Source: Marinobacterium lutimaris
GTDB taxonomy: Bacteria > Pseudomonadota > Gammaproteobacteria > Pseudomonadales > Balneatricaceae
DNA length: 64,000 nucleotides
Direction: 5' to 3'
Assembly (NCBI RefSeq): GCF_900108065.1
Contig: NZ_FNVQ01000003.1
Coordinates: forward strand, 434,001 to 498,000
The notes below the pieces were generated by a model. That model did no database searches. It saw only the letters and a list, made by a program, of their open reading frames with translations, and was not told where the DNA came from. The position numbers were made by a program, and so were the translations under genes. Below are positions 1 to 64,000 of the stretch, piece by piece. How positions within the stretch are numbered: position 1 is the stretch's first letter; the number at the start of each line of letters is the position of its first letter.

Positions 1-214
1 GACGAATGATCAGCTCAGCCCGTTGACGCTCGTTATGATCATGAACTGAAATCATCTCCGCTTTAATGTTAAAGTGCGCGAGCAACCGGCCAGTGTGACG
101 GGTATCTTCGGCTGCAACGAGGTCAGCACCCGCCAGCACATCCAGCGCACGCGAAGAAATATCGCCTAGGTTGCCGATAGGTGTCGCGACAATAGAGAGA
201 ACAGGTTCCGACAT
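1..214 (-). CDS. rsmI: 16S rRNA 2'-O-methyltransferase RsmI, N-terminal part
   Basis: Only the first 71 codons are in the window; the gene runs off the left edge. Translation from the ATG at 212-214 gives the RsmI N-terminus: [13 protein letters not shown] (SAM-binding loop) followed by [12 protein letters not shown]. RsmI methylates the ribose of C1402 in 16S rRNA using SAM, together with RsmH. It is divergent from lpoA, the usual arrangement in gammaproteobacteria. The start is clear because the conserved motif begins within a few residues of it. This frame is too short to show as a complete gene but is unambiguous. Confidence 0.93.
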
Positions 215-248
215 CGTTATCCATCCATACTTTCGGGTGTCCGAGTAT

Positions 249-2072
249 ATGACGAATAAAACCAGACTGCCTCTTTGTATCCTGTTGATATCTCTGCTAA
301 CCGCATGCGCGGGCCCGATATCGACCAGCCGCACAGCATCTCCCGGCAGCGAAATCGATCAAATGCTGGCCAGAGCTGACAAAGCGCCTCCCATTGAGGC
401 TGCGGACCTGAAGCTACAGGCAGCCCAGTCGCTGATGCGCCGCGGCGAAACCGAACGCGCACTCGCCCTGCTGGATGGTATCGATACCCGAGGGCTGCCA
501 CCCAGCCTGGCATTCGATATTGCCCGTCTGCGCGCGGACGAAGCACTGAAGGACAACGATAGCGATCGCGCACTGCGCCTGCTCGACACCCGCGCTCTGC
601 CAAGCCTTTCGCAGCCACAGCAGACACAGCTTGGCGAAATGCGCGCCGAGGCCTTCAGCCAGCAGAACCAGCCCCTGGATGCTGCCATGGAGCTGATCGC
701 CATCGCTCAGTACCAGCAGACAAACGAACAGAAGCAGTCACTGCACGATCAGATCTGGAGCCTGCTGCAACAGACGCCCATCTCCTCACTGCGCCAGGCA
801 GCCAGCGACTCGAATAACGACTTCTACCAGCAGGGCTGGCTAGAACTTGCACTGGCCGCACAACAAAGCGGCGATATCACCCAGGGCAGCAGCGCGATGA
901 CGGAATGGCAGACGCTCTGGCAGAATCACCCCGCCTATGCGCTGCCCCCTAATGGTCTCAGCGCCAAGCGCGTGGCTGTGACGGACGTTCGTCGCATCGG
1001 CCTGCTGCTGCCACTCAGCGGTCCGCTCGCCGACCCGGCACGTGCGATCAGCGAAGGCTTCTATAGCGCGATGATGACCTCTGAATCCGCCATGGCGCAG
1101 CCCGAGATAATTTCCATCGACAGCACCCGTGTGTCGACTCCCGCGCAACTGGCGGGGCTGGCACAACAGCAGCAGCTGGACCTGATAATAGGCCCCCTGT
1201 CGCAGGACTATGTAGCCCAACTCAGCTCGATCAACAATTTCCCGGTGCCCGTTCTTGCCCTGAACAAGGCACCCCAGAACTCCAGCCTCTACCAACTGGA
1301 CCTCTCATCCGAGCAGGAAGCCCAGCTTGCAGCACAGAAAGCCTGGCAGGATGGACACCGTCGCGCAGCGATCATCGTCCCCGCCGCCGAATGGGGACAG
1401 CGACTCGCCGCCAGCTTCGAACGCGCTTTCAGCGCACTTGGCGGCAAGGTAACCGCACGCCTCGATTACACCGGCACCGATGAGCTTTCCAGCCAGATCA
1501 GCCAGCTTCTGCTCACCAACCAGAGCCAGGCCCGCGCCCAACAGGTGCGCCGCGTTATTGGACAGAGCGTCGATTTTGATGAGACGCCACGCAGCGATAT
1601 CGATGCAATCATCCTCACCGCACTGCCTCAGGATGCCCGCCAGATCAAACCGATGCTCGCCTTCCACTTTGCCGGTGATATCCCGGTCTATGCCACATCA
1701 CACATCTATGAAGGCAACCCGGACCCGACCCGCGACGTAGACCTGAACGGCATCAGTTTCCTCGACCTGCCCTGGGTACTTGAACCTGCAAGTGAGGCGC
1801 ACCGCGCACTGCAGCAGAGCCGCTCCGACACGGAGAGCCGCTTCGGCAGACTCTATGCCCTTGGCATCGACGCCTACAAGCTCTACCCCTACCTGAGCGG
1901 ACTGAGCCAAAACCCCAGCGCCTTCGTTGACGGCGAGACCGGCCAGCTTCGCCTGGACAGCCAGGGGCACATCAAGCGCACCCTGCCCTGGGCAAAATTC
2001 AGTGAGGGCGTGCCTGCGCTGCAAACCCACTCCCTGCCGGAGCAGCCACTGCAGACAATAACCAGCGAATAA
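249..2072 (+). CDS. lpoA: Outer-membrane lipoprotein LpoA, activator of PBP1A
   Basis: The protein is 607 aa. I chose the ATG at 249 because it gives a lipoprotein signal peptide (hydrophobic CILLISLL, then lipobox LTAC with the lipidated Cys at residue 20); upstream in-frame codons would bury it. An N-terminal helical TPR-like region (about 35-230, with Ala/Gln-rich repeats) precedes the LppC/periplasmic-binding-like domain (from about 240, starting [17 protein letters not shown]). In E. coli, LpoA reaches through the periplasm to stimulate PBP1A transpeptidase activity. It is the first gene of a rightward set with yraN, diaA and dolP. Function is inferred from family and synteny. Confidence 0.93.
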
Positions 2073-2083
2073 ACGGAGCCGCG

Positions 2084-2443
2084 ATGGATCGCAAAGCCAA
2101 GGGCAAGGATGCCGAAAAGGCCGCCGAGACATTCCTGAAAAAACAGGGGCTGCGCAGCCTGCTAAGAAACGCCAGCTGCCGGATGGGCGAAATCGACCTG
2201 GTGATGAACGAAGGAGAAACCATCGTATTCATCGAGGTTCGTCAACGCTCTTCCAGCCGCTTCGGCGGCGCGGCCCAATCCGTGGACAGTATCAAACAGC
2301 GCAAACTGATTCAGACCGCTCAACTGCTACTGCAACAACACCCCGAATGGAGCTCCAGACCCTGCCGCTTCGATGTAATCGCCTTCGAATCCGGTTCGGC
2401 TCGAGAGCCCCCGATATGGTATAAAGACGCCTTCCGCCCATGA
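2084..2443 (+). CDS. yraN: UPF0102 family protein YraN
   Basis: The protein is 119 aa. It has the UPF0102 signature: GKDAEKAAETFL near the N-terminus, then NASCRMGEIDLVM and TIVFIEVRQRSS, an endonuclease-like (PD-D/ExK-type) core with conserved E, D and ExR residues. No biochemical role is firmly established for the family; the fold suggests nucleic-acid cleavage or binding. It starts 11 bp after lpoA with a CGGAG ribosome-binding site and is followed closely by diaA. Length is typical. Confidence 0.9.
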   Translation: MDRKAKGKDAEKAAETFLKKQGLRSLLRNASCRMGEIDLVMNEGETIVFIEVRQRSSSRFGGAAQSVDSIKQRKLIQTAQLLLQQHPEWSSRPCRFDVIAFESGSAREPPIWYKDAFRP

Positions 2444-2462
2444 CTACCGGATACAAGAGCGA

Positions 2463-3050
2463 ATGGAACTAGAAGACCGCATCGTCAGCCAGTTTCACAA
2501 CTCAATGGAAATTAACGCCCAGACCATTGAGCACTACACCCCGCTGATTGCGGAAGCCAGTGAACTTCTACTGCACAGCCTGGTCAACGAGAGCAAGATT
2601 CTCTGTGTCGGCAACGGCGGCGCCGGAGCCCTGGCCCAGCATTTTTCGTCACTGCTGCTAAGCCGCTTCAGACATGAGCGCCCAGGCCTCCCGGCACTGG
2701 CACTTAACGCTGACAGCGCAGCCATGAGCGCAATAACGGAAGACAGCAGCTTTGCCGAGGTTTACGCCAAGCAGATCCGCGCCCTGGGCCAGCCCGGCGA
2801 CATTCTGCTGGCAATCTCGCCTGACGGTCGCGGCACCAGCATGGTTCAGGCGATTCAGGCTGCACACGACCGGGAAATGCTCGTCATAGCACTGACTGGA
2901 GGCGACGGCGGCAACATGACCGCCCTGCTGGCACGGGATGAAATCGAGATCTGTGTTCCGAGTGATGACGAATCACTCGTTTACCACACTCAACTGCTCG
3001 TGCTGCACTGCCTGTGCGATCTGATCGACTACCAACTATTCGGAGCCTGA
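2463..3050 (+). CDS. diaA: SIS-domain DnaA-initiator-associating protein DiaA
   Basis: The protein is 195 aa with a single SIS (sugar isomerase) domain. The motif ILCVGNGGAGALAQHFSSLL (about 40-60) and the loop AISPDGRGTSMVQA (about 120-133) are those of the GmhA/DiaA group. DiaA tetramers bind DnaA and promote its assembly at oriC in E. coli. The usual SGNS loop is SPDG here, as in DiaA-like rather than strict GmhA proteins. The position between yraN and the BON lipoprotein gene is the conserved diaA locus, which decides the call against phosphoheptose isomerase. Confidence 0.87.
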   Translation: MELEDRIVSQFHNSMEINAQTIEHYTPLIAEASELLLHSLVNESKILCVGNGGAGALAQHFSSLLLSRFRHERPGLPALALNADSAAMSAITEDSSFAEVYAKQIRALGQPGDILLAISPDGRGTSMVQAIQAAHDREMLVIALTGGDGGNMTALLARDEIEICVPSDDESLVYHTQLLVLHCLCDLIDYQLFGA

Positions 3051-3052
3051 TA

Positions 3053-3628
3053 ATGAAACGATCCGCTGTAGCTCTTTCACTGCTAATGGGAACCGCCCTG
3101 CTTAACGGCTGCGCAACCATCGTTAGCGCAACCCGTGAAGGGCCGATCGAGGAAGAGAGAGGCAGCCGCACCTTCGGCAACTACGTCGAGGATGAAATGA
3201 TCGAGACCAAGGTTTTGGTCAACATAAGCAAGGGCTCTACCGCCCTTTCGCAGTCCCACGTGAACGTGACCAGCTTTAATGGCCAGGTCCTGCTCAGCGG
3301 TCAGGTACCTGACCAGAACGTGAGCCGCGAAGCCGAAACCGTCGCCGCCGGCGTCAGGGAAGTACGCAAGATCCACAATGAGCTGGAGATTGCAGGCCCC
3401 ACCTCGGCCATCGTGCGCACCAATGACGTTTACCTGACCAGCCGCGTCAAACTTCAGCTACTCACCGACGCCAATGTGCCCGGCAGCCGCATCAAGATCG
3501 TCACCGAAAACGGCGTCGTCTTCATGATGGGCCTGGTCAGCCGCAAGGAAGCGGACACCGCCGCCTCCGTGGTCCGAAGCGTCACCGGCGTCCGCAAAAT
3601 CGTGAAAGTCTTCGAATATATCGACTGA
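3053..3628 (+). CDS. dolP: Dual-BON-domain lipoprotein DolP (YraP)
   Basis: The protein is 191 aa from the ATG at 3053, two bases after the diaA stop. It has a lipoprotein signal peptide with lipobox LNGC (Cys20). Two BON domains follow, about 46-115 (VNVTSFNGQVLLSGQVPD) and 122-190 (IKIVTENGVVFMMGLVSR). In E. coli, DolP is an outer-membrane lipoprotein that binds anionic phospholipid at the division site and supports envelope integrity. An upstream in-frame ATG at 3014 lies inside diaA and would spoil the signal peptide. It is the last gene of the lpoA set and converges on sspB with a 4 bp gap. Confidence 0.9.
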   Translation: MKRSAVALSLLMGTALLNGCATIVSATREGPIEEERGSRTFGNYVEDEMIETKVLVNISKGSTALSQSHVNVTSFNGQVLLSGQVPDQNVSREAETVAAGVREVRKIHNELEIAGPTSAIVRTNDVYLTSRVKLQLLTDANVPGSRIKIVTENGVVFMMGLVSRKEADTAASVVRSVTGVRKIVKVFEYID

Positions 3629-3632
3629 CCCT

Positions 3633-4046
3633 TTACTTCACGACGCGCAAAGAGGGCCTGCCGCCACCCGGACCCGGTTCGGGTGGCTCAGGCTCCGGCT
3701 GAGAATCGACAGCAGCCAGAACATCCGCCCCAGGCTCCATCCCAAACCCCATCCCCTGCCCATTCTCACGGGCATAGATCGCCAGCACTGCCGCAATAGG
3801 AACAAATACATCCATCGGCACACCACCAAAGCGGGCATTAAAGCTGACACCAACATTATCGAGCAGCAGATTACGCACAGCACCCGGTGAAATATTCAGT
3901 GTGATCTGCCCATCCTGGACATAATCGAGCGGCACTATCACCCCGGGAAGGCCCGCATCGACGACGATATGTGGCGTAAGCTCATTGTCGTTAAGCCACT
4001 CAAACAATCCACGCAGCAGGTACGGCCTGCTCGGCGAAACGGACAT
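3633..4046 (-). CDS. sspB: ClpXP adaptor SspB (stringent starvation protein B)
   Basis: The protein is 137 aa. The substrate-binding domain (about 1-105) starts RPYLLRGLFEWLNDNELTPH and contains VSFNARFGG. A flexible Pro/Glu/Gly-rich linker then leads to the C-terminal GRPSLRVVK, the short ClpX-tethering motif seen in E. coli SspB. SspB delivers ssrA-tagged and other substrates to ClpXP. The start is supported by AGGAGGT a few bases upstream. It lies downstream of sspA on the same strand, but a hairpin separates the two genes. Confidence 0.95.
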   Translation of the reverse strand: MSVSPSRPYLLRGLFEWLNDNELTPHIVVDAGLPGVIVPLDYVQDGQITLNISPGAVRNLLLDNVGVSFNARFGGVPMDVFVPIAAVLAIYARENGQGMGFGMEPGADVLAAVDSQPEPEPPEPGPGGGRPSLRVVK

Positions 4047-4065
4047 CTTTACCTCCTTCTAATAA

Positions 4066-4100
4066 CAAAAAAGGGATGAAGTACACTTCATCCCTTTTTA
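4066..4100 (-). terminator. Hairpin terminator between sspA and sspB
   Basis: GGGATGAAGT and ACTTCATCCC form a near-perfect stem at about 4071-4096. On the minus strand a T-rich run follows; A/T runs on both sides could make it bidirectional. It lies between sspA and sspB, so it should reduce sspA read-through into sspB. Confidence 0.7.
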
Positions 4101-4124
4101 AAATCCGGGTATTTACCCGTTGAA

Positions 4125-4757
4125 TCAGTCGCGCATCTCGCGTTCAGCGTCGGACAGGCTAGCCTGGAACGACTCACGCTCAAACAGTCGATCCATGTAA
4201 GCGATCAGCGGCTTGCACTGCGCTTCCGGCAGCTCGATCCCCATGATCGGCAGACGCCACAGCAACGGAGCAATGCAGCAATCCACCAGGCTGAACTCGT
4301 CGCTCATGAAGAACGGCTTTTCGGCGAAAATCGGAGATACGGCCACCAGGCCGTCACGCAGTTCTTTACGCGCCTTTTCAACCTCAGCATCGGATGCCTT
4401 GCCCGCAAGAATCACGTCAGCCTGATCGCACCAGTCTTTCTGGATACGGTGAACGAACAGACGACTCTCCGCACGTGCAACGGGGTAAACCGGCAGCAGC
4501 GGCGGATGCGGGAAACGCTCGTCGAGGTATTCCATCATCACGTTCGGCTCGTAAAGCACCAGCTCACGATCCAGCAGTGTCGGCAAGCTGTTGTACGGAT
4601 TCATCGCCGCAACATCTTCCGGCAGATCGCTCTCCTTGCAGTCCACGATGTCCACTGCGACCCCTTTCTCGGCCAGGACAATACGCACACGATGGCTGTA
4701 ATGATCATCGCCATTCGAGTAAAAGGTCATGGAAGAACGCTTAGCCACTACGCCCAT
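4125..4757 (-). CDS. sspA: Stringent starvation protein A (SspA)
   Basis: The protein is 210 aa with a GST-like fold. A thioredoxin-type N-domain ([23 protein letters not shown]) leads to a helical C-domain containing [21 protein letters not shown], the surface (PHP motif) needed for RNA polymerase contact in E. coli SspA. SspA binds the sigma70 holoenzyme and alters promoter use under starvation and acid stress. It lies directly downstream of petABC, in the order pet-sspA-sspB common to gamma- and betaproteobacteria. The ATG at 4757 matches the E. coli N-terminus in length. Confidence 0.95.
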
Positions 4758-4795
4758 CTACTATATCCCCATAAAATGTAAGTCAGGTGTATAAA

Positions 4796-4830
4796 CAAAA
4801 AATCTACGCGGCCCAAAGGACCGCGTAGTT
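4796..4830 (-). terminator. Terminator downstream of petC
   Basis: CTACGCGG (4804-4811) pairs with CCGCGTAG (4821-4828) around a 9-nt loop. On the minus strand it is followed by ATTTTTTG. It ends the petABC transcript before sspA. Confidence 0.8.
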
Positions 4831-4856
4831 TCTGTGTTCACTTACCACCCGAGTGT

Positions 4857-5630
4857 TTAGTGAACGTCTTTCCAGTACTCTTTCTTCAGAGCAAAGGCGA
4901 ACACGAACAGGATCGCCAGGAAAATCAGCACGTAAGTACCAATCTTACCAGAGACCATCTTCGAGGGCTCGGCCATGTAAGCCATGAAGTTGACCAGGTC
5001 GTAAACATAACGGTCAAATTCATCTTCACTCATCGAGCCGCTCTCCGGCTCGACTGACATGCAGCCACCCATGCGAACACCGGTCAGCGGATCCACTTTC
5101 TCGTGGCCGCCGGCGTGCATCTCTTCCGGAGTACAGTGGTTAACAACGGTGCCCTGCAGTTGCTCAAGAACGTTTGGCATACCCACATCCGGGAATACCA
5201 CGTTGTTCACACCCCAAGGACGGGCCTCATCCTTGTAGAAGCTGCGCAGATAAGTATAAACCCAGTCCGGACCACGCAGGCGCGCCTCCAGAGTCAGATC
5301 CGGCGGCGGATTACCAAACCAGTTCTGAGCGTCTTCCTTCGGCATGGCGATAGTCATCTGATCGCCAACTTTCTTGTTGGAGTCGAAGATCAGGTTTTCG
5401 ACAACCAGCTCGTTAGGCATTTCAAGATCAGTGGCAGCGCGCTCGAAGCGCTGATACTGAGCAGAGTGACAGCCCATGCAGTTGTTGACGAATGCAGCCA
5501 TACCACGCTGCAGCGAAGCCTTGTTTGTCAGGTCGACATTCATCTCATCCAGGGGCACTCCAGCGCCGCCTGCAGCACTGGCCGTAACCGGGGCCAGCAC
5601 CATCATCAGAGCAATAAGATACTTTTTCAT
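4857..5630 (-). CDS. petC: Cytochrome c1 subunit of the bc1 complex
   Basis: The protein is 257 aa. A signal peptide (about 1-19) is followed by the covalent haem site CMGCH (C51, C54, H55). A single C-terminal membrane anchor (YVLIFLAILFVFAFAL) ends in KKEYWKDVH. It passes electrons from the Rieske protein to a soluble or membrane cytochrome c. The ATG overlaps the petB stop by one base (TAATG), implying translational coupling. A candidate axial Met lies in the region before the anchor. Length fits the proteobacterial family. Confidence 0.95.
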   Translation of the reverse strand: MKKYLIALMMVLAPVTASAAGGAGVPLDEMNVDLTNKASLQRGMAAFVNNCMGCHSAQYQRFERAATDLEMPNELVVENLIFDSNKKVGDQMTIAMPKEDAQNWFGNPPPDLTLEARLRGPDWVYTYLRSFYKDEARPWGVNNVVFPDVGMPNVLEQLQGTVVNHCTPEEMHAGGHEKVDPLTGVRMGGCMSVEPESGSMSEDEFDRYVYDLVNFMAYMAEPSKMVSGKIGTYVLIFLAILFVFAFALKKEYWKDVH

Positions 5631-6886
5631 TATCCTGTAACCCTCTCCGGTACCGGTTTAGTTTTTTCCATCCGTGTGTAGAACGGCATCAGGATGAAGA
5701 ACGCGAAGTACAGTACGGTACAGATCTGAGACACCATGGTGCGTCCCGGAGTAGAAGGCAGCGCGCCCAACACACCCAGGATAATGAAGCTGACGGCAAA
5801 GATAAGCAGCCACAGCTTGCTCAGCATCCCCTTGTAACGAACAGACTTAACCGGGCTGCGATCCAGCCAGGGCAGTACGAACAGGATCGCAATAGCGGCA
5901 CCCATGACGACAACACCCCAGAACTTCGCATCTACACCGAACAGCGGGTAGGTGACCGCACGCAGCATTGCGTAGAACGGTGTGAAGTACCAGACAGGCG
6001 CAATGTGGTTAGGCGTCTTCAGCGGGTTAGCCGGCTCGAAGTTCGGCTTCTCGAGGAAGTAACCACCACCTTCAGGGAACCAGAAGACAACGGTACAGAA
6101 CACAAACAGGAAGACGACGACACCGACGATGTCTTTAACGGTGTAGTACGGATGGAACGGTATGCCATCCAGCGGTACGCCGTTTGCGTCTTTCTTTTCC
6201 TTGATTTCGATACCATCAGGGTTGTTAGAACCCACTTCATGCAGCGCGATGATGTGCAGCACAACCAGCGCCAGAATGACAATCGGCAGCGCAATAACGT
6301 GCAGCGCGAAGAAGCGGTTCAGAGTGATACCCGATATCAGATAGTCACCACGGATCCACTGCTGCAGGTCCGGACCGATAACCGGAATCGCACCGAACAG
6401 GGAAACGATTACCTGGGCACCCCAGTAAGACATCTGACCCCAGGGCAGCAGGTAGCCCATGAAGGCTTCCGCCATCAGCGCCAGGTAGATGGTCATACCG
6501 AAGATCCACACCAGCTCACGGGGTTTACGGTAAGAACCGTAAAGCATGCCGCGGAACATGTGCAGATAGACAACGACGAAGAACGCAGATGCGCCGGTGG
6601 AGTGCAGATAACGAAGTATCCAGCCGTATTCCACATCACGCATGATGTATTCGACAGACGCGAAAGCGCCTTCGGCACTGGGGTTGTAGCTCATGGTCAG
6701 CCAGATACCGGTCAGGATCTGGTTAACGAGAACGAGCAGCGCCAACGAACCAAAGAAGTACCAGAAGTTGAAGTTCTTCGGTGCGTAATATTTGGAGAGA
6801 TGATCTTCCCACATGGCCGTAGCCGGGAAGCGGTCGTCGATCCAGCCCATCAGGCCTGGATTACCTTTGTTGCGAGAACCAGCCAT
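5630..6886 (-). CDS. petB: Cytochrome b subunit of the bc1 complex
   Basis: The protein is 418 aa with eight predicted membrane helices. Haem-ligand helices are visible: LHSTGASAFFVVVYLHMFRG (helix B) and FALHVIALPIVILALVVLH (helix D). The Qo-site motif is PVWY, a variant of PEWY usual in gammaproteobacteria. It oxidises ubiquinol and reduces quinone in the Q cycle. It is coupled to petA and petC by one-base TAATG overlaps on both sides, so the three subunits are made from one transcript. Confidence 0.96.
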   Translation of the reverse strand: MAGSRNKGNPGLMGWIDDRFPATAMWEDHLSKYYAPKNFNFWYFFGSLALLVLVNQILTGIWLTMSYNPSAEGAFASVEYIMRDVEYGWILRYLHSTGASAFFVVVYLHMFRGMLYGSYRKPRELVWIFGMTIYLALMAEAFMGYLLPWGQMSYWGAQVIVSLFGAIPVIGPDLQQWIRGDYLISGITLNRFFALHVIALPIVILALVVLHIIALHEVGSNNPDGIEIKEKKDANGVPLDGIPFHPYYTVKDIVGVVVFLFVFCTVVFWFPEGGGYFLEKPNFEPANPLKTPNHIAPVWYFTPFYAMLRAVTYPLFGVDAKFWGVVVMGAAIAILFVLPWLDRSPVKSVRYKGMLSKLWLLIFAVSFIILGVLGALPSTPGRTMVSQICTVLYFAFFILMPFYTRMEKTKPVPERVTG

Positions 6887-7482
6887 TATCCTGCCTCCTG
6901 ATCGACACCAACAACGAGCGTGTTATCGTCTTCGTACATGTGCGGCGGAATCACCAGATTGGTCGGTGCAGGCACACCCTTGAAGACACGACCGGAAAGG
7001 TCAAACTTGGAACCGTGGCAGGGGCAGAAGAAGCCACCCAGCCATTCAGGACCAAGATCTTCCGGCGCCACTTCCGGACGGTAGGTCGGAGAACAACCCA
7101 GATGGGTACAGATACCCACCATAACCGCGATTTCCGGGCGGATCGCACGGGCCGGGGTATTCGGGATGTAATCAGGCTGCTGCGGCTTTTCGGAGGTCGG
7201 GTCCGCGAGACGGTCGTTCAGCTTTTCCAGATTTGCCAGCGCATCCGGTCCGCGACGAACAACCCACACGGGCTTACCACGCCACTCTACAATCATCTGC
7301 TGACCCGGTTCCAGCTTGCTGATATCCGCCTTTGCAGGTGCACCTGCGGCTTTCGCCTTGGCACTCGGATTCCAGGAAGCCACGAACGGGACAGCAGCTC
7401 CAACGGCACCCACTGCCCCTACGGCAGAGGTAGCTCCAATCAGGAGCCGGCGCCGACCCTTATTCACGCCGTCATTGCTCAT
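6886..7482 (-). CDS. petA: Rieske iron-sulfur subunit of the bc1 complex
   Basis: The protein is 198 aa from the ATG at 7482; another ATG at 7491 is possible. The GGAG ribosome-binding site at 7492-7495 is 9 nt from 7482 but abuts 7491, so I prefer 7482. The N-terminus carries a twin-arginine signal/anchor (KGRRRLLIGATSAVGAVG). The [2Fe-2S] ligand motifs are CTHLGC and CPCHGS. It moves electrons from quinol in cytochrome b to cytochrome c1. It is the first gene of petABC. Confidence 0.95.
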   Translation of the reverse strand: MSNDGVNKGRRRLLIGATSAVGAVGAVGAAVPFVASWNPSAKAKAAGAPAKADISKLEPGQQMIVEWRGKPVWVVRRGPDALANLEKLNDRLADPTSEKPQQPDYIPNTPARAIRPEIAVMVGICTHLGCSPTYRPEVAPEDLGPEWLGGFFCPCHGSKFDLSGRVFKGVPAPTNLVIPPHMYEDDNTLVVGVDQEAG

Positions 7483-7684
7483 TAACTTCATCTCCCCTCA
7501 ATCGACGAACCGCTTTCGCACACACAAAAGGCTGGCCGCCTATCAGTCATGAAAATCACTAAATCAGGATTTTTCAAATGGCGCAAATGGTAATGAAATT
7601 GCCCTACAGATACAAGGTAAAAAGGCCTGGTGCGACCAAAGATCAACCATTTACTGACCTGAAACAGGGGCCCCAGAAAAGCAC

Positions 7685-7724
7685 ACAAAAAAGCCCGCAA
7701 CCACTGATGGCTGCAGGCTTTTTC
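7685..7724 (-). terminator. Terminator of the rplM-rpsI operon
   Basis: AAGCCTGCAG and its near-complement pair around TCAGTGG at 7691-7720. On the minus strand TTTTTTG follows. It lies between rpsI and petA, so petABC must have its own promoter within about 7492-7685. Confidence 0.75.
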
Positions 7725-7764
7725 GGAATTCTGACACTGCGGACCGAAGCCCGCAGCCAGCGAA

Positions 7765-8157
7765 TTAACGCTTGGAGAACTGAGGACGCTTACGCGCTTT
7801 GCGCAGACCGACCTTCTTACGTTCAACTTCACGGGCGTCACGAGTAACGTAACCAGCCTGACGCAGAGTCGGACGCAGAGCTTCGTCGTAGTCCATCAGT
7901 GCACGGGTGATACCGTGACGGATAGCACCTGCCTGACCGTTACCGCCACCACCAGCAACAGTGATGTAAACGTCAAACTTCTCAACAGTTTCGGTCAGTT
8001 CCAGCGGCTGCATGACGATCATGCGCGCGGTTTCACGACCAAAGTACTGTTCCAGAGTGCGCTGGTTGATAGTGATTTTGCCTGTACCCGGACGCAGGAA
8101 GACGCGTGCGGTAGAGGTTTTGCGACGGCCAGTGCCGTAGTACTGAGTAGTAGCCAT
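7765..8157 (-). CDS. rpsI: 30S ribosomal protein S9
   Basis: The protein is 130 aa and full length. It has the S9 hallmarks [15 protein letters not shown] at the N-terminus, [15 protein letters not shown] in the middle, and the basic tail [12 protein letters not shown] that reaches the P-site tRNA. It lies 13 bp downstream of rplM; the two form the universal L13-S9 operon. Confidence 0.98.
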
Positions 8158-8170
8158 TATTCGCCTTCCC

Positions 8171-8602
8171 TTAGATGTTCAGTTCTTTCGGCTGCTGTGC
8201 CTGATGCGGATGTGCAGCACCAGCGTACACTTTCAGCTTGGTGTACATGGCACGACCCAGCGGACCTTTCGGCAGCATGCCTTTAACGGCCAGCTCGATA
8301 GTACGCTCAGGGAAGGTATCAACCATCTTGTTGAAGTTGGCTTCCTTCAGACCACCCGGGAAACCGGAGTGACGGTAGTACATCTTGGCGTTACGCTTGT
8401 TACCGGTAACGTGTACCTTCTCAGCGTTAACAACAACGATGTAATCGCCAGTATCAACGTGCGGAGTGTATTCCGGCTTATGCTTGCCACGCAGACGACG
8501 TGCGATTTCAGTCGCCAGACGACCCAGGGTTTTGCCCTCGGCGTCAACAACGTACCAGTCGCGTTTTACTTCGGCTGGCTTAGCGCTAACAGTTGTGCTC
8601 AT
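8171..8602 (-). CDS. rplM: 50S ribosomal protein L13
   Basis: The protein is 143 aa. It contains [32 protein letters not shown] and [11 protein letters not shown], all diagnostic of L13. It is an early assembly protein of the 50S subunit. In E. coli L13 represses its own operon by binding the mRNA leader; here the start codon is preceded by an untranslated leader of about 130 nt. Confidence 0.98.
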
Positions 8603-8746
8603 TGATCTATACCTTGAACCTTTAAGTCTCGAAACCGAATCAAGTTCGCTTTCCGACTTACCTTATAGTTATTGGTTGCCGCCCACGCCAGGCGCCTGCG
8701 ACAACGTACACTATCCTCTACCCCTTGCAGAGGAGCGCGAATTATA
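8603..8746 (-). promoter_or_regulatory. rplM promoter and leader
   Basis: A perfect TATAAT (minus strand, 8746-8741) is followed by a GC-rich discriminator (TCGCGC), as expected for growth-rate-controlled ribosomal promoters; the -35 is poor. The predicted leader of about 130 nt begins with a small hairpin (CCTCT/AGAGG, about 8715-8733). It could be the L13 autoregulatory target, which is an inference from E. coli. Confidence 0.5.
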
Positions 8747-8794
8747 GACAAGTCATACGGTGAAATCCAGCGCAAAAAGCACTGAATCCAGAGG

Positions 8795-9904
8795 TCATCC
8801 AGCGCGATGTTCACGCACCAGATATTCGTGCGACTGCATCTCCAGCAGACGACTTTGGGTGCGCTGAATTTCAAATTCCAGACGCCCTTCGGTGTAGATA
8901 TTCTCGATCGAAACCTGGGCCGAGATGATCAGTTTCACACCGCTATCGTAAAACTCGTCAACCATGTTGATGAAGCGCCGCGCCGCGTCATCATTGGAGC
9001 GCCCGAGCTGCGGTACATTGCTGAGAATGACCGCATGGAAGAGCTTGGAGAGCTCGATGTAGTCATTCTGAGACCGAGGCCCTTCGCAGAGCGCTTTAAA
9101 ATCAAACCAGACTACGTCTTCGCAGGCACGACGACTGGGAATGCCGCGACCGTTAACCTCGATCATCTCGCCCTCAACGATCTGCTCACAGTCTGACGCC
9201 AGGCCGCGGAAGCTTTTCTCCAGACTCTCGTCAGCACCGGCGTCGAGCGGCCAGTGATAAAGCTCCGCCTGCTCCAGGGTACGCAGACGATAATCAACAC
9301 CGCCATCCACATTGACCACATCGGTGTACTTGTTGAGCAGAGCGATGGCCGGCAGGAAACGCGCGCGCTGAAGGCCGTCCTTATAGAGACCGTCCGGGAC
9401 GATATTGGAGGTTGCCACCAGGGAGACGCCATTACCGAACAGCTCTTCCATCAGGCCACCCAGGATCATCGCGTCGGTGATGTCGGAAACGAAAAATTCG
9501 TCAAAGCAGATAATGCGCGCTTCTTCTGCGTATTTTTTCGCGATAGCCACCAACGGGTTCTTGGTGCCATCCAGCGCGCGCAACTCCTGATGCACTCGCT
9601 GCATGAAACGGTGAAAGTGGGTACGCATCTTCCGCTCGAACGGCAGACTGTCGTAGAAGGTGTCCATCAGATAGGTCTTACCTCGACCCACCCCGCCCCA
9701 GAAATACAACCCCTGGACCGGCTCTACTTTGGCGCCACGCAGCTTCCCGCTCAGGCGCTGCATAAAACCAGGCTGAGGCGCATTTTCCGCCGCTACCAGA
9801 TCGTCATACAGACGCTGCAGATGCCCCACCGCCATCTCCTGAGTCGGATCGTAGGCAAAATCATCCCGTTGCAGGTCCTGTTTATAACGCTCCAGAGGTG
9901 TCAT
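8795..9904 (-). CDS. zapE: Cell division ATPase ZapE (AFG1 family)
   Basis: The protein is 369 aa. Walker A is GGVGRGKTYLMDTFY, Walker B is IICFDEFFVSDITDA, and sensor/arginine motifs follow in VATSNIVPDGLYKDGLQRARFLPA. In E. coli, ZapE is an ATP-dependent factor at the Z ring; the mitochondrial homologue Afg1/Lace1 acts in protein quality control. It lies upstream of rplM on the same strand, its common site in gammaproteobacteria. The ATG start and length match the family. Confidence 0.94.
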   Translation of the reverse strand: MTPLERYKQDLQRDDFAYDPTQEMAVGHLQRLYDDLVAAENAPQPGFMQRLSGKLRGAKVEPVQGLYFWGGVGRGKTYLMDTFYDSLPFERKMRTHFHRFMQRVHQELRALDGTKNPLVAIAKKYAEEARIICFDEFFVSDITDAMILGGLMEELFGNGVSLVATSNIVPDGLYKDGLQRARFLPAIALLNKYTDVVNVDGGVDYRLRTLEQAELYHWPLDAGADESLEKSFRGLASDCEQIVEGEMIEVNGRGIPSRRACEDVVWFDFKALCEGPRSQNDYIELSKLFHAVILSNVPQLGRSNDDAARRFINMVDEFYDSGVKLIISAQVSIENIYTEGRLEFEIQRTQSRLLEMQSHEYLVREHRAG

Positions 9905-9995
9905 TTAGACGCTTTCTCCCGACATAGATTGCAGCAAACGCAGAAACGCGCAACTTTACTGCCATGCAGCATTTTTATCAAACCAACAACCCCGG

Positions 9996-10706
9996 TTAAA
10001 AACCGAACAGAGAAACCAGCAAAGGCAACAAAAACGAGGTCAACAGCCCTGCTATCCCCATGGCCAGCCCACCAAAAGCACCCGCTGCCGCACTCAGCCC
10101 GAACGCATAAGCCGTGCCTATACCGTGAGCCGACATCCCCAGCGCAAAACCACGCGCCACATCATCCTCGATACGAAACAGACGAAACACGAACGGTGCC
10201 AGCACACAGCCGAGAATACCGGTCATCAGCACCAGACCCGCAGCCATAGAAGGGTATCCACCGATCTTCTCGACTATCCCTATAGCAATAGGCGAGGTCA
10301 CCGATTTGGGTGCCAGGGTAAGAATCGTTTTATCACCAGCGCCCAGCAGCCAGGCGATACCGCTCGCACTGATGATGGCCGTGATGACACCACAAAAGGA
10401 GGCCACCAGCACCGGCAACCAGATCTGACGCAACCGATCGAAGTAGTCGCACAGAGGAACCGCCAGCGCCACCGTAGCCGGCCCCAGCAGAAAATGAATA
10501 AACTGCGCACCTTCAAAATAGGTATCGTAATCCGTCCCCGTGAGGGAAAGCAGCACAACCAGGACCAGGATCGAAATCAGCACCGGATGGAAGACGGACA
10601 AGCCACCCAGACGTTTGTGCAACCAACGCGCAAAAATAAACACGGCCAGCGTTAAAACTATCCACAGCAAAGGGCGCGCGGCGAAATAAACCCAGAACGG
10701 AGTCAC
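9996..10706 (-). CDS. LrgB/CidB-family membrane protein
   Basis: The protein is 236 aa, starting at GTG (10704-10706), which overlaps the lrgA-like stop as GTGA. It is very hydrophobic, with about seven membrane segments. Family motifs include LLGPATVALAVPLCD, LAPKSVTSPIAIGI and GFALGMSAHGIGTAYAFG. LrgAB/CidAB pairs were first linked to murein-hydrolase control in Staphylococcus; homologues are now also implicated in pyruvate or glycolate transport. The pyruvate/lactate genes some kilobases away make the transport idea interesting but do not prove it. Confidence 0.88.
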   Translation of the reverse strand: MTPFWVYFAARPLLWIVLTLAVFIFARWLHKRLGGLSVFHPVLISILVLVVLLSLTGTDYDTYFEGAQFIHFLLGPATVALAVPLCDYFDRLRQIWLPVLVASFCGVITAIISASGIAWLLGAGDKTILTLAPKSVTSPIAIGIVEKIGGYPSMAAGLVLMTGILGCVLAPFVFRLFRIEDDVARGFALGMSAHGIGTAYAFGLSAAAGAFGGLAMGIAGLLTSFLLPLLVSLFGF

Positions 10707-11062
10707 TTCTCACCCCTCTTTTCAAACCGACGCATCAACCGAGCCAGCACCCAACCGGTTACGCCCATGGTGATCGCCGTGCTCAGCACCAATGTAACGC
10801 CAAACACGAACCACTCCCGTACCAGTAGATCCAGATGAACCATAAGCCCCACGCCCGCAGGGACAAACAACAGAGCCAGGTTCGTTAACAGAGTATCGGC
10901 CACCTGCCGCAGGTACTCCGAAGCACCACGCTTGGCCACCAGCAGAAACACCGCCATGAACAGCATCCCCATCACAGGCCCTGGCACAGGTAGAGAAAGA
11001 GAAACCACAAACAGCTCACCCGCGAGCTGAAACCCCAGCAAGATCAAAAATCCAACTAACAT
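10703..11062 (-). CDS. LrgA/CidA-family holin-like membrane protein
   Basis: The protein is 119 aa with four predicted membrane helices. Family signatures include FQLAGELFV, LPVPGPVMGMLF and LLFVPAGVGLMVHLDLL. The C-terminus is short and basic (RLMRRFEKRGEK). It is the partner of the downstream LrgB-like gene, which it overlaps by 4 bases, so the two are translated together. It may act as a small membrane partner in export or in metabolite transport; the substrate is unknown. Confidence 0.87.
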   Translation of the reverse strand: MLVGFLILLGFQLAGELFVVSLSLPVPGPVMGMLFMAVFLLVAKRGASEYLRQVADTLLTNLALLFVPAGVGLMVHLDLLVREWFVFGVTLVLSTAITMGVTGWVLARLMRRFEKRGEK

Positions 11063-11134
11063 CTAATTCCTGGCCCCCAAGCCACCGACACCGTCGTGTT
11101 GCAAAGAATCTCTACCATTTTTCCCTTTATCCTC

Positions 11135-11163
11135 TTGGCATGCCAGAGGCAGCTCACTATAAT
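11135..11163 (+). promoter_or_regulatory. Promoter of the first tRNA-Pro gene
   Basis: TTGGCA (11135-11140), a 17-bp spacer and TATAAT (11158-11163) form a strong sigma70 promoter. GCGCCGCG follows as a discriminator, typical of stringently controlled stable RNA genes. The 5' leader before the tRNA would be about 75 nt. Confidence 0.75.
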
Positions 11164-11243
11164 GCGCCGCGTCGCTTGAGCAAGAGGCTTACCCGCCATC
11201 GCTTAGCGACCGGAAGGACCTTACCGGGAACTTCCATTTGAGT

Positions 11244-11320
11244 CGGGGTGTAGCTCAGCCTGGTAGAGCACTGTCTTCGGGAGGCAGGGGTCGTAGGTTC
11301 AAATCCTGTCACCCCGACCA
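11244..11320 (+). tRNA. tRNA-Pro (anticodon CGG)
   Basis: The gene is 77 nt with CCA encoded. The acceptor stem is CGGGGTG/CACCCCG, the D arm has AGCCTGGTA, the anticodon stem is CTGTC/GGCAG around loop TTCGGGA (anticodon CGG, G37), and the T loop is TTCAAAT. It reads CCG codons. It closely resembles E. coli proK, and an identical copy lies 185 bp downstream. Confidence 0.97.
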
Positions 11321-11366
11321 ACACAGATTCAGCGGTTATCCACACCAATAAATCTGGCGCATGTTA

Positions 11367-11394
11367 TTGACAGGCAAAGAAAAAGCCTTATAAT
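11367..11394 (+). promoter_or_regulatory. Promoter of the second tRNA-Pro gene
   Basis: A consensus TTGACA (11367-11372), a 16-bp spacer and a consensus TATAAT (11389-11394) are followed by the GC-rich discriminator TCGCGC. It lies between the two tRNA genes, so the second copy is transcribed independently. Confidence 0.8.
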
Positions 11395-11505
11395 TCGCGC
11401 TCACTTGAACAGCGGATCGGTTTCCCAGACCATCAAAAAAGCGCTGATCAGGTTACACAAGCAGTACCAGAGTCATTTCGCGCTTCGAGCGAAATAACAG
11501 CAAGT

Positions 11506-11582
11506 CGGGGTGTAGCTCAGCCTGGTAGAGCACTGTCTTCGGGAGGCAGGGGTCGTAGGTTCAAATCCTGTCACCCCGACCA
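11506..11582 (+). tRNA. tRNA-Pro (anticodon CGG), second copy
   Basis: It is identical over all 77 nt to the copy at 11244-11320, including the encoded CCA; the identity extends a few bases upstream (AGT). The flanks otherwise differ, so this is an old gene duplication with separate promoters rather than a recent long tandem repeat. Confidence 0.97.
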
Positions 11583-11895
11583 TTTCTTCGCTTGATCCGC
11601 TTCTAATCTTTTTTACTCTCTCAATACTCAATCACTCAATACCCGATCAGATAGTAGAACGCAGCTTATCGATTCTGGCGCGTCTGTCGAGCAATACCAC
11701 TCTTTCCTTTTTGATCACTTACCGCCTCTTGCCGTATCGGCAGCACAAGAGCTTAGTTTCGCTTAGCCTCCCCCTGCACTGCGGATATCAGATAAAAGCC
11801 AGCAAGAAACCAGCGCCTGCAACTCAACCCTCTATAACTGCATTACGCCCGCCCGGCGCGCCCAATCAGCATCAGGCATATCCCAGCAGATGAGC
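11583..11895. other. Intergenic stretch without a recognised gene
   Basis: About 310 bp lie between the second tRNA-Pro and the aceF terminator. I see a T-run (about 11607-11614) that may end tRNA transcription. No open frame has a plausible protein, and I recognise no repeat or RNA. Confidence 0.5.
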
Positions 11896-11923
11896 ACAAA
11901 AAAGCTCCCTAAGGAGCTTTTTT
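11896..11923 (-). terminator. Terminator of aceE-aceF
   Basis: AAAAGCTCC and GGAGCTTTT pair around a short CTAA loop and are flanked by A and T runs. It lies 23 bp after the aceF stop on the minus strand and could act in both directions. Confidence 0.85.
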
Positions 11924-11946
11924 ATCGATCTACCGATCAGACCAGA

Positions 11947-13908
11947 TCAGAGGAGCAGGCGACGGATATCGCTCAGCAGCCCGTTCAGATCGGTCAGGAA
12001 GCGACCTGCGTCACCACCATTAATGGCGCGGTGATCGTAAGAGAGGCACAGCGGCAGCATCTGACGCGGCTCGAACTCCTTGCCATTCCAGCGCGGTTTG
12101 ATATCCGCACGGGAAACACCCAGGATGGCCACTTCAGGCGCATTGACGATCGGCGTAAAGCCGTTGCCACCGATACCACCGAGGCTCGAGATCGTGAAGC
12201 AGGCACCCTGCATCTCGTTCGGCTTCAGCTTGCGATCCTTGGCTTTGCCAGCCAGTTCGTTCGCTTCTTTGGACAGCTCGTAGATACTCTTCTTGTCCGC
12301 ATCCTTGATCACCGGCACCATCAGGCCGTTCGGCGTATCAACCGCGATACCGATGTTCACATATTTCTTGTAGACAATATGCTCGCCATCGGAGTGCAGC
12401 GATGCATTGAACTTCTGATGGCGGGTCAGCGCGATCGCAGCAGCCTTGATCAGGAACGGCAGCGGGGTCAGCTTAACGCCGGACTTGGCCGCCTCATCCT
12501 TCATCGACTTACGGAAAGCTTCCAGCTCGGTGATATCCGCATCGTCGAACTGAGTCACGTGCGGAATGTTCAGCCAGCAGCGCGACATGTTGTCGCGAGT
12601 GATCTTGTCCACCTTGCTCAGCTTGACCATCTCGGTCTCACCGAACTTGCTGAAGTCCACCGCCGGGATCGGCGGAATGCCGGAACCACCGGTGACAGCC
12701 GCGGCAGCACCACCACCCTGCTCAACCTGCTTCATCACAGATTTCACGTAGGCCTGGACATCTTCTTTGACGATACGACCTTTACGGGCAGAACCCTTAA
12801 CCTTGGTCAGATCGACACCGAACTCACGCGCAATCGCACGCACCGCGGGACCTGCATGAACAGACTTGTTCTTCTGGTCCATAGCCGCGATGTTCGCACC
12901 GGAAGCAGGAGCCGCCGCCTTCTGCGGGGCTGCCGCGGCAGGCGCTGCAGGCTTAGGTGCTTCCTGGGCCGGAGCAGCAGCGGGGGCCGGAGCCGCGCCA
13001 CCAGAAACTTCAAGCTCAAGCAGCAGATCACCTTCGTTGACCTTGTCGCCTTCGCTGATCTTCATGGACTTGATGACACCCGCTTTCGGCGCAGGTACTT
13101 CCATGGAGGCCTTGTCGGTTTCCAGCGTGATCAGGCTATCGCCCTCTTCGACGCTATCGCCGTCCTTAACCAGAACCTCGATTACGTCGACATCGCTCGC
13201 ACCGCTCAGATCCGGAATCAACACCTGCTCAACACCACCGCTCGAGGCAGGGGCTGCAGCCGGTGCAGGAGCAGCCGCTTCAGCAGGAGCCGCTTCCGCC
13301 GCCGGAGCAGCTGCCGGAGCAGCGCCGCCATCGGAAACTTCGAGCTCAAGCAGCAGATCACCTTCGTTGACCTTGGCGCCTTCGCTAATCTTCATGGACT
13401 TAACCACACCCGACATCGGGGCAGGTACTTCCATGGAGGCCTTGTCGGTTTCCAGCGTAATCAGGCTATCGCCCTCTTCGACGCTATCACCGTCTTTCAC
13501 CAGGACTTCAATAACATCAACGTCGCTGGCACCGCTCAGATCCGGAATCAAAACTGTTTCGATACGGCTTCCGCCGGATGCAGCAGGCGCCGCCGGTGCG
13601 GGCGCAGGTGCAGCAGCCTCAGCAGGTTTTTCTTCTGCAGGCGTTTCTGCGGCCGGTGCTGCAGCAGCACCTTCCGCTTCCACTTCAACGATCACATCGC
13701 CTTCGCTGCAGGTACCGCCTTCACTGACGAGAACCTTTTTAACGACACCGCCAACGGTAGCCGGGACTTCCATGGACGCCTTGTCGGTTTCCAGGGTAAT
13801 CAGGCTATCGCCTTCAGCGATGGTGTCACCCTCTTTCACCAGGACTTCGATGATATCAACGTTATCGTAGCCACCGATATCCGGCACTGTAATGTTTGTT
13901 GTGCTCAC
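11947..13908 (-). CDS. aceF: Pyruvate dehydrogenase E2, dihydrolipoyl acetyltransferase
   Basis: The protein is 653 aa and starts at GTG (13906-13908) with GAGGA upstream. Three lipoyl domains (about 3-78, 118-195, 225-305), each with the lipoylated Lys in ETDKASME, are joined by Ala/Pro-rich linkers. A peripheral-subunit-binding domain (about 350-390, AGPAVRAIAREFGVDLTKVKG) and the catalytic core follow. The active-site motif DHRAING ends the core. Lipoyl domains 2 and 3 are nearly identical. It transfers acetyl groups to CoA and forms the core of the PDH complex. It lies directly downstream of aceE. Confidence 0.97.
   Translation of the reverse strand: MSTTNITVPDIGGYDNVDIIEVLVKEGDTIAEGDSLITLETDKASMEVPATVGGVVKKVLVSEGGTCSEGDVIVEVEAEGAAAAPAAETPAEEKPAEAAAPAPAPAAPAASGGSRIETVLIPDLSGASDVDVIEVLVKDGDSVEEGDSLITLETDKASMEVPAPMSGVVKSMKISEGAKVNEGDLLLELEVSDGGAAPAAAPAAEAAPAEAAAPAPAAAPASSGGVEQVLIPDLSGASDVDVIEVLVKDGDSVEEGDSLITLETDKASMEVPAPKAGVIKSMKISEGDKVNEGDLLLELEVSGGAAPAPAAAPAQEAPKPAAPAAAAPQKAAAPASGANIAAMDQKNKSVHAGPAVRAIAREFGVDLTKVKGSARKGRIVKEDVQAYVKSVMKQVEQGGGAAAAVTGGSGIPPIPAVDFSKFGETEMVKLSKVDKITRDNMSRCWLNIPHVTQFDDADITELEAFRKSMKDEAAKSGVKLTPLPFLIKAAAIALTRHQKFNASLHSDGEHIVYKKYVNIGIAVDTPNGLMVPVIKDADKKSIYELSKEANELAGKAKDRKLKPNEMQGACFTISSLGGIGGNGFTPIVNAPEVAILGVSRADIKPRWNGKEFEPRQMLPLCLSYDHRAINGGDAGRFLTDLNGLLSDIRRLLL
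13001..13222 (-). repeat. Direct repeat encoding AceF lipoyl domain 3
   Basis: This stretch and 13331-13552 are offset by 330 bp and differ at only scattered, mostly synonymous positions. They encode lipoyl domains 3 and 2 of AceF. The high DNA identity points to recent duplication or ongoing gene conversion; domain 1 is clearly more diverged. Confidence 0.8.
13331..13552 (-). repeat. Direct repeat encoding AceF lipoyl domain 2
   Basis: This is the partner of the 13001-13222 repeat at a 330-bp offset. It is the sort of repeat that can change lipoyl-domain number by slippage or recombination. Confidence 0.8.
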
Positions 13909-13950
13909 AATACTGTCCTCTCGTTAACCTTCAGATGTTCAGTTGCCGGT

Positions 13951-16611
13951 TCACACGGTCCAGGGGGCCGGTTTTTCCGGGTTGATATTGAACTTCTGCA
14001 TAGCCTTGGCTACGTCGGCAGGCTTGAGCTTGCCCTCTTCCTGCAGCGCTTTCAGCGCAGCGATGCAGACGTAGTAGCGGTTAACTTCGAAGAATTCACG
14101 CAGCTTGCTGCGGGTATCGGAACGGCCGAAGCCATCGGTACCAAGCACCTTGTAGCGGCGCGGGATGTACTCACGCAGCTGGTCGGCAAACATGCGCATG
14201 TAGTCGGTAGACGCAACCACCGGACCTTCATGCCCTTCCAGAACCTGCTGAACGTAAGGTACGCGCGGCTCGTCTTCCGGATGCAGCAGGTTCCAGCGCT
14301 CAACTTCCTGGGCTTCGCGGCGCAGTTCGTTGATGGAGGTTGTGCTCCAGATATCAGCCTCGATGCCGAACTCTTCACGCAGCAGGGTCGCCGCTTCGCG
14401 AACCTCGCGCAGGATAGAACCGCAACCGAACAGCTGGACGCGCAGGTCGGCCTTGCCGCCTTCCTCGAGCAGGTACATACCCTTGACGATACCTTCCTCA
14501 GCGCCCTGCGGCATGGCCGGGTGCTGGTAGTTTTCGTTCAGAGTAGTGATGTAGTAGAACCGGTTTTCCTGGTTCTGATACATACGCTTCAGACCGTCCT
14601 GAACAATCACAGCCAGCTCGTAACCGTAGGTCGGGTCGTAGCTGACGCAGTTCGGGACCATCTGTGCCATCAGATGGCTGTGACCATCCTGGTGCTGCAG
14701 ACCTTCACCGTTCAGCGTGGTACGACCGGAGGTAGCGCCGATCAGGAAGCCACGGGCCTGCATATCGCCAGCAGCCCAAACCAGGTCCATCACACGCTGG
14801 AAGCCGAACATCGAGTAGAAGATGTAGAACGGCACCATGGTGCAGTTGTTGTTGGCGTATGAGGTCGCCGCCGCGATCCAGGCAGACATGGAACCGGCTT
14901 CGTTGATGCCCTCTTCCAGAATCTGACCGGTCTTGGACTCCTTGTAGAACATGATCTGGTCGGAGTCGTGCGGTACGTAACGCTGTCCCTGGGATGAGTA
15001 GATACCCAGCTGACGGAACATACCTTCCATACCGAAGGTACGCGCTTCGTCAGGTACGATCGGCACCAGACGGTTACCCATCTTCTTGTCTTTCGCCAGA
15101 GTGCTGAGAACACGGTTCAGTGCCATCTGGGTAGACAGGGTGCGCTCGCCGGATTCTTTCAGCTGACCGGAGAAGGCCTCCAGCTCAGGCGTTTCCAGCT
15201 TTTCAAACTCGGTACGGCGCGCCGGGTAGAAACCGCCCAGCTTACTGCGACGATCCAGCATGTACTTCATCTCCGCGGAATCCGGAGACGGACGGTAGTA
15301 CGGAACTTCTTTCAGCTGATCATCAGACAGCGGGATATTGAAACGATCGCGGAACGACTTGAGGTCGTCCATCGCCACTTTCTTCAGAGAGTGGGTATCG
15401 TTCTTCGCCTGACCGGACTGACCAGTACCGTAACCTTTTACGGTCTGCGCCAGAATGACGGTCGGCTGACCTTTGTGGTTCATCGCTGCGTGGTAAGCCG
15501 CGTAAACCTTGTATGGATCGTGACCACCGCGGTTCAGGTTCATGATCTCTTCGTCGGACATATCCTTGACCATCTCGGCCAGTTCCGGATATTTGCCGAA
15601 GAAGTGTTCACGCGTGTAAGCCCCGCCGTTGGCCTTATAGTTCTGCAGTTCGCCGTCACAGACTTCGTCCATGCGCTTCTTCAGCAGACCCTTGGTGTCT
15701 TTCTCGAACAGCGGATCCCAATGACGACCCCAGAGACACTTGATAACGTTCCAGCCGGCGCCGCGGAAGATGCCTTCGAGCTCCTGCACGATCTTGCCGT
15801 TACCGCGAACCGGGCCGTCCAGACGCTGCAGGTTACAGTTGATCACGAAGACCAGGTTTTCCAGACCTTCACGACCCGCCAGAGAGATGGCACCCAGAGA
15901 TTCCGGCTCATCACACTCGCCGTCACCCAGGAAAGCCCAGACCTTACGGTCGCCGCGCTTGACCAGGTCACGCGCAGACAGGTAACGCATCATGTGCGCC
16001 TGGTAGATCGCCTGAATCGGCCCCAGACCCATGGATACGGTCGGGAACTGCCAGAAGTTCGGCATCAGCCAGGGGTGCGGGTAAGAGGACAGACCGTTAC
16101 CGTCTACTTCGCGACGGAAGTTATCCAGCTGCTCTTCGGTGAGGCGACCTTCCAGGTATGCACGGGCATAGATACCCGGAGAGATGTGACCCTGGAAGAA
16201 AACCATATCGGCATCACGATCGCCTTCGGCGCCGTGGAAGAAGTAGTTAAAACCGATATCGTAAAGTGTGGCGGAAGAGGAGAAGCTGGAGATGTGGCCA
16301 CCCAGTCCCTCGTCGTTATCGTTGGCACGCATGACCATCGCCATGGCGTTCCAGCGGATGAATGAGCGGATGCGACGCTCCATGAACAGATCACCGGGCA
16401 TACGTACTTCGTCGCTCGGCGAGATAGTGTTCACGTAGGGCGTGCTAAGAGTGCCTGCACTACCGATGCCGATTTCTGCGGCACGGCTGCCCAACTTGGA
16501 CAGCAGGTAACGCGCACGCTCATTGCTATCGTTTTTGGCGACAGACTCAAGCGCTTCCATCCATTCGTGAGTTTCGATTGGATCGATATCTTCAATCATC
16601 TCATCATGCAC
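13951..16611 (-). CDS. aceE: Pyruvate dehydrogenase E1 component (homodimeric type)
   Basis: The protein is 886 aa from the GTG at 16609-16611, which has GGAG 8 nt upstream and gives the E. coli-like start (DPIETHEW near residue 10; E. coli is 887 aa). A longer ATG frame to 16674 adds an unlikely hydrophobic extension. The thiamine-diphosphate motif is visible as [10 protein letters not shown]...NCNLQRLDG. It decarboxylates pyruvate and acetylates the E2 lipoyl arms. It is followed 42 bp later by aceF; pdhR lies upstream on the same strand. Confidence 0.96.
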
Positions 16612-16773
16612 TGTGCTTTCTCCGATTCCATAAGCCGTCAGTTTGCAGAGAAAAACGCCCGATACGCAGATCATGCGTTTCGAGCGTTTTCCAATCGCAC
16701 CTCTGAGTATGTAATTTTCTTATACTTGCGCCCTGAATGCTGCATCGCACAAGGGTTTCGGGTGCTTTGATTG

Positions 16774-16792
16774 TGTGTAAATATACTACACA
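16774..16792 (-). promoter_or_regulatory. Palindrome at the aceE promoter, HexR-like
   Basis: This is an inverted repeat TGTGTA-N7-TACACA. On the minus strand the core TGTAGTATATTTACA agrees at 14 of 15 positions with the HexR consensus TGTARTWWWATTACA as I recall it. It overlaps the -10 (TAGTAT) of a candidate aceE promoter (TAGACT, 17-bp spacer). HexR controls central carbon genes in many gammaproteobacteria; its role here is an inference. Confidence 0.4.
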
Positions 16793-16833
16793 GAGTATTT
16801 CAATCAGTCTACAAAACCGCATAAAACGCAAAA

Positions 16834-16875
16834 CTGGTTACATTTTAACCAGGAATGCATGTAATTTTTGTACAT
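16834..16875. promoter_or_regulatory. Two further inverted repeats between pdhR and aceE
   Basis: CTGGTTA-N5-TAACCAG (16834-16852) is followed at once by ATGTA-N7-TACAT (16859-16875). Neither has a T-run, so they look like operators rather than terminators. The first does not fit PdhR spacing, where TGGT and ACCA are 3 bp apart. The regulator is unknown. Confidence 0.4.
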
Positions 16876-16892
16876 AACTCTTACAAGAGACG

Positions 16893-17654
16893 TTACGGAG
16901 CGTGATTGAAGCGCCGCAACGCCCGCTGAACCCGGGACTCTTCTCGCCCCTGCTCCAGCAACGCTTCTTCAACATAGACCAAATGATCGTGCGCCGCATT
17001 ACGCGCCAGCTCAGGTTCACCAGCACAGATCGCATCCATCAGTACACGATGCTGCTCATGAATTTTCTGCCGTACATCAGCCTTCGGATAGATGTTGCTG
17101 AGGTTATCGCCAATATGCTGATGCAGAAGGTTAAACAGCGCCCTCATCATATGCAGCAAAACCACATTATGCGCAGCGCCGGCAATCGCCAGGTGAAACT
17201 CCACATCTGCCGCCACCTCTTTATCGAACTCTTTGCGATCGTGGTAATGCTGCAGATCGTCCAGGCGCGCCTGTAACAACTCCCGATCCGCCGGCGTCGA
17301 CCTGAGCGCCGCGTAATAAGCCGATACACCCTCAAGCGCGTGACGGAACTCCAGCAGGTCATACTGGGATTCCGGATGACTGCGGAACAGATCGAGCAGC
17401 GGATCAACAAGACTGTTGCCGATATTGTCAGCCACATAAGTACCACCGCCCTGACGACTCACCAGTAACCCTTTGGCCGCCAGCTTTTGCAACGCCTCCC
17501 GCAGCGATGGTCGCGACACTTCAAACTCCGCCGCCAGCTCGCGCTCAGCGGGCAGCCGCTGCCCCGGCCTCAAAGCGCCCTCCATGATCATCTCTTCGAT
17601 GCGTTGCATGATGATGTCAGAGAGTTTCGGCTGTTTCACACTGCGATAGTTCAT
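16893..17654 (-). CDS. pdhR: GntR/FadR-family pyruvate-sensing repressor PdhR
   Basis: The protein is 253 aa from the ATG at 17654, giving MNYRSVKQPKLSD, which aligns with the start of E. coli PdhR; an ATG at 17669 is an alternative. The winged-helix domain (about 10-75) contains RPGQRLPAERELAAEF and VSRPSLREALQKL. The FCD effector domain follows with HPESQYDLLEFRHALEGVSAYYAALRS. PdhR represses pyruvate-metabolism genes until pyruvate binds. It lies upstream of aceEF and divergent from the D-lactate dehydrogenase gene, with a matching operator between them. Confidence 0.93.
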   Translation of the reverse strand: MNYRSVKQPKLSDIIMQRIEEMIMEGALRPGQRLPAERELAAEFEVSRPSLREALQKLAAKGLLVSRQGGGTYVADNIGNSLVDPLLDLFRSHPESQYDLLEFRHALEGVSAYYAALRSTPADRELLQARLDDLQHYHDRKEFDKEVAADVEFHLAIAGAAHNVVLLHMMRALFNLLHQHIGDNLSNIYPKADVRQKIHEQHRVLMDAICAGEPELARNAAHDHLVYVEEALLEQGREESRVQRALRRFNHAP

Positions 17655-17711
17655 TCCATACCCGTCCACAAAACACAGTTGCCACTAAACGCCGGCCGAC
17701 TCCCGCCGGAA

Positions 17712-17741
17712 TTGACAAGTATCGTTCAAAAAAAATACAGT
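17712..17741 (+). promoter_or_regulatory. Candidate promoter of the D-lactate dehydrogenase gene
   Basis: TTGACA (17712-17717), an 18-bp spacer and TACAGT (17736-17741) point rightward. Transcription would start near 17749, so the PdhR palindrome at 17760-17776 would lie just downstream, a roadblock position. Confidence 0.5.
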
Positions 17742-17759
17742 ACCTCAACAGCGATGGTA

Positions 17760-17776
17760 AATTGGTATGACCAATT
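17760..17776. promoter_or_regulatory. PdhR operator in the pdhR/dld divergent region
   Basis: AATTGGTATGACCAATT is a perfect match to the PdhR half-site pattern ATTGGT-N3-ACCAAT. On the minus strand it exactly fills the 17-bp spacer between TTGAAA (17782-17777) and TACCAT (17759-17754), a candidate pdhR promoter, predicting autorepression. It also lies just downstream of the rightward promoter. The motif is seen directly; binding is inferred. Confidence 0.8.
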
Positions 17777-17860
17777 TTTCAATCACTCCAATAATTAAAG
17801 AAAAAGCATCCGCCAGCTACAGATCCCCAAGCTTGCGGGCCAACACGAGGTAGCGACCCC

Positions 17861-20713
17861 ATGCGTCAAGAGCACCAGGCATTTCTCGCCACGCTAGAAC
17901 AGTTCATTCCAGCGGAGCGACTGATTAGTGATCCGCTGCAAACACTGGCCTACGGTACCGATGCCAGCTTTTATCGCCTGCTGCCGCAACTGGTCGTAAA
18001 GGTCGAAACCGAGTGTGAGGTTGCACGCATCGTCAGTGCCGCCCGCCAGCAGGAAATTGCGCTGACGTTCAGAGCCGCCGGCACCAGCCTCTCTGGCCAG
18101 GCGATTACCGATTCCGTCCTGTTGATACTGGGCGATGGCTGGAGCGGCCACGAAATTCTGGACGATGCACAGCGCATCAAGCTGCAACCTGGCGTCATCG
18201 GCGCCCAGGCGAACCTGTACCTGGCACCTTTTGGCCGCAAAATCGGCCCGGACCCGGCATCGATCAATGCCGCTAAGATCGGCGGTATTGCCGCTAACAA
18301 CGCCAGCGGCATGTGCTGCGGTACCGCGCACAACAGTTACCGCACCCTGGATTCCATGCGCCTGATCCTGGCCGACGGCACCCTGCTGGATACCGGCGAT
18401 AGCGACAGCGTCGATGCATTTCGCAGCAGCCACCAAAGCCTGCTCGAAGCCCTGGATTCATTAGCACGACTCACCCGAGCCAATGAACAGCTTTCCCAGC
18501 GGATCGCCCATAAGTATCGGCTAAAAAACACCACCGGGTACGCGTTGAATGCCCTGGTCGATTACGCAGACCCGATCGACATCCTCCAGCACCTGATGAT
18601 TGGATCTGAAGGCACGCTCGGTTTTATTTCAGAGATCTGCTATCGCACGGTGCCGGACCACCCTCACAAGGCCTCCGCTCTGGTGTTTTTCGATCGTCTG
18701 CAGACCGCCTGCGAAGCCGTAGCGCTAATCAAACCCACGCCCGTGGATGCGGTGGAACTCATCGATCGTGCAGGACTTAGATCGATCGAGAGCAAAGCGG
18801 GGATGCCGGCAATTATCGAACAACTGCCCGCCGATGCCGCCGCACTGCTGATCGAAACCCGCGCCGGCGACGAGCCTCGCCTCGGCCAGCAGATCGAACA
18901 GATCCTGCAGGCAATTTCAGCGCTGCCCACCAGTGAACCTGTGCAGTTCACCAGCGATGCGGATACCTGCGCCCAGTTCTGGGCGATTCGCAAGGGGCTC
19001 TTCCCCGCCGTGGGCGCAGTGCGCACCACCGGTACCACGGTGATCATTGAGGATATCGCCGTCCCCGTTGAACAACTGGCCAGCGCTGTTGCAGATCTGC
19101 ACCGGCTGTTTGAACACTGGGGTTACTCCGAAGCGATCATCTTCGGCCACGCACTCGAGGGTAACCTCCATTTCGTCTTCACTCAGGCGTTCGACACCGA
19201 AGAGGAGATCCGTCGCTACTCGGGACTGATGGATGATGTCGCCGAGTTGGTCACCGCTCGCTACGAAGGCTCGCTGAAAGCCGAGCATGGCACCGGGCGC
19301 AATATGGCACCCTACGTTGAGCTGGAGTGGGGCAAGGAAGCCTACAACCTGATGTGGGAACTCAAACGCCTGCTTGATCCCCAGGAGATCCTCAACCCGG
19401 GCGTGATTCTCAACCGGGATCCGAAGGTCCACCTGAGCAACCTCAAACCTATGCCTGCGGCGAATAAGCTCGTCGACGCCTGTATTGAATGCGGCTTCTG
19501 CGAACACACCTGCCCCTCCCGCGCTCTGACGACCACTCCACGTCAGCGCATTGCACTCTGGCGAGAAATTTCACGCCTCGAACGCAGCGGTGAAGATCCA
19601 GCACGCCTTGCCAGCGTGCGCGGCGATTACACCTACCAGGGAGAGGAAACCTGCGCAGCCTGTGGCCTGTGCTCTACCGCCTGCCCGGTTGGTATCAACA
19701 CCGGCGATCTAACCCGAGCCATTCGGCATGATCGACACCCGGAAGGTAGCCGCAGCGCCAACTGGATTGCCAGTCACTTCGCCGGCGTCACTAAAGCCGG
19801 CAGCCTGCTGCTAAACAGCGCCGATAAGGTTCACGGTCTGATCGGCACATCCAATATGCGCCGGCTGACAGATACGGCCAGAAAGCTCTCCGGTAACCGG
19901 GTACAGCAATGGACCCCGGCGATGCCGACAGGCAACCCACAACGGCGTAAAGATCTACCGGTCGCGGACAGCTCAAGGGACAAGGTGGTATATCTGCCAA
20001 GCTGCGCCAGCCGCGTGATGGGCCCTCAGCGTGGATCAGCCAGCGAGGCGTCACTGATGGATGTGACCGCAAGGCTTCTTGAACAGGCTGGCTACCAGGT
20101 GATTTATCCCGACAATCTGGAGTCGCTTTGCTGCGGCATGCCGTTCCAGTCCAAGGGTTTATTTGATACGGCGGCAAATAAAGCCGGTGAACTGAACCGG
20201 GAATTGCTGCATATCACGGAAAATGGCCGCATCCCGGTCTATTCTGACACCAGTCCCTGCAGCCTGAGGCTTGGCGAGCAGCTCGACCCGGCGATCAAGC
20301 TTTATGACAGCATAGAGTTTATCGACCGCTTCATGATGGAGCGTCTCGACATCACGCCGATGGACGAGGAGATCGCCCTGCACATCACCTGCAGCGCAAC
20401 CCGCATGGGGCAGGCCACTAGTCTGAAACGCATCGCGTCACGGCTGGCCCGCAAGGTTGTCATTCCAGAAGGCATCGGCTGTTGCGGTTTTGCCGGTGAC
20501 AAAGGGTTCAGTACGCCGGAACTAAACGCCAGCGCACTGCGCAACCTGAAGCCCCAGGTGGAGCAATGCAGCGGGGGGTACTCCAGCAGCCGCACCTGCG
20601 AAATAGGCCTGAGTCACCATAGCGGCATCGAATATCGCTCCATTGTGTATCTGCTGGAACAGTGCGTAAAAACAACAACCCAACGACGGACCGGAACAGA
20701 GGTTGAACACTAA
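17861..20713 (+). CDS. Quinone-linked D-lactate dehydrogenase, FAD plus Fe-S type (Dld-II/YdiJ family)
   Basis: The protein is 950 aa. An FAD-binding type-4 domain (about 40-250; TFRAAGTSLSGQAITDSVLL) and an FAD-oxidase C-terminal domain (about 270-515) come first. Two 4Fe-4S motifs follow: CIECGFCEHTC (C541, 544, 547, 551) and CAACGLCSTAC (C598, 601, 604, 608). The C-terminal half has CCG motifs (SLCCGMPFQ, GCCGFAGDKGF). It is in effect a GlcD-GlcF fusion. Homologues oxidise D-lactate to pyruvate, passing electrons to the membrane. The divergent pdhR and operator support a lactate/pyruvate role; a related 2-hydroxyacid is possible. Confidence 0.85.
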   Translation: MRQEHQAFLATLEQFIPAERLISDPLQTLAYGTDASFYRLLPQLVVKVETECEVARIVSAARQQEIALTFRAAGTSLSGQAITDSVLLILGDGWSGHEILDDAQRIKLQPGVIGAQANLYLAPFGRKIGPDPASINAAKIGGIAANNASGMCCGTAHNSYRTLDSMRLILADGTLLDTGDSDSVDAFRSSHQSLLEALDSLARLTRANEQLSQRIAHKYRLKNTTGYALNALVDYADPIDILQHLMIGSEGTLGFISEICYRTVPDHPHKASALVFFDRLQTACEAVALIKPTPVDAVELIDRAGLRSIESKAGMPAIIEQLPADAAALLIETRAGDEPRLGQQIEQILQAISALPTSEPVQFTSDADTCAQFWAIRKGLFPAVGAVRTTGTTVIIEDIAVPVEQLASAVADLHRLFEHWGYSEAIIFGHALEGNLHFVFTQAFDTEEEIRRYSGLMDDVAELVTARYEGSLKAEHGTGRNMAPYVELEWGKEAYNLMWELKRLLDPQEILNPGVILNRDPKVHLSNLKPMPAANKLVDACIECGFCEHTCPSRALTTTPRQRIALWREISRLERSGEDPARLASVRGDYTYQGEETCAACGLCSTACPVGINTGDLTRAIRHDRHPEGSRSANWIASHFAGVTKAGSLLLNSADKVHGLIGTSNMRRLTDTARKLSGNRVQQWTPAMPTGNPQRRKDLPVADSSRDKVVYLPSCASRVMGPQRGSASEASLMDVTARLLEQAGYQVIYPDNLESLCCGMPFQSKGLFDTAANKAGELNRELLHITENGRIPVYSDTSPCSLRLGEQLDPAIKLYDSIEFIDRFMMERLDITPMDEEIALHITCSATRMGQATSLKRIASRLARKVVIPEGIGCCGFAGDKGFSTPELNASALRNLKPQVEQCSGGYSSSRTCEIGLSHHSGIEYRSIVYLLEQCVKTTTQRRTGTEVEH

Positions 20714-20737
20714 CCTGCGCCGGCTGAGGAGAACGCC

Positions 20738-21226
20738 ATGTCACTACCAGAAATCAAGACCATCCTTTACACCTCTTCACTGGGCGAGCACACCCGTCCG
20801 GTTTTTCGCCAGGCTGTGCAGATGGCGAATAAACTCAATGCCCGTCTGCTGATGCTCCACGTGGTTGAGCCGGTGGGCGAAATGGGTCGCGCGCTGATCC
20901 ATACCTATCTCCCCGACGATGTAATCAAACAGATGCACGACGAAGGGATAGCCCGCGTCATGGAGCAGATGAAAACCCGCGTTGAAAAATACCGTGATGA
21001 AGAGCTGAAAGAGCTGGATCAGGAGATCAAGTTCGAGGTGGAACCGGTGATCGCGGAGGGGCAACATGCCGAGACCATTCTCGCCCAGGCAGAAAAACTT
21101 GGCGCAGACCTGATCGTAATGGGCCAGGAAAACACCTTCGGCCACCACAGCGCCACTACCCATCAGGTGGTAAGACGAGCTAAGATCCCGGTTTTTGTCG
21201 TCCCCACCGGCAAGAAGTACATGTAA
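20738..21226 (+). CDS. Universal stress protein (UspA family)
   Basis: The protein is 162 aa with a single Usp domain: TILYTSSLGEHTRPVFRQAVQMANKLNARLLMLHV at the N-terminus, then ADLIVMGQENTFGHHSATTHQVVRRAKIPVFVV. The usual ATP-binding pattern G-2x-G-9x-G(S/T) is not evident, since the loop reads GQENTFGHHSAT, so it may not bind ATP in the standard way. It starts 24 bp after the D-lactate dehydrogenase gene and is probably cotranscribed with it. Its specific role is unknown. Confidence 0.88.
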   Translation: MSLPEIKTILYTSSLGEHTRPVFRQAVQMANKLNARLLMLHVVEPVGEMGRALIHTYLPDDVIKQMHDEGIARVMEQMKTRVEKYRDEELKELDQEIKFEVEPVIAEGQHAETILAQAEKLGADLIVMGQENTFGHHSATTHQVVRRAKIPVFVVPTGKKYM

Positions 21227-21239
21227 TTCTCCAGACGCC

Positions 21240-21276
21240 TGCCGGGAAGCCCCCTGGGCGTCCCGGCACCGTTTTC
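21240..21276 (+). terminator. Terminator after the universal stress gene
   Basis: TGCCGGGA (21240-21247) pairs with TCCCGGCA (21261-21268), with an inner CCC/GGG, and is followed by GTTTTC. It ends the rightward dld-usp transcript. Confidence 0.6.
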
Positions 21277-21348
21277 AACAGGAAGGCTGCGAGTCACCGT
21301 ATAGCATCTCAGCGTTCCAGGCACGGCGCCCGATAATAAGGATTTTCA

Positions 21349-22242
21349 ATGGACGCCACGCTGTCGCTATTGCTCGAACGCATCTTTCAAACCGTATTCC
21401 CCTTGGTGGCCATCGTTGGCCTGGGCTATTTCTGCGCCCGCCGCACCCATACCGATATGTCGGTCGCCAACCGCATCAACATCGATATTTTTGTTCCCGC
21501 GCTTATCTTTTCCGTGATGGCGGCCAAGTCCTTCAATCCCCTGGAGCATGCCGATATCGCGCTCGGCGCACTGCTTGTCGTACTTGCTTCCGGATTACTT
21601 GTCTGGCCTGTATGCCGGCTGATCGGCGTATCTCCACGCACTATGGTGCCGCCGGCCATGTTCAACAACAGCGGTAACCTCGGCATCCCGTTGATCGTAC
21701 TGGCGTTCGGCGAAGACGCACTGGCTGCCGCCGTGGTGCTGTTTCTGGTCGAGAACCTGCTCCATTTCACCCTCGGCATGTTTATCCTCGACAGCCGCAC
21801 CAACCTGCTGCAACTGGCGCGCAACCCGATGATCTTGGCGACCGCTTCGGGCCTGGCATGGAGCCTGCTGGGCATCCCCCTCCCTGTTGCCATCAAAACG
21901 CCTATCGATATGCTCGGGCAGATCGCCATACCGCTGATGCTGTTTGCACTGGGAGTCAGGATGACAAGCATCGATTTTTCCAACTGGAAACCCGGCGCCT
22001 GGGGTGCGGTTCTGACGCCACTCAGCGGACTGATAGCCGCGGTACCGACTATCTGGCTGCTGGGGCTGGAAGGTGAAAAGGCCGCCTTCCTGATCCTGTT
22101 TGGCGTGCTACCGCCGGCGGTACTCAACTACATGGTAGCCGAGCGTTATAACCAGGAGCCTCATCAGGTCGCATCGATTGTGCTGATTGGCAATGTAGCC
22201 AGCCTGGCGGTGATTCCACTGACCCTGGCCTTCATCCTGTAA
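21349..22242 (+). CDS. AEC-family permease (auxin efflux carrier/malate permease type)
   Basis: The protein is 297 aa with about ten membrane segments in two five-helix halves. Family motifs include FNNSGNLGIPLIVLAFG, with its conserved Asn/Pro cross-over, and the C-terminal LPPAVLNYMVAERYNQEP. AEC proteins are secondary carriers, often for organic acids such as malate or malonate. The substrate cannot be told from sequence. The position after the lactate dehydrogenase cluster hints at a carboxylate, but a terminator intervenes. AAGGA lies 6 nt before the ATG. Confidence 0.85.
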   Translation: MDATLSLLLERIFQTVFPLVAIVGLGYFCARRTHTDMSVANRINIDIFVPALIFSVMAAKSFNPLEHADIALGALLVVLASGLLVWPVCRLIGVSPRTMVPPAMFNNSGNLGIPLIVLAFGEDALAAAVVLFLVENLLHFTLGMFILDSRTNLLQLARNPMILATASGLAWSLLGIPLPVAIKTPIDMLGQIAIPLMLFALGVRMTSIDFSNWKPGAWGAVLTPLSGLIAAVPTIWLLGLEGEKAAFLILFGVLPPAVLNYMVAERYNQEPHQVASIVLIGNVASLAVIPLTLAFIL

Positions 22243-22254
22243 CCAGCCGCGACA

Positions 22255-22283
22255 AAGAAAGGCCAGCCGGACGGCTGGCCTTG
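22255..22283. terminator. Shared terminator between the permease and ComEA-like genes
   Basis: GGCCAGCC (22261-22268) pairs with GGCTGGCC (22273-22280) around GGAC. On the minus strand TTTCTTTG follows. It sits between convergent genes and probably serves mainly the leftward one. Confidence 0.65.
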
Positions 22284-22287
22284 AACA

Positions 22288-22560
22288 TTACTCCGCGCTT
22301 TCACCCGCACTCAACGTAATCTTGTCGCGGTTTTTCTCTACAGTGGCGGGCCCAATACCGCTGACTTCCAGTAACTGGTCGACACTGACAAAGGGACCAA
22401 ACTCTTCGCGATATTCAATAATCGCAGCCGCTTTCGCAGGACCGATTCCCTCCAGGGAGCTGGCCAACTGATCGACGCTGGCGGTATTGATATCGACCGC
22501 GTAGGTGAAGGGAGAGAAAAAGCAGAGCGCCAGTAACAGCGCTTTAAGAAATGAACGCAT
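22288..22560 (-). CDS. ComEA-like secreted helix-hairpin-helix protein
   Basis: The protein is 90 aa. A signal peptide (about 1-21, FLKALLLALCFFSPFTYA) is followed by a short mature domain with two helix-hairpin-helix motifs, LEGIGPAKAAAIIEYREEFG and LLEVSGIGPATVEKNRDKI. Related proteins (ComEA, YbaV) bind DNA in the periplasm, and in competent species they help pull in transforming DNA. Whether this organism is competent cannot be judged here. The small size with only an HhH pair is usual for gammaproteobacterial members. Confidence 0.88.
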   Translation of the reverse strand: MRSFLKALLLALCFFSPFTYAVDINTASVDQLASSLEGIGPAKAAAIIEYREEFGPFVSVDQLLEVSGIGPATVEKNRDKITLSAGESAE

Positions 22561-22661
22561 AAGGATTTCCTTTGCATAATAAGTTACATGGCAACCTTTT
22601 GGTTACCCGCTGCTCAATCCGTGAACAGAAACCCACTATATAAAGGCTTTTCCCAGGCGGC

Positions 22662-22693
22662 CTTTGATCCCCGTCAATCAGTGGGGATCAAAG
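22662..22693. other. Perfect 11-bp hairpin between comEA-like gene and pyrF
   Basis: CTTTGATCCCC pairs exactly with GGGGATCAAAG around a 10-nt loop. No T-run follows on either strand, so a simple intrinsic terminator is not supported. It lies just after the pyrF stop and upstream of the ComEA-like gene. It may stabilise a 3' end or help Rho-dependent ending. Confidence 0.5.
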
Positions 22694-22708
22694 AAACCTG
22701 AATCGATA

Positions 22709-23413
22709 TCAGACCGACGCAACTTCGCTCAGCACCGCTTCAACCGCCTGCGCAGGATCTTCAGCCTGAGTGATTGGCCGTCCTACCACCAGGTAGCTCG
22801 AACCGACACGAATAGCATCCGCTGGTGTCAGAATACGACGCTGATCGCCGGCCGCAGCCCAGGCAGGGCGAATACCCGGGGTGACCAGATCAAAGTCACC
22901 GCTGATCTCTTCACGCAACATCTGCGCTTCCTGCGCCGAGCAGACCACGCCATCGAGACCACTATCTTTGGTCAGCTTAGCGAGACGACGCACTTGCTCA
23001 AGAGGCTCGATATCCAGACCGATCTCAGCCAGGTCCGAACGCTCCATGCTGGTCAATACAGTCACGGCGATCAGCTTGGTATTCCCTGACACCTGCGCCA
23101 GCTCGTTCAGCGCCGCTTCCATCATCCGACGGCCGCCACTTGCATGGACGTTGACCATCCAGACTCCGAGCTCCGCCGCCGCGCGTACAGCCTTGGCAAC
23201 GGTATTGGGGATATCGTGAAATTTAAGATCCAGAAACAGGTCGAACCCCCGCTTCTGCAAGGCTTCAACGATGGCCGGACCTTCACGAGTGAACAGCTCT
23301 TTACCGACCTTGACTCGACACTTGGCGGGATCGAGCCGCGCAGCCATCTCAAGAGCAGGAGCTTGCGCCGGGTAATCCAGCGCCACGATGACCGGTTTTT
23401 CTACTTTATTCAT
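22709..23413 (-). CDS. pyrF: Orotidine 5'-phosphate decarboxylase
   Basis: The protein is 234 aa. It has [12 protein letters not shown] near the N-terminus, the catalytic DxKxxDI motif in [18 protein letters not shown], and the phosphate-binding end [12 protein letters not shown]. It catalyses the last step of UMP synthesis. It follows lapB at a 15-bp gap, the same order as in Enterobacteria and Pseudomonas (lapA-lapB-pyrF). Confidence 0.97.
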
Positions 23414-23428
23414 TGTTCGACAACCTGT

Positions 23429-24625
23429 TTATTCACCTTCCAACCCCTGTATGGGGCGCGTACTGTCCCACTGACGGCAGGAGGGGCAGTGCCAATGCAG
23501 AGTGCGCCCCGCGAACCCGCAGTGCCCGCAGCGGTAGATCGGCTTACTTAATTCCAACTGGCCCGTCAGCCCTCGCAGTACCGTGAGACTCTCTCTGGCG
23601 CTACTGGAGCCATATTCCAGATGCAGATCGATCAGGCGGTTGACCCCCCTGATCGAGGGGCGGCTTTTCAGCTCATCGGTAATAAACTGCCCCGCCGCTC
23701 TGACACCTTCGCGCTCGCAAAGCAGATCGGTTCTGGCAAGCAGCACCGTCGTTGACGGCGCGTGAACCATACACTCTTCAAGATAGCTTTCAAACTGATC
23801 GACGCGATTAACCTGGCGATAGCAACGCTCAAGCAGGGGAATAGTCTCACAAACCAGCAACGGCTCCTGATCTTTCACTGCCCGCAGATACTTGATAGCC
23901 AGCACCCATTCCCCCCGCTCCATCGCCATGCGGGCACCGAGAAGATTTGCTCTGACAACGGCTGGATTGAAACGCAACGCCTCGGCCAGCCCGGTCTGCA
24001 CCTCTTTCCAGCGCCGTCTCGCCAGGCTACTCTCCGCCAGTTCACAGCAGTACTGCGCCAGCTCATGACCTATTCGACCCTGACCATCCGCTTCGAGCTG
24101 ACGCCCCATGCGCAGCGCATCGCTCCATTCAGCCTCTTTCTCATAGAGTTTGACGAGCAACTCCAGGGCGTTGGATTTCATCTCCGCACCGGGGTTATCA
24201 CGGATGATTTCATGCAACAGGTTTTCGGCCCTATCCAGCAAGCCAATCGCCTCGTAATCGCGGGCCAGCGCCATCTGAATACGGATAAAGTCAGCATGAT
24301 CAAGCCCTGGTCGGGCCAGCAGTGTCTGGTGCACGCGGATGGCGCGATCCACATCGCCCTTGCGACGCAGCAAACGCGCTACCGCCAGATGGGCGGGAAT
24401 GGTGTCTGAATTGATTTCAAGCGCCCGTACAAAGCTCTCGATAGCTTCATCGGTACGGTCACTCATCAGGTAATTGAGCCCCTGAAAATATTCACGGCTC
24501 AGCGCCCCCTCCTGGCGGGATTTACCGTTACTGGCACGATCGGACAGTAGCGAGCGACGGCCTAGAAACCAGCCGATCGCTATGGCAGCAACCAGTAACA
24601 ACAGCAGGAGCGGATCAACGGGCAT
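23429..24625 (-). CDS. lapB: LPS assembly regulator LapB (YciM), TPR protein
   Basis: The protein is 398 aa. An N-terminal membrane anchor (LLLLLLVAAIAIGWFLG) precedes tetratricopeptide repeats through about 340. The C-terminal rubredoxin-like metal site reads YRCGHCGFAGRTLHWHCPSC, two CxxC pairs. In E. coli, LapB works with FtsH to degrade LpxC and so sets the rate of lipopolysaccharide synthesis. It starts one base after the lapA stop (TGAAATG), so the two are translationally linked. Confidence 0.95.
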   Translation of the reverse strand: MPVDPLLLLLLVAAIAIGWFLGRRSLLSDRASNGKSRQEGALSREYFQGLNYLMSDRTDEAIESFVRALEINSDTIPAHLAVARLLRRKGDVDRAIRVHQTLLARPGLDHADFIRIQMALARDYEAIGLLDRAENLLHEIIRDNPGAEMKSNALELLVKLYEKEAEWSDALRMGRQLEADGQGRIGHELAQYCCELAESSLARRRWKEVQTGLAEALRFNPAVVRANLLGARMAMERGEWVLAIKYLRAVKDQEPLLVCETIPLLERCYRQVNRVDQFESYLEECMVHAPSTTVLLARTDLLCEREGVRAAGQFITDELKSRPSIRGVNRLIDLHLEYGSSSARESLTVLRGLTGQLELSKPIYRCGHCGFAGRTLHWHCPSCRQWDSTRPIQGLEGE

Positions 24626-24626
24626 T

Positions 24627-24932
24627 TCAGGCAGAGTCTTTCAGCGCCAGTGCGCGCAGGCGATCTATCTCTTCTCTACTATTTGTTACCTTGCGCTGGG
24701 CACGGCTCAAGCGTGTTTTCAACGCCACGATGGTCAGACTGCTCAACAGCACTCCGCAGAGCCCACCGGCGACAAACGCCAGTATCAGCCAGAGTGACAG
24801 CGTCGCCTCAGGAAGGGTGAAAAACACCAGATCAATGCTGACCGGCTCGGTGTTATGCACGGTAAAAAGAATTCCCACTGCCAGTATCAGCAAACCGATA
24901 ACGGCAGCAAGAAGGGTTTTGATCCAGTTCAC
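24627..24932 (-). CDS. lapA: LapA-domain inner-membrane protein (YciS)
   Basis: The protein is 101 aa, starting at GTG (24930-24932). Two membrane helices (about 5-25 and 42-65) contain AVGILFTVHNTEPVSIDLVFF and a Leu/Gly-rich second helix. A cytoplasmic coiled tail (about 66-101, rich in Arg, Leu and Glu) follows. LapA partners LapB in LPS biosynthesis control; its exact role is less clear than that of LapB. It sits between ihfB and lapB, as in most gammaproteobacteria. Confidence 0.9.
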   Translation of the reverse strand: MNWIKTLLAAVIGLLILAVGILFTVHNTEPVSIDLVFFTLPEATLSLWLILAFVAGGLCGVLLSSLTIVALKTRLSRAQRKVTNSREEIDRLRALALKDSA

Positions 24933-24963
24933 GGAACGCCCTCTATATCACTCTAGGCTAAAC

Positions 24964-25260
24964 TCAGGATTCTTCCTGAAGGCTCTGGTTAACCTGATCA
25001 CGCAGCTCTTTGCCCGGCTTGAAATGAGGTACAAACTTTTCAGGCAGAGGCACGGAATCTCCGGTTTTTGGGTTACGGCCGATTCGCGGCGCACGGTAGT
25101 GCAGTGAAAAACTGCCAAAACCACGGATCTCGATTCGATCCCCCTCCGAAAGGGCTTCGGTCATATGATCGAGCATGGTTTTTACCGCAAGTTCGACATC
25201 CTTTACCGATAACTGAGGGTGCGCGTCGATCAGACGCTCAATCAATTCCGATTTTGTCAT
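24964..25260 (-). CDS. ihfB: Integration host factor beta subunit
   Basis: The protein is 98 aa. It starts [17 protein letters not shown] and contains the DNA-minor-groove arm [27 protein letters not shown], with the intercalating Pro region. With IHF-alpha it bends DNA sharply at specific sites. It lies 57 bp after rpsA, the conserved rpsA-ihfB order. The gap holds a short GGCCG/CGGCC hairpin without a T-run. Confidence 0.97.
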
Positions 25261-25317
25261 ATCAGCTCCTCGCTGAAGTTAGGGACCAGGCCGACAACTG
25301 CCGGCCCGGCTGCCTGA

Positions 25318-26997
25318 TCAGGAATCCCGCTTTTCCATCTGCGCCTTGATAAGATCACCAATGGTCGTCGGAGCGGCTTCATCGGCCTTCTCCTGAACGG
25401 ACTTCAGCGCTTCTTTCTGCTCTTTGATCTCAACCTGTTTAACCGACAGGTTGATGGCGCGGTTACGGCGATCAACACTCACAATCGCCGCTTCTATTTC
25501 ATCGCCCACGGACAGTTCGCTGGTCAGATCTTCAACCCGGTCACGGGACAGCTCCGAGACTTTAAGAACCCCGTCGATCCCTTCGGCCAGGCTAACGGTT
25601 GCCTGACGCGGATCCACTTCCGTCACCTTACCCGTAACAATCGCCCCTTTCGGGTTCTGATCGGCATATTCGATAAACGGATCTGAATTCATCTGCTTGA
25701 TACCCAGCGCAATACGCTCACGCTCTGGATCAATAGACAGCACCAGCGCCTCAACCTCCTGACCCTTGGCGTATTCCTTGACGACCGTCTCACCCGGCTC
25801 GTCCCAGGAAAGATCGGACAGGTGCACAAGGCCATCAATACCACCTTCCAGGCCAACAAAGACACCGAAATCAGTGATGGAACGGATAGCACCGCTGATA
25901 CGGTCGCCCTTCTTGTAAGTGCTGGCGAAAGCCTGCCAGGGGTTCTGCTTGCACTGTTTCATCCCCAGGGAGATACGGCGGCGCTGCTGATCGATATCAA
26001 GGATCATCACATCGATCTCTTCACCGATGGAGACCACCTTGGAGGGGTGAATATTCTTGTTGGTCCAGTCCATTTCGGAGACATGCACCAGGCCTTCGAT
26101 GCCTTCGGCGATCTCCGCAAAGCAACCGTAATCGGTAAGATTAGTGACCTTGGCAGTGACCTTGTCGCCGACGGTGTAGTCCTTGGTGAGCTGGCTCCAG
26201 GGATCGTCCTTCAGCTGTTTCAGACCAAGGGAGACACGGCTGCGCTCACGATCAAACTTGAGCACCTTGACGTCAATCTCGTCGCCAATTTTCAGAACTT
26301 CGCTCGGGTGTTTGACTCGCTTCCAGGCGATATCGGTAATATGCAGCAGACCATCGATACCGCCAAGATCGATAAAGGCGCCGTAGTCGGTGAGGTTTTT
26401 GACCACCCCTTTGACCACCAGGCCTTCTTCCATCTTCTCAAGCAGCTTTTCACGTTCTTCGCTGTAGACCGCCTCAAGTACGGCGCGACGGGAAACGACG
26501 ATATTGTTGGAGCGGGCATCCAGCTTGACCAGTTTAAACTCAAGCTCCTGCCCCTCAAGATGAGAGGTATCCCGCAGCGGACGGACATCCACCAGAGAAC
26601 CGGGAAGGAAAGCGTTGATACCGTTTACATCCACGGTAAGACCGCCGCGGACCCGGCCGGTGATATGGCCGGTGACTGTCTCTTCGCCTTCGTAGGCTTT
26701 TTCGAGGACCGCCCAAGCTTCAGCACGCTTGGCCTTTTCTCGGGAGAGCTGGGTGGAGCCGAAGCCATCCTCAAGCGACTCCAGGGCAACCCTGACTTCG
26801 TCACCGACTTTCAGGCTGACCTCGCCGTTATCGTCGCGAAACTGCTCAAGGGGAATCACCCCCTCCGACTTAAGCCCCGCATTGACCATAACGTAGTCGT
26901 TATCAATCGCGACCACCGTGCCCGTAACGATCGATCCCGGCGCCATGTCCAGGTCTTTCAGGCTTTCCTCGAACAGTTCAGCAAAACTCTCGCTCAT
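25318..26997 (-). CDS. rpsA: 30S ribosomal protein S1
   Basis: The protein is 559 aa from the ATG at 26997, which gives [15 protein letters not shown] as in E. coli; a GTG one codon upstream is less likely. Six S1 (OB-fold) repeats are visible, with copies of the pattern DYGxF/FGVFVxL...GLxHxS/T-D (for example near 200, 285 and 370). S1 docks mRNA leaders on the 30S subunit. It lies in the cmk-rpsA-ihfB order. The C-terminal tail is short and charged. Confidence 0.97.
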
Positions 26998-27025
26998 CAC
27001 CCTCGGTCCTCAAAATGGGGCCGCG

Positions 27026-27721
27026 TCAGCGCAACCCTCTATGTCTCGCTTCGTCCAGCACCGCCAGCAGAACCTCGTCGATCGTCATCTTGGTGGAATC
27101 AAGAATAATTGCATCAGGCGCCGGTTTAAGGGGAGCGACGGCTCGATTCATATCGCGGTCGTCACGTGCCCTGATATCGTCCAGTATTGCTTCAAGGCTA
27201 GCACCCAGTCCCTTGCTAATCAACTGGTTATAACGGCGCCTGGCGCGCTCTTCCGCACTGGCGTCAAGATAGATTTTCAACGGCGCTTCAGGGAACACCA
27301 CAGTCCCCATGTCACGACCGTCGGCAACCAACCCCGGCGCGTGCACAAAATCACGCTGACGACTGAGCAAAGCTTCGCGTACCGGGCCTAGTGCAGCGAC
27401 TACTGAGGCATCCGCACCCACCTCTTCGGTACGTATCGCCAGGGTCACTTCCTCCCCTTCCAGCACGATCTGCAGCTCTTCATCCTGCTCGCCGGCCAGA
27501 AACTTAACGTCCAGATGAGCGGCCAGCACCTCCAGCGCCTCGGTATCATCAAGGCTGACGCCATGATGACGTGCCGCCAGCGCGGTCAAACGGTACAGGG
27601 CGCCACTGTCGAGCAAGTGCCAGCCCAGCGAACGGGCTATCAGTTTGCAAAGGGTACCCTTGCCAGACCCACTTGGGCCGTCGACAGCGATAACAGGGAC
27701 CTCTTGTTCACGGCGGGACAT
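27026..27721 (-). CDS. cmk: Cytidylate kinase
   Basis: The protein is 231 aa. The P-loop is [18 protein letters not shown], the CMP-binding region includes [13 protein letters not shown] and [15 protein letters not shown], and the lid is RARRRYNQL. It phosphorylates CMP and dCMP. Its ATG overlaps the tyrA-aroA stop by one base (TGATG). It is followed 28 bp later by rpsA. Confidence 0.97.
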
Positions 27722-29934
27722 CAGTCCTCCTCCTTAAATAAAGCAATTCCAATACGTCGGGCCAGATCAGCAAACTCGGGACAAAAGCTACCCACCGATT
27801 CGCAGCCGGCAATATCGAGCGGACCTGCGGCCCGCTGCGCCGCGATCGTTAGCGCCATGGCAACCCGGGGATCGCCGCCGGAATCAAGCCGGCCACCTCC
27901 CAGAGCTCCGCCGCTAACGCTCAGCTCGTTGTTCTTCACGCTCAAAACCACACCCAACTGCTCCAGTGCCTGACACATAAGTGTAAGCCGGGTGTTTGAC
28001 AAAAACGTATCGTTCTCCGGCAAACTCAGCCGCGTTTCGCCCTCTGCGCAGACGGCAGCGACCAGTAATGCAGGGCACTCATTCAGCGCAAGCCGGCTAA
28101 GTTCATCGGGTATTCTGACGCCCTGCAGCGCGGCATGTCGCACGCGGATGTCAGCTACCGGCTCTCCACATTCTTCGTGAGCATCCAGCAGCTCTATATC
28201 CGCCCCCATCTGTTTGAGGATAGTCACCAGTCCCATACGCGTAGGGTTGATGCCTATATGCTCGAGCAACAGCTCGGCGCCCGGCGTAATATTTGCCGCC
28301 ACCAGGAAAAAGGCAGCCAGAGAAAGATCGCCGGGGATGCGCAGCTGGGTACCGACCAGGCGCTGACCAGGCTCGATACAAATATGCTCAGTTTCCTGCT
28401 GCAGACTCACGCCGAAACGGCCGAGCATTCGCTCAGTATGATCGCGGGAGACTCCCTCCTCTTCGATACACAGGCGGCCCCGGGTATAGAGACCTGCCAA
28501 CAGCAATGCTGACTTCACCTGGGCACTGCCAACACTCAGCGCCGCGCCGGGGCTCTGCAACTGTGCAGGCATGATTTTCAGCGGTGCTCGGTGGCCGTCA
28601 GCGGTATCGATCTGTGCACCCAGCGCCCTGAGCGGCTGCACCAGGGTACGCATCGACTCGGTGTTGAGCTGGTCGTCACCACACAATTCAGTGGCAAAAT
28701 CCTGCCCGGCCAGCACACCGCAAAGCAGACGCATTGAGGTTCCCGAGGAGCCCAGGTAGATAGGCCCAACCGGCGGCTGCAGTCCATTCAGACCAACGCC
28801 ATAGACACGAACCCGCCCCTGGTGTGGCCCTTCGATCACCACGCCCAGATCGCGAAAAGCCTGCAGCGTAGCCAGGCTGTCCTCACCATCAAGAAAACCG
28901 TCGATATCGGTAATGCCATCCGCCAGCGCCGCCAGAATAATCGCCCGGTGTGAGATCGAGCGATCACCGGATACAGCGATAGAGCCGGAAATTTTCCCGT
29001 CCGGGCGCACCAGAAAGCGGGCTGGTCGCTGCTGCACCTGAGGTGAATAGGCCGAACGGGCGAGGATGCGGGAGAAGTGCTCGCGGGCGGAACGTGCGCG
29101 GGTAAAAATACCCAGCAGCGCCTGACTATCTCCGCGATCTACCGCATCACGCAGACGCGAAACTCCGGCGGTAAAACGGTCGATCTGCGCCAACAGCTGA
29201 TCCCGGTTGGCAAAACAGATGTCGTGCCACATGCTCGGGTCGCTGGCGGCGATACGGGTAAAGTCGCGAAAGCCACCGGCGGCATAGCGGAAGATGTCGG
29301 TATTTTCCGCCTCGTGCGCCAGCGTATCCACCAGCGAGAATGCCAGCAGGTGCGGCAGATGACTGGTTGCAGCCAGCACCTCGTCATGACGACTCACATC
29401 CATCTGCAGCACTTCGGCACCCACCGCCTGCCACATACGCGCTATCGCCAGAGTCGCCTCGGGGGCTGACTCGGGCAGCGGTGTCAGTATCACCTTGCGC
29501 CGCACGAACAGGTCGACATCGGATGCGCCGACGCCGCTTTTCTCGGCACCGGCAATGGGATGACCAGGCACAAACCCAGGAGGCAGTTCACCGAACAGCG
29601 TGCGTGCCGCCAGCACCAGGTTACCCTTGGTACTGCCCACGTCGGTAATCAGAGTATCTTCGCGCAACCAGGGTCGGATCTCGGCGAGCACGGTTTCCAT
29701 CACCTTAACCGGCACTGCCAACAGCACCAGTCCGGCTTTGGAAACCTCTTGACCCAGATCTTCCCCGATACGGTCGATCACCCCCAGCGACAATCCCAGT
29801 TCACACTCTGCCCGGTTCAGGTCAAAACCGACGACCTCGTCGACCAGTTTGCGCTGTTTCAAAGCCCGGGCAAGAGAGCCACCGATCAGGCCGAGGCCGA
29901 TAACCAATACGCGGCCGGTGGAAAACTTCAACAC
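27721..29934 (-). CDS. Prephenate dehydrogenase fused to an AroA-like (EPSP synthase) domain
   Basis: The protein is 737 aa and starts at GTG (29932-29934; TTG next), overlapping hisC. The TyrA half (1-295) looks functional: Rossmann loop [28 protein letters not shown] and [19 protein letters not shown]. The second half (about 305-737) has the AroA fold and length, but catalytic positions differ (E. coli numbering): K22 is R325 (GDRSISHR), R124 is E426, D313 is N618, K340-E341 is L645-S646 (FLSNTR for VKESDR), and H385 is P689. S23, R27, Q171, R344 and R386 are kept. The frame is unbroken. Such fusions are normal in Pseudomonas relatives; this degeneration is not. EPSP synthase activity is doubtful. 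Confidence 0.85.
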
Positions 29935-31034
29935 GCCAGCACCTTTTCAAGCGCTGCCAGGAAGCGTCGGTTTTCCTCGGCGAGACCAACGGTGACGCGC
30001 AGATGCTCATGCAAACCATAAGGCGCCAGCGGCCGTGGAATCACGCCCTCTCTGAGCAACAGATCGAAGACATCCTGGGCGGGACGCTTTAGATCAAGCA
30101 GCAGGAAATTGCCCTGGGTAGGCAGCGACTCAAGCCCCAACCGCTGCAAGCCTTCACGCAACTGGATAACACCCTCTCGGTTGACCTCCAGCGTTTTCGC
30201 AAGGTGCTCGCTGTCAAACAAGGCAGCCTCAGCGGCGGCGAGCGCCGGAGCGTTGACATTGAATGGATCACGCACGCGATTCATCAGGTCAGTGACCGCA
30301 GGATCCGCCGCCGCGAAGCCTACGCGCAGACCCGCCAGGCCGTAGGCCTTGGAGAAAGTACGCAGCACAACCAGGTTGGGGTAATTCTCGAGCAAGCTTA
30401 AGCCATCCGGCAGGCCGGCGGCGGGGTCAACATACTCGGTGTAGGCCTCATCAAGCACCACGATCACCCGCGACGGAACCGCATCCATAAACGCCACCAG
30501 CTCATCACGGGTGAACCAGGTGCCGGTCGGATTATTCGGGTTGGCCAGGAAGATCAACCGAGTCTTACCGGTCACCGCAGCGGCCATCGCCGCAAGATCG
30601 TGACCTGCATTTTTAGCAGGTACAACAACCGGCTCCGCTTCGACGAAGCGAGTCGCCAGCGCGTAGGCGATAAAACTGTATTCGGAATAGATAATCTGTT
30701 CGCCGGGACGCACGAATACACGTGCAGCCAGGCTGATCAGCTCATTTGAACCATTGCCTAATGTCAGGCGTTCGGACTTCAAGCCAAAACGTTCACGCAG
30801 GGCCGCCTTGAGGCGGAAACCCGCTGCATCGGGATAGCGCGTCATGCCGCTGATGGCGGCTGTCGCCGCAGCCATGGCGGCCGGACTCGGCCCCAGGGGA
30901 TTTTCATTACTGGCCAGGCTGACGATATCGGTCAATCCCAGCTCCCGCTCCAGCTCTGCAGCGGGCTTGCCCGGTCGATACGGCGCCAACTGCGCGATGC
31001 CGGGAGATGCAAGACTATACAGATCAAAACTCAT
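29928..31034 (-). CDS. hisC: Histidinol-phosphate aminotransferase
   Basis: The protein is 368 aa from the ATG at 31034, giving MSFDLYSLASPGIAQLAPYRPGKP; a longer frame to 31127 adds an unrelated tail. Fold-type I PLP enzyme motifs are NENPLGPSP, NPNNPTGTWF, LDEAYTEYV and FSKAYGLAGLRVGF (Schiff-base Lys). In this operon type the enzyme (HisC2) often also serves aromatic amino acid transamination, consistent with its place between pheA and tyrA. It overlaps the next gene by 7 bases. Confidence 0.92.
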   Translation of the reverse strand: MSFDLYSLASPGIAQLAPYRPGKPAAELERELGLTDIVSLASNENPLGPSPAAMAAATAAISGMTRYPDAAGFRLKAALRERFGLKSERLTLGNGSNELISLAARVFVRPGEQIIYSEYSFIAYALATRFVEAEPVVVPAKNAGHDLAAMAAAVTGKTRLIFLANPNNPTGTWFTRDELVAFMDAVPSRVIVVLDEAYTEYVDPAAGLPDGLSLLENYPNLVVLRTFSKAYGLAGLRVGFAAADPAVTDLMNRVRDPFNVNAPALAAAEAALFDSEHLAKTLEVNREGVIQLREGLQRLGLESLPTQGNFLLLDLKRPAQDVFDLLLREGVIPRPLAPYGLHEHLRVTVGLAEENRRFLAALEKVLAC

Positions 31035-31098
31035 GGAGATAGAAGACTCCCTATCCTTACAACTCTCAGACCTAAAAACAGACCTAAAAAATCGGACC

Positions 31099-32220
31099 TT
31101 ACAAAACCGCCTTTGGATAAGACCCAAGGCGTTTCAGCTCGACCGAACCGGACTCCAGTTCCTTGAGCAACTCAGCAACCCCTGCACTCTCCTCGTGACC
31201 TTCGAAGTCAACGTAGAACAGCATATCCCAGGCCGACTGGGGCGCCGCGCGGCTTTCCACCCGGGTCAGGCTGATATTGCGCTTACGGAACGGCTCCAGC
31301 AGTTCATAGAGAGCTCCGGGGCGGTCATGAGCCATCAACAGGATGGAGGTCTTGTCCTGCCCGCTGGCACTCACGGCCTGACGCCCAACCACCAGATAAC
31401 GGGTCAGACTGTCCGGCTGATCTTCGATGTTTGCCTGGGCCACCTCGAGGTTGAACAGGTCTGCTGAGATATCACCACCGATCGCCGCGGCGGTGCTGGA
31501 CTCGGCGGCCAAACGCGCCGCCTCTGCGTTGGATTCAACCTCAACGCACTTCACATCCGCACAACGGGCCTCTATCCAGTGACGGCACTGGTTAATGGCA
31601 AAGGGGTGCGCATAAATGACATCCAGCCGGTCGATCTCTGATGGCTGCGCCATCAGCAGGTGCTGATGAGTGCGCAGCTCCACTTCACCACAGATATTCA
31701 GGTTAAAGCGGCTGAAAAGATCGAGGGCGTGGTTGACCACGCCATCTTCAGCATTCTCGATCGGCACGACGCCAAAATCCGCGTGACCGGCTTCCACATC
31801 GCGGAACACCGATTCGAGACTTCCCAGCGCATTGCAACGCACCGAATGACCGAAGTGCTTCAACGCCGCCTGCTGGGTGAAGTTGGCCTCGGGGCCAAGG
31901 AACACCACATCCAGCGGCTGCTCCAGCGCCAGACAGACCGACATCACCTCACGAAAAAGGCGCGCTACTTCCTGATCCGGCAGCGGCCCCTCGTTACGTG
32001 ACATCACCTTGCGCAGCACCTGAGCTTCACGCTCAGGGCGGTAGAACACCGCCGCTTCGGTACCGCCCTTGGTCTTGATCTCGGCTACGGTCTGGGCGCA
32101 ACGGGCACGCTCATTAAGCAAGCGATGGATCTCGCGGTCGATCTCATCGATACGATCGCGCACCTTACTCAACGCCTGTTCCTGTTCCCGCTGCTCCTGT
32201 TGTAGTTTGCTATCGCTCAT
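31099..32220 (-). CDS. pheA: Chorismate mutase/prephenate dehydratase (P-protein)
   Basis: The protein is 373 aa with three parts. The chorismate mutase helix bundle (about 15-100) contains RIDEIDREIHRLLNERARCA and FYRPEREAQVL. The prephenate dehydratase domain (about 107-285) begins VFLGPEANFTQQAALKHFG. The ACT regulatory domain (about 297-373) contains RPGALYELLEPF. Several dehydratase/ACT motifs deviate from the family: GPEGTF is GPEANF, ENST is ENAE, and ESRP is ESRA. The catalytic Asn of VPIEN, the Gln of NQC and the Thr of LTRY remain. It makes phenylpyruvate and follows serC by 30 bp. Confidence 0.92.
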   Translation of the reverse strand: MSDSKLQQEQREQEQALSKVRDRIDEIDREIHRLLNERARCAQTVAEIKTKGGTEAAVFYRPEREAQVLRKVMSRNEGPLPDQEVARLFREVMSVCLALEQPLDVVFLGPEANFTQQAALKHFGHSVRCNALGSLESVFRDVEAGHADFGVVPIENAEDGVVNHALDLFSRFNLNICGEVELRTHQHLLMAQPSEIDRLDVIYAHPFAINQCRHWIEARCADVKCVEVESNAEAARLAAESSTAAAIGGDISADLFNLEVAQANIEDQPDSLTRYLVVGRQAVSASGQDKTSILLMAHDRPGALYELLEPFRKRNISLTRVESRAAPQSAWDMLFYVDFEGHEESAGVAELLKELESGSVELKRLGSYPKAVL

Positions 32221-32250
32221 CGTTTCTCCGCGGAACGAACCGCACTCCCC

Positions 32251-33333
32251 TTAACCCGCAGTTCGTTCAAATTCGCGCATAAAGGCGATCAGCGCATCAA
32301 CCGACTCTTCGGGTACGGCGTTGTAGATGCTGGCACGCATACCGCCGACAGAACGGTGACCTTTCAGATTGAGCAGACCGCTAGCTTGCGCCTCCTGCAG
32401 GAAACGTCCATCCAGAGCACTGTCGGCCAGGGTAAAAGGTACGTTCATCAGTGAGCGGTTGACCGGGTCGATCGGGTTGGCAAAGAAGTCGGAAGCGTCA
32501 ATTGCAGCATAAAGTTTCTCGGCCTTGCGCTGGTTGCGCACCGCCATCGCCTCAACACCGCCCTGCGCCTTGAGCCACTTGAACACCAGACCTGTCATGT
32601 ACCAGGCAAAGGTCGGCGGCGTGTTGTTCATGGAGTCAGCATCGGCGTGTACCTTGTAGTCGAACATGGTCGGCGTACCCGCCAGGGTGTTGCCAAGCAG
32701 ATCATCACGCACGATAACCACGGTCAGGCCCGCAGGACCGATATTTTTCTGCGCGCCAGCGTAAATCAGGCCGTAACGGCTGACATCAATCGGGCGTGCA
32801 AGAATATCGGACGACATGTCCGCCACCAGCGGCACGGAGCCAGTATCGGGGATGTAATCGAACTCAACACCGCCGATGGTTTCGTTGGTGGTGTAGTGCA
32901 CGTAGGCCGCTTCCGGGTTCAGAGTCAGCTCGGCCTGCGTCGGCACACGGGTATAACCCTGAGCCTCGGTACTGCCCGCCTGCGCGATGCTGGCGTAGCG
33001 CGCAGCTTCCTGGATCGCCTTGCGCGACCAGACGCCGGTATTGATATAGTCGGCGCTGCTACGGCCACGCAGCAGGTTCATCGGCACCATGCCGAACTGA
33101 CTGGTGGCGCCGCCCTGCAGGAACAGCACTTTGTAGTTGGCCGGAATCGACAGCAGATCGCGAAGATCCTGTTCCGCTGTTTCCGCAACCTCAACAAAGG
33201 CTTTATCCCGGTGGCTCATCTCCATTACGGAGAGGCCGCGCCCCTGCCAGTCGAGCATCTCGCTCTGGGCCTGCTCAAGTACTTCGAGGGGTAGTGCGGC
33301 CGGGCCGGCACTGAAGTTATGTTTACGTGTCAT
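32251..33333 (-). CDS. serC: Phosphoserine aminotransferase
   Basis: The protein is 360 aa from the ATG at 33333, giving [15 protein letters not shown]; the longer frame to 33366 lacks family support. Motifs include [27 protein letters not shown] and the PLP-lysine region [18 protein letters not shown], and it ends like other SerC proteins. It acts in serine and pyridoxine synthesis. The gyrA-serC-pheA order is standard for Pseudomonas-like genomes. Confidence 0.97.
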
Positions 33334-33366
33334 GCTCTGTATCAACTCCAGAAATAGAAGCAGCAA

Positions 33367-33390
33367 CGGGGCCCTTAGGCCCCGCTTTTA
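33367..33390. terminator. Hairpin between gyrA and serC
   Basis: CGGGGCC-CTTA-GGCCCCG (33367-33384) is a perfect stem immediately after the gyrA stop. Its T-rich side (CTTTTA) is on the plus strand, so as a leftward intrinsic terminator it is weak. Partial read-through from gyrA into serC is plausible. Confidence 0.5.
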
Positions 33391-36060
33391 TCACTCTTCG
33401 GGCGTACTTTCTTCGCCACTGTCGGCGTCCGTATCAACGCCTTCCGTGTCTGTACTCTCAACATCCGTACTTTCAGCGTCTGAGCTATCAGCGCCTGCTG
33501 CGGCCGTCGCTTCCTCGTCGAGTTCCTCTTCATCGGGCTCTTCGATACGGGCGATGCCTGAGAGTTTCTCCTCATCGCCAAGACGGATCAGCATCACACC
33601 CTGGGTGTTACGGCCCAACACCGAGATCTCCTCGGAGCGGGTACGTACCAGCGTGCCACGATCACTGATCAGCATCACGTCATCGCCTTCCATCATCTGC
33701 ACTGCACCGGCCAGATCGCCGTTACGCTCGGTGCACTGCATGGCGATAACGCCCTGACCACCGCGGCCGCGCAGCGGGAAGTCTTCAACGGCGGTCTGCT
33801 TACCGTAACCCTTCACGGATGCGGTCAGTACTCGACCACCCTCACGCGGGATGATCAGCGAGATGACCTTGGTGCTGTCGTCCATTTTCACGCCACGGAC
33901 ACCACGGGCGGTACGACCCATGGAACGCACATCCGCCTCGTTGAAACGGATCGCCTTGCCGGCGCTGGTGATCAGCATGATGTCATCATGTCCGCTGGTG
34001 ATAGAGGCGCCGATCAGACGGTCGCCATCGAGGATATCCAGCGCGATCAGACCGGTGCTGCGCGGACGAGAGAAAGCCTCCAGCGGAGTCTTCTTCACCG
34101 TACCCTGGGCGGTGGCCATAAAGATGAAGCGCTCGGAGTCGAACTCTTTCACCGGCAGAATAGTGCTGATCCATTCGCCTTCGGCCAGCGGCAGGATGTT
34201 GACCACCGGACGACCACGAGAGGTGCGGCTCGCGGGCGGGATCTCGTAAACCTTGCGCCAGTAAACCTTGCCGTGGTTGGTAAAGCAGAGAATGGTGTCG
34301 TGGGTGTTGGCGATCAGCAGGTGCTCGATGAAGTCTTCATCCTTCATCGCAGTTGCCGATTTACCCTTTCCGCCGCGGCGCTGGGCCTGGTAAGCGGTCA
34401 GCGGCTGAGTCTTGGCGTAACCACCATGGGAGATGGTGACCACCATATCCTCTTCGGTGATCAGGTCAGCCACAGTGAGGTCCTGCATGGAAGCCTGGAT
34501 CTCGGTGCGGCGCTCGTCGGCGTATTCGGCAACGATCGCTTCGAGCTCTTCACGGATCACTTCCATCAGGCGCTCGTAGGAACCCAGGATCTCCAGCAGC
34601 TCAGCGATCTTCTCGATCAGCTCGCGGTATTCACCCAGCAGCTTTTCATGCTCAAGCCCGGTCAGACGGTGCAGTCGCAGGTCCAGAATCGCCTGGGCCT
34701 GAACCGGTGACAGGTGGTAGTTGCCGTCATGCATACCAAACTGCGGTTCAAGATCGTCCGGACGGCAGGCATCTTCGCCGGCACGCTCGAGCATATCGAG
34801 CACGGAGCCCGGCGCCCAGGGCGTTGCGATCAACTTCTCTTTAGCTTCCGCCGGAGTCGGCGAGGCCTTGATCAGTTCAATAACCGGATCGATATTGGCC
34901 AGCGCCACCGCGAGACCTTCCAGCACATGGCCACGCTCACGCGCCTTGCGCAGTTCGTAAACGGTACGACGGGTCACCACTTCGCGGCGGTGACGGACGA
35001 AGCATTCCAGCGTGCCTTTCAGATCGAGGATCTTCGGCTGGCCATCAACCAACGCAACCATATTGATGCCGAACACGCTCTGCAGCGCGGTCTGGGCAAA
35101 CAAGTTGTTGATGATCACTTCCGGCACTTCACCGCGGCGCAGCTCGATCACTATGCGCATACCGTCCTTGTCGGACTCATCGCGCAGCTCACTGATACCC
35201 TCGAGCTTCTTCTCTTTAACCAGCTCGGCGATCTTTTCGATCAGACGCGCCTTGTTGAGCTGGTAAGGGATCTCGGTGATGACCAGCATCGGCCGGCCAT
35301 TCTTCGGGTGTTCTTCCACATGATGCTTGGCACGCACGTAGATACGACCGCGACCGGTACGGTATGCCTGCAGGATGCCGGCACGACCGTTGATGATACC
35401 GCCGGTGGGGAAATCAGGGCCCGGGATAAATTCCATCAACTCATCGATGGTCAGCTCCGGGTTGTTGATCAGTTCGATACAACCACGCACCACCTCGCCC
35501 AGGTTGTGGGGCGGGATATTGGTCGCCATACCAACGGCGATACCGGCAGAACCGTTCACCAGCAGGTTCGGCACGCGGGTCGGCAGTACAGCGGGGATCA
35601 GCTCGGTGCCGTCGTAGTTGTCAACGTAATCGACGGTTTCCTTATCCAGGTCAGCAAGCAACTCATGAGAGATCTTTGCCATGCGGATCTCGGTATAACG
35701 CATCGCTGCCGCCGAGTCGCCATCCACCGAACCGAAGTTACCCTGGCCATCGACCAGCATGTAGCGCATGGAAAAGTCCTGCGCCATACGCACGATGGTG
35801 TCATAAACGGCACTGTCGCCATGCGGGTGATACTTACCGATCACATCACCGACCACACGGGCGGATTTCTTGTACGGCTTGTTCCAGTCGTTGTTCAACT
35901 CGTTCATGGCGAAGAGCACGCGGCGGTGCACCGGCTTGAGGCCGTCACGCACATCGGGCAGTGCCCGGCCAACGATGACGCTCATCGCGTAGTCGAGATA
36001 AGACTGTTTCAGCTCATCTTCGATATTGACTGGCAGAACTTCTTTGGCTAAATCACCCAT
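33391..36060 (-). CDS. gyrA: DNA gyrase subunit A
   Basis: The protein is 889 aa. The catalytic Tyr122 lies in AAAMRYTE. The quinolone-determining positions are Ser83 and Asp87 ([13 protein letters not shown]), i.e. the wild-type sensitive state. The GyrA box QRRGGKG opens the C-terminal beta-pinwheel. After about residue 840 comes a long acidic Ser/Thr/Asp/Glu tail with repeated ESTD-type units, longer than the E. coli tail. Gyrase introduces negative supercoils. It heads the leftward block and is divergent from ubiG. Confidence 0.97.
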
Positions 36061-36309
36061 TCGCTCAGCTTTCCTTGGTTCGTAAGGCTTACAGCTGGAA
36101 ATTCGCTGTAATTTTTAACCGCGCGAGTATATCACATTGATAAACCTTTAACTCCCACCCTCCAGGCTCAAATCTCAATTGAGCGACCGACAGCAATCCT
36201 GCTCCCTAGTGAATTTTCCGCCCCGCCACAGCGATGCTAGAATGCCGGCTTTGCGCATCCTACAGCCCGTCGGGAACCGCCCGTCGAGAACAGAGTTGAG
36301 AACACGCCC

Positions 36310-37029
36310 ATGACCGAAAAACAGGCACAGAATATCGATCCGGCGGAAATCGCCAAGTTCGAGGAACTGGCCAGCCGCTGGTGGGACAGAGACAGTGAGT
36401 TCAAACCACTTCATGACATCAATCCGCTGCGCGTCGGCTTTATAGACCGTATCGCACCGCTGGCCGGCAAACGTGTTCTCGATGTGGGCTGCGGCGGCGG
36501 CATCCTCTCTGAGTCCATGGCCAAACGCGGCGCCGACGTAACCGGCATCGATATGGGTGAGGCGCCACTGAAGGTCGCCAAGCTGCACGGCCTCGAAAGC
36601 GGCGTCCAGGTGCGGTACCGCCAGATCACGGTTGAGGAGCTTGCGGCAGAAGAACCTGAGTCCTTCGATGTGGTGACCTGCATGGAGATGCTGGAACACG
36701 TCCCGGATCCGGGCTCGATCATCGCGGCCTGCGCAAGACTGGCCAAGCCGGGTGCAAAGCTGTTTTTCTCCACGCTGAACCGCAACCCGAAAAGCTACCT
36801 GTTTGCGATCCTCGGCGCGGAACGAGTGCTAAAACTGGTGCCAAACGGCACTCATGACTTCAAAAAATTCATCCAGCCCGCCGAGCTCGGCGAATGGATC
36901 AGAAACAGCAAACTCTCTATCCGTGAGATGTCCGGCCTGGTGTATAACCCGCTAACGCGTACTTACCGCCTCGACAGCCAGGATGTCAGCGTCAACTATA
37001 TGATCGCCACCCAGAAGGACGAGAGTTGA
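36310..37029 (+). CDS. ubiG: Ubiquinone biosynthesis O-methyltransferase UbiG
   Basis: The protein is 239 aa. It starts with [33 protein letters not shown] and has the SAM motif [16 protein letters not shown] plus [13 protein letters not shown]. It carries out both O-methylations in ubiquinone synthesis, which supplies the quinone used by the bc1 complex encoded in this window. Its stop overlaps the mupP ATG by one base. Confidence 0.97.
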
Positions 37030-37685
37030 TGCCAGGCTATCGGGCGGTGCTCTTCGACCTGGACGGCACCCTGCTCGACAGCGCGCTCGACTTCTACTGG
37101 GTGATAGACAAAATGCTGGCAGATCGAAACCTGCCAGCAGTGGACCGAGCCTCATTTCGCCAGTACGTTTCCGACGGCGCCCGCGCCATGATCTGTAACG
37201 CCTTCTCACTCAAGACTCACGCCCCGGAAACAGAACCGCTGCTCACGGAGTTCCTCAATCTTTACCAGCAGAACCTTATGATCGAGGCACAACTGTTTAC
37301 CGGCCTCGACACCACGCTCAACCAACTGGAGCAGCACGGCATTCCCTGGGGCATAGTCACCAACAAGCCCGAACGCTTCTGTCACACCATTATCGAAAAA
37401 CTGGGCTTCAGCGACCGCTGCGCAACACTGGTCTGTCCGGAACACGTCAAGCAGCGCAAACCCGACCCGGAGTCCTTGCTGCTGGCCTGCCAACAGGTAC
37501 AGTGCGAGCCCAGCGAGGCGCTATATCTGGGCGATCACCAGCGCGACATAGAAGCAGGCCGACGCGCCGGCATGACCACCGTGGCCTGCAGCTGGGGATA
37601 TCTGCACTCCAGCGATGATCCCGCCAGCTGGGGCGCCGACCATATAATCGCTGATACGCGCGAGCTTGGCGCGCTGCTAAACTGA
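37029..37685 (+). CDS. mupP: HAD phosphatase, probable MupP (N-acetylmuramate 6-phosphatase)
   Basis: The protein is 218 aa from the ATG at 37029 (TGATG overlap with ubiG). HAD motifs are LFDLDGTLLDS (nucleophile Asp), GIVTNKP, and KPDPESLLLA with LYLGDHQRDIEAGRRAGM. By sequence alone it could be a phosphoglycolate phosphatase (Gph). In Pseudomonas the gene in exactly this slot, between ubiG and a YciK-type reductase, is MupP, which dephosphorylates MurNAc-6P for cell-wall recycling. The synteny decides the call. Confidence 0.85.
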   Translation: MPGYRAVLFDLDGTLLDSALDFYWVIDKMLADRNLPAVDRASFRQYVSDGARAMICNAFSLKTHAPETEPLLTEFLNLYQQNLMIEAQLFTGLDTTLNQLEQHGIPWGIVTNKPERFCHTIIEKLGFSDRCATLVCPEHVKQRKPDPESLLLACQQVQCEPSEALYLGDHQRDIEAGRRAGMTTVACSWGYLHSSDDPASWGADHIIADTRELGALLN

Positions 37686-37743
37686 GGCTATCAGCGCAGG
37701 ACGAATCTGAATTCTCGCAGGCTTTTTAAGGAAGTAGTTGACG

Positions 37744-38499
37744 ATGTTTACTTACGATGCACCCCAGGATCTCTTAAGCGGCCGGATCATACTCGTCACC
37801 GGTGCCGGCGACGGCATCGGCAAGGCAGCTGCCCACGCTTACGCCGCCCACGGAGCCACGGTGATACTGCTCGGCCGCACCCTGGAAAAACTGGAGCAGG
37901 TCTATGACGAGCTGGAAGCCGAGGGTTATCCACAACCCGCCATCGTACCGATGAATCTGGAAACCGCCGCTGAGCACGACTACATCGAACTGACCAACCA
38001 GCTGGAGGAAACCTTCGGCCGCCTGGACGGAATCCTCCATAACGCCAGCATCCTCGGCGTACGGACCTCGCTTGAAAGCTACGATCCCATCATCTGGCAG
38101 CAGGTGATGCAGGTAAACGTTAACGCCCCCTTCCTGCTGACGCAGACACTGATGCCACTGCTGCGCCGCTCAGACGATGCCAGCGTAATCTTCACCTCAT
38201 CCGGCGTTGGCCGCAAAGGTCGGGCGCACTGGGGCGCCTACGCGGTCTCCAAGTTCGCCACAGAGGGCATGGCCCAGGTAATGGCGGACGAGCTGGAAAA
38301 CATCTCTTCTGTCCGCGTTAACTGCATCAACCCAGGCGCTACACGCACCGCCATGCGCGCATACGCCTATCCGGCCGAAGCTCCTGAGACTAACCCGACT
38401 CCCGAACAGATCATGCCGGTCTACCTCTACCTGATGGGTAGCGACAGCAGCAAGGTGAACGGCCAGTCTCTTGACGCTCAAGGCGACGGCGCCGCCTGA
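37744..38499 (+). CDS. yciK: Short-chain dehydrogenase YciK
   Basis: The protein is 251 aa from the ATG at 37744; a TTG at 37738 sits closer to the AAGGA site and is an alternative. SDR motifs are LVTGAGDGIGKAAA (NAD(P)-binding), HNAS, and catalytic Ser with YAVSK. E. coli YciK starts with a similar QDLLNDRIILVTGA. The physiological substrate is not known. It is the third gene of the ubiG-mupP-yciK set and ends at a strong shared terminator. Confidence 0.9.
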   Translation: MFTYDAPQDLLSGRIILVTGAGDGIGKAAAHAYAAHGATVILLGRTLEKLEQVYDELEAEGYPQPAIVPMNLETAAEHDYIELTNQLEETFGRLDGILHNASILGVRTSLESYDPIIWQQVMQVNVNAPFLLTQTLMPLLRRSDDASVIFTSSGVGRKGRAHWGAYAVSKFATEGMAQVMADELENISSVRVNCINPGATRTAMRAYAYPAEAPETNPTPEQIMPVYLYLMGSDSSKVNGQSLDAQGDGAA

Positions 38500-38521
38500 A
38501 CCACACACGTTAAACACACAC

Positions 38522-38573
38522 AAAAAAGCGCCGCCTGGCTAAGCTATTGGCTAAGTCAGGCGGCGCTTTTTTA
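38522..38573. terminator. Bidirectional terminator between yciK and rluB
   Basis: AAAAAAGCGCCGCCTG pairs with CAGGCGGCGCTTTTTT around a partly paired loop (GGCTAAG/ATTGGCTAAG). A and T runs on both sides let it serve both convergent genes. Confidence 0.92.
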
Positions 38574-38603
38574 TTTCAGGAGCTTTTATTTCAGGAAAAA
38601 ATC

Positions 38604-39503
38604 TTAGCGCTTCTTACCAACACGACGCCCCACAGAACGAGCCTTGGTCTTGTGAGCACGCTGTTCAACCACTTTGGCTTCCGTGCTCTGACGGGGACGC
38701 TGACGCGTATAGCGACGCTTCTCCTCAACCTGCTCTTCGCGACTTCTTACCTGGCCCTTTACTCGATCCAGGCCAAGCTCATCACGCAGCACGTTGATCT
38801 CCTTGCTGCCAAGCTCGCGCCAGGTACCCACTTTAACATCGCTGGGCAGGAATACGGGACCGAAGCGCACACGCTTCAAACGGTTGACCTGCAACCCCTG
38901 AGATTCCCACAGACGACGAACCTCACGGTTACGCCCTTCCATGACCACGCAGTGGTACCACTTATTGGCGCCCTCACCATCGAAGTAACGCACATCGCTG
39001 AAATTCGCCATGCCATCTTCAAGCAGAACCCCCTTCTTAAGGAGCTCGAGCGTCTGCTCATTTACATCGCCCAGCACGCGCACCGCATATTCGCGGTCGA
39101 TGTTAGCCGACGGATGCATCATGCGATTCGCCAGCTCGCCATCGGTGGTAAATATCAACAGACCAGTGGTGTTTATATCCAGGCGCCCGATAACAATCCA
39201 ACGCCCTACTTTCAACGGCGGCAGGTTATCGAAAACAGTTGTCCGACCTTCCGGGTCGTGACGGGTACAAACCTCACCAACAGGTTTGTTATAAATGAGA
39301 ACTCGGCAAGGACTGTCCGATGAATATACGAGGGATACAGGACGTCCATCGACAGATACCTGATCACCATCTTTTACACGATCACCCAGTTGCGCGGTTT
39401 CACCGTTAACCGCAACCCGTCCTTCGCTAATATAACGCTCCATCTCACGACGTGAGCCCAAACCGGAGCGCGCCAAAACCTTTTGCAGCTTTTCGTCTTG
39501 CAT
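38604..39503 (-). CDS. rluB: 23S rRNA pseudouridine synthase RluB
   Basis: The protein is 299 aa. An N-terminal S4 RNA-binding domain (LQKVLARSGLGSRREMERYI) precedes the RsuA-family catalytic domain, whose Asp lies in VGRLDINTTGLLIFTTDG. The C-terminal tail is very basic (KRRYTRQRPRQ, VGRRVGKKR), as is typical of RluB. It modifies U2605 of 23S rRNA in E. coli. The tail favours RluB over the paralogues RluE and RsuA. Confidence 0.92.
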   Translation of the reverse strand: MQDEKLQKVLARSGLGSRREMERYISEGRVAVNGETAQLGDRVKDGDQVSVDGRPVSLVYSSDSPCRVLIYNKPVGEVCTRHDPEGRTTVFDNLPPLKVGRWIVIGRLDINTTGLLIFTTDGELANRMMHPSANIDREYAVRVLGDVNEQTLELLKKGVLLEDGMANFSDVRYFDGEGANKWYHCVVMEGRNREVRRLWESQGLQVNRLKRVRFGPVFLPSDVKVGTWRELGSKEINVLRDELGLDRVKGQVRSREEQVEEKRRYTRQRPRQSTEAKVVEQRAHKTKARSVGRRVGKKR

Positions 39504-39522
39504 TCTGACGTCGCCTCAAACT

Positions 39523-39556
39523 AAAAAAGCTCTTCAGTCTGCAACCGAAGAGCTTT
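39523..39556 (-). terminator. Terminator downstream of the H-NS gene
   Basis: AAGCTCTTC pairs with GAAGAGCTT around an 11-nt loop. The minus strand continues TTTTTTAG. It ends the hns transcript before rluB. Confidence 0.85.
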
Positions 39557-39580
39557 GCATTTCATCGTTATATATTGGGA

Positions 39581-39973
39581 TCAGCTTACGGTCGGCAGCT
39601 GATCTTTGCTGATGCCGTTATCTTTCATGTAATCAGCAAAGACAACCGGGGTACGACCGCGGCCAGACCAGAAATGCTCTTCGCCATCGACCTTGATCAC
39701 GTATTTGGCTTTTACGCTCTTACGCGGAGAAGAGTCTACCTGCTCGGCCAGCTCTTCCAGAGCAACACCGGATTCCATCATCTGCTTGCGAATCGCTTCG
39801 ATAGCAGCAACTTTGGCTGCTTCAGCCTCAGCCTGAGCTGCTTCTTCAGCGCGACGCTCTTCCAGAATATCGGTCAGGTCAGACATAACCTTTTCGATTT
39901 CTGCAACGCCAAGTTCCTGAACCTGTTTGCGGAGAGAGTTTTTCCGGGTAAGTGTCTTGATGAAATCTGTCAT
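39581..39973 (-). CDS. H-NS family nucleoid protein
   Basis: The protein is 130 aa. An N-terminal coiled-coil oligomerisation region (about 12-65, with ILEERRAEEAAQAEAEAAKVAA) is followed by a linker. The C-terminal DNA-binding domain contains EEHFWSGRGRTPVVFADYM, where the GRGR loop corresponds to the QGR hook that enters AT-rich minor grooves. It should silence AT-rich, often foreign, DNA. It is a true H-NS type rather than MvaT. It is transcribed alone and preceded by an AT-rich region with a palindrome. Confidence 0.9.
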   Translation of the reverse strand: MTDFIKTLTRKNSLRKQVQELGVAEIEKVMSDLTDILEERRAEEAAQAEAEAAKVAAIEAIRKQMMESGVALEELAEQVDSSPRKSVKAKYVIKVDGEEHFWSGRGRTPVVFADYMKDNGISKDQLPTVS

Positions 39974-40015
39974 TTTAATCTCTTCAACTGTTCGTTTTTA
40001 AACATACTGGCAATT

Positions 40016-40031
40016 ATCGTTAATAAACGAT
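40016..40031. promoter_or_regulatory. Palindrome in the H-NS gene upstream region
   Basis: ATCGTT-AATA-AACGAT is a perfect inverted repeat 43 bp upstream of the H-NS start, inside an AT-rich stretch. It could be an operator or part of a curved, self-bound region, since H-NS genes are commonly autorepressed. This is a weak inference. Confidence 0.35.
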
Positions 40032-40079
40032 TATTTGCAAGAATTCGAGATTAAATTTTCGGTGAATATTTCTGCCATT

Positions 40080-40706
40080 TTAATACGCATCAAAAACCGA
40101 GCTATCTCCTGCCCCCTGACGCGTCACTTCCGGCAATTCGTTTAACAGGCTGATCACCGTGGTCGCTTCCATTCCGCAGTACCCACCATCGATAACCAAA
40201 TCGACCTGATTCTGAAGAATGTCGCGAATTTCGTATGGATCTGTCAGCGGAATATCGTCGCCAGGTAAAATCAGCGTGGTGCTCATTATCGGCTCACCCA
40301 GAGCATCGGCAAGCGCTAATGCTATGGGGTTGTCCGGTATACGGATACCAATTGTGCGCCTTTTAGGGTGCAGCAAACGCCTAGGAACCTCACTCGTCGC
40401 ATTGAGTATAAAAGTATACTGGCCCGGCGTGTGGGCTTTAATCGCGCGAAACGCCTGATTATCAACCTTGGCATAGGTCGCCAGCTCAGACAGGTCGCCA
40501 CACACCAGAGTAAAGTTATGCTTATCATCCAACTGGCGGATACGTTTAATACGATCAACCGCCTTTTTGTCCCCCAGGTGGCAACCAAGGGCGTAGGCCG
40601 AATCCGTTGGATAAACTACTACACCACCGGACTTTATTATCTCCGCTGCCTGCTCGATCAACCTTGGCTGCGGATTTACCGGGTGAATCTGAAAAAACTG
40701 GCTCAC
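40080..40706 (-). CDS. yciO: YciO, Sua5/YrdC/TsaC-related protein
   Basis: The protein is 208 aa from the GTG at 40704-40706, chosen because AGGAG lies 6 nt upstream and because E. coli YciO begins at the matching SQFFxIHPxNPQ; the upstream ATG at 40730 overlaps rnm. The YrdC fold is clear: GGVVVYPTDSAYALGCHL, KRIRQLDDKHNFTLVC, TPGQYTFIL and RTIGIRIP. TsaC makes threonylcarbamoyl-AMP for tRNA t6A; YciO is a paralogue whose own role is less certain. It is translationally close to rnm. Confidence 0.88.
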   Translation of the reverse strand: MSQFFQIHPVNPQPRLIEQAAEIIKSGGVVVYPTDSAYALGCHLGDKKAVDRIKRIRQLDDKHNFTLVCGDLSELATYAKVDNQAFRAIKAHTPGQYTFILNATSEVPRRLLHPKRRTIGIRIPDNPIALALADALGEPIMSTTLILPGDDIPLTDPYEIRDILQNQVDLVIDGGYCGMEATTVISLLNELPEVTRQGAGDSSVFDAY

Positions 40707-40726
40707 AGCAGACTCCTGTACACTGC

Positions 40727-41623
40727 TCATACTTCAGACAGCGGCGAACCTGACGCATCCGGCGCCGCAGTCACTGAAAAACCTTTTGGTGACACATAAC
40801 TCAGCAGATGCCGCTCACCCTCAAATGAAGGAAAACGACCCAGCGCCGTCCAGCGCTGCTTTGGCGAATGGAAATCGCTACCGGCGGAGATAACCAGTGA
40901 CTTACGCTGCGCCAGGTTGAGCAGATCTCTGAGGTGATTGGGCGTCACCCCGGGATAACTCACCTCCAGACCATCGCCTCCGGCCGCAACCAGATTATCC
41001 ATCAGCGCACGCAGGCGGGTAAACGTCAGCTTATATTTGGTCGGATGAGCCACCAGCGCGTAACCGCCTGCTGATTTAACCAGCTGCACCGCCTCCTCCA
41101 GCGAAGGCCACTCAGCTTTAACATCACCCGCCTTGCCCGAACCAAGCCAGAGATCGAACGCCTGCTGCGCCGTGCTGACCATCCCCCGCTCCAACATGGC
41201 CTGCGCAAAATGAGGACGACCAATCTGGCCAGCACCTGCGTTTTTCTGTGCATCGGGCAGAAGATCGGGCAAGCCCTTTTTCTCCAGCTTAGCGGCTATC
41301 TTTTCCGCGCGCTCATCACGCAGCCGTCTCAACCTATCCATATAGTCGACACATTGCGACGCTTCTACATTTATACCTATACCCAGCAGGTGAATTACCC
41401 GCCGCTGCCATAAACAGGTCAGCTCAACACCGGGATAAAACTCCATATCCCCATAAGCAGCCGCTGCTTTTTGGGCCTCCGGCAGGCCATCCAGAGTGTC
41501 ATGATCCGTTAATGCAAACTGGCGCACCCCCGCATTATAAGCAGCTTCTACCAGCGCAGCGGGCGAAAGAGCTCCGTCAGAAGCGGTACTGTGTGTGTGC
41601 AGATCGTATGTGGATGGTTTCAC
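40727..41623 (-). CDS. rnm: PHP-domain nuclease RNase AM (TrpH/YciV)
   Basis: The protein is 298 aa, starting at GTG (41621-41623). The PHP metal-binding motifs are YDLHTHSTASDG, FALTDHDTLDGL and FYPGVELTC, with later His ligands in ALVAHPTKY and SAGSDFHSP. E. coli homologues remove 5' nucleotides from RNA, including 5S, 16S and 23S rRNA precursors, and can hydrolyse 3',5'-bisphosphate nucleotides. It lies directly upstream of yciO and divergent from yciB, in the enterobacterial yciV-yciO order. Confidence 0.92.
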   Translation of the reverse strand: MKPSTYDLHTHSTASDGALSPAALVEAAYNAGVRQFALTDHDTLDGLPEAQKAAAAYGDMEFYPGVELTCLWQRRVIHLLGIGINVEASQCVDYMDRLRRLRDERAEKIAAKLEKKGLPDLLPDAQKNAGAGQIGRPHFAQAMLERGMVSTAQQAFDLWLGSGKAGDVKAEWPSLEEAVQLVKSAGGYALVAHPTKYKLTFTRLRALMDNLVAAGGDGLEVSYPGVTPNHLRDLLNLAQRKSLVISAGSDFHSPKQRWTALGRFPSFEGERHLLSYVSPKGFSVTAAPDASGSPLSEV

Positions 41624-41675
41624 TCTAATCTGGGGGCCTTTATACTAGGAGGTTAAACAGATAGCTGTGGACACT

Positions 41676-42221
41676 ATGAAAATTTTACTCGATTTCCTGC
41701 CTGTTATCGTCTTTTTTGTCGTTTACAAGATGACAGGGGACATCATACTCGCCACTGCGGTGCTGATCCCGGCTACCCTCGCACAGATGGCATATACCTG
41801 GTTTAAACAGCACCGTATCGAAAAAATGCAGCTTGTCACCCTGGTGCTGGTTGTAATGCTCGGCGGCGCCACCATCATTTTTCACGACAAGGCGTTTATC
41901 CAGTGGAAGCCCACAATCGTTAACTGGTTATTCGGCGCGGCTTTCCTTGGCAGCCATTTTATTGGTAACAAAACCGTCGTTCAGCGACTGATGGAAAACA
42001 GTATCGAGCTCGCGCAGCAGACCTGGCGCCGCCTCAATATGGGCTGGGTAATGTTTTTTACCGCTATGGGTGTTATTAATCTGATTGTAGCGTATCGCTT
42101 CAGCGAAGAAGCCTGGGTCAACTTTAAGTTGTTCGGAATGCTCGGCTTAACGCTTCTATTTATACTGGCGCAGGGGGTTTACATCTCCCGACACATGCCA
42201 CAACAGCCTAACGAAGACTAA
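41676..42221 (+). CDS. yciB: Septation/cell-envelope protein YciB (IspZ family)
   Basis: The protein is 181 aa from the ATG at 41676, which matches the family start MK-LLDFLP; a GTG at 41667 is nearer the AGGAGGT site (41647-41653) and is possible. It has five to six membrane helices. Conserved stretches include LDFLPVIVFFVVYK, WVNFKLFGMLGLTLLFILAQGVYISRHMP and the inner WKPTIVNWLFG. E. coli YciB affects envelope synthesis and membrane integrity; its precise mechanism is unclear. It forms a pair with yciI. Confidence 0.9.
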   Translation: MKILLDFLPVIVFFVVYKMTGDIILATAVLIPATLAQMAYTWFKQHRIEKMQLVTLVLVVMLGGATIIFHDKAFIQWKPTIVNWLFGAAFLGSHFIGNKTVVQRLMENSIELAQQTWRRLNMGWVMFFTAMGVINLIVAYRFSEEAWVNFKLFGMLGLTLLFILAQGVYISRHMPQQPNED

Positions 42222-42239
42222 CTTTTTCGGGTCACATTC

Positions 42240-42539
42240 ATGTATTACGCTATTGTAGCCGAGGATAACGAGAACACATTGAACAAACGCCTGGAAACCC
42301 GGTCGGACCATCTAGCCCGGCTGGAAAGGCTTAAGGAACAGGGCAAACTCCTGGTTGCAGGCCCCTGCCCAGCGACGGATAGCGAGGATCCGGGTCCCGC
42401 CGGCTTTACCGGCAGCCTGATTATCGCGGAGTTCGATTCACTGGAGGAAGCCAAGGCCTGGGCTGACGCTGATCCGTATATCGCCGCCGGCGTATACAAA
42501 GATGTAAGCGTCAAACCGTTCAAAAAAGTTCTGCCTTGA
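42240..42539 (+). CDS. yciI: YciI-family protein
   Basis: The protein is 99 aa with a ferredoxin-like fold. The conserved His-Asp pair is visible in [15 protein letters not shown] and in [13 protein letters not shown]. It also contains [17 protein letters not shown]. The family includes some dehalogenase-like enzymes, but E. coli YciI has no settled function. It lies 18 bp after yciB, the usual pair. Confidence 0.92.
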
Positions 42540-42654
42540 TGCAAAACTGTTAAAATAAGGACGAAAAAGGTATTTACCAGGATTAAGGAAAATTCAATAC
42601 TAATGGTCTATACGTTGTAGACAAATCGATGAAGACTGTCACAAGGATATGATG

Positions 42655-43257
42655 ATGATGAAGAAATTTGCGATTGCGGCGGGCCTGACTTTGGCGATGG
42701 GGGCATCACTGGCCCAGGCTCACGAAGAAAACGCTGGTTACGTTACCAACAGCGCTGACACCATCTGGCGTAACAGCTTTGGTGACTGCTGGCACAACTC
42801 ATCCTGGACTGAAGATAAAGCAGTCGTAGGATGTGACGGTAAAGTCGCTATGGCAGAAGAAGCACCGGCTCCGGTTGCTCCTGTTGTTGCCATGGTTGAT
42901 GACACCAAGAAATTTGCTCTGTACTTCGACTTCGACAGCACCGAAGTTGGCGATACCTCCAACATCGTTAACTACATCGGTACCCTGTCCAGCCTGAAAG
43001 AAGTAAACCTGGTTGGTCACGCTGACCCGATCGGCGCTAGCGCTTACAACGAACAGCTGTCCAAGCGTCGTGCTGAAGCTGTTGCCGCTGAACTGGCTGA
43101 AGCTGGTGTAGATTCCAGCACCATGAGCATCGGCTTCCTGGGTGAGTCTGCTCCGGTTGCTAACTGCACAGGCCGTGGCGCTGAACTGATCGCTTGCCTG
43201 CGTCCGGACCGTCGTGTAGACGTTGAAATCCTGGGCACCAAGCGCGTAGAACAGTAA
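42655..43257 (+). CDS. OmpA-family outer-membrane protein
   Basis: The protein is 200 aa. Four consecutive ATG codons (42649-42660) follow AAGGA; spacing favours the third or fourth. A signal peptide ends ...GASLAQA before HEENAGYV. A short N-terminal segment (about 22-65, with two Cys) precedes an Ala/Pro linker and the peptidoglycan-binding OmpA domain (about 80-200): LYFDFDSTEVGD, LVGHADPIGASAYNEQLSKRRA and RPDRRVDVEI. There is no eight-stranded barrel, so it is a small periplasmic/outer-membrane anchor, possibly abundant given its own terminator and preferred codons. Confidence 0.9.
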   Translation: MMKKFAIAAGLTLAMGASLAQAHEENAGYVTNSADTIWRNSFGDCWHNSSWTEDKAVVGCDGKVAMAEEAPAPVAPVVAMVDDTKKFALYFDFDSTEVGDTSNIVNYIGTLSSLKEVNLVGHADPIGASAYNEQLSKRRAEAVAAELAEAGVDSSTMSIGFLGESAPVANCTGRGAELIACLRPDRRVDVEILGTKRVEQ

Positions 43258-43276
43258 TCTCTACGACAGCCTTACC

Positions 43277-43306
43277 GAAAAAGCCGGCATATGCCGGCTT
43301 TTTTTG
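43277..43306 (+). terminator. Terminator of the OmpA-family gene
   Basis: AAGCCGGCATATGCCGGCTT is a perfect 20-base palindrome followed by seven T residues, about 20 bp after the stop codon. It is a strong intrinsic terminator. Confidence 0.95.
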
Positions 43307-43432
43307 TGCCTGTTGAAAATGGATCAACGAGCCTTGCAGGCGACCACCAGAGCTTGAATCGGCGCCGTGCCGAACCTCTCAAGCCGCCTCTAACGACACC
43401 ACGACCCAGCCCTCGCCCCACAGGATAAGACA

Positions 43433-43465
43433 CAAAAAAGGGCGACCAACCTGGCCGCCCTTTTC
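43433..43465 (-). terminator. Terminator of purL
   Basis: GGGCGGCC and GGTCGCCC pair around AGGTT. The minus strand ends in TTTTTTG. It sits 25 bp past the purL stop. Confidence 0.88.
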
Positions 43466-43489
43466 ATCCATTCAGAGGTTCAGAGCCAC

Positions 43490-46400
43490 TTAGCCCAAAC
43501 GCACCCGCGCGTTGCGGAACATACGCATCCAGGCACCATCTTCCTGCCACTCATCCGGCGCCCAGGAGTTCTGGATTGCACGGAATACGCGCTCAGGGTG
43601 AGGCATCATGATAGTTACGCGGCCATCTGGAGTGGTCAGGCCACTGATACCGTTGGGTGAGCCGTTCGGGTTGAACGGATAACGGGTGGTAAGCTCGCCA
43701 CGGTTATCGACGTAACGCAGCGCCACTGCACCGGAGTTCTCCATCGCCGCCAGGTGCTCCGCATTGCGGAATTCGGCGCGTCCTTCACCGTGCGCAACAG
43801 CAATCGGCATACGTGAACCAGCCATACCTTCGAAGAACACGGACGGTGAAGACTGAACTTCAACCATGGCAACGCGCGCCTCAAACTGCTCCGACTGGTT
43901 ACGCACAAAGTGCGGCCACTGCTCGGCACCAGGGATCAGCTCATTCAGGTTGGAGAGCATCTGACAGCCGTTACAGACACCCAAAGCAATGGTGTCTTCA
44001 CGCTGGAAGAAGTCTGAGAACTGCTCACGGGCACGGGCGTTAAACAGAATAGACTTCGCCCAACCCTCGCCGGCACCGAGAACGTCACCGTAGGAGAAAC
44101 CGCCACAGGCGACCAGCCCCTTAAACTCATCCAGGGTGATCTTACCGCCCAGGATATCACTCATATGCACATCGACAGCGGCAAAGCCTGCACGATCGAA
44201 GGCAGCAGCCATCTCGATCTGGCCGTTAACGCCCTGCTCACGCAGCACCGCCACTTTCGGGCGAGCCCCGGTAGCGATAAACGGTGCCGCGATGTTTTCG
44301 TTGATATCGAATGTCAGCTCAGCATTCAGACCCGGATCTTCGCTATCGAGCAGCGCGTCAAATTCCTGCTGTGCGCAGGCGGAGTTATCACGCAGCGCCT
44401 GCATGCGGTAAGAGGTTTCCGCCCACCAGCGGTGCAGCTCGATACGACTGGCGGAGAACACTTCCTCTTCATCGAAGAAGATGTTCAGCTGATCATCCGG
44501 GTTCAGCGTACCGATCACCTTGGCCGCATCGCCGAGGCCTGCGGCATTCAGTTCGGTCAGAACCTTTTCAGTATCTTCACGACGTACCTGAACCACGGCA
44601 CCCAGCTCTTCAGCAAACAGAGCCGCAACCAGCTCGTCGCTGGAGGAGGCCAGCAGATCCAGGCTCAGGTCTACACCGGTATGGCCGGCGAAAGCCATCT
44701 CGGCAACGGTAGCGAGCAGACCACCATCGGCGCGGTCGTGGTAAGCCAGCAGCAAGCCCTGCTTGTTAAGCTCCTGCACCGCGGCAAAGAAGGTCGCCAG
44801 CTGGTCGGCATCATCCACATCCGGAACATCACGACCTACTTCGTTATACACCTGCGCCAGGGCGGAGAGACCGAGACGGTTCTGGCCGTTACCCAGATCC
44901 AGCAACAGCAGATCGGTTTCGCCCTTATCGGCGCGCAGCTGCGGTGTCAGCACAGCACGGGCATCGGTCACCGGCGCAAAGCCGGAGATAATCAGTGACA
45001 TCGGCGCAGTAACGCTCTTCTGCTCGTCACCGTCCTGCCAGACGGTACGCATGGACATGGAGTCCTTGCCCACCGGAATGGTGATACCCAGCTGCGGGCA
45101 AAGCTCCATACCCACCGCCTTCACGGTGTCATACAGCTTTTCATCTTCACCCGGGTGACCGGCGGCACACATCCAGTTGGCAGACAGCTTGATATCGGCG
45201 ATATCGCTGATCGGAGCACCCGCCAGGTTGGTCAGGGTTTCACCGATCGCCATACGGCCGGAGGCCGGCGCGTCAATCAGAGCCAGCGGCGTGCGCTCGC
45301 CCATCGCCATCGCCTCACCGGCATAGGTTTCGTAACCGATGGTGGTAACGGCGCAGTCAGCTACCGGCACCTGCCAGGGTCCAACCATCTGATCGCGAGC
45401 CACCTGACCGGTGATGGAGCGGTCGCCAATAGTAATAAGGAAGGACTTGGAAGCGACTGCCGGCAGCTTAAGTACGCGCTCAATGGCATCACCCATATCC
45501 AGCTTGGCCGCATCGAACTCAGGCACTTCGTAAGCGATGCGCTGAACACTGCGGTGCATCTTCGGCGGCTTGCCGAACAGCACGCTCATCGGCAGATCCA
45601 CCGGCTTGTTCTCAAAGTGAGTATCGCCGAGGGTCAGATGATGCTCTTCGGTGGCTTCACCGACGACCGCGTACGGGCAGCGCTCACGCTCACAGATCGC
45701 TTCGAAGCGCGCCAGATCTTCCGGCTTAACCGCCAGCACGTAACGCTCCTGAGCTTCGTTACACCAGATCTCCAGCGGAGACATGCCGGGCTCATCGTTA
45801 TTCACGTTGCGCAGGTTGAAGTTACCGCCGCGGCCGCCGTCTTTAACCAGCTCCGGGAAGGCGTTGGAGAGACCACCGGCACCCACGTCATGAATAAAGG
45901 CTACAGGGTTAACATCACCCAGCTGCCAGCAGGCATCGATCACTTCCTGGCAGCGGCGTTCCAGTTCCGGGTTGCCACGCTGAACGGAAGCAAAGTCCAG
46001 ATCGGCGGAAGAGCTACCGGAAGACATGGAGGAAGCCGCACCGCCGCCGAGGCCGATCAGCATCGCCGGGCCACCCAGGCAGATCAGCTTGGCGCCAACG
46101 GTAATCTCACCCTTTTCAACATGCTCGCCACGGATGTTACCCATACCGCCGGCGATCATGATCGGCTTGTGGTAACCGCGCACCTCATCACCGGCAGCAC
46201 CGTTAACCTGCTGTTCGAAGGTACGGAAATAACCCACCAGGTTAGGACGACCAAATTCGTTGTTGAACGCCGCACCACCGATCGGACCTTCCAGCATGAT
46301 ATCCAGCGGAGACACGATACGCTCAGGCTTGCCGTAGCCGGACTCCCAGGGCTGTTCGAAGCCGGGGATATTCAGGTCAGACACGGTAAAACCGGTCAGA

Positions 46401-47392
46401 CCAGCCTTCGGCTTGGCACCACGGCCGGTAGCACCCTCGTCACGGATCTCGCCGCCGGAGCCGGTGGCCGCACCGGAGAACGGAGCGATCGCTGTCGGGT
46501 GGTTGTGGGTTTCAACCTTCATCAGGATGTGGATATCTTCTTCCGAGTAACCGTACTCGTGGCTTTCCGGATTCGGGAAGAAGCGCGCCGCGTGATGACC
46601 CACCATCACCGCCGCATTATCCTTGTATGCAGACAGTACGTTTTCGCCACCCTGGTTGTAGGTGTTGCGGATCATACCGAACAGCGAGTGCTCCTGGGCT
46701 TCGCCATCGATATCCCAGGACGCATTGAAAATCTTGTGACGGCAGTGCTCGGAGTTCGCCTGAGCGAACATCATCAACTCAACGTCGTTAGGATTACGGC
46801 CCAGCTCGGTGAAGCTCTGCACCAGGTAATCGATCTCATCCTCGGCCAGCGCCAGGCCCAGCTCGCTATTGGCGCTTACCAGCGCATCTCGACCACCGCC
46901 GAGCACATCGACGCTGGACATCGGACGCGGCTGCTCGTGACGGAAGAGTGCAGAGGCTGCATCCACAGCGTCCATCACCACTTCGACCATGCGGTCATGG
47001 ATCAGCGCGATGACGGTTTCGCGATCTTCAGCGCTTAGAGGCTGATTGCTCTGCACGTAGTATGCTACGCCACGCTCCAGACGCAGCACCTTTCCCAGAC
47101 CGCAGTTATGTGCGATATCGGTGGCCTTGCTGGACCAGGGAGAGATGGTGCCGGGACGGGGAACTACCAGGTAGAGATCACCTTTTGGTTCTTCAGTACT
47201 GGCGTTAGGACCGTAACGCAGGATACGATCAAGCACCTGCTGCTCCTGCGTGTCGAGATCTGCAGACAGATCGGCGAAATGAAGAAATTCAGCATAAACG
47301 CCGGTGACTGAGTTCAGCTTATCACTGAGTGATGACAGCAGTTTCTCATGACGAAAAGCTGAAAGAGCGGGTGCTCCACGCAGTACGAGCAT
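43490..47392 (-). CDS. purL: Phosphoribosylformylglycinamidine synthase (large PurL)
   Basis: The protein is 1300 aa, the single-chain gammaproteobacterial form. N-terminal domain, linker and two AIR-synthetase-like halves are recognisable ([41 protein letters not shown]). The C-terminal glutamine amidotransferase has the catalytic Cys in [11 protein letters not shown], with [14 protein letters not shown] and MPHPERVFR. It converts FGAR to FGAM in purine synthesis. It is monocistronic and divergent from mltF. Length matches E. coli (1295 aa). Confidence 0.98.
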
Positions 47393-47498
47393 GTTAGTTT
47401 CGAGCCTCTTGCTAGACCTGTCAGGGCAGGCGGTGACAGCGGATAAGTAGGCCCGAATTTTACCTGATCGGGGACAGGGTAACCAGAAGAGCAGTTAG

Positions 47499-48986
47499 AT
47501 GTTTGCACTCCGCCAGAAACCTCACTTCCGCGCGATGATCTACTTCTGGGGTTTGACCGTCATCGGCATCATGCTGGTGGTGATCAGCGTCAACACACCC
47601 ACCCAGCTGGAAGCGATAAAACAGAAAGGCGTTTTGCGTGTAGCCACCCGTAACACGCCGATGACCTACTACATCGACAAGGGCCGCCCCGCTGGCTTTG
47701 AGTACGAACTCGCCCGCGCCTTTGCCGATCATCTCGGCGTGCGCATGGAGCTGATCTTACCCCCCACCTTCGCCGACCTGTTCACAACAATGCGAGAGCG
47801 CAATGCGCATATCGCCGCCTCGAACCTGAGCGTCACCGAACAGCGTGAAAAGCAGTTCGATTTCGGCCCACCCTATCGCAAGAGCGCGCCCACAATCATC
47901 TACCGTGTGCGCCAGGGCCAGCCGCAGCCACAAAGCATTGCCGACCTCTACGGCAAAAAGATTCTTGTGCTGGAAGACTCATCCCAGGCGGAGCTCCTGT
48001 CTCGCTTGAAGCTGGAATACCCCGAGCTGGAGTGGGACACCTCCGAGGACGATGCCGCCACGGAGCTGCTCAACAAGGTGCACGACGAGACCATCGATTT
48101 CACCATCATGGATTCCACCGTCTTCGACGCACAGAAGTCCTTTTACCCAGGCCTGGCCAAGGGCTTCGCTCTTGAAGCGCCCCAACCGATCGCCTGGATG
48201 CTGCCCAAACACTACGACGGCTCTCTGAAGCAGGCGATTAACGAATTCTTCGCGCTACCGGAAACTCAAAAGCTGATCGACAGGCTCGAGGCGCGTTACT
48301 TCTCGCGCCAAAACCAGCTCAACTTTTTCGATACCAGCGAATTCCGCCGCGCGCTGGATGAACGCTATCTTCCGCTGGAGCAATACTTCATGCTGGCCGA
48401 GCAAGAAACCGGCATAGACCATCTGCTTCTGGCCGCCATCGCCTACCAGGAATCTCACTGGAAGGCTGACGCCGTCTCCCCCACCGGGGTAAAAGGGATC
48501 ATGATGCTGACCAACGGCGCCGCCGAAGAAGTTGGCGTTACCGATCGCACAGACCCACACCAAAGCATTCTTGGCGGCGCCGAATACCTGATTAGCGTGC
48601 GGGCCAAAATCCCCGACCGCATCCCCGAGCCCGACCATACCTGGTTCGCCCTGGCCGGTTACAACATCGGCTTTGGTCATCTTGAGGACGCACGTATCCT
48701 CACCCAGCGTGCCGGCAAGAACCCGGACAACTGGCAGCATGTACGCGAACACCTGCCACTGCTGGCGAACGAAAAATATTACTCAACCCTGAGATACGGC
48801 TACGCCCGGGGTTATGAACCCGTCACCTATGTGGCTAATATCCGCAAATATATGGAAGTGCTGCGCTGGGCCGAGCAGGTCTCTCAGGCCAGCCGCAGCC
48901 ATGGTGCCGCCAGCGGCGAAGCGCCACCGGTAGATAGCATACCGCCCCAGGAAAGAAGCGAAGAAGCGGTATCACCCACCCTGTGA
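47499..48986 (+). CDS. mltF: Membrane-bound lytic murein transglycosylase MltF
   Basis: The protein is 495 aa. An N-terminal signal/anchor helix (YFWGLTVIGIMLVVISV) precedes a periplasmic solute-binding-like domain (about 45-270: GVLRVATRNTPMTYYI, FEYELARAFADHLG). A lysozyme-like SLT domain follows, with the catalytic Glu in IAYQESHWKADAVSPTGVKG. It cleaves glycan strands to anhydro-MurNAc ends; the regulatory domain may sense muropeptides. The last 35 residues are low complexity. Its 3' end overlaps tadA by 15 bp, tail to tail. Confidence 0.95.
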   Translation: MFALRQKPHFRAMIYFWGLTVIGIMLVVISVNTPTQLEAIKQKGVLRVATRNTPMTYYIDKGRPAGFEYELARAFADHLGVRMELILPPTFADLFTTMRERNAHIAASNLSVTEQREKQFDFGPPYRKSAPTIIYRVRQGQPQPQSIADLYGKKILVLEDSSQAELLSRLKLEYPELEWDTSEDDAATELLNKVHDETIDFTIMDSTVFDAQKSFYPGLAKGFALEAPQPIAWMLPKHYDGSLKQAINEFFALPETQKLIDRLEARYFSRQNQLNFFDTSEFRRALDERYLPLEQYFMLAEQETGIDHLLLAAIAYQESHWKADAVSPTGVKGIMMLTNGAAEEVGVTDRTDPHQSILGGAEYLISVRAKIPDRIPEPDHTWFALAGYNIGFGHLEDARILTQRAGKNPDNWQHVREHLPLLANEKYYSTLRYGYARGYEPVTYVANIRKYMEVLRWAEQVSQASRSHGAASGEAPPVDSIPPQERSEEAVSPTL

Positions 48987-49508
48987 GTGATCTTCTGCGG
49001 CTCGTTTAAGCTCGCGTTCGAGCCGCTTCTGCTCACGCCGGCGGGCAAAAAATTCGCTAATACGATCACTGCAGCGCTGAGCCAGCACCCCACCCTGCCA
49101 GAGCACGCGATGGTTCAACCAGCTCTGGTCGAAAAAACTGCCCTGACTGCAAACCACACCCGCCTTGGGTTCGGAGGCACCAAACACCACACGGCGAATA
49201 CGCGCATGGACTATAGCGCCGGCACACATGGAGCACGGCTCAATAGTAACGTAGAGATCTGCACCAACGAGACGATAGTTGCCCACTCGGGACGCGGCAT
49301 CGCGCAGGGCCAGAATCTCGGCATGAGCCGTAGGATCACAACCGCTGATCGGCTGATTCCAGCCCTCACCGATCACCCTGCCATCCAGCACTACCAAGGC
49401 GCCTACAGGCACCTCGTTCAGCTCTGCCGCTCGCTCAGCCAGATCCAGCGCTTTTTCCATCCAGTGCTCATCAGACTCATTCAGAACTCCTTCAGGCAGA
49501 TCGGTCAC
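48972..49508 (-). CDS. tadA: tRNA-specific adenosine deaminase TadA
   Basis: The protein is 178 aa. The GTG start (49506-49508) is supported by AGGAGG and gives the E. coli-like N-terminus. The zinc-deaminase motifs are PTAHAEILAL (HAE) and EPCSMCAGAI (PCxxC). It converts A34 to inosine in tRNA-Arg(ACG). The extra C-terminal basic helix (RRREQKRLERELKRAA) resembles other gammaproteobacterial members. It is convergent with and overlaps mltF. Confidence 0.96.
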   Translation of the reverse strand: MTDLPEGVLNESDEHWMEKALDLAERAAELNEVPVGALVVLDGRVIGEGWNQPISGCDPTAHAEILALRDAASRVGNYRLVGADLYVTIEPCSMCAGAIVHARIRRVVFGASEPKAGVVCSQGSFFDQSWLNHRVLWQGGVLAQRCSDRISEFFARRREQKRLERELKRAAEDHSQGG

Positions 49509-49949
49509 GCGCGCCCTCCTGATGACAATCGGTCACAAAAACAACTACCTGCAAACACTTCCCTCCACTAACACAGTCCTCTGATAACCGAGTGCAAAGA
49601 CTCCGCCGCACCAAACAACCAGAGATATTACATTAAACCTTGCTTTAACCTCGCTGGTACGCTGCTCGCCTCAACATCATCCCTCGCCTTTGCAAGCCGA
49701 GCCAGACTTGATGCAGACAGCTCGAAATGTCTGGATGCAAACTCACAACGAGTCGAAAGAAAATGCCACAGCCTCTCCCCGCCTAGATACAACTTGAAGA
49801 GTTATCTGCGTAGGGTTTAGCCCGCCCTCACTCCAGGTAAACCAACGATTCAAATAACGCTAACCATCAATGAACAGCAGCTCTGAAGAAGCTCCCATGA
49901 GCAATCTACAAGCCACGCAATATAGCGGATTACACTAATATTGCCGGGT
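49509..49949. other. Gene-free stretch downstream of yrbL-like gene
   Basis: No reading frame here gives a believable protein on either strand. Composition is more even than in the flanking genes. I recognise no tRNA, known small RNA or repeat. It is the left part of the variable tadA-guaA interval. Confidence 0.5.
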
Positions 49950-49997
49950 TCATTTAAAAGACTCCTTACCGAAGCAGCCTGCTTCCTTCGGAGTAAG
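49950..49997 (-). terminator. Possible terminator of the yrbL-like gene
   Basis: On the minus strand CTTAC-tc-CGAAG pairs with CTTCG-GTAAG (49965-49997), followed by GAGTCTTTTAAA. The T-run is short and offset by four bases, so this is tentative. It lies about 95 bp after the yrbL stop. Confidence 0.4.
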
Positions 49998-50089
49998 CCA
50001 TAACGAAGCCCTTCTGGATGACACAGCAACGAGAATTCTTCTATCGACTTAAAAGCGGTTTCGAAAGCTATCTATTCTTATGGATATCG

Positions 50090-50719
50090 CTATTGCGCCA
50101 ACATTATTTGGGCTTTTTGTTTGCCCCTTTCAATTCTCACAAGCAGTTTATTAGCCCGCTTGTTATTCGATCGTTTGTTATACCACCGGCAAAGCGAGCG
50201 AAATGAGAAACAAGCCTTCCCGCCAAGCCCATCGATGATCACGAAGCGATTATCCAGCTCATCCCAGACCAGGTTCCTGGTGTTAAGATCTCGAATGATC
50301 AGGCCCGTAGACCTTAGCCAACTCAAAAGCTCCGCCATAGCCTTTTCATGAACAGGCCGGTATTGGCCATTTGCAAGCAGTTCATTAAGGCTCTGAGCCA
50401 GTTGACCATTTACGCGGCTAACTTTTTCTACAACGACCCCAACCCCCAGATCGGTATCCACTATGCCAACGATATTCTGTACGAAACGGTTTTCTTCTTC
50501 CCAATCGCGGATGTACAGATGCTCAGACAGCTCTTTCAGACAACCCGTATATTTAGGCAATCGGCGCAACGGGGAAAACATAGCCCTCTGCCCCTTCAAC
50601 CGCTCGAAGTATCGAGGACGCCAGACTTTAATCAACAACTTCTCAACCTCGAGATGCTGGTAAACCTCCTTCTCGCCACCTGAAGCCAGAGGCGTTTGCG
50701 TGCTTAGAGTAAGTCTCAT
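50090..50719 (-). CDS. YrbL-family kinase-like protein
   Basis: The protein is 209 aa. It starts LTLSTQTPLASGGEKEVYQHLEVEKLLIKV, resembling E. coli YrbL (PhoP-regulated family), with a kinase-like Lys (K31). A protein-kinase catalytic loop follows: IIRDLNTRNLV (R143, D144, N149) and FVIIDGLGG (D163 in the DFG-like place). The function of YrbL proteins is unknown; they may phosphorylate a small molecule or protein, or be inactive kinases. Base composition is AT-richer than its neighbours. The ATG has no ribosome-binding site but lies next to a short leader frame. No PhoP box was seen. Confidence 0.75.
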   Translation of the reverse strand: MRLTLSTQTPLASGGEKEVYQHLEVEKLLIKVWRPRYFERLKGQRAMFSPLRRLPKYTGCLKELSEHLYIRDWEEENRFVQNIVGIVDTDLGVGVVVEKVSRVNGQLAQSLNELLANGQYRPVHEKAMAELLSWLRSTGLIIRDLNTRNLVWDELDNRFVIIDGLGGKACFSFRSLCRWYNKRSNNKRANKLLVRIERGKQKAQIMLAQ

Positions 50720-50720
50720 A

Positions 50721-50738
50721 TCAAAAAATCAGGCACAT
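50721..50738 (-). other. Five-codon leader ORF coupled to yrbL-like gene
   Basis: GGAGGGG (50753-50747) lies 8 nt before ATG TGC CTG ATT TTT TGA, encoding M-C-L-I-F. Its stop is one base before the yrbL-like ATG (TGATATG). The main gene lacks a ribosome-binding site of its own, so reinitiation after this peptide is likely. The arrangement is seen directly; coupling is inferred. Confidence 0.5.
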
Positions 50739-50753
50739 GACGTTGCCCCTCCA

Positions 50754-51409
50754 TGGAAAACGCTTAAAGCTATTTATCATTAATTGATTTTAATAAAGCA
50801 TCTATTGATCGAAAGCTATGCCTGGCCATCTCAGGTCAGCCACAGCGATCTAATTCATACCAAAATAATATTAGAAAATTTTATAAAAACTCTCGAAATT
50901 GCCGGCAAAACAACACGAAAAAATACAAAAAACCTAATAAAAAGATATCTAATATTTACAGAAATCCCTCCACCCTGCCGCCCTGAGCTCTCGTGAGAAA
51001 CCCTGCTAATATGTACCGGGCATCCATACAAAGCCCCCCAAAAAAAACCGTAGCTCAGCCGGGTATCGGCTCCACTGTCCAACCACGACGCACAAAACAT
51101 ACCTCATAGTCTCGATTGGAGCTGGCAAAAAACAGACAAGACCACTCTTGCAAAACCACAAGAGTTATTCAGGCACATTTCAAGAAGGTAAATTATTCCA
51201 AAGAAAGATGAGACAGAGAAACCAGTCTTGCGAATCAACCCTGTCTACAGCCCCTTATGAAGACCTATATCAATAAACGCAAAAACATTGGTATGTATGG
51301 TACCGAACCACAACAACTCCTTAAACGACCTTTCACCCCGTCACGAGCAACTCTCAGTCCAACAACTCAAAACCTAACACCCGTACACTCACCACAATCT
51401 CACCACAAT
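50754..51409. other. AT-rich gene-free stretch upstream of yrbL-like gene
   Basis: About 650 bp are strongly AT-rich, especially 50850-50960, with no credible coding frame. It contains a clean hairpin ACTCTTG-CAAAACCA-CAAGAGT (51144-51165) without a T-run. It should hold the yrbL promoter. It is a likely H-NS target by composition. Confidence 0.5.
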
Positions 51410-51438
51410 AAAAAAAGGCCCGCTTTAATGCGGGCCTC
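51410..51438 (-). terminator. Terminator of guaA
   Basis: AGGCCCGC-ATTAAA-GCGGGCCT forms a perfect 8-bp stem followed on the minus strand by TTTTTTTATTG, 34 bp after the guaA stop. Confidence 0.93.
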
Positions 51439-51471
51439 TTCATTACCACAGCTTACACACCTGGATCGGGA

Positions 51472-53052
51472 TCACTCCCACTCAATGGTGGCAGGCGGCT
51501 TGCTCGATACGTCGTAGGTTACGCGGGAAACCTGCGCGATCTCGTTGATGATACGGCCAGAGACTTTCTCCAGCAGCTCATACGGCAGGTGCGCCCAGCG
51601 CGCGGTCATGAAGTCGATGGTCTCGACAGCACGCAGCGCGATGACATATTCGTAACGACGACCGTCACCAACAACACCTACGGATTTCACCGGCAGGAAC
51701 ACAGCGAACGCCTGGCTGGTTTTGTGGTACCAGTCAGCGTTGTGCAGCTCTTCGATAAAGATCGCGTCCGCTTCGCGCAGGATCTCCGCGTATTCCTTTT
51801 TAACTTCACCAAGGATACGCACACCCAGACCCGGTCCCGGGAACGGATGACGATAGACCATGTCGTACGGAAGACCCAGCTCAAGACCGATCTTGCGCAC
51901 TTCGTCCTTGAACAGTTCACGCAGCGGCTCGACCAGTTCGAACTTCATATCCTCCGGCAGGCCGCCCACGTTGTGGTGCGACTTGATCACGTGCGCCTTG
52001 CCCGTCTTGGCGGCAGCGGACTCGATCACGTCCGGATAGATGGTGCCCTGAGCCAGGAAACGACAGTCTTTCAGACGCGCCGCTTCGTAATCGAACACCT
52101 CGATAAAGGTGTTACCGATAATCTTGCGCTTGGCTTCCGGATCGTTGACGCCGTTCAGGCGGCTGAGGAACTGATCTTCAGCATCGGAGCGGATCACGTT
52201 CACGCCCATATTGCGCGCAAACATCTCCATCACCTGGTCGCCTTCATGCTTACGCAGCAGGCCGTTATCCACAAACACGCAGGTCAGACGATCGCCGATC
52301 GCCTTGTGCAGCAGCGCCGCAACCACAGAGGAGTCGACACCGCCGGACAGTCCCAGCAACACCTTCTCATCACCCACCTGAGCACGTACCTTCTCGGTCA
52401 GGTCGTCGATGATACGTGCAGGTGTCCACAGCGCTTCGGTATCGCAGATCTCGCGCACGAAACGCTCGAGGATACGCAGACCCTGCTTGGTATGAGTCAC
52501 TTCAGGGTGGAACTGAACGCCGTAGAGGCTGCGCTTGGGATCGCACATGGCGGCAACTGGCGCAGACTCGGTAGCAGCGATGATATGGAAGCCCTCCGGC
52601 AGATCCACCACCTTGTCACCATGGCTCATCCAGACATCAAGAGAGAGCGAACCGTTGTTGGCGATATGATCTTCGATACCTTCAAGCAGACGGCTAGGGC
52701 TGTCAGCCAGACGTACACGGGCATAACCGAACTCGCGCTTGTCGGAGCTGGAAACGCTGCCGCCCAGCTGAGAAGCCATGGTCTGCATGCCATAGCAGAT
52801 ACCCAGCACCGGGATTCCCATGTCGAATACGCAAGCCGGTGCCCGCGGCGAATCCAGCTCGGTAACAGACTCAGGACCACCCGCCAGGATAATACCCTTG
52901 GGCGCGAACTCCCGAATCTCTTCTTCGCTCATGTCGAACGGATGAATTTCGGAGAACACACCAATTTCGCGCACGCGGCGTGCGATCAACTGGGTGTACT
53001 GCGAACCGAAATCAAGAATCAGGATACGTTGTGCGTGAATATCTTTGGACAT
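51472..53052 (-). CDS. guaA: GMP synthase (glutamine-hydrolysing)
   Basis: The protein is 526 aa from the ATG at 53052 ([19 protein letters not shown]); a start at 53067 is unsupported. The class I amidotransferase has the catalytic Cys in [12 protein letters not shown] and His in [11 protein letters not shown]. The ATP-pyrophosphatase P-loop is [15 protein letters not shown]. The C-terminal dimerisation domain ends PATIEWE. It converts XMP to GMP and follows guaB, with a hairpin in the 96-bp gap. Confidence 0.98.
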
Positions 53053-53093
53053 TTCAGGTAACTCCACCGAAACCCGCAGTTTTACAGCGCCAG

Positions 53094-53126
53094 AAACGAA
53101 AAGTGGGGCGGCGTTCGCCCCACTCT
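53094..53126 (-). terminator. Hairpin between guaB and guaA
   Basis: AGTGGGGCG-AACGC-CGCCCCACT (53102-53124) is a perfect 9-bp stem. On the minus strand TTTTCGTTT follows. It may act as a partial terminator lowering guaA relative to guaB, or as a processing/stability hairpin. Confidence 0.65.
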
Positions 53127-53148
53127 GGTCGCTATTTTTTAATTAGCG

Positions 53149-54618
53149 TTAGCCGATACGGTAGTTCGGCGCTTCTTTGGTGATGCTCACGTCGTGGACA
53201 TGGCTCTCGCCGATACCCGCTGTAGTGATGCGTACAAACTTGGGCTTGACGCGCATCTCATCGACAGTGGCACAACCGGTATAACCCATGGAGGCGCGCA
53301 GGCCACCCATCAGCTGGTGCACTACACCACCCATCGGACCTTTACAGGGTACGCGACCCTCGATGCCTTCCGGTACCAGCTTGTCGACACCTGCTTTGGC
53401 GTCCTGGAAGTAGCGGTCGGAAGAACCGGTGCTGCCAGACATGGCACCCAGAGAGCCCATACCACGGTAGGACTTAAAGGCACGACCCTGGAACAGTTCA
53501 ACTTCCCCCGGTGCTTCGTCGGTACCTGCAAGCATGGAACCAACCATGACAGCAGAGGCGCCCGCAGCGATAGCCTTACCGATATCGCCGGAGAAGCGGA
53601 TACCGCCATCGGCGATCAGCGGGATACCAGTATCTTTCAGCGCTTCGGCCACGTTGGCCACGGCGGAGATCTGCGGCACACCAATACCGGCTACGATACG
53701 GGTAGTACAGATAGAACCCGGACCGATACCGACCTTAACGCCATCCGCACCCGCTTCGGCAAGAGCCAACGCCGCTTCGGCGGTAGCGATGTTACCGCCA
53801 ACCACCTGTACCTGCGGGAAGTTCTGTTTCACCCAGCGTACACGATCGATAACGCCCTTGGAGTGACCGTGCGCAGTATCGACAACGATCAGGTCAACAC
53901 CGGCGGCGGCCAGCGCGCTGACGCGATCTTCAGTTTCCGGGCCAGTACCCACTGCAGCGCCAACGATCAGACGACCCTTGTCATCCTTCGCAGCGTTCGG
54001 GAACGCCTGCGCCTTGTTCATATCCTTGACGGTGACCATACCGCGCAGAGCGAAGTTATCGTCAACCAGCAGGATTTTTTCGATACGGTGCTGACGCAGC
54101 AGGTCGCTGATCACTTCGGTTTCTTCGCCTTCGCGGGCGGTAACCAGCTTGTCTTTCTGCGTCATGATCTCACCGACCTTGGCGCCCAGGTTGCTTTCGA
54201 AGCGAACGTCACGGCTGGTTACGATACCTACCAGCTCATCGCCTTCAACAACCGGGAAGCCGGAGAAACCGTACTGATCAGCAAGGTCGAGAACCTCGCG
54301 GACCGTGGTGTCAGGAGTGCAGGTAACCGGATCGGTAACGATACCGGACTCGTACTTCTTGACCTTGCGAACCTGCGCAGCCTGTTCTTCGACTGTCAGG
54401 TTCTTGTGGATAATCCCGATACCGCCTTCCTGTGCCATCGCTATCGCAAGACGCGCTTCAGTTACCGTATCCATCGCGGAAGAGACCAATGGGATATTAA
54501 GCTCGATTCCCTTGGTCAGTCGGGTCTTCAACGAAACGCTTTTGGGCAGGACTTCGGAGTAACCAGGCACCAGCAAAACATCATCAAAAGTGAGAGCTTC
54601 CTCGACGATTCGCAACAT
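53149..54618 (-). CDS. guaB: Inosine-5'-monophosphate dehydrogenase
   Basis: The protein is 489 aa. The catalytic Cys lies in [18 protein letters not shown], and the flap region follows (RYFQD...[12 protein letters not shown]). Two CBS domains are inserted after about residue 90 ([20 protein letters not shown] and [19 protein letters not shown]). It oxidises IMP to XMP, the committed step to GMP. It heads guaB-guaA and is divergent from xseA. Confidence 0.98.
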
Positions 54619-54757
54619 TGTTAGCCAGCCTGTATATCAATGAAAAGTGAAACGAGTAATTCTACAGAAATCACCCGCTGATCTCAATTTAACTGGCGAT
54701 ATTTACAATAGAAAGTCGGCTGCCATTTCTGCAAAAAACAGGGTTAGAATGTGCGCC

Positions 54758-56110
54758 ATGAATAGATCTCCTCATTCTCTGACGGCGGCCAACCGCGCCC
54801 TGTCGGTCAGCGCGCTCAACCGGCAGGTTAAATCCCTGCTGGAAAACTCCTTCCTTTCCATCCAGGTCATCGGCGAAATCAGTAACTTCGCACGCCCCTC
54901 CTCCGGTCACTGGTACTTCACGCTGAAGGACAGCAAGGCGCAGGTACGCTGCGCCATGTTTCGCGGTCGAAATACGGCGACCGGCTTTGTTCCTCGCGAG
55001 GGGGATGAAGTCGTCGTCACCGCCCGGGTCAGCCTTTATGAGGGCCGCGGCGATTACCAGCTGATCTGCGAACGGATGGAAAAAAGCGGGCTGGGACAAC
55101 TGCAGCAGGCATTTGAGGCACTGAAGGCAAAGCTGGATAAAGAGGGTCTGTTTGAGCAGAGCCGCAAACGTCCGCTGCCAGCACACCCCAAACACCTAGG
55201 TGTGGTCACTTCACCCACCGGCGCCGCCATCCACGATATCCTGACCGTTCTCAAACGCCGCTTCCCCGGCTTGCCGGTCACCCTTTATCCCACCGCGGTG
55301 CAGGGACAGGAAGCCGCAGGGCAGATCGTCCGAGCCATAGAACTGGCCAACCGACACGCCAGTGCCGATGTGTTGATCGTCGGCCGTGGGGGCGGTTCGC
55401 TGGAAGATCTCTGGCCGTTCAATGAAGAAGCGGTAGCACGCGCGATCCTTGATTCCGCGATCCCGGTGGTCTCCGCCGTCGGTCATGAGGTGGACGTATC
55501 GATCAGCGATCTGGTCGCCGATCAGCGTGCTGCAACCCCTTCGGCCGCCGCCGAGATGCTGAGCCCGGACCGTAACGCCCTGAACCTGCGTCTGCAGCAA
55601 CTGAGGCGCCGCCTGCTGAGCCGGATGAGCTGGCAGCTCGACAAAAAACGCCAGCAACTCAATTCGGCGCGTCAGCGTCTGCGCCACCCCGGTGACAAGG
55701 TGCGCGAACATATGCAGGCGGTGGACCGCCTGGAACTGCGATTGGCGCGGGCCACCAACCGGCATATTCAACTCCAGCGTTCAAGACTCGAGCAGCTGCA
55801 ACGGCGCCTGCAACGGGTAACGCCGATAAACCGAATCAACCAGCATCGCGAGCGCCTGACACAGATCGAACAACTGATGCCACGGCTGATGCAGGCCCAT
55901 CTCGAGCGTAGCCGACTGCGCCTGGCGCAGCAAAGCGGCAAACTTCAGTCGGTCAGCCCTTTGGCTACGCTGGAGCGCGGTTATTCAATTCTGCTGGACA
56001 GCAAGGGGCAGGCGGTTTCCGATAGCACTCGCGTGAACCCGGGCGACAAGCTGGAAGCGCGTCTGCACCAGGGCCGTCTGCAATGTACCGTCGACAGTAT
56101 CGACGAATAG
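54758..56110 (+). CDS. xseA: Exodeoxyribonuclease VII large subunit
   Basis: The protein is 450 aa from the ATG at 54758; 54749 is equally possible and neither has a clear ribosome-binding site. An earlier ATG at 54647 gives an extension with no family match. The OB-fold N-domain has ISNFARPSSGHWYFTLKDSKAQVRCAMF. The catalytic domain has SPTGAAIHDIL, GRGGGSLEDLWPFNEE and SAVGHEVDVSISDLVAD. A long C-terminal coiled coil follows. With XseB it degrades single-stranded DNA from both ends. It is divergent from guaB. Confidence 0.95.
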   Translation: MNRSPHSLTAANRALSVSALNRQVKSLLENSFLSIQVIGEISNFARPSSGHWYFTLKDSKAQVRCAMFRGRNTATGFVPREGDEVVVTARVSLYEGRGDYQLICERMEKSGLGQLQQAFEALKAKLDKEGLFEQSRKRPLPAHPKHLGVVTSPTGAAIHDILTVLKRRFPGLPVTLYPTAVQGQEAAGQIVRAIELANRHASADVLIVGRGGGSLEDLWPFNEEAVARAILDSAIPVVSAVGHEVDVSISDLVADQRAATPSAAAEMLSPDRNALNLRLQQLRRRLLSRMSWQLDKKRQQLNSARQRLRHPGDKVREHMQAVDRLELRLARATNRHIQLQRSRLEQLQRRLQRVTPINRINQHRERLTQIEQLMPRLMQAHLERSRLRLAQQSGKLQSVSPLATLERGYSILLDSKGQAVSDSTRVNPGDKLEARLHQGRLQCTVDSIDE

Positions 56111-56130
56111 AGCATTTAAGAGGGCAACAC

Positions 56131-56991
56131 ATGAGCAACTGGCGCAACAGTCTTGTCACCGCCCTGCTGGGGATCGCACTTTTTCCATCGGCAGCCCAGG
56201 CCCTGCCAGAAGAATCACGTACTCCCGGCGGCGTAGCCCTGGTGCCGCTGGTCGGCATCAACAGCACAGCAGCGCCGCAGGTCAGCTACGGTGAACAGCG
56301 CGTCATGGTGGTGCCCGACAGCAGATCCGCCAACAGCCCTGACGACAGCTCCAACAGCAGCAAGTGGTTAGCCGTGGTCGGCATCCCACTCTCGGCTGAA
56401 GCTGATGAGCCGCAGAGATTGAGCCTGGACGGCGCAAGCTTCGAATTCCGCATCTCGCCCAAAGAGTATGAAGCCCAGTACCTGACCGTGCCCAACAAGC
56501 GCCACGTCGACCCGAACCCGGACGATCTGGCGCGCTGGGAACGGGAGTCCGCAGAGATGAAAGCAGCATTTATCCGCTGGTCCGAACCTGGCCAGGTGGT
56601 CGATAAAATGGAACTACCGGCAAGTGGCCGCTTCAGTAGCCCCTTTGGTCTGCGCCGTTTTTTCAATGAGCAACCACGTAACCCGCACAGTGGACTGGAT
56701 ATCGCCGCACCCACGGGGTCACCGATTACTGCGCCTGCCGCTGGAGAGGTGGTGGCTGTGGGTAACTATTTCTTTAATGGCAACACCGTCATCCTCGACC
56801 ACGGTCATGGCCTGACCACCCTCTATTGCCATATGAGCGCCATCGATGTGTCACTGGGTGATCACCTGCAGGCCGGCGATCTGATCGGCAAGGTGGGTGC
56901 CACCGGCCGCGTCACCGGCCCACACCTGCACTGGAGCGTCAGCCTCAACAACACCCGGGTCGACCCGCTGCTATTTATTGACAATGAATAG
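56131..56991 (+). CDS. Secreted M23-family (LytM) peptidase
   Basis: The protein is 286 aa from the ATG at 56131, which has GAGGG upstream and gives a signal peptide cut near SAAQA-LPEES. An N-terminal domain (about 25-165, with LVPLVGINSTAAPQVSYG) resembles those of Pseudomonas homologues next to xseA. The M23 domain (about 175-286) has the zinc ligands in NPHSGLDIAA (HxxxD) and GPHLHW (HxH). It probably cleaves peptidoglycan cross-bridges. It is 20 bp after xseA and likely cotranscribed. Confidence 0.9.
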   Translation: MSNWRNSLVTALLGIALFPSAAQALPEESRTPGGVALVPLVGINSTAAPQVSYGEQRVMVVPDSRSANSPDDSSNSSKWLAVVGIPLSAEADEPQRLSLDGASFEFRISPKEYEAQYLTVPNKRHVDPNPDDLARWERESAEMKAAFIRWSEPGQVVDKMELPASGRFSSPFGLRRFFNEQPRNPHSGLDIAAPTGSPITAPAAGEVVAVGNYFFNGNTVILDHGHGLTTLYCHMSAIDVSLGDHLQAGDLIGKVGATGRVTGPHLHWSVSLNNTRVDPLLFIDNE

Positions 56992-57077
56992 CTTATGCTG
57001 CGAACAGCCAGCGGGAAAAAACCGGACACCTGTGATAGCCTTTCGCGCTTCAAACCTAGCAATTGATCGAGAAAGCG

Positions 57078-57704
57078 ATGAGTGAACTGACTCTGGAAAC
57101 TACCGAGCAACGCGCCAGCTACGGCATCGGCCGCCAGATGGGCGACCAGCTGGCTCAGAACGGTTTCGACGGTGTGGATATCGAAGCCGCAGCCGCCGGT
57201 CTGCGTGACGCATTTAACGGTGAAGGCCTGCGCGTTAGCGCCGAAGACCTGACCGCTGCTTTCAACGAGCTGAACCAGCGTCTGCGTGAGAAGCAGGAGC
57301 AGGAAGCCAAGGCGGCCATGAAGGTCGGCGAGGAGTTCCTTGCTGAAAACGCCAAGCGTGACGGCGTGATCACCCTGGAATCCGGCCTGCAGTACGAAAT
57401 CGTAGAAGCGGGTAGCGATGACGCCGCCAAGCCGGCTGCCAGCGATAAGGTTCGCGTTCACTACCACGGCACCTTTATCGACGGTAACGTCTTCGACAGC
57501 TCCTACCAGCGCGGCACCCCGGCAGAATTCCCGGTTCGCGGGGTAATCGCTGGCTGGACCGAAGCACTGCAGCTGATGACCGCCGGTTCCAAGTGGAAGC
57601 TCTATATCCCTTACCAGCTGGCTTACGGCGCTCAGGGCTCACCGGGCGGTATCCCGCCGTACTCCACCCTGGTATTTGATGTCGAGCTGCTCGACGTCCT
57701 GTAA
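57078..57704 (+). CDS. fklB: FKBP-type peptidyl-prolyl isomerase (FklB/Mip type)
   Basis: The protein is 208 aa from the ATG at 57078, aligning with E. coli FklB (RASYGIGRQMGDQL). An N-terminal helical dimerisation region (about 1-85) leads to the FKBP domain: DKVRVHYHGTFIDGNVFDSSYQRG, PVRGVIAGWTEALQLM and PPYSTLVFDVELLDVL. There is no signal peptide, so it is cytoplasmic. It catalyses proline isomerisation during folding. Confidence 0.92.
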   Translation: MSELTLETTEQRASYGIGRQMGDQLAQNGFDGVDIEAAAAGLRDAFNGEGLRVSAEDLTAAFNELNQRLREKQEQEAKAAMKVGEEFLAENAKRDGVITLESGLQYEIVEAGSDDAAKPAASDKVRVHYHGTFIDGNVFDSSYQRGTPAEFPVRGVIAGWTEALQLMTAGSKWKLYIPYQLAYGAQGSPGGIPPYSTLVFDVELLDVL

Positions 57705-57731
57705 TCCCTGCCGCCAATTAAGGAGCGCCCG

Positions 57732-58499
57732 ATGCAACTGAATTACCACCGTACCGGCCAAGGGCCAGCGTTGATCATTCTGCACGGGCTCTTCGGCACC
57801 TGGGAAAACTGGGGCGCGCAGATCAAGATGCTGGCGGAGCATTACGATGTGATCGCCGCCGATCTGCGCAACCACGGTGCCTCGCCGCACAGCGATGAGC
57901 TCAGCTATGCGCTGATGGCCGAAGACGTTATCGAACTGATGGATAGCCTGAAGCTCGACAGCGTACTGTTGCTCGGCCACTCCATGGGTGGCAAGGTGGC
58001 GATGCAACTGGCAATAGAACACCCCGAGCGGGTCGAAAAGTTGATTGTGGCCGACATCGCACCTGTCACTTACGGCCGCCACCACGATGACGTGTTCCAA
58101 GGCCTGTTCAATGTTGAGCTGGACGGCCTGAAATCGCGTTCTGCTGCCGACAAGCAGCTGGCCGAACATGTGGAAATTCCCGGCGTTCGCGCCTTCCTTC
58201 TCAAGAACCTGCAGCGTGATTCGGAAGGCAAGTTTGGCTGGAAAATGAACCTGGATGCGCTGCACCAGGAATATCACGAAATATCCGCAGCCCCAGCGGA
58301 GGGTCAGTACAGCGGACCCACCCTGTTCATAAAGGGTGGCGATTCTAACTATCTGAAGCCCGAATACGCGGATGCGATCAAGTCACGCTTCCCCAACGTC
58401 AGCTACAAGATTATCGAGGGAACGGGACACTGGCTGCATGCCGAAAAGCCGGCAGCATTCAATCGAATCGTGGAAAGGTTTTTGAACGATCAGGCCTGA
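57732..58499 (+). CDS. Alpha/beta-hydrolase esterase, YbfF type
   Basis: The protein is 255 aa. The oxyanion region is ILHGLFGTWENWG, the nucleophile elbow is GHSMGG, a likely acid lies near KGGDSNYL, and the catalytic His is in GTGHWLHAEKP. These match E. coli YbfF, an acyl-CoA/ester hydrolase of uncertain natural substrate. AAGGAG precedes the ATG. Its 3' end overlaps the convergent metalloprotease-like gene by 10 bp. Confidence 0.88.
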   Translation: MQLNYHRTGQGPALIILHGLFGTWENWGAQIKMLAEHYDVIAADLRNHGASPHSDELSYALMAEDVIELMDSLKLDSVLLLGHSMGGKVAMQLAIEHPERVEKLIVADIAPVTYGRHHDDVFQGLFNVELDGLKSRSAADKQLAEHVEIPGVRAFLLKNLQRDSEGKFGWKMNLDALHQEYHEISAAPAEGQYSGPTLFIKGGDSNYLKPEYADAIKSRFPNVSYKIIEGTGHWLHAEKPAAFNRIVERFLNDQA

Positions 58500-59428
58500 T
58501 CGTTTATGACAGAACCGACATAATAGTCAGAATTCAACACACCCATATCGACCAGCTTTTGGTTGAACTCGCGCAGACGCTGGCTCAACTCCTCTCTCGA
58601 TGCCTGGTAATCGGCTAACCGCTGGCTACGTGCTTCATCCTGCTGCTGCAGGTTATCGAAAAATTCCCCGACCCTGGACACCAGCGCATCGCTGCGCTCG
58701 CTATTGCTTCCGGCCGAATCAGACTCGGGAGACAATAGCTGTGGTGCAACACTTTCTGATGCAATAGCCTGGACCGCTGCCGGGTTCTGAGCCGCAGCAG
58801 GAACTGCAGCAGATGCCTGATCGGCTCCAGTTTGCCCGGTGTCCTGGTCCTGGGCGGCAGCCAGAGGGTTTTCACCTTCCTGCTGCTCAAGGGAAGAAAG
58901 CTCGGCCTGCGCCTCATTCACAATCTGACGAGCCGCCTGAGCTACGGCTCGGTCCTGTGAAGAAGGTTCTGCCGGCGCCAGCGCTGCGCTGGCCACCTGT
59001 CTAGCCATCTGTATATCACGCTGAGGATCACCACTTCTGCCCGGCATCTGCACGCTGACTTCACCACCGACCGCATAAAGCCGCCCGTCGGGGCCTTTTT
59101 CATAGGTGTAAGAAGCGGCTCCGGTCAGCGAGCCTCCGGCGTTTTGATGCGCCTGTTCGTGGGTGCGCACCTCTCGGTCACGGGCGCTGAGTTCCTGAAT
59201 GATCTGCTGCTCTTGGGTATTAGGATCTAACTGAGCGGCGTTAGCGCTAGACCCCACCCGCTGATCATTGCGAAGATCTGGCTCTCCTGCGCCCGTCACT
59301 GCCGAAGTCGCAGCATCCGCGGGCTGAGTTACACTTTCGGCGGACGTGCGCGCGGATTCATCCTGAACCGAAGGCGTGCCTGGACGATAAGCCTGTTGAG
59401 TGTATGTACTAGTGATCGATGTAATCAT
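58490..59428 (-). CDS. Putative HExxH metalloprotease, SprA-related family
   Basis: The protein is 312 aa. A low-complexity N-terminus (1-75, rich in Ser, Thr and Ala) precedes the conserved block (about 78-170): LSARDREVRTHEQAHQNAGG (H90-E91-xx-H94), ASYTYEKGPDGRLYAVGGEV, and DIQMARQVASAALAPAEPSSQDRAVAQAA. This is the SprA-related/CJM1_0395-like family annotated as putative metalloproteases on the HExxH motif alone. There is no signal peptide or membrane helix. The rest is Gln/Ala/Ser-rich with a C-terminal coiled coil. Substrate and function are unknown. Confidence 0.75.
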   Translation of the reverse strand: MITSITSTYTQQAYRPGTPSVQDESARTSAESVTQPADAATSAVTGAGEPDLRNDQRVGSSANAAQLDPNTQEQQIIQELSARDREVRTHEQAHQNAGGSLTGAASYTYEKGPDGRLYAVGGEVSVQMPGRSGDPQRDIQMARQVASAALAPAEPSSQDRAVAQAARQIVNEAQAELSSLEQQEGENPLAAAQDQDTGQTGADQASAAVPAAAQNPAAVQAIASESVAPQLLSPESDSAGSNSERSDALVSRVGEFFDNLQQQDEARSQRLADYQASREELSQRLREFNQKLVDMGVLNSDYYVGSVINDQA

Positions 59429-59477
59429 CTTGAAAACCGAGATTCACTGCACGTTATCAATGACCGGACCTCGCCCC

Positions 59478-59738
59478 TCAGGCGAAAGTATCCACATTCT
59501 GGCCAAGCGTGAGCCCCAGCGCCTCGGACGGCGCCTCGACAATTTTCGTACTCGCGGCCGGTGCATTCGCATCCACGCTCGCTTCCTGAAGGCTGGGATT
59601 CACTGCAACGCCGGAGGCCTGCTCCGGCGCATCTGGCTGACCACTACCCTGTAGATCGCTGGAAGCACGCTGAACACCGTCGAGACTGCGGTTGGACGCA
59701 TACAGCGATGCGCTTTGAGCTGTCAAACCGTTAATCAT
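59478..59738 (-). CDS. Small low-complexity protein of unknown function
   Basis: The protein is 86 aa from the ATG at 59738; an in-frame TTG four codons upstream is also possible. It begins MINGLTAQSASLYASNRSLDGVQ and is otherwise rich in Ala, Ser, Gln and Pro, with no Cys, signal peptide or membrane helix. I recognise no family. It lies 49 bp upstream of the HExxH gene in the same direction, so the two may form a pair. Codon use looks like its neighbours, which supports it as real, but only weakly. Confidence 0.5.
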   Translation of the reverse strand: MINGLTAQSASLYASNRSLDGVQRASSDLQGSGQPDAPEQASGVAVNPSLQEASVDANAPAASTKIVEAPSEALGLTLGQNVDTFA

Positions 59739-59891
59739 AACTGTACTCAAGCAATTTTCTTTTGAATTTAACCTACGGGAATACCGTAAGTTACGCTCTA
59801 AGACTCACTCTTCACAGTCACCCTTTAGGTGATATTCAGGATGAATCACTCATTTCGAGAGATTCAGTATAGCGCCTGAAACAGGGTTTGT

Positions 59892-60584
59892 TCACTTTTT
59901 GAACACTTCGATCGCACTAAGATCCAGATGAGCAGCGACCTGTTCCGGCGACGGATCACTCAGATGAGGCACCACACCCAGCAGGGGTGCATGCAGAGCA
60001 CCCTTCAGCGTATCGATATTCTCCTGCAGTACGGCCATCTCAGGATCCACAACGTTGGCAACCCAACCCGCCAGCTGCAGCCCGTCGCGGGAGATCGCCT
60101 CTGCCGTCAGCAGAGCGTGGCTGATACAGCCCAGCTTCATCCCCACTACGAGAATCACCGGCAGCTCCATCAACTGAGGAACACGTGACAGCATCTCGCG
60201 ACTGCTCAAGGGAACCCGCCAGCCTCCGGCCCCCTCGACCAATGCAAAGTCGGCGGGCTGCATCAGCGCACCACGGCAAAAAGCCGCGATACGGTCGGCA
60301 CTGAGCCGGCGCTCTTCTCGCTGAGCGGCCAGGTGGGGCGCCATCGGCTCGGCCAGTGCTATGGGGTTAACCTGCTGGTAGGGCAATTGCACACTGGCAG
60401 TGGCCTGCAGAATCAACGCATCACTGTTACGCAGCCCCTCGCCATGGTCCTCGCAACCCGCAGCCACCGGCTTCAGGCCGATGGTTCTCAGGCCAAGTTC
60501 ATTGGCGTGATGCAGCAGCCCCGCGCTGACTAGGGTTTTGCCAGCGTCGGTATCGGTTCCGGTAATAAAGAAGGTCTTTTTCAC
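59892..60584 (-). CDS. bioD: Dethiobiotin synthetase
   Basis: The protein is 230 aa. I chose the GTG at 60582-60584, which overlaps the bioC stop as GTGA; the frame also extends to a TTG at 60602. The P-loop is FITGTDTDAGKTLVS, followed by GLKPVAAGCED and LVEGAGGWRVPLS. It closes the ureido ring of dethiobiotin using CO2 and ATP. It is the last gene of bioB-F-H-C-D; no clear terminator was seen after it. Confidence 0.95.
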   Translation of the reverse strand: MKKTFFITGTDTDAGKTLVSAGLLHHANELGLRTIGLKPVAAGCEDHGEGLRNSDALILQATASVQLPYQQVNPIALAEPMAPHLAAQREERRLSADRIAAFCRGALMQPADFALVEGAGGWRVPLSSREMLSRVPQLMELPVILVVGMKLGCISHALLTAEAISRDGLQLAGWVANVVDPEMAVLQENIDTLKGALHAPLLGVVPHLSDPSPEQVAAHLDLSAIEVFKK

Positions 60585-61384
60585 GACTGCGGCTTTCTCC
60601 AATGGCAGAAATAAAGTTCATAGCTTGCCGGCAAGGCTCCGGATGTGAGTCTCGTCCGCTCGTAAGCCTGGGTCAGTTTCCTCAGGCGTTCTCGGGTCGA
60701 CAGGCCTTGATGGCTGCGGGCGTTAACATTATGTGCACCCAGCGCCTTGAGCTCATGCGTCAGCTGGCCGAGTTTGCCATATTCCAGCACGCGAAGCTGC
60801 GCCTCCTGCTTTACCGGCTCCAGTACAACAGCAGCTTCGTTAACCTGTGCCAGAGGCAGAAACTCATTCACATGGCAATCATCATCCACCGCCGCCCAGG
60901 CCCGCTTTAGTTCGACCAGCGTCGCCGGGCCAAGCGTAGCTACCAGAACCTGACCGCCTGGCTTTAGCACGCGCGCAAGTTCAGCAAACAGCAGCTCGGG
61001 GCACTCACACCACTGCACCGCCAGGCTGGAGAACACCAGATCGACACTGTTATCCGCGAGCGGCAACTGCTCAGCGTCGCCACAAACGTGTTTGTGCTGC
61101 GCCAGCGCGTGTCGGTCACGGGCATACGCCAGCATTCCCTCTGCCAGATCCAGGCTCAGCAGCAGCGCCTGTGGATAACGTGCTCTGAGCTGCGGCGAGG
61201 CGTAACCGGTGCCGCTGCCCAGATCCATCACCACCTTGGGCTCGATATCAGGAAGCCAGGATAATAAACAGTCGGCTGTATCGCGCTGCAGCCCGGCGAC
61301 GCTGTCATAGGTTGGCGCCGCGCGGCTGAATGAGTTTGCCACCAGCCGCTTATCTCTCAGCTTATCTTTCACCATCGCCGTCAT
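60581..61384 (-). CDS. bioC: Malonyl-ACP O-methyltransferase BioC
   Basis: The protein is 267 aa. The N-terminal NSFSRAAPTYDSVAGLQRD and the SAM motif VVMDLGSGTGYAS are typical of BioC, with LVFSSLAVQWCECP following. It methylates the malonyl free carboxyl so that fatty-acid enzymes can build the pimeloyl chain. The start overlaps the bioH stop as ATGA. Having bioC and bioH together defines the E. coli-type pathway. Confidence 0.95.
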   Translation of the reverse strand: MTAMVKDKLRDKRLVANSFSRAAPTYDSVAGLQRDTADCLLSWLPDIEPKVVMDLGSGTGYASPQLRARYPQALLLSLDLAEGMLAYARDRHALAQHKHVCGDAEQLPLADNSVDLVFSSLAVQWCECPELLFAELARVLKPGGQVLVATLGPATLVELKRAWAAVDDDCHVNEFLPLAQVNEAAVVLEPVKQEAQLRVLEYGKLGQLTHELKALGAHNVNARSHQGLSTRERLRKLTQAYERTRLTSGALPASYELYFCHWRKPQS

Positions 61385-62154
61385 AACACCGCCTCAGCCG
61401 AGCGCTCTGCGAGAGCGTTTAACGCTGCGTCAAACCGTTCAGGCTCTGCCAGAAAAGGCAGATGCGCCGAGTGTTCGAACAGCTGCACTTCTATGGCTTG
61501 ATTAAGCTCAGCGATGGCGTCAGCAAGCGCAGCGGGCACCAGTTGATCATGCAGCCCCAGCAACAGAGTGGTTGGCACGGAAAGCGCGCGCAGCTGGGGG
61601 CGCAGGTCCTCACGCAACAGATCGAGCGTCGACCCCAGCGCCGCAGGCTCGGCTCCGGCTATAACCCGTTTCAGCTGTTTAAGCTCGTCACGGGCGCTCT
61701 GGCTGCCCTGGGTCTGCAGCATGGCAAAACGGCTCAGGGTTTTAGCGGGGTTCAGTGCAACTCCGTCAGCGAAGGCTTCGAACACCTCGCTGTCCATGGC
61801 GCTGGTCCAGCCGTCGCGCTGAATAAAGCAGGGCGACGCCGCCACCATCAGCAACCCGCTGACCCGGGACGGCGCAACACTGGCAACTTGAAGCGCCAAC
61901 GCTCCACCGAGCGACCAACCGATCCAGAGCGCTTTTTGCGGCGCTATCTCAAGCAGCGCTTCGGCGGTAGCCGCGACCGAGTCATTCTCAGTAGCCGCTG
62001 ACTTGCCGAGGCCAGGAATATCGATCAGGGTCAGACGGTAATGCGGGCTCAACCTATCGATCACCGGCGCCCATATATCGCTGGATAATCCCCAGCCGTG
62101 CAGCAACACCAGCTCTGGTCCGCTATTGCCGTGATGCTCCAGATACAGGCTCAC
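61381..62154 (-). CDS. bioH: Pimeloyl-ACP methyl ester carboxylesterase BioH
   Basis: The protein is 257 aa, starting at GTG (62152-62154), which overlaps the bioF stop as GTGA. The alpha/beta-hydrolase features are [12 protein letters not shown], nucleophile GWSLGG, acid in [10 protein letters not shown], and catalytic His in [13 protein letters not shown]. It removes the methyl group that BioC added, releasing pimeloyl-ACP. In E. coli bioH is unlinked, whereas here it is inside the operon, as in Pseudomonas. Confidence 0.94.
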
Positions 62155-63317
62155 GCGACACCTCCACGCAGTTCGTCAAGCGCCGCCAGCAGGCGGTCCA
62201 CCTGCTGCTCGCTGTGGGTCGCGCTCAGCGTCACTCTCAGGCGCGAACTACCCGCCGGGACGGTAGGCGGACGAATAGCGGAAACGAACAGCCCCCGCGT
62301 CTCAAGGCCCTCACTGAGACGCATAGCCTCGGCCGCATCGCCGATCATGATCGGCTGGATCGGCGTTTCAGAAGCCATCAGCTCATAACCCAGTTGCTGG
62401 GCACCACTGCGAAAACGCTGAATCAATGCCTGAAGCTTTTCTCGCCGCCAGCTCTCTTCCCTGACCAGCTTGAGGCTCGCCAGCGTCGCCCAGGCTACGG
62501 CCGGCGGCATGCTGGTGGTGTAGATATAGCTGCGAGCAAACTGGATCAGCGTTTCGATCAGCGCTTCACTGCCGGCCACAAAAGCACCGGCGGTGCCAAA
62601 TCCTTTGCCCAGGGTCCCCATCAGTACCGGCACATCGGACTGACTGAGACCAAACTGCTCGACACAACCGGCGCCGGTCTGGCCTAAAACGCCCATACCA
62701 TGAGCATCGTCCACCATCAGCCAGGCGCCCGCCTCACGGCTGGTGCGCGCCAGCTCCGGCAGGTCAGCGATATCGCCGTCCATGCTGAAGACGCCATCGG
62801 TGACCACCAGCTTGCGGCGCGCGTCGCTCTTATCCAGACGCTGTTTCAGGCTGGCGGCATCGTTATGCAGATAGCGTTGAAAACGGGCGCCGGAAAGAAG
62901 ACCGCCATCGAGCAGAGAGGCGTGGTTGAGGCGATCCTCAAACACCGCATCCTGTTTATCCAGCAGCGCATTGATCACACCAAGGTTGGCCATGTAACCG
63001 GTGGAGAACAGCAGTGCTCTGGGCCGTCCGGTCCACTCGGCCAGCGCCTCCTCCAACTCGTGGTGCGCACTGGAGTGCCCCATCACCAGGTGGGATGCGC
63101 CGCCGCCGACGCCGAAACGCTCGACACCCTCGATCATCGCCTGTTTCAGTGCCGGATGGTTGGCCAGGCCCAGGTAATCGTTGGAGCAGAACGCGAGACA
63201 ATTTTGACCATCAACACTGACTTCAGGCCCCTGGGGCGATTCCAGCAGACGGCGGCGGCGATAAAGGTGGGCGGTGCGGCGCTCTTGCAGCGCCGCCTCC
63301 AGTTGATCGAAGGACAT
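62151..63317 (-). CDS. bioF: 8-amino-7-oxononanoate synthase
   Basis: The protein is 388 aa. It contains [12 protein letters not shown], the PLP-stacking region [22 protein letters not shown], and the PLP-Lys motif in [11 protein letters not shown]. It condenses pimeloyl-ACP with alanine. It is 5 bp after bioB, with AGG close to the ATG. Confidence 0.96.
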
Positions 63318-63322
63318 GGTGA

Positions 63323-64000
63323 TCAGTTAACCGCGTCGTAGAACAGGGCATCGTCCTTACGCGCCTGCAGGTTGCGAGTGATCGCCTCTTCCTGTTCGGC
63401 GTCGGTCTGTTCGATACGCTGCTCCACGTTGATACCGAGGCGCTTGAACAGCTGCAGGTCGCGGTTGGTTTCCGGGTTCGGCGTGGTCAGCAGGCACTCA
63501 CCGTAGAAGATGGAGTTAGCGCCGGCGAAGAAGGTCATCGCCTGCATCTCGTCGGACATCTGCTCACGGCCAGCGGACAGGCGCACGTGGGATTTCGGCA
63601 TCAGGATACGCGCCACCGCGATATTGCGGACAAACTCCAGCGGGTCCAGGTCTTCCACATTTTCCAGCGGCGTGCCTTCCACCTTCACCAGCATGTTGAT
63701 CGGCACCGATTCCGGCTGCTGCGGCAGGTTGGCTAGCTGCTTGAGCAGGCCGATTCGGTCGTTGGCGGTTTCGCCCATACCAAGGATGCCGCCGCTGCAG
63801 ATCTTCATACCCGCATCGCGCACATGGCCCAGGGTATCGAGGCGATCCTGGTAGGTGCGGGTGGTGATGATCTTGTCGTAGAACTCCGGTGAGGTATCCA
63901 GGTTATGGTTGTAGTAATCGAGCCCGGCTTCGGCCAGCTGATCCGCCTGATGCTCTTTCAGCATCCCCAGGGTCATGCAGGTTTCCAGCCCCAGCTCCTT
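63323..64000 (-). CDS. bioB: Biotin synthase, C-terminal part
   Basis: The gene is cut by the right window edge; the last 225 residues are present. The frame continues to the last base ([12 protein letters not shown]...), so the start codon and the radical-SAM CxxxCxxC motif lie outside. Visible family motifs are [48 protein letters not shown] and [16 protein letters not shown]. It inserts sulfur into dethiobiotin. It is the first gene of bioBFHCD; the operon promoter is not in view. Confidence 0.97.

Follow-up and report, generated by a model that had tools for sequence, protein, structure and literature searches.

Dead domains in shikimate-pathway fusions that are backed by a separate enzyme are already known, as the available portions of two reports attest (PMC9074039, PMC1173090). 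In Candida albicans, the DHQase domain of the fused protein Aro1 is dead through active-site substitutions and, according to the text available, its death accompanies a separate, unrelated enzyme for the same step, Dqd1 (PMC9074039). The TyrA–AroF protein of Pseudomonas syringae is the same fusion as the one considered here, and the accessible part of its description reports an EPSPS half degraded alongside a laterally gained stand-alone aroF (PMC1173090). The PRK14806 fusions of Pseudomonas, Acinetobacter and relatives match ours in architecture, in position within the operon and in sequence (977 bits); ours differs from them in that its AroA half lacks the catalytic residues.

An altered active site in a TyrA–AroA fusion

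The window, by which we mean the whole 64,000-nucleotide stretch of DNA analyzed, contains a tyrA–aroA fusion gene at positions 27721–29934 (minus strand). Its open frame starts with GTG and encodes 737 amino acids with the PRK14806 architecture; the product matches the Pfam families PDH_N, PDH_C and EPSP_synthase, and the match to the NCBIfam model PRK14806 is full-length (residues 7–732; 977.3 bits versus a curated cut-off of 902). The TyrA (prephenate dehydrogenase) half comprises residues 1–290 (29065–29934, minus strand) and retains the conserved TyrA columns. The AroA half, which has the EPSP synthase fold, comprises residues 306–737 (27724–29019, minus strand); it clears the NCBIfam aroA cut-off by 11 bits (298.6 versus 287.25) and fails that of murA (39 versus 392.7 bits). 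We read the gene order as serC, pheA, hisC, tyrA–aroA, cmk and rpsA, with the names other than that of the fusion presumed from the sequences and the known operon. The next gene (27026–27721, minus strand), taken to be cmk (cytidylate kinase) on the basis of its own sequence and that operon order, has a start that overlaps the fusion stop codon as TGATG (27719–27735 region), and it is preceded by the ribosome-binding-site-like AAGGAGGAGG at 27726–27735 (minus strand), within the final codons of the dead domain.

Among the matches listed, the nearest named record to the fusion is from Marinobacterium (63%). A plasmid-collection search with the fusion returned 100 records, all below 60% identity (the best 5 of the 100 being listed). 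Two records listed as P. aeruginosa plasmids (CP075839.1, 75877–78015; NZ_CP042268.1, 129591–131729) bear a nearly full-length TyrA–AroA fusion with 51% identity to that of the window, an unusual location for this gene.

Residues were called, in E. coli numbering, from an alignment of 102 fusions with what we take to be the sequence of E. coli AroA. The window's AroA half reads K22R (residue 325; 28960–28962), R124E (residue 426; 28657–28659), D313N (residue 618; 28081–28083), K340L and E341S (residues 645–646; 27997–28002) and H385P (residue 689; 27868–27870), all on the minus strand and all at positions that we take to be catalytic in EPSP synthases. N94S (residue 396) is a further loss, and the position of E. 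coli K411 (residue 716) is S, where intact fusions from genomes lacking class I AroA have T. S23, R27, S169, Q171, R344 and R386 (690) are retained. These calls agree with the preliminary description, which had reported the same catalytic substitutions in an open frame, the retention of S23, R27, Q171, R344 and R386 and an intact TyrA half; its re-reading of the codons holds for the residue changes but misplaced the Leu-Ser pair by six bases, as this pair lies at 28002–27997 and 28008–28003 read T-F. D313N is confined to the window copy, and D is present in 30 of the 34 dead copies. An alignment of only three sequences, tried for these calls, misplaced R124 and K340, and the register became clear once fused relatives were added.

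The domain also keeps its length and fold, as had been claimed: the predicted structure has the two-lobed EPSP synthase fold (mean pLDDT 82), with domain packing that is moderately sure (pTM 0.66), and the nearest solved structure is A. baumannii EPSPS (5buf_A; TM 0.92 by target length). A bifunctional name would need a catalytically equipped AroA half, and the window's lacks K22, R124, D313, K340, E341 and H385. We infer from these residues that the fused AroA domain has no EPSP synthase activity. Loss of H385 by itself is no proof of death, because the H796A variant of Candida Aro1, a residue taken to match H385, keeps about 20% activity according to the portion of the study available (PMC9074039).

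A second AroA and the fate of the fusion in relatives

The genome, 99.4% complete, carries PF00275 three times: in the fusion, in a gene (L002) whose sequence, by eye, looks like that of MurA, and in a class I AroA of 427 residues. The class I gene lies on another contig, has the catalytic residues and scores 472.8 against the aroA cut-off of 287, in keeping with the earlier prediction of a true aroA elsewhere. With presence called at E 1e-60, class I AroA was found in 56 of 116 family genomes. In the copies read from 50 of these 56 (G064, G071, G103, G123, G124 and G128 were left out), K22, S23, R27, N94, G96, R124, S169, S170, Q171, D313, K340, E341, R344, D384, H385 and R386 are unchanged throughout, and K411 is present in 49, with a gap in the remaining one. 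The class I copy of G011 clusters with those of other families (support 85) and is apparently a separate gain. The class I AroA of G020 (L140; genus g14) is 85% identical to that of the window genome, compared with only 76% for GyrA, and its neighbors in the tree are copies from g10 and g6; it was therefore probably transferred inside the family.

We read fused AroA domains from 99 family genomes and 3 from outside. The other 17 of the 116 family genomes have TyrA alone (G016, G098–G102), fragments (G103), split fusions (G053, G106, G108, G116 and G125), a nearly full-length fusion (G046), no fusion-like match (G070 and G128) or no match (G048 and G109); the incomplete sequence of the non-family genome G035 was dropped. 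With the intact class drawn leniently (it includes G092, which has S169N and R344Q, and some copies with G96A) and the dead class graded (genus g6 keeps K22, R124, K340 and E341, with R344, D384 and H385 gone), 54 of the 55 fusions from genomes in which class I AroA was undetected are intact (52/53 in the family, 2/2 outside), compared with 14 of 47 where it is present, the other 33 being dead. Because these 54 fusions retain K22, N94, R124, D313, K340, E341 and H385, chance is ruled out as an explanation of the losses. Within the family, the class-I-bearing genomes divide into 33 dead and 13 intact of 46; the non-family G031 is intact and is counted, despite its class I gene, among the 55 intact copies of the column statistics (retention, S3P positions and shuffles). 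H385 is lost in all 34 dead copies, its replacement (P, A, Y, L, I or S) differing between dead lineages. The alignment with relatives, a check that the preliminary description had proposed, thus confirms the changes and shows that they recur; none of the outcomes named there as refuting appeared in what was examined, and the seven active, unfused enzymes taken from this order all keep K22, R124, K340, E341 and H385.

The lone dead fusion without a detected class I gene is that of G007, whose assembly (2.4 Mb, 90% complete) has chorismate synthase. The gene two places from the window genome's class I aroA has only a 33% match in G007 versus 74% in the control G005, and for this reason we suspect that the G007 assembly lacks the class I aroA region.

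Two further patterns were seen in these alignments. The fusion of G092 (L201; g12), a genome with class I AroA, has S169N, A170S, R344Q and G96A with the other catalytic residues kept, and may be in the course of decaying. The second pattern concerns residue 331 (28942–28944 in the window; position 28 in E. coli): all 46 family fusions that coexist with class I AroA, whether dead or intact, have A there, and all 52 intact family fusions without it have S, although the class-I genomes are not united on the species tree. Either the change was convergent, or the gene was transferred, or the tree is wrong.

A 70-genome gyrA+TyrA tree requires four changes to explain the dead-or-deleted state, and AU tests identify three safe losses: in a large clade, in G011 and in G093 inside g12. 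The hypothesis that the dead copies arose only once is rejected with G011 included (AU p 8e-11, G093 left out). We claim at least three losses rather than the four of the best tree because a clade uniting g3 with g1/g4/g6/g10 survives the AU test (p 0.5). A clade of all class-I genomes is rejected (p 0.016) but not after removal of g5 and g14 (p 0.48). A tree of the AroA domain only, in which the class-I-bearing genomes group and two losses suffice, counts against the figure of three; we rank it below the gyrA+TyrA tree because its long branches meet. Comparison of class I with loss yields three independent pairs on starred branches, too few for an association test, across which class I goes the same way in 0.9 of them on average and the opposite way never.

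Constraint on the dead domain

We estimated dN/dS (omega) by pairwise maximum likelihood on pairs with moderate dS, of which pairs from the same genus are not independent. Across 15 dead within-genus pairs (10 from g3, 2 from g6 and one each from g1, g4 and g10), omega of the dead AroA domain is 0.056–0.123 (median 0.094), with a likelihood-ratio statistic against omega 1 of at least 135. The corresponding values are 0.058–0.093 for intact domains with class I (4 pairs) and 0.012–0.054 for those without (29 pairs). Between the window's copy and that of its nearest relative, both with K22R, R124E, K340L, E341S and H385P, omega is 0.035 in one lobe and 0.067 in the other (dS 2.4 and 1.6). The dN/dS comparison suggested in the preliminary description therefore reveals purifying selection among copies that were already dead, and the fused AroA domain combines this selection with lost catalytic residues, as in a pseudoenzyme. 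Together with the second aroA and the recurrence in relatives, this supports the earlier proposal of a retained non-catalytic role, and the specific role is only narrowed down. Constraint is weakened overall, because the ratio of AroA to TyrA dN is about 2.6 in dead pairs, compared with 1.1 in intact pairs with class I and 0.5 in those without. To judge from the four intact pairs with class I, relaxation seems to precede residue loss.

This constraint is unevenly distributed. Measured over columns conserved in intact fusions, retention in segment 351–388 (28771–28884, minus strand), which is conserved better than any other part of the dead domain and is a candidate TyrA contact surface, is 0.96 in dead copies versus 0.77 in the seven active unfused enzymes of the order. 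The remaining ten segments go in the opposite direction, and the active unfused enzymes are lower only at the short stretch 511–534 (0.71, 5 columns). None of 2000 column shuffles reached the contrast at 351–388, and four lineages each show it separately (0.94–1.00 versus 0.52–0.72 elsewhere). Pooled omega of this segment is 0.009 in dead pairs and 0.018 in the 29 intact class-I-less pairs, whereas in the catalytic C-lobe stretch 641–690 (27865–28014, minus strand; K340, E341, R344, H385 and R386), the most relaxed part, it is 0.189 versus 0.028.

Six g10 genomes (G016, G098–G102) have lost the AroA domain by deletion and encode TyrA alone. At one such locus (L219, 1001–2027), a TyrA of 316 amino acids is followed after 75 bases by cmk, with no trace of a broken frame. 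The domain is therefore dispensable in this one subclade, as represented by the six genomes examined. All six have a change at TyrA H286, a residue that fusions conserve, and it is the only one of 87 conserved TyrA columns changed in at least three of them, although this may be a single event. Together, the retention contrast, the low omega and the change of H286 in domain-less genomes suggest that segment 351–388 forms a surface that serves the fusion rather than catalysis, most probably a TyrA contact; it perhaps packs on TyrA near H286 of the last helix.

Explanations for the retained domain

We assign a probability of roughly 60% to the reading that the dead AroA is a folded pseudoenzyme domain kept as TyrA's partner after a class I takeover. 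A class I AroA from outside would have taken over EPSP synthesis, after which the older, TyrA-fused AroA would have lost its PEP-binding and proton-transfer residues in three or more lineages of the gyrA+TyrA tree. The dead domain would have stayed as a folded, non-catalytic partner, and it may steady or tune TyrA. Another possibility, which we hold tentatively, is a ligand sensor, in which the domain would bind S3P or a like ligand in an N-lobe half-site and signal to TyrA. Using position sets that we presume to be the S3P contacts and the PEP side, we find the six N-lobe S3P contacts (S23, R27, S169, A170, Q171 and the R at residue 497) unchanged in 34/34 dead copies, where 41 of 113 comparable N-lobe columns are unchanged overall (hypergeometric 0.0018), and five PEP-side N-lobe positions depleted among unchanged columns (permutation 0.003), although both sets were fixed after part of the pattern was already visible. 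The EPSPS central domain contacts the S3P carboxylate and phosphate, as stated in the accessible part of one study (PMC8983318). However, the C-lobe S3P contact K340 is lost in 23 of the 34 dead copies, and the same N-lobe residues could be retained for the fold. The more specific proposal, that the dead domain has repeatedly turned into an S3P-sensing regulator of prephenate dehydrogenase because fused AroA, while still alive, was already both a contact and a coupling partner of TyrA, is doubtful.

The raised dN, the relaxed catalytic stretches, the excision of the domain in one subclade and the overlap of the cmk start with the fusion stop codon would all fit a slow relic, that is, a functionless domain kept because a misfolded tail harms TyrA or for the sake of the open frame and the cmk ribosome-binding site. 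Frame keeping nevertheless fails to account for an omega near 0.1 domain-wide and 0.009 at 351–388, and as a sole cause on behalf of cmk it is ruled out by dN/dS; a constraint from folding only should track the active unfused enzymes, yet the correlation with them is weak (Spearman 0.12, p 0.07, 219 columns). We therefore find a relic improbable. A divergent EPSP synthase or a new enzymatic activity would agree with the retained fold and with scores that still pass the NCBIfam cut-offs (PRK14806, 977 versus 902; aroA, 298.6 versus 287.25), but the replacements at catalytic positions, such as H385, vary between dead lineages, which have no new catalytic set in common: where intact copies are conserved, the only recurrent changes are S331A and C476A (74%), and S331A occurs in intact copies too. 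We give this last idea almost no credence.

These genomes amount to a natural experiment in which a second enzyme lifts the catalytic demand and the leftover constraint reveals the non-catalytic part of the fused domain. They open a test of whether TyrA–AroA fusions exist for physical coupling. They also call for caution in annotation: the PRK14806 model names the protein bifunctional, and assigning a glyphosate class from the fused gene would presumably describe the wrong enzyme.

Our searches of the open-licence literature turned up no earlier description of this case, and a full-length, selected and recurrent bacterial example with a measurable shift of constraint looks new. The Candida Aro1 case, as far as the available text describes it, is fungal and concerns another step and fold, whereas the replacement here is a homologue of the same fold; a Candida strain without the DHQase domain had no growth defect, whereas here it is selection on the dead domain that was measured (PMC9074039). 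In P. syringae TyrA–AroF, the accessible portion of the report describes a deletion of about 200 residues, in contrast to the length and frame kept under selection here, across 34 dead copies (PMC1173090).
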